21,578 bases of DNA from the IMG/VR virus record IMGVR_UViG_3300007735_000471, positions 1-21,578 of that record. The stretch is one strand, 5' to 3'. Shown here one piece after another: positions 1 to 21,578 of the stretch. How positions within the stretch are numbered: the stretch's first letter is position 1; each line of letters opens with the position of its first letter. The notes beneath the pieces were generated by a model. That model searched no databases and was not told the origin of the DNA. It worked only from the letters and a program-made list of their open reading frames with translations. The position numbers were made by a program, and so were the translations under genes. The stretch comes from a virus.

Positions 1-135
1 CTCCGCCTCGTGCAGGTCGCCTTGGCATTCGCGGCAGGTCATGTCGTCGTTCATCACGCTTGAGTCGTAGTGGATGTCGCACACCCGCTCGTGGACTTTG
101 GCTGCCTGAATCTTGAGTCTGTCAATCTTCTTCAT
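1..135 (-). CDS. Partial small protein with Cys/His motif, cut by window edge
   Basis: An open frame starts at the ATG at 135 and runs off the left edge without a stop; 45 codons are visible. A near-perfect ribosome binding site (AAGGAGGG) lies 5 bases upstream of the ATG, which is why I believe this otherwise short frame. The visible N-terminus is basic and Lys-rich (MKKIDRLKIQ). It is followed by a Cys-x2-His and then a Cys-x2-Cys pair, which could form a small zinc-binding site; that is inference. A promoter-like region lies directly upstream (180-208), so this is probably the first gene of a new transcript rather than the end of the late operon. I do not recognise the family. Confidence 0.6.
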   Translation of the reverse strand, partial: MKKIDRLKIQAAKVHERVCDIHYDSSVMNDDMTCRECQGDLHEAE

Positions 136-155
136 TGTGTCCCTCCTTGTGAGAC

Positions 156-172
156 TCGGGGCGTTTCCCCGA
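156..172 (-). promoter_or_regulatory. Hairpin in the presumed 5' leader of the left-edge gene
   Basis: A 6-bp perfect inverted repeat (TCGGGG / CCCCGA) with a 5-base loop lies between the putative promoter and the strong ribosome binding site of the gene at 1-135. There is no T-tract after it on the minus strand, so it is more likely a leader structure than a terminator. Confidence 0.3.
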
Positions 173-179
173 TAACCAC

Positions 180-208
180 ACCGTAACGGGTTGTAAGACA
201 CAATGCAA
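180..208 (-). promoter_or_regulatory. Putative sigma70-type promoter facing left
   Basis: Read on the minus strand, TTGCAT (208-203) is followed after exactly 17 bases by TACGGT (185-180). These match the -35 and TAnnnT -10 patterns of housekeeping sigma factors. A run of eight A residues (230-223) lies upstream where an UP element would sit. The region separates the last gene of the late operon, which stops at 236, from the gene starting at 135. The assignment rests on pattern alone. Confidence 0.45.
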
Positions 209-220
209 GTATTTCTTGCA
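204..220. promoter_or_regulatory. Inverted repeat overlapping the -35 box (operator-like)
   Basis: TGCAAG-TATTT-CTTGCA is a perfect 6-bp inverted repeat with an AT-rich 5-base centre, a typical layout for a dimeric repressor or activator site. One arm overlaps the proposed -35 hexamer. On the plus strand it is followed by GA and eight T residues, so it would also read as an intrinsic terminator in that direction, but no plus-strand gene needs one. Confidence 0.4.
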
Positions 221-235
221 GATTTTTTTTGACCC

Positions 236-520
236 TTATTTCATAAGGGTTTCCAGCCCCAAGTCCTGAAGAACCGTGATTTTCCGCACCATCGCCACAG
301 GGACATGGAACCCGTGAATCCCATCCCCATCAGCCAAACTCTGCCACACCGACACATGGCCCTCTTTCGAGCCGTCATCCCCCACAGGCACCAGGAACCC
401 GACCGTCGAAATGATGACCTCACCCTCATCCTTGTATTCGTCCAAGTCAATCCAGCCACCCTCGGAACAATGGGCGTCAGCCCACTCCACCAGCACCACC
501 GAATAGTTCAGTCGAGCCAT
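236..520 (-). CDS. Conserved-looking 94-aa phage protein, function unknown
   Basis: A 94-residue acidic protein with no signal peptide and no membrane segment. It starts MARLNYSVVLVEWADAHCSE and alternates beta-type hydrophobic stretches with charged turns, ending with a helix-like segment (MVRKITVLQDLG). The layout, with V-E-W-x-D-A near the start, a GFLVPVGDDG turn and a VSVWQSLADGDG segment, resembles small proteins seen in many phage genomes without known function; this is a recollection, not a search. The gene overlaps the 3' end of the metallophosphoesterase gene by 13 bases, so it is probably translationally coupled to it. It is the last gene of the late operon before the regulatory region at 156-220. 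Confidence 0.7.
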   Translation of the reverse strand: MARLNYSVVLVEWADAHCSEGGWIDLDEYKDEGEVIISTVGFLVPVGDDGSKEGHVSVWQSLADGDGIHGFHVPVAMVRKITVLQDLGLETLMK

Positions 521-1515
521 ACGACGTACTCGGAGGCGACGCGACCCTTGATCGGGTCAATGAAATGGAGACGCTGAGAGGGCTGGCCGACCGCTGCGAT
601 GAACGCTCGGGCGTATTCGTTGTGGGATTCTGGTGAACCGGTGACGAAGATGCGGCCAGCGTTCGCCATCGTCAACGACATCGGCGTATGCCAATGCCCC
701 ATGTAGCAGTCTTGGAAGTCCTCGACGACACCGGTTGACCAGGCGTTCACTTTGCGGAGGATGCCGAAGGCTGGGGTGTTGCCACCGAACGAGTTGATTT
801 CGTCGCCATGCACGAGAAGAGCCTTGTAGTTGCCGATGGTGACGATCTGATACCAGTCGCCCGACATCTGCCAGGTGACGTTCTTCAGGCTGGCGGTGCG
901 CTCCGAGGCGATCCGATATGCCATACGGTCGATGTTGTCGCCTGCTGGCATGTCACCCTTGCGGCCAAGCCGACCGTGATTGCCGAACTCGCACACCACA
1001 TGCACCTTGTCGAAGAACCCTGCGAGTGACCTGACCATCGTTTCCATGATGCGGGTCGCCTCGAACAGCTGATCGAACAGGTGCGCCTCGACCTCATACG
1101 CTTGACCTGGGAAGATGCCGATCCCCTCAACCATGTCGCCACCGAACAGAAGCACACATTCCTTCACCGGATGATGCGCCCGCTGAATCTCCGTCAACTC
1201 AAATATCTTCTCGGTGAACTGCTCCATCCGAGCCGACAACGTCGACACCCCAAACGACACCGTCTTCTTCCCCAACTGCCAATCCGTCGCATGAACCAAC
1301 GCCACCTCAGCCTTCCCCTTCCGCTTATCCTTCGACGGGGTGAGGGTGCGAGGGTTGGGGACGGCTCGGGCTGCGTCTCGGGCCGCCTGGTAGACGGCTT
1401 GGACGAGGTCGTCGGAGCGTTTCTTGGCTCGGGCTTCTCGTTGTTGGGCTTGACGGAGGGCTGAGCGTAGTTCAGCGATTTCGGCTTGTGCGCCGATGTC
1501 GTCAGCGAGACTCAT
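508..1515 (-). CDS. Calcineurin-like metallophosphoesterase
   Basis: A 335-residue protein with the ordered motifs of dimetal phosphoesterases: D78-W-Q80 (motif I), GGDMVEG with D127, GNH at 178-180, the VHGDE histidine at 236 and GHWHTP with H274 and H276. The family hydrolyses phosphodiester or phosphomonoester bonds; relatives include SbcD/Mre11 nucleases and many phage enzymes, so a nuclease or nucleotide phosphoesterase role is plausible. Motif I has Gln where classical members have His (D-x-H), which may alter metal binding. The first 60 residues form a charged helical/coiled-coil region with an Arg/Lys-rich end, possibly for binding DNA or a partner. The gene overlaps the upstream HTH-like gene by 14 bases and the downstream 94-aa gene by 13 bases. 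No partner ATPase gene (SbcC/Rad50-like) is adjacent. Confidence 0.85.
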   Translation of the reverse strand: MSLADDIGAQAEIAELRSALRQAQQREARAKKRSDDLVQAVYQAARDAARAVPNPRTLTPSKDKRKGKAEVALVHATDWQLGKKTVSFGVSTLSARMEQFTEKIFELTEIQRAHHPVKECVLLFGGDMVEGIGIFPGQAYEVEAHLFDQLFEATRIMETMVRSLAGFFDKVHVVCEFGNHGRLGRKGDMPAGDNIDRMAYRIASERTASLKNVTWQMSGDWYQIVTIGNYKALLVHGDEINSFGGNTPAFGILRKVNAWSTGVVEDFQDCYMGHWHTPMSLTMANAGRIFVTGSPESHNEYARAFIAAVGQPSQRLHFIDPIKGRVASEYVVWLD

Positions 1516-1729
1516 TGAGTTTCTCTCTATGCCGGTAGATGACGCTGGAGGATACTTTGATGCCTCGTTTGTTGAGTGCGCGAACGATTTGCATCACCGA
1601 TATCGCAGGATCGGCGATAGCGTCCTGTAAGTCTTGTGCGTCCTGCTTAGGCAGTTCGGCGAGTATTTGTGCGACGAGGCTTGGCCTCCCGCTTACCGAC
1701 GACCTTATTTCGTCCAGTAGTTTCCCCAT
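1502..1729 (-). CDS. Small helix-turn-helix-like protein
   Basis: A 75-residue protein. I chose the ATG at 1729 because AAGGAGG lies 6 bases upstream; the longer frame from 1810 has no such site. After MGKLLDEIRSSVSGRPSLV it is predicted all-helical. Its C-terminal half (ISVMQIVRALNKRGIKVSSS followed by VIYRHREKL) reads like a helix-turn-helix, where a short helix, a Gly-containing turn and a Ser-rich recognition helix end in a basic stretch. This fits small phage DNA-binding proteins, but no target site is visible. The gene overlaps the 3' end of the upstream membrane protein gene by 83 bases and the metallophosphoesterase start by 14, so the three are probably made from one message. Confidence 0.65.
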   Translation of the reverse strand: MGKLLDEIRSSVSGRPSLVAQILAELPKQDAQDLQDAIADPAISVMQIVRALNKRGIKVSSSVIYRHREKLNESR

Positions 1730-1928
1730 TGGTGGCCTCCTTGAAATGCCAGTCGATGTGATCCCCCAACTTACTATCGAGGCTGTCCAACTTTCCACCG
1801 ATCCGCTCAATGGTTCGCATCACGCTCGCATGGTCTTCACGGTTCTCTTTGCGGAACACCATCAGAAGGGTGGTGACAATACCGCCAACCGCTGTCACCA
1901 ACGCAGCCAACACCACCCCCCAATCCAT
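1647..1928 (-). CDS. Small membrane protein with coiled coil (lysis cassette)
   Basis: A 93-residue protein starting at the ATG at 1928, whose A is shared with the endolysin stop codon (TGATG), a strong sign of coupling. Residues about 3-24 (starting WGVVLAALVTAVGGIVTTLL) form one membrane segment. A charged helical region follows (about 26-65, with IERIGGKLDSLDSKLGDHI), then a basic tail. One N-terminal transmembrane helix plus a cytoplasmic coiled coil is a layout found in class III-like holins and other phage lysis-accessory proteins. Position right after the endolysin supports a lysis or membrane role, but nothing identifies the exact function. The frame can be extended upstream to 2000 with a Gly/Cys-rich leader, which I regard as a shadow of the endolysin gene. 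Confidence 0.65.
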   Translation of the reverse strand: MDWGVVLAALVTAVGGIVTTLLMVFRKENREDHASVMRTIERIGGKLDSLDSKLGDHIDWHFKEATNGETTGRNKVVGKREAKPRRTNTRRTA

Positions 1929-2467
1929 CACGCCTTCGACGCCTTCCAAGCCTGCACAGCCTCCGGCACCGCATCCCCCGCCACATAACGGATATGCCAA
2001 GGCTCCGAATCCAGTTCGTGACTGAACCCGAACTTCGCCTCATTCGCCAACAGCCAGGCGAGCCTCGGCCCTGACGCATCCTTGATGTCGATAGCGATCC
2101 CGAGGTTGTGGTTTGAGGTGCCTGGCACAGCCATCGGTGCCATCCCTTTCTTCAGATACCACGCCTTGCCTTTGTAGATGCGTGGCTTCTGCTTCATTAG
2201 GGCTGGCTTCGGGTTGTCGGTGTATCGCTGATAGAACCCGTATTCCTGCACCTCTAACGAACGGTAGGTGTCAGCCTGCGACGTGGGCTGGAGGTCGATG
2301 CCTGCTGCGTTAGCAGCAGCATCCATAGCCTCGTATGCATCAGCCGCGCAGTTGTGCAGTTTGCCTTTGCCTTCGATGGTGCGGAGCAGTTTCGCATCCA
2401 ACTCACCAGGGGTCACACCTTTCAGGCACGAGCAGAGTTTGACGGGGACGACAGGGTACTTCGACAT
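1928..2467 (-). CDS. Endolysin, M15-family D,D-/L,D-peptidase
   Basis: A 179-residue protein with the VanY/peptidase M15 signature. It has TSQADTYRSLEVQ at about 62-74, S-N-H120-x6-D127 (SNHNLGIAID), and E155-P-W-H158. By family knowledge H120, D127 and H158 bind zinc and E155 is the catalytic base, cutting peptide cross-links or stem peptides of peptidoglycan. No signal peptide is seen, so release would depend on a holin. No separate cell-wall-binding domain is present: the first 50 residues (with CSC at 12-14 and HNC at 38-40) are short and all-helical. The gene follows a small holin-like gene by 4 bases, and its stop overlaps the start of another membrane protein. The position and motif set make a lysis role highly likely. 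Confidence 0.9.
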   Translation of the reverse strand: MSKYPVVPVKLCSCLKGVTPGELDAKLLRTIEGKGKLHNCAADAYEAMDAAANAAGIDLQPTSQADTYRSLEVQEYGFYQRYTDNPKPALMKQKPRIYKGKAWYLKKGMAPMAVPGTSNHNLGIAIDIKDASGPRLAWLLANEAKFGFSHELDSEPWHIRYVAGDAVPEAVQAWKASKA

Positions 2468-2471
2468 GGGT

Positions 2472-2723
2472 CTACTTCTGGAACGCTTGCTTGATTTCGT
2501 CTGCCGTCAACTCGCCATCGACCGACGAGGCGGCGAGCTTCTGCACGACTGCGATCACAGCCATCGCACCAGCCATGATTGCCGACTTCGCAACCGAGAC
2601 ACCGATGACGGCACCGGTGGTGACGGCTGGGAGGGCTGTGGCCAGGAACAGCGAGAAGAGTCGCTGGACAAGGTCAAGGAACTTAGCGATCGTCGCGTTC
2701 TGTCTCATCTGGGGTTCTGTCAC
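2472..2723 (-). CDS. Putative holin
   Basis: An 83-residue protein starting with GTG at 2723, preceded by AAGGAGGGG. It has a short charged N-terminus and two hydrophobic stretches: about 22-44 (starting LFSLFLATALPAVTTGAVIG) and about 46-62 (around SAIMAGAMAVIAVV). It ends with an acidic tail, VDGELTADEIKQAFQK. Two membrane helices plus a short charged tail directly upstream of the endolysin is the classic holin arrangement. Holins oligomerise in the cytoplasmic membrane and release the endolysin at a set time. The gene overlaps the preceding two-helix membrane gene by 41 bases. Either this or the 70-aa protein upstream could be the pore former and the other an antiholin; sequence alone does not decide. 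Confidence 0.7.
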   Translation of the reverse strand: MTEPQMRQNATIAKFLDLVQRLFSLFLATALPAVTTGAVIGVSVAKSAIMAGAMAVIAVVQKLAASSVDGELTADEIKQAFQK

Positions 2724-2895
2724 TTTCCCCTCCTTGGTCGGATATGGCTACGTTCAACAAGTGTAGTGCGAAGCCAATCAGCGTGAACAGTAACGCCCAC
2801 GTCTGTACCTGCCCTGAGAGGGTGATGAGGGTGATGAGGGATGCGCCGATGGTAAGTCCGAGCGCGAGGAGTTCCTGTGTGATTCTGCGTATCAT
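2683..2895 (-). CDS. Two-helix small membrane protein (holin/antiholin candidate)
   Basis: A 70-residue protein with two clear transmembrane segments, about 8-28 (starting LLALGLTIGASLITLITLSG) and about 31-51 (starting VQTWALLFTLIGFALHLLNV). It ends in a very hydrophilic Asp/Glu/Arg tail. Its ATG overlaps the stop of the secreted PA14-like gene (ATGA, 4 bases), and its own 3' end overlaps the next holin-like gene by 41 bases. This puts it at the head of a compact lysis cassette. A holin, antiholin or other membrane accessory role is inferred from topology and position only. Confidence 0.65.
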   Translation of the reverse strand: MIRRITQELLALGLTIGASLITLITLSGQVQTWALLFTLIGFALHLLNVAISDQGGESDRTPDETERDDR

Positions 2896-4193
2896 TCGCC
2901 GTTCCGTCTACGCAGGACTGCCGTTGCTGCACCCATTGTATTCGCCACCGCCACCAGCGTCACCCGCTCCGCAACCGTGATCGTCTGACCCACCATCTTG
3001 TAAGACGACCAGATACCGGAGAACACGTTCACATTCTCCTCGAACGCCTTCTTCACCCCGTCGGGTGCCTGGTCAAGGGCTTGGATGATGAGGGCTGCCT
3101 GGTCGTCTGTGACCGATTCCTCGTCTAAGGCAGCGAATAGAACCGTAGCCTCAGCCGTTGATAGTGATTCCACTACTGAAGGGTTCGTGACTTGTTGGAG
3201 AGCTTGCTGATTGCTGATACCAGGCTGAATCGTTGGGATGGTCGTCGCCGTCTCAGGGATGGTCGTCGTCGGGATCGTCGTGTCAGGGACGCTCAGGCTG
3301 GTCGTCAAGGCGATACTGCTGGTGGTGGCAGGGATTGTGGTTTGTGGCGCGACGGTCGTTGAGACCGGTTCGGTAGTCTGAACAGGGATCGTCGTTGAGG
3401 TAGGAGGTTCAGATGTTGTGGTGGTTGACGCTTCCGTTGTTGTGGTTGCTGGAGGCACCCAAACAGGTTGCGGTGCTTGTGTTGTTGATGTGGTTGTACT
3501 GGATGTTGTTGAGATCGTCTCGACGAGGGTTGTAGACGACTCAGTTGTCGTCGTCTGTTCGACTGTGGTTGAGGTTTCCTGAAGCGTCGTAGAAGTAGTT
3601 GTCGTGGCAGGGGCAGTCGTTGTCGGGGCAGTAGTAGTAGTGGTCGTCGTCGGTGGTGTGTATCCCGTTGTGAATGCCCATTCTGGAACTATCTCCCAAT
3701 CCCCATCATCTATCTTCCATGCCAACATGAGACAGGTTCCGCCACCATGCTCATACATCCACACATTGAGCGGATGAACACCCGACTCTAGTTCCAGCGG
3801 CCCCGACAGCGTCGCCGAACATCCCTGATCCGCCCATCGACCAAACGTGTTCCCGCCGATAGTCGCCTCCCCACCATCATCGGACGCCAACCAGAACTCA
3901 ATCGTCTCATGCTCAGGGATCGTGATGAACCCTGTCATCTGCACCATGAAGAAGTCATATGTGCAGTCCTCGAACGGCTCCCAATCATACGAGCGGTTGA
4001 TGTTGTCTTCGACCTCAACCCCGCACACCGAATACTGATCCTCGGCCTGTGCCGGTGGAATCTCGTCGATGCTGTAATAGATCGTCCGAAGACCAGGCAA
4101 CGCCTCAGCCTGTGCTGATTGTGGGAGGAAGGCGAACGCTAGTGCAGGGATGGTGAGAAGCCAGCGTCTAGCCGAAGAGTGCGGCAACCTCAT
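2892..4193 (-). CDS. Secreted PA14-like protein with long Thr-rich linker and C-terminal hydrophobic segment
   Basis: A 433-residue protein. Residues 1-29 form a good signal peptide: a basic start (RR at 9-10), a hydrophobic core (LLTIPALAFAFL) and a likely cut after AQA. Residues about 35-172 resemble a PA14/GLEYA-type beta-sandwich: a FITIPEHETIEFWLASDDGG strand pair, a GGNTFGRW turn and LNVWMYEHGGG. Four Cys (57, 77, 125, 154) could pair in an oxidising environment. PA14 domains usually bind carbohydrates or act as ligand modules. Residues 181-325 are a mucin-like Thr/Pro/Ser linker. The C-terminal 95 residues form a helical module ending in a hydrophobic stretch (about 404-427) and RRR, compatible with a membrane anchor or with a recurring phage virion module. 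It starts inside the 62-aa gene (26-base overlap) and is coupled to the lysis genes (ATGA). It could be a host-surface protein or a virion receptor-binding protein. Confidence 0.75.
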   Translation of the reverse strand: MRLPHSSARRWLLTIPALAFAFLPQSAQAEALPGLRTIYYSIDEIPPAQAEDQYSVCGVEVEDNINRSYDWEPFEDCTYDFFMVQMTGFITIPEHETIEFWLASDDGGEATIGGNTFGRWADQGCSATLSGPLELESGVHPLNVWMYEHGGGTCLMLAWKIDDGDWEIVPEWAFTTGYTPPTTTTTTTAPTTTAPATTTTSTTLQETSTTVEQTTTTESSTTLVETISTTSSTTTSTTQAPQPVWVPPATTTTEASTTTTSEPPTSTTIPVQTTEPVSTTVAPQTTIPATTSSIALTTSLSVPDTTIPTTTIPETATTIPTIQPGISNQQALQQVTNPSVVESLSTAEATVLFAALDEESVTDDQAALIIQALDQAPDGVKKAFEENVNVFSGIWSSYKMVGQTITVAERVTLVAVANTMGAATAVLRRRNGE

Positions 4194-4356
4194 CAGCGGT
4201 CAAACCAAGTTTCTTGAGGGCGGCGGCGCGAGCGGCTTCTTTAGCGGCGGCGGCTTGCTTGGCGGCTTCGACTTCGGCGCGTTGCGCATCGATTGCGGCG
4301 GCTTCCTCGGCTGTTGCTTCGCGTACTTCGTCGTCAATTTGGATCATGTATGTCAT
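4168..4356 (-). CDS. 62-aa Ala/Glu-rich coiled-coil protein
   Basis: Starts MTYMIQIDDEVREATAEEAA. A short beta-like N-terminus leads into an uninterrupted Ala/Glu/Lys helix (about 17-48), then a small C-terminal segment KKLGLTADEVAALFG. Proteins of this size and look often follow tail or receptor genes in phages with small genomes, and some act as chaperones or small virion parts; that is from memory of similar layouts. The start has a modest ribosome binding site (TTAGGA) just after the stop of the preceding tail gene, and its 3' end overlaps the secreted-protein gene by 26 bases. Function is not known. Confidence 0.7.
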   Translation of the reverse strand: MTYMIQIDDEVREATAEEAAAIDAQRAEVEAAKQAAAAKEAARAAALKKLGLTADEVAALFG

Positions 4357-4363
4357 GGTCGTC

Positions 4364-5209
4364 CTAACTGTTTTGATATCCGTAGACGCGAATGGTTCCG
4401 CCTGTAACGGTTCCTGATCCAGGAAATAACGTAAAAGCCGTGTATTGCGTGGTGTTATTGAGAAAACCAGCTATGGCGTTTTGTGATCCACCGGTCAAAA
4501 TGTCTGCAAACGATGCTGAAAATGCTGTTTCGTCGGCAAGGTTTGGGCCGTAAAGTTCGACTGCTAGGAAATTGCCATTTGCGCTGCAAGCGCCGACATT
4601 CCATGATGCGGCATTGACAGCATTGCTGAAACCTTGACCTGCGCCGCTGTAATCGTTGTACCGGCCGCTGAAATAATAGCCAGTTGTGGTCGCACCCAAT
4701 TGCATACGCCAGTTTTGTGTTGCGCTTGAGCTGCCGCCGCTGATGGTAATGCGGTAGTTATCGTATGTTGATGAAAACGCATTGTTGACGGTAACGCTTG
4801 AAACTGCTGATCCAATGGTTTGGGACGTAACGAGTGTTAGTCCTGCACCTCGATCATCTGGGATAAATACGGCGGCCGATGCGCTTGAAAACCAAAGGGT
4901 GCCGCAGGCATATTGAGTCAAAACAAGCGATCCTGCTGTGTTGACGGTTGCGGTGCCAGCGGTGATGGTGCAAGCTCCTGCGCCAAGGTTCAGAATACGG
5001 ATGGTGTCGCCTGCCGTGAAGAGACTTGTATTGACGGTGATTGTCGTCGCACCAGCATTTGTCATCGTGACAGTTTTGCCAGCGTCAGCGGCGACAAGAA
5101 CGTATGATGCGGTTTGTGCGCTGGTCGACCAGTTGTAGTCGTTCTGTTGCAGCGTGGTCATCTGGGCTGCGGTCAACGTCTGGCCCGAGGTGAAGGTTTG
5201 GATCGCCAT
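4364..5209 (-). CDS. Minor tail protein / putative tail tip or receptor-binding protein
   Basis: A 281-residue protein starting MAIQTFTSGQTLTAAQMTTL after an AAGGAA ribosome site. It is almost all beta-strand, rich in Thr, Ser, Ala and Gly. The first ~115 residues carry the pattern of a widespread phage tail module (Y-x-L-x2-A-D-A-G, T-I-T-V-N-T-S-L-F, G-A-G-x-C-T-I-T-A-G-T-A-T-V). The remainder (about 125-281) looks like a separate beta-rich lectin-like domain with aromatic residues (YDNYRITISGG, GYYFSGRYND). As the last large structural gene before the lysis region, it is a good candidate for the host-contacting tail protein. Its DNA looks less GC-rich than the tape-measure gene, which suggests exchange as a cassette. 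The receptor is unknown. Confidence 0.7.
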   Translation of the reverse strand: MAIQTFTSGQTLTAAQMTTLQQNDYNWSTSAQTASYVLVAADAGKTVTMTNAGATTITVNTSLFTAGDTIRILNLGAGACTITAGTATVNTAGSLVLTQYACGTLWFSSASAAVFIPDDRGAGLTLVTSQTIGSAVSSVTVNNAFSSTYDNYRITISGGSSSATQNWRMQLGATTTGYYFSGRYNDYSGAGQGFSNAVNAASWNVGACSANGNFLAVELYGPNLADETAFSASFADILTGGSQNAIAGFLNNTTQYTAFTLFPGSGTVTGGTIRVYGYQNS

Positions 5210-5232
5210 ATCGATTCCTTATCTTAGCCCAA

Positions 5233-6486
5233 TCAGGTTAGGGCATAGGTCGCGTCATCAAGTGTGCTGGTATTGAGGATGAACGGTAGCAGAATGTCTA
5301 TCTGACCCAATTTGAGTCGGATGTCGTGGCGGGTTGGGGTGACAATATGTTGGATTCCTTCGACGACTGCGTTTTTGGTGACGCTGGTTGGGCTGCCAGT
5401 GATAAAGGTTTTTGTAACGGTGACGACGGTGCCAACATCGAAGGTGGCGACGAGTTCTTTTTGGGTTTGGGTGAGTGGGTTGACGAGGATGGATACTTCG
5501 TCGAAGATGCTTTCGGGATTTTGGAATGTGGTGATGAGGCTGGCTGCGAGGGCTGATCCTGCGGCGTCGGTGGCGAGTGGGATGTCGTTGAGGGCGAAGT
5601 TTTTGATTCCGTAGGTGGCTTGTGATGCGGTGCCGTTGGCGACGCTTGAAGCAGTTCCTCCTGAGATTTGTACGGCGACACGGTTGATGACGGTTTCGGC
5701 CCCGTACACATTGGAGAGGGCTTGGATGGGGATGGATGAGGTTGCGGTGCCGCCGAGGTTGGCGACGGCTGTGGAGAAGGTTGCGGTGATGCGTGGATCG
5801 AACTCGACTTGACCGAGGCGGTTGGCGAAGAGTCGTCCATTTTCTGCTAATTGGACAGCTTGAAGGGCTTGGAGTGCGTTGGTTTGGTCGGGGTAGGCGA
5901 CGGTTCCGCAGGTGGCTACTCCGGTTCCGATAGCTCGGAGTGCGGTTGACCAGGCAACTTCTGGTCGGTCAAGGATGGCTGAGACTCGGGCTGAGGTGAG
6001 TTGACTGGATGGGTTGAAGGCGTTGAGGTTGGTTTGACCGAGTTGGGAGAGGGCGTCGACGCAGAGAATAGTGGCGGTGGAAAGGTTGGGCATGTCGTAG
6101 TCAATGTTGAGGTCGTAGACATATCCCTTGAAGAAGGATGCTGTGCCGGCTGAGCCTCCGTAGACTTCAACATTGCGTCGTGGGGCGATGCCGTTGGTGC
6201 CTTGATACCAGGGGGATGCGGTGTTGATGGGATCGAAGTATCGGTTGGCGGCTCGGTCATCGGCGACGATGCTGAGTGTGCCTGGGTTGAAGATATCAAG
6301 TTGGTTGGATCGGCCTCGGTTGATGTTGATTGATTGGACGAAGTTGGTGATGTCCACATAGGAGGTTGAGCCGTCGAGCGTATCGGTGCCGTTCAATGTG
6401 GAGGTGTCAAGCTTGAAGGTGTCGGTGAGGAAGCCGACGTCAAGGAGGACTTTCATCACCTCCCCCCATTTCATTGTTGCGGGCAT
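5233..6486 (-). CDS. Minor tail protein (distal tail / tail-hub type)
   Basis: A 417-residue protein directly after the tape-measure gene (3-base gap). The N-terminus resembles phage minor tail proteins: a D-I-T-N-F-V-Q-S segment, the I-N-R-G-R-S-N motif, then LDIFNPGTLSIVADDRAANR and a G-Y-V-Y-D-L strand, typical of a tail hub beta-sandwich (about 40-160). The C-terminal 100 residues contain a strand-rich region ending with VTPTRHDIRLKLGQ, which recurs in hub proteins where a domain binds the next ring. It is expected at the tail tip around the end of the tape measure. I kept the ATG at 6486, which follows a GGTAGG site. An inner ATG at 6456 has a closer GGGGAGG but too little spacing. Confidence 0.8.
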   Translation of the reverse strand: MPATMKWGEVMKVLLDVGFLTDTFKLDTSTLNGTDTLDGSTSYVDITNFVQSININRGRSNQLDIFNPGTLSIVADDRAANRYFDPINTASPWYQGTNGIAPRRNVEVYGGSAGTASFFKGYVYDLNIDYDMPNLSTATILCVDALSQLGQTNLNAFNPSSQLTSARVSAILDRPEVAWSTALRAIGTGVATCGTVAYPDQTNALQALQAVQLAENGRLFANRLGQVEFDPRITATFSTAVANLGGTATSSIPIQALSNVYGAETVINRVAVQISGGTASSVANGTASQATYGIKNFALNDIPLATDAAGSALAASLITTFQNPESIFDEVSILVNPLTQTQKELVATFDVGTVVTVTKTFITGSPTSVTKNAVVEGIQHIVTPTRHDIRLKLGQIDILLPFILNTSTLDDATYALT

Positions 6487-6489
6487 CAG

Positions 6490-8556
6490 TTACCTACCAA
6501 ACAATGCGCCAGTTGAACCGTTCTTGAACTCGATGCCAGACACCGTCGCATACTGACGCAGATACTCGGCGATCTCAGCCCCGACCTCCTGACCTGATGT
6601 ACCCAGACCAGCGTTCACCGTCACATTCACACCAGGCGCAGCGACGATACCGGCACGAGCCGCCGACGAAGACTGCTGAATTGAGGCAACCTGATCCGCG
6701 AACGGATTCGGCACCCCAGCCGAAATCTTCGGGAACTGCTTCGAGATATCCATCTGATTCTTCAACGCCTCATTGAACGCCTGCAACGCCTCAGTCTGCG
6801 CATCAATAGCATCAGCGACCTTCTTCGTAGCGTCAGCCTCACGCTCCTTCGCATCAGCCAACGCCGACGAAACCTTCTCATACGTCTCCGAACCAGGAAC
6901 CGCACCCGACACCTGCTCATTCAAGAACCGTTGAGCCTCAGCCAAATCCTTCGTCGACTGATACTGCGCATCCGTCGCATCCGACACAGCCAACTTCGCC
7001 TCAGCCAACGCAATCTCAGCCTCACGCACAGCCTGCGCACTCGACTCAGGATCAGCACGAACCTCAGCCAAAGCCTTCTCCGCATCCTTCACCGCAAACA
7101 CAGCCTGCTCAACCCTGAACCCAGAACGAGCCACCCCACGCTGAGCCGCATCCAACGCCCGCTGCGCATCCTTAGCCTGCTGCGAATCCGCACCAAACCC
7201 AGCCACCGCCTGATTGAACGCAGCCTGAGCCTTCTCACGCTCAGCAGTCGCATCAGCCAACGACTTCTGCGAATCAGCCACACCCTCCCCAGCCGACTTC
7301 AACCGCTTCGACGCAGCCGACGTCTTATCGATTGCATCAGTCAACATCTTCAACTTCTCAGCCGCAGTCTTGACGGTCGCCGCCACACCCTTACCACCGC
7401 CACCACCACCATCACCGAAAGTGTCGTTCGTGGCCTTGCCTGTTGCATTCAACTGACGCTCGGCACGATCCGCAGTCGTCAACTCGCGCTGATAGTAATT
7501 CACACCCTTTGACAACCCATCAAACGCTGACCTCAAATTGTCGACATTGATGATGCCAGGGCCGAACGCCGCTCGAAGAGAAGCATCAGATTCCTTGAAC
7601 TGGAACAACAGAGACTTGATGATTCCGCGAGTCAAATAGAAGGCACGACCAATCACATTGACCGTCTCGGCCAATGCAACGGCAATTCCCTTGAAGACAT
7701 TCACTACCTTCGGGCCAGCATCCCCAGACTCATAGACCAACTGTTGAAGACCAGCCACCAGCCCCTTCTCACCAATGACGGTCGTGATGCGCTGAACCGC
7801 TGGGGCAACCTTCTCGACAAGGAACTTGGAGAGGTTCTGAAGATATGGCAGAAGAGCAGTTCCGACCGCTTCAACAATTTCACCGAACTGGGTCTTCAAG
7901 ATCGTCAACTGACCGCTGAACGTGTTGGCTGCTGTCTGAGCGGCACCACCGAATTGATCGTTCAGAGTACGCAGTACCGCGTTGAAATCCTTGGACTTCT
8001 TCACATTCTCGTCAATCGGCACACCAAGTCGAGAGAGAGCGGTGAACTGACCATTGGCAGCCTTCGCCAATGCGATGCTGACAGACGCCAAATCTTTCCC
8101 TGTCGCAGCCGCAATATTCGTAGCAGTCGTCAACAGATTCATCGACTGTTGAGCATCACCAGTACCACGCACCAACGTCGCCAACGCACCTCGAAGATCG
8201 GTATCGGAGATACCGGTCAGAAGTTGCTGTTCCGAAATAAGACGCTCAGTCGACTTGATCAACCCATCAGAAGCACCGACCGTCTCCTGCAACTGTCGAG
8301 CCAACAACGCCTGGCTCTTCTGATCCTCAGCCGCAGCCTCAGCCGCCTTGTAGAGAGAAGCACCAACCCCAACGACCGCAGCCGACACCCCAGCCGTCGC
8401 AACCGCAGCCCCCGTGAACATGTCCTTGAAAGACTTGCCCACAATCGACCCCTGACCACTAATGCCAGCCAAGCCATTGTTCAGCTTCTTGAAACCGTCA
8501 AGAGCCTTGTCGGTATCCGAAAGGAACCGAACGACGAATGTACGAGAACCAGCCAC
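6490..8556 (-). CDS. Tape-measure protein
   Basis: A 688-residue protein, the longest in the window, lying between the chaperone region and the minor tail genes. Residues 1-45 are hydrophilic, 47-68 form a hydrophobic stretch (TGAAVATAGVSAAVVGVGA) of the kind thought to enter the host membrane, and about 70-380 are mixed helices. A glycine-rich hinge (GDGGGGGGKG, 381-390) is followed by about 200 residues of Ala/Glu/Lys/Asp coiled coil (395-600), then a Gly/Ala-rich tail with a beta-like end. The length would specify a short tail, roughly 100 nm by the usual scaling of about 1.5 Å per residue. It starts with GTG at 8556, 9 bases after the primase-like gene, with no strong ribosome site. No lysozyme-like or peptidase motif is seen inside it. 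Confidence 0.9.
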   Translation of the reverse strand: MAGSRTFVVRFLSDTDKALDGFKKLNNGLAGISGQGSIVGKSFKDMFTGAAVATAGVSAAVVGVGASLYKAAEAAAEDQKSQALLARQLQETVGASDGLIKSTERLISEQQLLTGISDTDLRGALATLVRGTGDAQQSMNLLTTATNIAAATGKDLASVSIALAKAANGQFTALSRLGVPIDENVKKSKDFNAVLRTLNDQFGGAAQTAANTFSGQLTILKTQFGEIVEAVGTALLPYLQNLSKFLVEKVAPAVQRITTVIGEKGLVAGLQQLVYESGDAGPKVVNVFKGIAVALAETVNVIGRAFYLTRGIIKSLLFQFKESDASLRAAFGPGIINVDNLRSAFDGLSKGVNYYQRELTTADRAERQLNATGKATNDTFGDGGGGGGKGVAATVKTAAEKLKMLTDAIDKTSAASKRLKSAGEGVADSQKSLADATAEREKAQAAFNQAVAGFGADSQQAKDAQRALDAAQRGVARSGFRVEQAVFAVKDAEKALAEVRADPESSAQAVREAEIALAEAKLAVSDATDAQYQSTKDLAEAQRFLNEQVSGAVPGSETYEKVSSALADAKEREADATKKVADAIDAQTEALQAFNEALKNQMDISKQFPKISAGVPNPFADQVASIQQSSSAARAGIVAAPGVNVTVNAGLGTSGQEVGAEIAEYLRQYATVSGIEFKNGSTGALFGR

Positions 8557-8565
8557 GCGCCGATT

Positions 8566-9252
8566 CTACTTCAACTGCGAATACAGCCCTTCCCAGTCAG
8601 CGAGCATCGCACGATACAACTCACGTCCTTCCAAGCCAGCCCAACGATCCGCATTCCCGCCAGCCCACCACGCCTCCGACAACATCTCCGCACCAGCACG
8701 AACCTTGCGCGGATTCCGAGCAGTACGCACCGACGGCTGAGACTGCGTCTCATCCCACGACCACTCAACCGTAAGCAGACAACCCGAACCTTCATGAAAC
8801 TCGAAGTCTGCGTTCGGTGCATGTTGAGGCAGATAGAACAGTCGGGCAGGGTCTTTCGTCTGCGGATCGGCAGGCAGATTCAACCGCTCAACCAACTCCA
8901 ACCACACCGCCCGCCACAACCCGCCAGGCACACGCTCATCCAACGGCAGAACAAGGTGATAGTGCGGATCATCAACCGTATGCGAATAGGTCGAATATGC
9001 GAACCACTCCAACCCATCCAAACGACACGCCTCCAACGACGCACCGTCAATATCCACCACCAACGCCTCAACGAACCGCACATTCCGATTCCCTCGGGTC
9101 GTGTTCTCGTAATAGGTGACAGGCGACCACAATGCACCCGACGCCTTCTCAGCGTTCTCCTCGTGCATTGAGAGAAGCTCTTTGAGGGTGGCCCAGTCGG
9201 ACGCCAACGATTGTGGCTGTATTGACTTGACTGAACTGAACCAGACTGCCAT
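8566..9252 (-). CDS. Small primase/polymerase-like (AEP superfamily) protein
   Basis: A 228-residue protein. I start it at the ATG at 9252 because AGGAGG lies just upstream; a longer TTG-started frame to 9297 lacks a site. Residues 62-70 read LVVDIDG (D67, D69), the paired acidic metal site of archaeo-eukaryotic primase-type domains. STYSHT (87-92, H91) is followed by DPHYHLVLPL (95-104), like the conserved His and basic/strand motifs of Prim-Pol proteins. A DPQTKDPARLFYLPQ segment (129-143) matches the conserved D and R-x-Y-L-P region. Such proteins prime or copy DNA, often fused to a helicase. Here the domain is alone, without a helicase, inside the tail operon between a gp10-like gene and the tape measure. 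The C-terminal 70 residues are a helical Trp-rich region. The family call rests on motifs; activity is inferred. Confidence 0.6.
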   Translation of the reverse strand: MAVWFSSVKSIQPQSLASDWATLKELLSMHEENAEKASGALWSPVTYYENTTRGNRNVRFVEALVVDIDGASLEACRLDGLEWFAYSTYSHTVDDPHYHLVLPLDERVPGGLWRAVWLELVERLNLPADPQTKDPARLFYLPQHAPNADFEFHEGSGCLLTVEWSWDETQSQPSVRTARNPRKVRAGAEMLSEAWWAGGNADRWAGLEGRELYRAMLADWEGLYSQLK

Positions 9253-9259
9253 GACCCCT

Positions 9260-9272
9260 CCTGTCTTACAGG
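9260..9272 (-). promoter_or_regulatory. Hairpin overlapping the ribosome site of the primase-like gene
   Basis: CCTGT-AAG-ACAGG is a perfect 5-bp stem with a 3-base loop. Its 3' arm shares AGG with the AGGAGG ribosome binding site at 9262-9257. It could hold down translation of the primase-like gene relative to its structural neighbours. A small stem of this size can occur by chance. Confidence 0.25.
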
Positions 9273-9297
9273 TTAGCGGGTCTGGGCGGAAAGTCAA

Positions 9298-9828
9298 CTA
9301 ATCGGCAAGCGTCCTGAGAACACGGTCAATCGCCGCCAAATAGTCCTCAGCGATCTTGTTCTTGAGCTTACGGACGGTAGGCCAGAAGAAATAGCCTGTC
9401 CTGCCACGATGCCGGAGGAACTGGCGGGTCGTCCTTCTAGCACCACCACCGAACTCGGCACCGAAGAACACGTCACCTCGAGTGACCTTTCGCTTACGCT
9501 TACGGTTCGGACGAGACACCGACACAAACCCAGACCCCTCAGCCAACTTCACCGTCGGAATACGGTCATTGTACGCCCGCATCCCCTTCATCACCTCAAC
9601 CGCCTGGCGGCTACGGGTGATAGTCGAAGCCTCAACCTTGGCCTCATCCACGATCTGCTGGGCGACACCTCGCGCCGCCTCGCGCATGTGACTATTGAAC
9701 CGATCATCCGCCTTGGCTGCATCCCGTAGAAAGGCCGCCAAACCGTCAATCAGAACAACAGGTTTCCCTGCCTGTGGCGCAATCGAAACTCGTGCGGCTC
9801 GACCAAGCGGAACACCATAGAACGCCAT
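9298..9828 (-). CDS. HK97 gp10-like / minor head-tail component
   Basis: A 176-residue basic protein. The N-terminus (MAFYGVPLGRAARVSIAPQ) leads to a helical region with FNSHMREAARGVAQQIVDEA (about 44-64). It ends in a region typical of the gp10-like/tail-completion family: GDVFFGAEFGGGARRTTRQF, then GRTGYFFWPTVRK and a final helix IAEDYLAAIDRVL. Family members help finish the neck or tail end of siphophages. A cluster of Lys/Arg (NRKRKRKVTRG, about 108-118) precedes the conserved part. In most phages this gene sits between the connector and the tail terminator. Here it comes after the tail-assembly chaperone, 9 bases past the stop of the frameshifted product. Confidence 0.7.
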   Translation of the reverse strand: MAFYGVPLGRAARVSIAPQAGKPVVLIDGLAAFLRDAAKADDRFNSHMREAARGVAQQIVDEAKVEASTITRSRQAVEVMKGMRAYNDRIPTVKLAEGSGFVSVSRPNRKRKRKVTRGDVFFGAEFGGGARRTTRQFLRHRGRTGYFFWPTVRKLKNKIAEDYLAAIDRVLRTLAD

Positions 9829-9837
9829 GCTTTGACA

Positions 9838-10247
9838 CTACCTGTTCAGGTGAACGGCCCTCCAGCGTAGATAGCCGACCATCGTGTAGAGCATTCGAGG
9901 AGATTCAGCCAGCAGCACCGACGGCGCAATACCTGTCTCGCAGGACAGGTATGCGATTAGCCAATGGGCTGACTGCTCTCCAAAGGGGCGATCACGGCTT
10001 GCGCAGCATCCCCCAACGTCATTGACTCAACTTCGTTGCACCAGGAGTCGAAGTCCAACCCTGTCTTCTTGGTGCGATGCTCACAATGCCAGGCGAGAAA
10101 TGCGAGATCGTTGAGTGTCAGTTCGGTCTCAAACTTGGCGACGCTCTTGTTGTGTTTCGTTTCGTATGCGATGAAGTCTGGGAATGCTGCGACGACTGTG
10201 CGCGGCTTCCCATCCAATGCACTAACTACTTCGAGTGCCAGTTTCAT
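9838..10247 (-). CDS. Tail-assembly chaperone, -1 frameshift product (GT-type)
   Basis: Frame 0 gives residues 1-89. A -1 slip at CCCTTTG (9987-9981) then continues GEQSAHW and on through 40 more codons, from 9960 to the TAG at 9840-9838, for about 136 aa. The extension (…CETGIAPSVLLAESPRMLYT… then MVGYLRWRAVHLNR) has the T-G-x-x-P-S-x-L-L and aromatic/Arg-rich end typical of the longer tail chaperone in siphophages. It has no convincing start codon or ribosome site of its own. By analogy with lambda gpG/gpGT, the long form bridges the tape measure and the major tail protein during tail assembly and leaves the finished virion. The position between the major tail gene and the tape measure fits, though two genes intervene. 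Confidence 0.85.
9929..9952 (-). other. Hairpin downstream of the frameshift site
   Basis: A perfect 9-bp inverted repeat (ATACCTGTC / GACAGGTAT) with a 6-base loop lies 28 bases after the slippery heptamer, inside the -1-frame extension. The spacing is longer than the usual 5-9 bases, so it may act as part of a pseudoknot, or another small stem (AGCC/GGCT, starting about 10 bases after the site) may be the direct stimulator. Confidence 0.5.
9957..10247 (-). CDS. Tail-assembly chaperone, short (G-type) product
   Basis: A 96-residue frame-0 product with a strong GGAGGT site 6 bases before the ATG at 10247. It is acidic to neutral and helical. The core (AAFPDFIAYETKHNKSVAKF, then LTLNDLAFLAWHCEHRTKK at about 44-62) matches the small-subunit tail chaperones that follow major tail genes in actinophages and other siphophages. 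It contains the slippery site at codons 87-89, ending PLESSQPIG then TAA. Together with the longer product (to 9838), it chaperones the tape measure while tail tube subunits polymerise. It starts 34 bases after the major tail gene. Confidence 0.85.
   Translation of the reverse strand: MKLALEVVSALDGKPRTVVAAFPDFIAYETKHNKSVAKFETELTLNDLAFLAWHCEHRTKKTGLDFDSWCNEVESMTLGDAAQAVIAPLESSQPIG
9981..9987 (-). other. Programmed -1 ribosomal frameshift heptamer
   Basis: Read in frame 0, the codons are GCC CCT TTG, so C-CCT-TTG is an exact X-XXY-YYZ heptamer (CCC, TTT, G) in the correct register for simultaneous -1 slippage. Frame 0 stops 24 bases downstream, while the -1 frame stays open for 47 more codons after the Leu codon and encodes a conserved-looking chaperone tail. 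Confidence 0.85.
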
Positions 10248-10281
10248 TCAGTTACCTCCGCAGGTAAGGGTTGTGGTGAAG

Positions 10282-10707
10282 TTAGGCTCCGGTGCCGGTC
10301 TTGGTGACGTTGCCGTCAATTGGCCAGGTGATGCTGGCGGTGGCAAGTTCGCCGACTGCTCCAGCAACAGGCGTCCAGGAGACGGGCAGGACGTTGAAGG
10401 CATACTGCGGGTTGGCCGAGGATGCTGCGCCCGTGCCGTTCGGCTTGACGGTCATCGCAACAGCGGTGCCGTTGTTGAAGGCATCGTAGAACAGCTTCTC
10501 GATGACGGGGTAGTCCTGGTGCAGGTCAATCGTGACCGAGTGATCCTTGAGACCCTGGATGCGGGTCGTTGCACCCGACGAACCGAAGTTCGTGGTTGCG
10601 ATTTCCGCTGCGCTCAAGTTGAGCGTCACGGCCGCAACATACGAGGTGATGTCCGTGTTCGCGGTGCCGAAGGTGACGGCCACGTTTGTCAGAACTTGCT
10701 TTGCCAT
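10282..10707 (-). CDS. Major tail (tube) protein
   Basis: A 141-residue, beta-rich protein starting MAKQVLTNVAVTFGTANTDI, with an AGGAG site upstream. The layout is that of small siphophage tail tube proteins: an ITSYVAAVTLNLSAAEIATT segment, a G-x-T-T-R-I-x-G-L-K-D motif at about 45-55, SVTIDLHQDY, and a late P-V-S-W-T-P-V-A-G strand. Such proteins stack as hexameric rings around the tape measure. The position, directly before the frameshifted chaperone genes and after a tail-terminator-like gene, supports the call. The gene is preceded by an 84-base spacer that may hold its own promoter, consistent with its high expected expression. Confidence 0.85.
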   Translation of the reverse strand: MAKQVLTNVAVTFGTANTDITSYVAAVTLNLSAAEIATTNFGSSGATTRIQGLKDHSVTIDLHQDYPVIEKLFYDAFNNGTAVAMTVKPNGTGAASSANPQYAFNVLPVSWTPVAGAVGELATASITWPIDGNVTKTGTGA

Positions 10708-10758
10708 TGTTTGTGACTCCTGCCTTCCGGCACTAGAGGGGTTGGATTACAAGACCCA

Positions 10759-10788
10759 ACACTACACCCCCATCGTTCAGCGTCTCAA
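10759..10788 (-). promoter_or_regulatory. Possible promoter before the major tail gene
   Basis: In the 84-base spacer, TTGAGA (10788-10783) is followed after 18 bases by TAGTGT (10764-10759) on the minus strand. This is a fair sigma70-like pair. The gene behind it is expected to be highly expressed, but one match of this quality is weak evidence. Confidence 0.3.
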
Positions 10789-10791
10789 CCG

Positions 10792-11205
10792 TTAGGCGTA
10801 GACAACGACTCTGAAGTCCACCATCAGATAGGTGGCATCATTCGCATCCAGCGTCGAGATATTCGAGGCTGTCTCCACGATCAGGTTCTGCACCACCCCA
10901 CCCAAGGTGCGGTCAGCCTCAATCGCAGCCCGAACCGACGAAGCCCCCGAATACGACAGATACCCGTCAAGGGCGTTCTGGGCTGAGCGTTCCGCAGCCC
11001 GACCCACCACCACCGACACGTTGAAGACATGAGTGATGAGACCGCCACCCATCGCCCCGTTGTAGGTGATGGATTCAAGCATCGGCCAAGCGAACGGGGC
11101 GTTCACATTGTCGGGTTGCTGGGCGTAGGCGCGAAGCCCTGAGATGGTTGCGAGACGGGTCTGCAACCCTTCCTTGATTTGGGTGACGGTGGTGCTGGTA
11201 CTCAC
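10792..11205 (-). CDS. Tail terminator / tail completion-like protein
   Basis: A 137-residue protein starting with GTG at 11205, overlapping the stop of the connector gene by 4 bases (GTGA). The N-terminal helix VTQIKEGLQTRLATISGLRA is followed by P-x-A-W-P and a beta strand (ITYNGAMGGGLITHVFNVSV). It then has a conserved-looking helix (AQNALDGYLSYSG) and a final strand MVDFRVVVY. This alternation matches small tail terminator proteins that cap the tail tube and join it to the head neck. Position between the connector and major tail genes agrees. Confidence 0.7.
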   Translation of the reverse strand: MSTSTTVTQIKEGLQTRLATISGLRAYAQQPDNVNAPFAWPMLESITYNGAMGGGLITHVFNVSVVVGRAAERSAQNALDGYLSYSGASSVRAAIEADRTLGGVVQNLIVETASNISTLDANDATYLMVDFRVVVYA

Positions 11206-11825
11206 GCGAACATCCGCATTCGTCGATACGGTTCGACGAGCTGCGCGACATCCGGATCAAGGAAACGAGACACACGGATCGCACCGATGTCCCCGAATCC
11301 TGCGACACCGAGCGGCGAGTCGTACCGCTTGAAGATTCGAGACGCCTGAATGATCGTCGCCTGCGTCACCGTTGACGGCACAGCAGGCCAACCGAATACA
11401 GCCGTTACCTTCACCAATGCCTGCTCACCATAGTTCGCATTCAGCGTTGGGAACAGATAGTCACCGACTGCACGGATGCGGTCATACGGCCAAGCCAACC
11501 CATCCAGCACACCATTCAACGGCTCCAACTGGTAATCGCTCGTCGTCCAGGTGATATCGAATACACCGTCGCCAAGGCTCGATGACTGCAACGTGATGGC
11601 AGTTCCAGACACATCGTCAATCGAGCAGGTGAACTCGGACTCAGCGGTGAAGATACGAGAGGTGGCAGAACTAACCGCCCAGAACTGGCGGTTGCAATAT
11701 CCGTCAATGAGACGGCTCGCAGCCTCAGCACAGTTGTCAATCAGGTCGTCGTCAAGGTTGTCGGCTGTGCCGATCCGAAGGGCGGCCTTGATTTGATTTC
11801 TGGTCGCATAGCCGTTGGTAATCAC
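11202..11825 (-). CDS. Head-tail connector / adaptor (gp6-like)
   Basis: A 207-residue protein starting with GTG at 11825. Its N-terminus MITNGYATRNQIKAALRI and the helix DDLIDNCAEAASRLIDGYCN match the first helices of HK97 gp6/SPP1 gp15-like adaptors, which form a ring under the portal. A beta-rich middle insert (about 55-140) is followed by a C-terminal helical stretch (VPSTVTQATIIQASRIFKRY) that recurs in the family. It follows the glycosyltransferase block by 9 bases, and its stop overlaps the tail terminator start. No ribosome site is clear for GTG. Confidence 0.75.
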   Translation of the reverse strand: MITNGYATRNQIKAALRIGTADNLDDDLIDNCAEAASRLIDGYCNRQFWAVSSATSRIFTAESEFTCSIDDVSGTAITLQSSSLGDGVFDITWTTSDYQLEPLNGVLDGLAWPYDRIRAVGDYLFPTLNANYGEQALVKVTAVFGWPAVPSTVTQATIIQASRIFKRYDSPLGVAGFGDIGAIRVSRFLDPDVAQLVEPYRRMRMFA

Positions 11826-11834
11826 GGTTCTATG

Positions 11835-12491
11835 TTACCCCAACACCACAGGCGGCCATTCAGGGCCACGAACTACACGACCATCCAATAACAATCGCTT
11901 CAACAATTCGACATGCTGTTGAGCAACAGGATCGGGATGCAACGACAATGCCTCAGGATGTCGAGTGTGATTGAACCGAACCTTGAGGTCAAAGTCCACC
12001 AGATAGCCACCGGCACGAATCTCGCACCATTGGCACCAATCAGCCCACTTCGTTCGACGCCAAGGCAACTCAACAGCCACCGACCTACGCAACATGAGCG
12101 ACCCGCGCATCGGATTATCTGAAGATGTCAGAATGCGCTCAAACCCATTGGCATCAGGGAAGAAGGTTTGCCCCGTTGATTCCATACCAGATATGGCAAT
12201 CACGTCAGCCGCCTCATTCAACCCCTCCAAGGCATCCACCTCAAAGAGGTCGTCAATGCCAGTAGGCCATACCCAGTCGGCGGTGGAATGTCGAATCGCA
12301 TCATTCCACGAATCCCAGAACAACTCAGTCGAACGAATATTCGTCACGAAACCAGGCACATCCAACGGCTCCAACGACGCCACAATCACCTCAGCAGGCT
12401 TCGTGCGCATCGCCTCAACCGAAGCACAGAACTGCTCACCCCACTTCGCCCAATACTCAACCGACGAACAACCAATAATTGCGACGCTCAT
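11835..12491 (-). CDS. GT-A-like glycosyltransferase (third of cluster)
   Basis: A 218-residue protein starting MSVAIIGCSSVEYWAKWGEQ. It has a short N-terminal Rossmann-like strand and an acceptor-like F-W-D-S-W-N-D-A-I-R-H segment. WVWPTGIDDLF follows, with D80-D81 where GT-A enzymes carry the metal- and nucleotide-binding Asp pair, then a C-terminal region with KWADWCQWCEIRAGG (about 148-162) and a late His-rich segment (FNHTRHPE). This fits a compact GT2-type transferase, shorter than most. It overlaps the stop of the GT2-like gene by 4 bases (ATGA), so the two are co-translated. The sugar and acceptor cannot be told from sequence. Confidence 0.65.
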   Translation of the reverse strand: MSVAIIGCSSVEYWAKWGEQFCASVEAMRTKPAEVIVASLEPLDVPGFVTNIRSTELFWDSWNDAIRHSTADWVWPTGIDDLFEVDALEGLNEAADVIAISGMESTGQTFFPDANGFERILTSSDNPMRGSLMLRRSVAVELPWRRTKWADWCQWCEIRAGGYLVDFDLKVRFNHTRHPEALSLHPDPVAQQHVELLKRLLLDGRVVRGPEWPPVVLG

Positions 12492-13168
12492 CTATCCCAA
12501 CCCAACTGACATCGACGTTCTAGCGACCACTCCTGATGCACAGGAAACAGATCGCCCTCCCATCTTCTCAGATACAGCTCTTGATTGGCTTGGAATGACG
12601 CCGCGTTCTTCTCAGCCAAGGCTCGATCAGCGTTGATGGTTGCCGAGTTCTCGTGGCGCACCTTGGCCGATGAGCGCACCATGTGGATTCCGTATGCCTT
12701 GGCTCGACGCTCGTAGTCGTTGTCCTCGAAGTAGGCGGGATGGAAGTTCTCGCAGAACAGGCCGATCTTGGCGACGACGTTGCGTCCGATGTGGGCGCAG
12801 CACCAGCCTGGGTCTCCGGCGAGGGTGATGGTGTCTGGGCTGCAATCGCCGTGAAACTGCTCAAGCGCACCAGGCTCAAACCAGGCGTCGGAGTTGAGGA
12901 GGAGCCAGCCGTCGTCGCTGTATGGTGTCATTTTGATACCAAGATTCCATGATGTCGCGACACCAAGATTTGTGGGCATGGAGAGGATGCGATAGTCGTC
13001 GATCTGTTGACGGTCAATGAACCAGGGGCAGTATGTGCGACTGGCCATGCCACCATTGTCAATGACAATCAGGGTTCCGACTGGGTAGTCGAATGAGCCG
13101 ATACAGCGTTCGAGAAGGTCGTACCGGTTGAGGACTGGGATGATGATTACTGGGACGAACGGCACCAC
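12488..13168 (-). CDS. Family 2 (GT-A) glycosyltransferase
   Basis: About 226 residues from the GTG at 13168, chosen because GAAGGA lies 9 bases upstream; a TTG-started extension to 13198 is possible. The order of motifs is that of GT2 enzymes: VPVIIIPVLNRYDLLERC (nucleotide-binding strand and loop), IVIDNGG, PTNLGVATSWNLGI, then LLLNSDAW, whose Asp serves as the DXD-like metal site. Near residue 150 comes P-A-Y-F-E-D-N-D-Y-E-R-R, the usual catalytic E-D region. It probably transfers a sugar from a nucleotide donor. It overlaps the GT4 gene by 22 bases and the next gene by 4, so the three form one unit inside the head genes. Confidence 0.8.
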   Translation of the reverse strand: MVPFVPVIIIPVLNRYDLLERCIGSFDYPVGTLIVIDNGGMASRTYCPWFIDRQQIDDYRILSMPTNLGVATSWNLGIKMTPYSDDGWLLLNSDAWFEPGALEQFHGDCSPDTITLAGDPGWCCAHIGRNVVAKIGLFCENFHPAYFEDNDYERRAKAYGIHMVRSSAKVRHENSATINADRALAEKNAASFQANQELYLRRWEGDLFPVHQEWSLERRCQLGWDR

Positions 13169-14445
13169 GCCGACAGTTCCTTCATGATTGGCTTCCAATG
13201 GGCTTCATAGACGCGATCTGCGGAGTATTGGCTGGCGAACCCCACAGCGGCCTCATCCGCCCCTCTGGGGGCTTCGTAGGCCTCTCTCAGGGCATCCACG
13301 ATGGAAGGTACCTGAGGGGTGCAGAACCAGGCTCGCTGGGCGGCATCCCAGAACGGCTGGGTCTCCACCTTCCAACCCGACCCAACCAGCTCTGGCTGGG
13401 CGGTGTAATCGGAAACGATAACGCGAGTACCGCACGCCTGGGCTTCGACCACAGGAATCCCGAACCCTTCACCCATCGAGCAGGCAAGTAGTACGTCGGC
13501 AGCCGAATAGATCGCAGCCAACGCTCCCTGGGGGACGCTCATTCTGTAGGCGTACTGGTCGATGATCTTGTATTGGTGCGGTTCCAATCCGCAAGCCTCA
13601 ATGAGGTGCAGAAGGTTGATACCACCCATTGAACCCATTGACTCGGTGTGCAGATAGAGCATCGCGTCTGGTCGATGTTGAGCGAAGATGGCGAACGCAA
13701 GAATGTTCTCGGCGAACGATTTGCGGGACGGATTCACACCCTTGTTGGCTGAGTTCATCATGACGACGAATTTGTCGTCGGGGATTCCCATGATTTCCCG
13801 ACCGGTCATTTCTTTGGTGCCGTTGCTCCATGTCGGGGTTGGCTTGAATACCGATTCGATTCCGTGTGGCGCATACAGGCATTCCACGTCTTGCGCCTCA
13901 AACATTCGTTTCCCGAACTGTGACATCGCAATCGGTTTGACGTTGTTGCGTTGACAGAACTTGATGACTTCTGGTGGGCATGGTGCGTGATCGACAGGAA
14001 CCCATGATGCGATGTTCTTGATGTTGTCGATAGATGGCGACTTCAATACCCATACATCGAAGAGGGTCATGAGCAGGGAAGGGATGTTGCGGTTGCCGTT
14101 TGTCCAGTCCATGAAGTGCGCGGCGACGACATCATCCGAGTAGGCGGCCATGCCTCGCGGATACATCTTGATCCCGTTCCACATTGACGGCACGGCCTCG
14201 ATGCCGTACATGGCGTGGATCGCTACTTCGTGGCCTTCTTGGATGAGGCGCGGGACGAGTTGCGCCGTTTGGGTGCCGTAGCCGGTTGGGGCGAAGGGGG
14301 CGTTGGAGTAGAAGAGGATTCGTAGCGATTCCCCAGAGGTAGGTCGGCTTGCTCCGGCAAGTGCGCTACGCCCCGACGCAGCAGGATTTCCGCTTCCAGG
14401 TCGGGTAACTCGACCGGAGTGTTGTTGACGATTACGAGCATTCAC
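13147..14445 (-). CDS. GT4-type (GT-B) glycosyltransferase
   Basis: 432 codons from the GTG at 14445. The conserved body begins near residue 41 with LRILFYSNAPFAPTGYGTQT and ends with GEGFGIPVVEAQACG (325-339), where E326 and E334 form the E-x7-E motif of GT4 retaining transferases. The sugar donor is expected to be a nucleotide sugar; the acceptor is unknown. The first 40 residues are low-complexity and read like the shadow of the 72-aa ORF that shares this DNA in another frame. No ATG, GTG or TTG occurs in frame between the GTG at 14445 and the conserved core, so the true start is unsettled. Standing between capsid and connector genes, it fits phage enzymes that glycosylate the virion. It overlaps the GT2-like gene. 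Confidence 0.8.
   Translation of the reverse strand: MNARNRQQHSGRVTRPGSGNPAASGRSALAGASRPTSGESLRILFYSNAPFAPTGYGTQTAQLVPRLIQEGHEVAIHAMYGIEAVPSMWNGIKMYPRGMAAYSDDVVAAHFMDWTNGNRNIPSLLMTLFDVWVLKSPSIDNIKNIASWVPVDHAPCPPEVIKFCQRNNVKPIAMSQFGKRMFEAQDVECLYAPHGIESVFKPTPTWSNGTKEMTGREIMGIPDDKFVVMMNSANKGVNPSRKSFAENILAFAIFAQHRPDAMLYLHTESMGSMGGINLLHLIEACGLEPHQYKIIDQYAYRMSVPQGALAAIYSAADVLLACSMGEGFGIPVVEAQACGTRVIVSDYTAQPELVGSGWKVETQPFWDAAQRAWFCTPQVPSIVDALREAYEAPRGADEAAVGFASQYSADRVYEAHWKPIMKELSAWCRSSQ
14223..14441 (-). CDS. 72-aa protein nested with the glycosyltransferase start
   Basis: Starts at the ATG at 14441, with AAGGAG 9 bases upstream. The N-terminus MLVIVNNTPVELPDLEAEIL is a plausible small folded or helical unit. 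The second half is a Ser/Pro/Thr-rich, then Lys/Arg-rich, tail (ending SSRASSKKATK), like the disordered basic tails of small head-associated phage proteins. It lies right after the capsid gene and its hairpins. Its whole length overlaps the GT4 frame, which starts 4 bases earlier, so at least one of the two starts is not as drawn. I think both products are likely real. Confidence 0.55.
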   Translation of the reverse strand: MLVIVNNTPVELPDLEAEILLRRGVAHLPEQADLPLGNRYESSSTPTPPSPQPATAPKRRNSSRASSKKATK

Positions 14446-14484
14446 GCAGTCTCCTTCGCAGGTTGCAGGGCTGAAATGGATTGA

Positions 14485-14517
14485 GGGGCGGGTCGCCCTG
14501 CGTGTCCGACCCGCCCC
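14485..14517 (-). terminator. Strong hairpin after the capsid gene
   Basis: A perfect 11-bp inverted repeat (GGGGCGGGTCG / CGACCCGCCCC) with an 11-base loop, about 45 bases past the capsid stop. It has no U-tract on the minus strand, so it may be a partial terminator, a pause site or an mRNA-stabilising end that sets capsid mRNA above downstream genes. Confidence 0.55.
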
Positions 14518-14527
14518 CCAAACTTAC

Positions 14528-14545
14528 ACCCCCTCAATCGGGGGT
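14528..14545 (-). terminator. Second hairpin after the capsid gene
   Basis: A perfect 6-bp stem (ACCCCC / GGGGGT) with a 6-base loop, 17 bases after the capsid stop and just upstream of the stronger hairpin. It is followed by GTAAGTTT on the minus strand, a weak tail. The pair together suggest attenuation after the capsid gene. Confidence 0.4.
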
Positions 14546-14561
14546 TTCACTTGCTCTGGCC

Positions 14562-15740
14562 TTACGGCTGGAGCAGGTGCTTGATGTGGCTCGTCTGCGG
14601 CAGGTTGCCGTCCACGCGGAACTGTGCGCGGAAGGTGATGAGGCCCGCGTTGAACGCGTAGTCATCCGACCTGTCAAGGCGGAGTCCACCGACCGTGCGC
14701 ACGAAGTACGACGGGAGGTGTCCGACGATGACCGACTTGGTGCCGGTTGCGACGTCCACCATGTTCGGGTTCTCGTAGATGGGCTTGCCGAGCAGCATGT
14801 CGGGGCTGTCCATTGCGAGGGACGGCTGGAAGACGTAGTTTCCAGCGGTGTCCTTCAGCTTGCGAACTGCACCGATCGACTTGCCGTTCATCATCCAGCC
14901 GACGCCTGGGAGGTTGCGTGCTGCACCGTCCAAGGAGTAGAGCAGGTCGATGAGGTTGTCTGCGGTGAACGCGGTGGCCGTGCCTGCGGTGCCGCCAACG
15001 GACGAGGCCGTGACGATTCCGCGTGGCTCAACCGTGCCGGTGCCGACCGTGAGGGCCGAGCCGACTGCGAAGCCGAGTGCGTTTCCGACCTGATCCGCGA
15101 GGAAGCCGAGGAAGTCGACACCGGAGTCGGTGAGGAGTTCTTCGGAGACCTGGGTCAGGAAGGAGTACTTGTAGGCACCGAGCGTGACGAACGCGTTGAA
15201 TGCCGGATCGCTCTCGCCCATTGCGGCACCTTCAGCGTTGATCGTGCCAACCGAGTAGGTCGACAGCGACGGAATCTGGAGGTTCTCGCCACCTGCGGTG
15301 TTGAGGACGGTCGAGGTCTGGAGGACTGGGGCGACCAGACGGGCGCGCATGATGACCTGGTCGTAGAACGACGTCGGCACCGGCGAACCGGTGCTGGTCT
15401 TCAGCACGTCACGACGCTCGAACGAGTGGCTGCGCTTCTCGCCTGCGATGAGCGAGCGGAGGGCGGCAGCGTCGTCGGCGGCGGGAGCCTGGGCGACTGG
15501 GCGGGCCTGGTCTGCGATTTCGCGGGTTGCGGCGTCGAGACGCAGTTCACGGGCCTCATCCTCGCGGAGCTTGGCGATCGTGGCTGCACGCTCGTCGAGT
15601 TCCTTGGAGATGCGCTCGTAGGTCTGCGATTCCTCAGCGGTGAGGTCACGCTTCTCTGCGGCTGCTGCGTCGAGAATCGACTTCGCCTCGTTCCAGGCGC
15701 GGTTGCGAATCTCGACCTGGCGGTCGATGTATTCCTTCAT
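14562..15740 (-). CDS. Major capsid protein, HK97 fold
   Basis: A 392-residue protein. Residues 1-100 form a charged, helical scaffold-like delta domain (MKEYIDRQVEIRNRAWNEAK, with many Glu/Lys/Arg) that is normally removed by the prohead protease; cleavage would be near the start of the core at about residue 105-115. The core has features of the HK97 gp5 family: VPTSFYDQVIMRARLVAPVL (about 120-140), a beta-rich E-loop region, GVDFLGFLADQVGNALGFAV (spine-helix region) and LLGKPIYENPNM near the end. The start has an AAGGAA ribosome site. It follows the protease gene after about 126 bases and is followed by two hairpins. I did not identify a HK97-type cross-linking residue pair with confidence. 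Confidence 0.9.
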   Translation of the reverse strand: MKEYIDRQVEIRNRAWNEAKSILDAAAAEKRDLTAEESQTYERISKELDERAATIAKLREDEARELRLDAATREIADQARPVAQAPAADDAAALRSLIAGEKRSHSFERRDVLKTSTGSPVPTSFYDQVIMRARLVAPVLQTSTVLNTAGGENLQIPSLSTYSVGTINAEGAAMGESDPAFNAFVTLGAYKYSFLTQVSEELLTDSGVDFLGFLADQVGNALGFAVGSALTVGTGTVEPRGIVTASSVGGTAGTATAFTADNLIDLLYSLDGAARNLPGVGWMMNGKSIGAVRKLKDTAGNYVFQPSLAMDSPDMLLGKPIYENPNMVDVATGTKSVIVGHLPSYFVRTVGGLRLDRSDDYAFNAGLITFRAQFRVDGNLPQTSHIKHLLQP

Positions 15741-15805
15741 GATTGTTTCCTTCTCCCCGTAGGGATGATGTTGTTGATTGTGGGTACGCAGGAGATTCAG
15801 CCTGT

Positions 15806-15843
15806 CGCGGCTCCGCGATCAGCAACATCGAAGGCGGCTCCGC
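15806..15843. repeat. Duplicated 10-bp GC-rich repeat before the capsid gene
   Basis: GCGGCTCCGC occurs at 15807-15816 and again at 15834-15843 in the spacer between protease and capsid genes. Both copies can fold into small hairpins. No gene-sized frame with support lies in this spacer, and no convincing promoter was seen. Confidence 0.35.
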
Positions 15844-15866
15844 TCATCCGATGCAGTAACTAGAAG

Positions 15867-17804
15867 TTAGTGGATGTCTCGCAACAATTCAAGATGCTTG
15901 GCGAGGATGCCGATTCGAGCCGGTGCCGCTTCTGGCTGTGGCTCCAACTTAGCGACCGTTTCACGCAGCAGGTTCGCGTGATCTGGGCTGAGTGTCTGAC
16001 CTGCTTCGAGGTTGGTGATGGCGACGGCGAGCTGGTCGGCGTCAACACCGGTGCGCTGGGCGAGCGCATCAAAGGAGCGCACCGAGGCGGAGGTGGCGGT
16101 GTAGGCGGGGAAACCGGTCACGACCGACACCTCGAAGAGGCGAATCTGCTTGAGGGTGCGCTGTGTACCGTCTTCGCTCCACACGTCGCCACCAGACGGG
16201 ACGGTGAAACCGAACGACATCGAGTCCACATCCTTGCGTTGCATCAGCACCGACAGGTCACGACCGACGGTAGTGTCAGGTAGATCAGCATCAACGAGCA
16301 GACCTTTCGAGTCTTCCTGAAGGCGCAACGTCTTGGCACGGGTGGTGGCCAACAGCATTGACGAGTCATGGTTCATGTACATCCGAATGTTGTTTCGGGA
16401 CTTGAGCGACTTGGCGAATGCGCCAGGCATGATGCGCTCGATGAACGGCAATGGCTCCGAATCGGAGTTGAACACGGCGGCATATCCGGTGAATGACATA
16501 CCGTCACCCTTCGGCGCGGCCCGTAACTCGAACTCGTTGAACGTGACCCTGCGTGTCTCGACCTGTTCAGTCATGACATCAAGAGTACCCGAGTCATGTT
16601 CGCGTGTGCGATGGAACGCGAACGTGCGGTCAGCCTGCTCACGGTCACGCTTGATCTCGTCAGCCTTCTCAGCGAACCAGTTCATCGCCTGCTCAGGCTT
16701 CGTCGGGTCAATACCCCACAGATAGAACGCAACCGCACCAGCCCCAGGGAACTGCTCATTGTTCGGGTTACTGTTCCGAGGCACATCCAAGTCGACTAGA
16801 TGTCTGGCTCCCCAAGCGTTCGCACGAATGACCTTATCTTCCGTGATTCTTCCTTGAGCCATTTCACGGGCTTCACGCACAGTACGAGCCACAACGCCTG
16901 CACCTGCAAGGCTCTTCCCGTAATAATCCAACCCTTTTCGGGCGTTGGATTTGATGTATTCGGGGACATCCAGGTTCACCTGCCGTTCTTCGCGGCTCTG
17001 CGGAGCCTCAATGGTTTTCGGGTCGAGGGTCTTGATTCCGAGATCGGCGTAGGCGCGACGTGCAGCCTCATCGTTGTCAATGGCCAATGCGACTGGCTGT
17101 TCGGACAGAATCTCTTCAGCCTTTGCCTTCTTGTATTCGGGGGTCGGAATGCTCATGTCTTCGTTGAACTCGATGTCGTCGTAGAGGACGCCAGCGTCGG
17201 CAAGTTCAGCGACGGTGGATTCTTCCTCGTCTTCGCTTCGACCGGTGACGATGTAGATGTAGTAATCGGCATACAGACCGTTCACATAGTCGACGTTCTT
17301 TTGGATGCCACGTCCGCCCGCGATGAGCGTTCCGTCAATGTCAACGATGACGACTTCTTCTGCGTCTTCGGATCGTTGAGCGGTCGGTTCTGGAAGCGAA
17401 TCAATTTTTGTGAGTGTGGAGAACTTGTGTCCGACCAGAACTTCAGTTGGCTGCCAGCCACCCTCATACTGCTCATAGATGCGGATTAGCGCAGCGGGGT
17501 CTTCCTCGGTCGCTTCAATGCTGAACTTTGTTCCTGGTACCCCGAGCGTTCCTTGACGCATGACATGTTCGATACGGCCTCGAGCGGTGCCACCAGATGA
17601 ATCCCAGCGCACGAAATCGCCTTCACTGAGCTCATCTGGTGCGGCACGTTCCCCGCCTGGGGGCATGTCTTCGGCGATAGAGATGGCGACCATCTGGTCA
17701 ATGGCGGCCTGTTTCGTGGTGTGGCATCCCATGACTTCTCCGTCTTCTTTTTCGACAGCCCAGCCTGCACAGTCGGGATTGGAATTGGTGATGAAGTACG
17801 GCAT
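15867..17804 (-). CDS. Multidomain protein: Tudor-like + HAD phosphatase-like + helical domain + HK97 prohead protease
   Basis: A 645-residue protein, far longer than a lone prohead protease (about 200-250). Residues about 60-85 (EGDFVRWDSSGGTARGRIEH) look like an SH3/Tudor-type segment. Residues 150-260 carry all four HAD motifs: D155-I-D157-G-T, T187 in IVTGR, Lys at about 225-228, and D243-N-D245. Residues about 275-390 are a helical domain (N-L-D-V-P-E-Y, ARKGLDYYG, WGARHLVDLDVPR) of a type often joined to head-maturation proteases. From about residue 425 the protease domain follows, with H479 in MNHD and S528/S530 in DSMSFGF as likely catalytic residues, ending SVVTGFPAYTATSASVR. It should cut the capsid delta domain. 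It is coupled to the 92-aa gene (TGATG). Met411 could start a lone protease, but no ribosome site is seen there. Confidence 0.85.
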   Translation of the reverse strand: MPYFITNSNPDCAGWAVEKEDGEVMGCHTTKQAAIDQMVAISIAEDMPPGGERAAPDELSEGDFVRWDSSGGTARGRIEHVMRQGTLGVPGTKFSIEATEEDPAALIRIYEQYEGGWQPTEVLVGHKFSTLTKIDSLPEPTAQRSEDAEEVVIVDIDGTLIAGGRGIQKNVDYVNGLYADYYIYIVTGRSEDEEESTVAELADAGVLYDDIEFNEDMSIPTPEYKKAKAEEILSEQPVALAIDNDEAARRAYADLGIKTLDPKTIEAPQSREERQVNLDVPEYIKSNARKGLDYYGKSLAGAGVVARTVREAREMAQGRITEDKVIRANAWGARHLVDLDVPRNSNPNNEQFPGAGAVAFYLWGIDPTKPEQAMNWFAEKADEIKRDREQADRTFAFHRTREHDSGTLDVMTEQVETRRVTFNEFELRAAPKGDGMSFTGYAAVFNSDSEPLPFIERIMPGAFAKSLKSRNNIRMYMNHDSSMLLATTRAKTLRLQEDSKGLLVDADLPDTTVGRDLSVLMQRKDVDSMSFGFTVPSGGDVWSEDGTQRTLKQIRLFEVSVVTGFPAYTATSASVRSFDALAQRTGVDADQLAVAITNLEAGQTLSPDHANLLRETVAKLEPQPEAAPARIGILAKHLELLRDIH

Positions 17805-18082
17805 CAGACTGGCTCCGATAACCAGGAAATCTCGTGATTATTTTTTGTTCCCACGACATACAGCACATCTGCTGGTGAGACAGTCAATGACAAGGATTCC
17901 CCATGATTCAACACGTAGCCGTTGCCAACTGAAAGATCCGATCCGCCGATGTAGCAGATTGCGCTTGCATCATTGTTGCGAAGATAGAGGCGGTATGGGT
18001 TGCCACCATGAAACCCAACGAATGAGCCATCTAGTCTCGTGGCCACAGTACCGACCGCGACGATGCCGCTGTAGAACGCCAC
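17804..18082 (-). CDS. 92-aa beta-rich head-region protein
   Basis: Starts with GTG at 18082, whose G is shared with the portal stop (TAGTG), and stops within the start of the protease gene (TGATG). This tight coupling argues for a virion or assembly role in step with portal and protease. The predicted structure is mostly strand (starting MAFYSGIVAVGTVATRLDG, then YRLYLRNN, AICYIGG, NGYVLNHGESLSLTV, VLYVVGT), like a small jelly-roll or Ig-like domain. Similar proteins decorate or stabilise heads in several phages, but I do not recognise a named family. Confidence 0.65.
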   Translation of the reverse strand: MAFYSGIVAVGTVATRLDGSFVGFHGGNPYRLYLRNNDASAICYIGGSDLSVGNGYVLNHGESLSLTVSPADVLYVVGTKNNHEISWLSEPV

Positions 18083-19428
18083 TACTGCACCTCGTAGGCG
18101 GCTTGCGGGTCGGTTGGGTTGACGGTGGAGATTGGTTGCAACTGGGTGGATGGGAGACCTGTGTGGTCGATGGACGGCAACTCAAGCGCAGCCAGCACAC
18201 CAGCAGGATCAAAGCCTGCGAGGATAAGACGCTGAGCGATCAAACTCTTGCGGTCAAGCTCGGCGAGGTTGGCGGCGTTGATGTCAACGTTGGCGAGTGG
18301 TACACGGTACGAGTCACCGCCTTCGACTGGTGACATGTCTTCGATACGGTGAATGTCGTTGATGGAGAGGAATCCTGCTTGGATGCCGGTGGAGAACGCG
18401 GCGTAGCGGGACGCCTGATCGCCTCGAAGCAGGCCATCGACATTGAACTTCATGAAGGCACGGTTGTCAAGAATCTTTTGGTAGCCGTCCTCAATCTTGG
18501 CGATGTAGGGGCGGAGTGTGTGCTGAACGAAGTGGATGCCGTTCTGTTCGACTGAGGCATACGACATCGCACCTGGCGTGGTGACACCGAGCATCGAGGG
18601 TGGACAGCGGAAAGTTCGTGCGATCTCCTCAACTGCGAAGCGTCGTGATTCCAAGAACTGTGCCGAATCATTGTCGACAGTCGTCTTGGTGAATGTGGCT
18701 CCACCGAACAAGATGCCTGGGCGATGCGAACGGCGAAGACCCTTGTGGCCCTGCTCGAAACCGTCAACCAAATCTTTCGCCTGCTCACGAGTCAGATTTC
18801 CTGGGAACTGGATGATGCCCGATGCGCTTGAGCCTTGACCGAAGAAACGGGCCGCGAACTCCTCCAACGCTCGAGCCAACCCGAGGTTCTCTTTCACTAA
18901 GTCGATGCGGGAACGGCCACGCAATTCGCCAGGCATCCGCAACTCGGTGATGTGAATCATGTCCTCAGCGGGAATCACGTCACGATTCTCAAAGATGTAG
19001 ATCGGGCGACGGGTCACACGGTCACGGGAACATTCGACACGCTGAGGATTCAACACCACCAACCCAGCGATCCCAGCATCGTCACGCAGAATGCGGGTGA
19101 ACGAGTTACCGTCCAGAAGCAGAGAGACGAGAACCTGCTGAAAGTGTTCGGTGCGGGTCACACCTGACTCTGGGTAATCCAGCCACGATGGGCGCGGCCT
19201 GAACGGGCGACGCTCACCATCAACCCGAATGAACGTGTCAACAGGCAGAGTAGAAATGCTGTCAGCAATCAGACGGACACACGCATACACAGCTTCGATC
19301 TTGAGTGAATCGTTCTGTGTGATGACCGTGCCAGCATTCGTGGACACGGTGAACCCGTCGCCTGCGGCGAATAAGGATTGGAATGAGATGGCGCGACGAT
19401 CACCGCCAGGCAAGAGACGCGACAACAT
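18082..19428 (-). CDS. Portal protein, HK97 family
   Basis: A 448-residue protein with the HK97-type portal pattern: LKIEAVYACVRLIADSISTL (about 42-61), a hinge with LDYPESGVTRTEHFQQVLVS, VLNPQRV, and the clip/stem region FRCPPSMLGVTTPGAMSYAS (about 278-297) followed by EQNGIHFVQHTLRP. Such proteins form the dodecameric ring at one capsid vertex through which DNA is packaged and ejected. The gene starts by sharing a base with the stop of a 51-aa membrane protein (TAATG), and its own stop overlaps the next start (TAGTG). The C-terminal ~50 residues are a low-structure tail. No nuclease or MuF fusion is seen. Confidence 0.9.
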   Translation of the reverse strand: MLSRLLPGGDRRAISFQSLFAAGDGFTVSTNAGTVITQNDSLKIEAVYACVRLIADSISTLPVDTFIRVDGERRPFRPRPSWLDYPESGVTRTEHFQQVLVSLLLDGNSFTRILRDDAGIAGLVVLNPQRVECSRDRVTRRPIYIFENRDVIPAEDMIHITELRMPGELRGRSRIDLVKENLGLARALEEFAARFFGQGSSASGIIQFPGNLTREQAKDLVDGFEQGHKGLRRSHRPGILFGGATFTKTTVDNDSAQFLESRRFAVEEIARTFRCPPSMLGVTTPGAMSYASVEQNGIHFVQHTLRPYIAKIEDGYQKILDNRAFMKFNVDGLLRGDQASRYAAFSTGIQAGFLSINDIHRIEDMSPVEGGDSYRVPLANVDINAANLAELDRKSLIAQRLILAGFDPAGVLAALELPSIDHTGLPSTQLQPISTVNPTDPQAAYEVQ

Positions 19429-19583
19429 TAGTTCTTCTTCTTCCTCTCACCACGCTCTGCTGCGAACACCAACATCAGCACCATAAGACCTGAACAAATC
19501 AGGCCGACTGGAACCGAGATCAAGAATACCCCAACCGCAATCAGGATGAGGGCGAACAATTCCAGCAGAAGCATCATAAGCAT
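19428..19583 (-). CDS. 51-aa two-helix membrane protein between terL and portal
   Basis: A 51-codon frame starts at the ATG at 19583 (AGGAAGG immediately upstream; ATGs at 19577 and 19574 are alternatives) and ends with TAA, whose last base starts the portal ATG. The product begins MLMMLLLELFALILIAVGVF. It has two hydrophobic stretches (about 3-25 and 26-44) and a charged RGERKKKN tail. It fills the only gap between terL and portal, with coupled start and stop, so I regard it as real. Small membrane proteins occur at this spot in other actinophages. A role in membrane docking of packaging, or one unrelated to it, cannot be told from sequence. Confidence 0.65.
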   Translation of the reverse strand: MLMMLLLELFALILIAVGVFLISVPVGLICSGLMVLMLVFAAERGERKKKN

Positions 19584-19588
19584 CCTTC

Positions 19589-21055
19589 CTAGACTACAAA
19601 GAACCCAGGTGTCGGGGCGACTTCCTGTCTTCGAGTCGCACGATCCACCGCCAACGCCGTAGCGATAGCCGCGTCAATCTTGCGCTTCGACTTACCTTTC
19701 GACAACCGCCAACCCGTATCCGTTTGGCGTTGCGCCGGAGACAACATCTGGTCGATGTACATCGGGTCAGCGTTGATAGCCAACGTGCCGTTCACGATCA
19801 GCTCATACAAGGTGCCACACGCAGGCACCATACGGGCTGTGGACTGCGGAAACTCCACCATGTTCAACCCGTCATCAGCCAACGCCTCAGCCGACCGCTG
19901 AAAGAACGCAGGGTCATAGGCGAACTCCTGCACCCGATACTGAAGATGCAAGTCACGCAGATACGCCTCAACCGCCGACACATCCATCGCATGAGCGTCA
20001 GGATGCCAAATCTTCGCTCGACAAACAATCCGCCCATCCTGAGGTTGGGCTGTCACCACCGCAATCGAGTCATGCTTCAACGCCATGTCAATCCCCACAA
20101 ACACCGGCAAATCGGGGTCAAGTTGCAGATCGGAGACGCATTGGTCAAGCGCACCAGCAGGCAGCCACGACTCACCCTCAGTCCTCACCCATTGGTTCAA
20201 CCGATATCGCCTGAACGCAACCTCAGCCGTCTGATTCATGCTGATCTCCATGTCATCCCACGACAACAACCCCTCAGCCAGGTTCGGGTTCGCAGCCACC
20301 CACGCCTCGCGGTCATGCAACGCACACCCCTCAGGAGCCTCCCACCAGAAGAACCCAAACCGCTCATCAGCCACATCACCAGAGATGATGCGCCGACCAT
20401 AGTTGTAGAGACGGCCACAAACCGTGTCCAGGTCATGGCCTGCGGTCGTGATGGCGATGATGATCGGGTCAAGACGCGCACCAGACGCCAACGTCAACGC
20501 ATCCCACAAATCATCATTCGGCTGAACATGCAACTCATCAAACACCACACACGACGGATTCAACCCCTGCTGCAACTTCGCATCACTCGACAACACCCGA
20601 TACACCGCCCCAGTCGACGGCACCTCAATCGCATCCCGATACACCTTGCACACCCCAGCCAACGCCGACGACTGACTCACCTGCCACTTCGCCTCATTGA
20701 ACACCACCCGCGCCTGCTGCCTGTCACCCGCAGCCGAATACACCTCAGCCCCAGGCTCACCCTCGATCAACGCATACAACGCACACAGAGACCCGATAAG
20801 GCTCTTACCGTTCTTCCGCCCCAACCCCAGTAATGCTCGACGGTACCGAAGCAGACCATCCGCACGACGCTCATACAACGACACGAGAAGTTCCCGCTGC
20901 CAGTCGGTAAGCACCAAAGCCTCACCAGCCCGTATCCCCTTAGATACATGCAGGAACGTGGCAGCGAAATCCGCCACCAACAACCCGTCAGACTTCGGAT
21001 ACAACCTCGGCGTCGACCACGCTGGCCTTGCGCTTCCTGAAGGCATCAAGCTCAT
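19589..21055 (-). CDS. Terminase large subunit
   Basis: About 488 residues from the ATG at 21055, preceded by AAGGG; a TTG two codons earlier is also possible. The ATPase part has LGLGRKNGKS (Walker A, about 76-85), CVVFDE (Walker B, about 169-174) and ITTAG (coupling motif, about 202-206). The nuclease part has VGIDM (acidic residue about 323), AYDPA (about 381) and IDAAIATAL (about 461). This enzyme translocates DNA into the prohead through the portal and cuts the concatemer. It is of the Terminase_1 type that pairs with P27-like small subunits. The gene overlaps terS by 68 bases. The packaging mode (cos or headful) cannot be assigned with confidence from the sequence. Confidence 0.9.
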   Translation of the reverse strand: MSLMPSGSARPAWSTPRLYPKSDGLLVADFAATFLHVSKGIRAGEALVLTDWQRELLVSLYERRADGLLRYRRALLGLGRKNGKSLIGSLCALYALIEGEPGAEVYSAAGDRQQARVVFNEAKWQVSQSSALAGVCKVYRDAIEVPSTGAVYRVLSSDAKLQQGLNPSCVVFDELHVQPNDDLWDALTLASGARLDPIIIAITTAGHDLDTVCGRLYNYGRRIISGDVADERFGFFWWEAPEGCALHDREAWVAANPNLAEGLLSWDDMEISMNQTAEVAFRRYRLNQWVRTEGESWLPAGALDQCVSDLQLDPDLPVFVGIDMALKHDSIAVVTAQPQDGRIVCRAKIWHPDAHAMDVSAVEAYLRDLHLQYRVQEFAYDPAFFQRSAEALADDGLNMVEFPQSTARMVPACGTLYELIVNGTLAINADPMYIDQMLSPAQRQTDTGWRLSKGKSKRKIDAAIATALAVDRATRRQEVAPTPGFFVV

Positions 21056-21530
21056 TCGCAACCCTTATCTCCGCCAAACCCAACCGCGCCCGATCCGAAG
21101 GAGTGAACCCCAACAACGACATCCAAGCCGTGTTCTGGGCGTCCATCTGCTCGATCTGCTTCACCGCTGGATGCGTCACAATCTGACCATTCGGCGACGT
21201 GTACCAGCGACGCTCGACATCGTCCCCAAGCCACGCCTCTAACTCCGCAATCTTGTCGAAGTTCAGACACAACCTCGCCATCAGCGGCCCGTCGTGAAGC
21301 TCGCTCAAATGGCGACGACCCGCCACCCAATACGCCACCCAATCCCCGCACCCAACCTCTCCCAACTCGGCTGGCGGCTCTGGTATCGAGTCCACGTCCA
21401 CCGACGCCAACGCCTCCCCAGGCACCGGCGACGCAGCCAATCCGTTCCTGATCCTGGCACCACGCGCGCGACGACGCTCGATCGGCTCGGCTCGATTGCC
21501 TCGCCCAACACCTGTCGACTTTGTGGCCAT
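20988..21530 (-). CDS. Terminase small subunit, P27-like
   Basis: A 180-residue protein. A basic N-terminus (RRRARGARIRNG, about 19-30) is followed by a helical core (LMARLCLNFDKIAELEAWL). The closing region HPAVKQIEQMDAQNTAWMSL-LGFTPSDRARLGL (about 121-153) is diagnostic of P27-type small terminases. The protein binds viral DNA at the packaging start and hands it to the large subunit. It is the first gene of the head operon in this window. The region upstream (21531-21578) has no clear ribosome site or promoter that I can defend. The downstream overlap with terL indicates coupled translation. Confidence 0.85.
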   Translation of the reverse strand: MATKSTGVGRGNRAEPIERRRARGARIRNGLAASPVPGEALASVDVDSIPEPPAELGEVGCGDWVAYWVAGRRHLSELHDGPLMARLCLNFDKIAELEAWLGDDVERRWYTSPNGQIVTHPAVKQIEQMDAQNTAWMSLLGFTPSDRARLGLAEIRVANELDAFRKRKASVVDAEVVSEV

Positions 21531-21578
21531 ACGACAAGGGTAGCCGTAGCCCGTCCACCAACCCCGCAGATATCGTGC

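Follow-up and report, generated by a model that had tools for sequence, protein, structure and literature searches.

An HK97-family prohead protease with a predicted HAD phosphatase among exchangeable N-terminal modules

The fusion gene and its predicted phosphatase

The window, the whole 21,578-nucleotide stretch of IMG/VR virus record IMGVR_UViG_3300007735_000471, carries a 645-residue open reading frame (ORF) on the minus strand, read from position 17804 down to 15867. Modules of this protein and its relatives are designated by letter: A, N-terminal; B, Tudor; C, HAD; D, helical; E, protease; F, four conserved cysteines; G, DUF5824-like. The principal features are as follows.

15867–17804, minus strand: 645-residue fusion ORF, comprising module A, Tudor, HAD, module D and S78 prohead protease in that order
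17646–17804, minus strand: module A, residues 1–53 (MPYFIT...PGGER), with a weak match to DUF2188 (0.043) only
17391–17633, minus strand: Tudor/SH3-like module B, residues 58–138 (Hva1_TUDOR match and alignment)
17001–17363, minus strand: predicted HAD phosphatase module C, residues 148–268 (PHROG_415, AlphaFold2, fold match and dN/dS)
16620–16991, minus strand: predicted all-helical module D, residues 272–395, LPEYIKSNARKGL...FYLWG (AlphaFold2 pLDDT 93.6)
16068–16532, minus strand: Peptidase_S78 domain, residues 425–579 (Pfam E 6e-44; TIGR01543 2e-33)
18082–19428, minus strand: portal protein, without appended modules (Phage_portal 2.5e-77)
14562–15740, minus strand: major capsid protein (MCP) of HK97 type with a ~100-residue N-terminal delta region (Phage_capsid 2e-54, residues 120–388)

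An earlier note had described this ORF as a prohead protease joined to a HAD domain and a Tudor-like segment, a layout borne out by Pfam, PHROG and AlphaFold2. The S78 domain scores well over the curated cut-offs (150.5 bits versus 21 in Pfam; 115.5 versus 59 for TIGR01543) and the gene lies between those of the portal and the MCP, placing the protein among HK97-family prohead proteases. Hva1_TUDOR (PF11160) matches residues 62–108 at E 2.4e-5, with 24.8 bits against a curated cut-off of 24.1; the match is clearer in relatives than in the window protein, and the Tudor alignment took in copies borne by portals, proteases and a scaffold-like protein. Across the family, almost every protease fusion begins with module A. 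The predicted structure of module D gave no PDB match at E ≤ 0.001 in a fold comparison, and its homologues occur in protease–MCP fusions, a portal and an XkdF-type protease. An annotation or frameshift artefact was rejected, as the 645-residue frame is uninterrupted and conserved and shows purifying selection.

Several other genes of the window, all on the minus strand, were noted. The gene at 8566–9297, between the head–tail and tape-measure genes, encodes a lone N-terminal primase-like domain (PHROG_9765 DNA primase, E 1e-20, profile positions 57–204 of 939). Three consecutive glycosyltransferase-like genes (11835–14445) directly follow the capsid gene, and similar genes occupy the same place in Pontimonas phage phiPsal1. 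The product of 2892–4193 consists of a PA14 domain and a long Thr/Pro-rich tail, and is possibly a host-surface binding protein.

The four HAD active-site motifs lie where the earlier note had placed them (D155/D157/G158/T159, T187-G188-R189, K225 and D243-N244-D245), and each motif residue is kept in at least 57 of 60 distinct HAD copies.

17328–17342, minus strand: motif I, DIDGT, residues 155–159 (D155, D157, G158 and T159 in 60/60 copies)
17238–17249, minus strand: motif II, VTGR, residues 186–189 (T187: T in 58/60, S in 2/60)
17121–17135, minus strand: motif III, YKKAK, residues 224–228 (K225 in 60/60)
17064–17084, minus strand: motif IV, AIDNDEA, residues 241–247 (D243 in 59/60, D245 in 57/60)

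R189 is likewise invariant (60/60), and D245 is replaced by glycine in three of the 60 copies. AlphaFold2 prediction of residues 147–272 from a 22-sequence alignment returned a HAD fold (pLDDT 93, pTM 0.86). The DxDGT motif, the T/S of motif II, the lysine of motif III, the acidic motif IV and a Rossmann-like fold together place the domain in the HAD superfamily, and we regard the predicted fold as well supported. The earlier note had named two observations that would refute its reading, motif residues that vary among homologues and a predicted structure without a HAD fold; neither was made. Pfam and NCBIfam alone place it below threshold (Acid_phosphat_B, 3e-4; Hydrolase_3, 0.017). The PHROG_415 'polynucleotide kinase' profile matches residues 150–273 at E 1.1e-12, and PHROG polynucleotide-kinase matches were also found in relatives L110, L174, L108, L150 and L242. 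Median pairwise dN/dS is 0.075 for the HAD domain versus 0.112 for the protease, and the HAD module is under strong purifying selection. The domain is probably an active enzyme, a reading we regard as well supported.

Its likely substrate was approached through its closest relatives in sequence and structure. A profile search of the HAD domain against PDB sequences gave weak HAD matches only, and the relationship emerged from fold comparison: the top PDB match of the model is the 3'-phosphatase of Pnkp, the polynucleotide kinase-phosphatase of T4 (5uj0; E 2.4e-6, TMq 0.74), with bacterial Pnkp1 complexes lower down among the matches, which also include Nir2 C-terminal domains, relatives that bind phosphatidic acid. 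Among annotated phage proteins, the closest in sequence (34% identity) are polynucleotide kinases from phages of Arthrobacter and Erwinia; PF25109 (HAD_PNKP) matches L110, below cut-off only. The T4 and window domains have motifs I, II and IV in common. The window domain is, however, smaller, lacking a loop of ~11 residues after motif I, and the T4 arginine R176, which we take to be important in Pnkp, is not conserved, the aligned position 165 varying between R, Q, E and S. T4 Pnkp also has a kinase domain, whereas the window HAD has none and is fused to a head protein. The closest fold and sequence relatives are thus of Pnkp type, while the loop and R176 are not kept. The suggestion in the earlier note that the domain acts on nucleotides or nucleic-acid ends accordingly holds in part: it gains from the closest relatives being Pnkp 3'-phosphatases and loses from the absence of these two Pnkp features. 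A search of 20 related records, which may be fragments, gave no PNK-type kinase above cut-off, so that these would hold no full end-repair system and the HAD domain, if it acts on ends, would act as a phosphatase alone. A search for a T4-type RNA ligase gave no match, but the control genomes also gave none.

Exchange of modules among head proteins

We compared the fusion with 80 relatives from viral contigs, supplemented by further scans. At least 11 arrangements combine the HAD domain with proteases of this one family:

A-B-C-D-E (window), A-C-D-E, A-D-C-E, A-C-E, A-C-D-G-E, A-C-G-F-D-E
A-F-D-C-E, A-F-D-G-C-E, A-C-B-D-E, A-C-D-E-B, D-C-E

Relatives that are 89% identical elsewhere cleanly lack the HAD domain (A-B-D-E). 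On the protease-domain tree, the distribution of the HAD domain requires at least ten gain or loss changes, seven of them forced by well-supported branches. These two observations uphold the view of the earlier note that the HAD domain is accessory to capsid maturation. The sequences closest to the window are arranged A-C-D-E and A-B-D-E, which is consistent with local recombination. Scans of bacterial and archaeal genomes with the HAD alignment and the full protein found no relatives; the nearest isolated phage is phiPsal1, and an actinobacterial host is suggested by this relative only.

The same modules are found on other head proteins. Relative L110 encodes a portal–HAD–MuF fusion, and L174 a portal followed by a proline-rich linker, Tudor, HAD and module D. 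Tudor modules stand at the C-terminus of several portals and also occur in protease–capsid fusions; in one relative (L235:2363-4936), a portal with a C-terminal Tudor continues into an ART-PolyVal ADP-ribosyltransferase domain. In Limnohabitans phage DC31, module D precedes an XkdF-type protease, and a Tudor is found in the next gene, which encodes a scaffold-like protein. The protease and the portal interior lie inside the procapsid. This location is the common trait of the module carriers, with the scaffold-like protein included by inference. Unrelated domains within one polypeptide among late head genes, together with the portal and MuF fusions, which occur in the relatives and not in the window protein, are the marks of polyvalent-type proteins; the modules would fit a polyvalent cargo that is packaged in the head and moved from one head protein to another.

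A candidate processing site and an internal start

Two features at the junction of the N-terminal array and the protease, and one in the MCP, bear on how the two parts might be separated.

16608–16628, minus strand: linker motif RTFAFHR, residues 393–399, proposed self-cleavage or docking site at the cargo–protease junction
15414–15434, minus strand: RSHSFER, MCP residues 103–109, presumed boundary of delta domain and mature capsid, matching the cargo linker
16582–16587, minus strand: TACTCT, a -10-like TANNNT at -13 to -8 before the internal ATG of M411
15867–16574, minus strand: predicted protease-only product from M411, beginning MTEQVETRR

Most MCPs in an alignment of 88 retain RSHSFER. 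Across 21 window proteins (6466 residues), the pattern R[ST][HFYLA].F.[RK] has two matches only, the linker and the MCP boundary, against 0.04 expected; because it was picked after both sites were seen, and similar R-S-F-S-F-x-R stretches turn up in other contexts, we treat the coincidence as a hint, not proof. The pattern R-[ST]-x-x-F-x-[RK] is present in many relatives, but some linkers do not match, and the motif may serve for docking instead of cleavage. We also considered every module junction, many of which carry R-A/S, as a cut site. This was rejected, as portal-borne copies lack R-A/S and the signal did not stand apart from module conservation; a cut is therefore proposed at the cargo–protease linker only. 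The idea of the earlier note that the protease may cut the HAD domain off as cargo finds indirect support in the motif shared by linker and MCP, the internal start and the HAD copies in portals.

A methionine before VETRR is found in the fusions. In 21 of 21 divergent fusions, which are related and not independent sequences, TANNNT stands at -13 or -12 before the equivalent of M411; resampling of synonymous codons gave a mean of 8.4 and a maximum of 15 in 2000 trials, versus the 21 observed. Conservation of TANNNT goes beyond codon constraint. In Actinobacteria, TANNNT ~12 bp upstream marks leaderless genes (PMC3160421, PMC3898074). M411 has the element at this spacing, which suggests a leaderless start giving a protease-only product. 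Elsewhere in the window, four more gene starts (21530, 11825, 9828 and 8556, minus strand) are preceded by TANNNT at -12 and lack a Shine-Dalgarno match, which suggests that this phage may commonly use leaderless expression.

Five relatives (L133, L137, L140, L142 and L150), representing a few lineages at most, have a split gene. The cargo, A-C-D with a Cys-rich tail, ends at its own stop (for example, L150:2941-4218), and the protease ORF begins 25 nt later at a methionine equivalent to M411. These separate cargo ORFs show no R[ST]..F.[RK] motif at their C-terminus, a point in favour of the cargo reading proposed below. As the cargo is made separately in these relatives, the fusion is not always needed.

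A proposed cargo array on the prohead protease and its known counterparts

We propose that the N-terminal 410 residues form an accessory cargo array on the prohead protease, with the HAD domain as one exchangeable cargo that is packaged, released and injected; we put the probability of this reading at about 55%. Its basis is the fold prediction, the retention of the catalytic residues, purifying selection, the repeated gain, loss and relocation of the module, and the occurrence of this HAD family in portal fusions. The full-length fusion would be expressed together with the late head genes and carried into the procapsid by its protease domain, which has to enter there, while the leaderless start at M411 would also supply protease without cargo. 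During maturation, the protease would cut its own linker at the site resembling the delta boundary, leaving the array in the head to enter a new host with the DNA upon infection. There, the HAD domain could remove phosphates from nucleic-acid ends or nucleotides, such as 3'-phosphates left by host nucleases, allowing ends to be extended or rejoined, and the Tudor module may help to bind DNA or a partner. A more specific version, which we offer tentatively, treats the protease as a loading dock: the exchangeable enzymatic and binding modules in its cargo slot would be co-packaged with it and freed by self-cleavage at the capsid-like site, the leaderless promoter would set the ratio of cargo-bearing to plain protease, and the HAD domain would be an injected end-cleaning phosphatase, possibly countering nuclease damage by the host.

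The array could instead be a structural or targeting extension that binds capsid, scaffold or DNA during assembly, with the HAD domain acting, if at all, in the dying host. Such a role would suit modules that sit on procapsid-interior proteins (protease, portal, protease–MCP fusions and the scaffold-like protein of DC31), and the constant N-terminal place of module A in nearly all protease fusions. We nevertheless consider it rather unlikely: the MCP has a delta region of its own, phages that are otherwise 89% identical can dispense with modules or exchange them, a purely structural role needs no catalytically conserved HAD domain under purifying selection, and an ART-PolyVal domain adjoins the same Tudor on a portal.

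The occurrence of one HAD family on two unrelated head proteins, protease and portal, and its closest kinship in sequence and structure with polynucleotide 3'-phosphatases make it improbable that the domain is a nucleotide or small-molecule phosphatase, fused by chance and serving late-infection nucleotide metabolism, for which packaging would be irrelevant. Loss of the Pnkp-specific loop, the variable arginine, the frequent promiscuity of HAD enzymes and the separate cargo of the split-gene relatives speak for that role. A catalytically inactive HAD serving as a binding domain would account for the glycine at D245 in three of 60 copies and for the Nir2 C-terminal domains among the structural matches, but it is very unlikely given that the catalytic positions are kept in at least 57 of 60 copies, including one inside a portal.

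If the cargo proposal is true, head loading would follow a rule readable from sequence, in which enzymes are fused to the obligate procapsid-interior protease and portal. The set of modules (Tudor, HAD, helical D, DUF5824-like G, Cys-rich F and ART-PolyVal) would then list functions that are candidates for injection, and both the predicted cut site and the internal start can be tested directly.

The window protein shares its protease domain and its placement between portal and MCP with HK97-family prohead proteases (S78, TIGR01543), and differs from them in adding ~410 N-terminal residues of exchangeable modules. The prohead protease of phiPsal1, gp6, is A-F-D-E: it has modules A, D and protease as in the window, but carries the Cys-rich F and neither HAD nor Tudor. 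Enzyme fusions to MuF, portal and the capsid-processing serine peptidase have been described in work on polyvalent proteins, including Nudix fusions to that peptidase (PMC5512222, PMC9503650). The text of Iyer et al. 2017 (PMC5512222) contains no phosphatase, Tudor, hipip or HAD domain, its three instances of 'had' being the verb. By open-access text search, the Pnkp-like HAD, its presence on two head proteins, its cassette behaviour, the linker motif and the internal start appear to be new. The polyvalent and head-fused effectors of Iyer et al. (2017, 2022) likewise bring multidomain enzymatic and binding modules into or beside head proteins; unlike them, the family described here swaps a Pnkp-like HAD at many positions within one protease family and has a conserved internal start.
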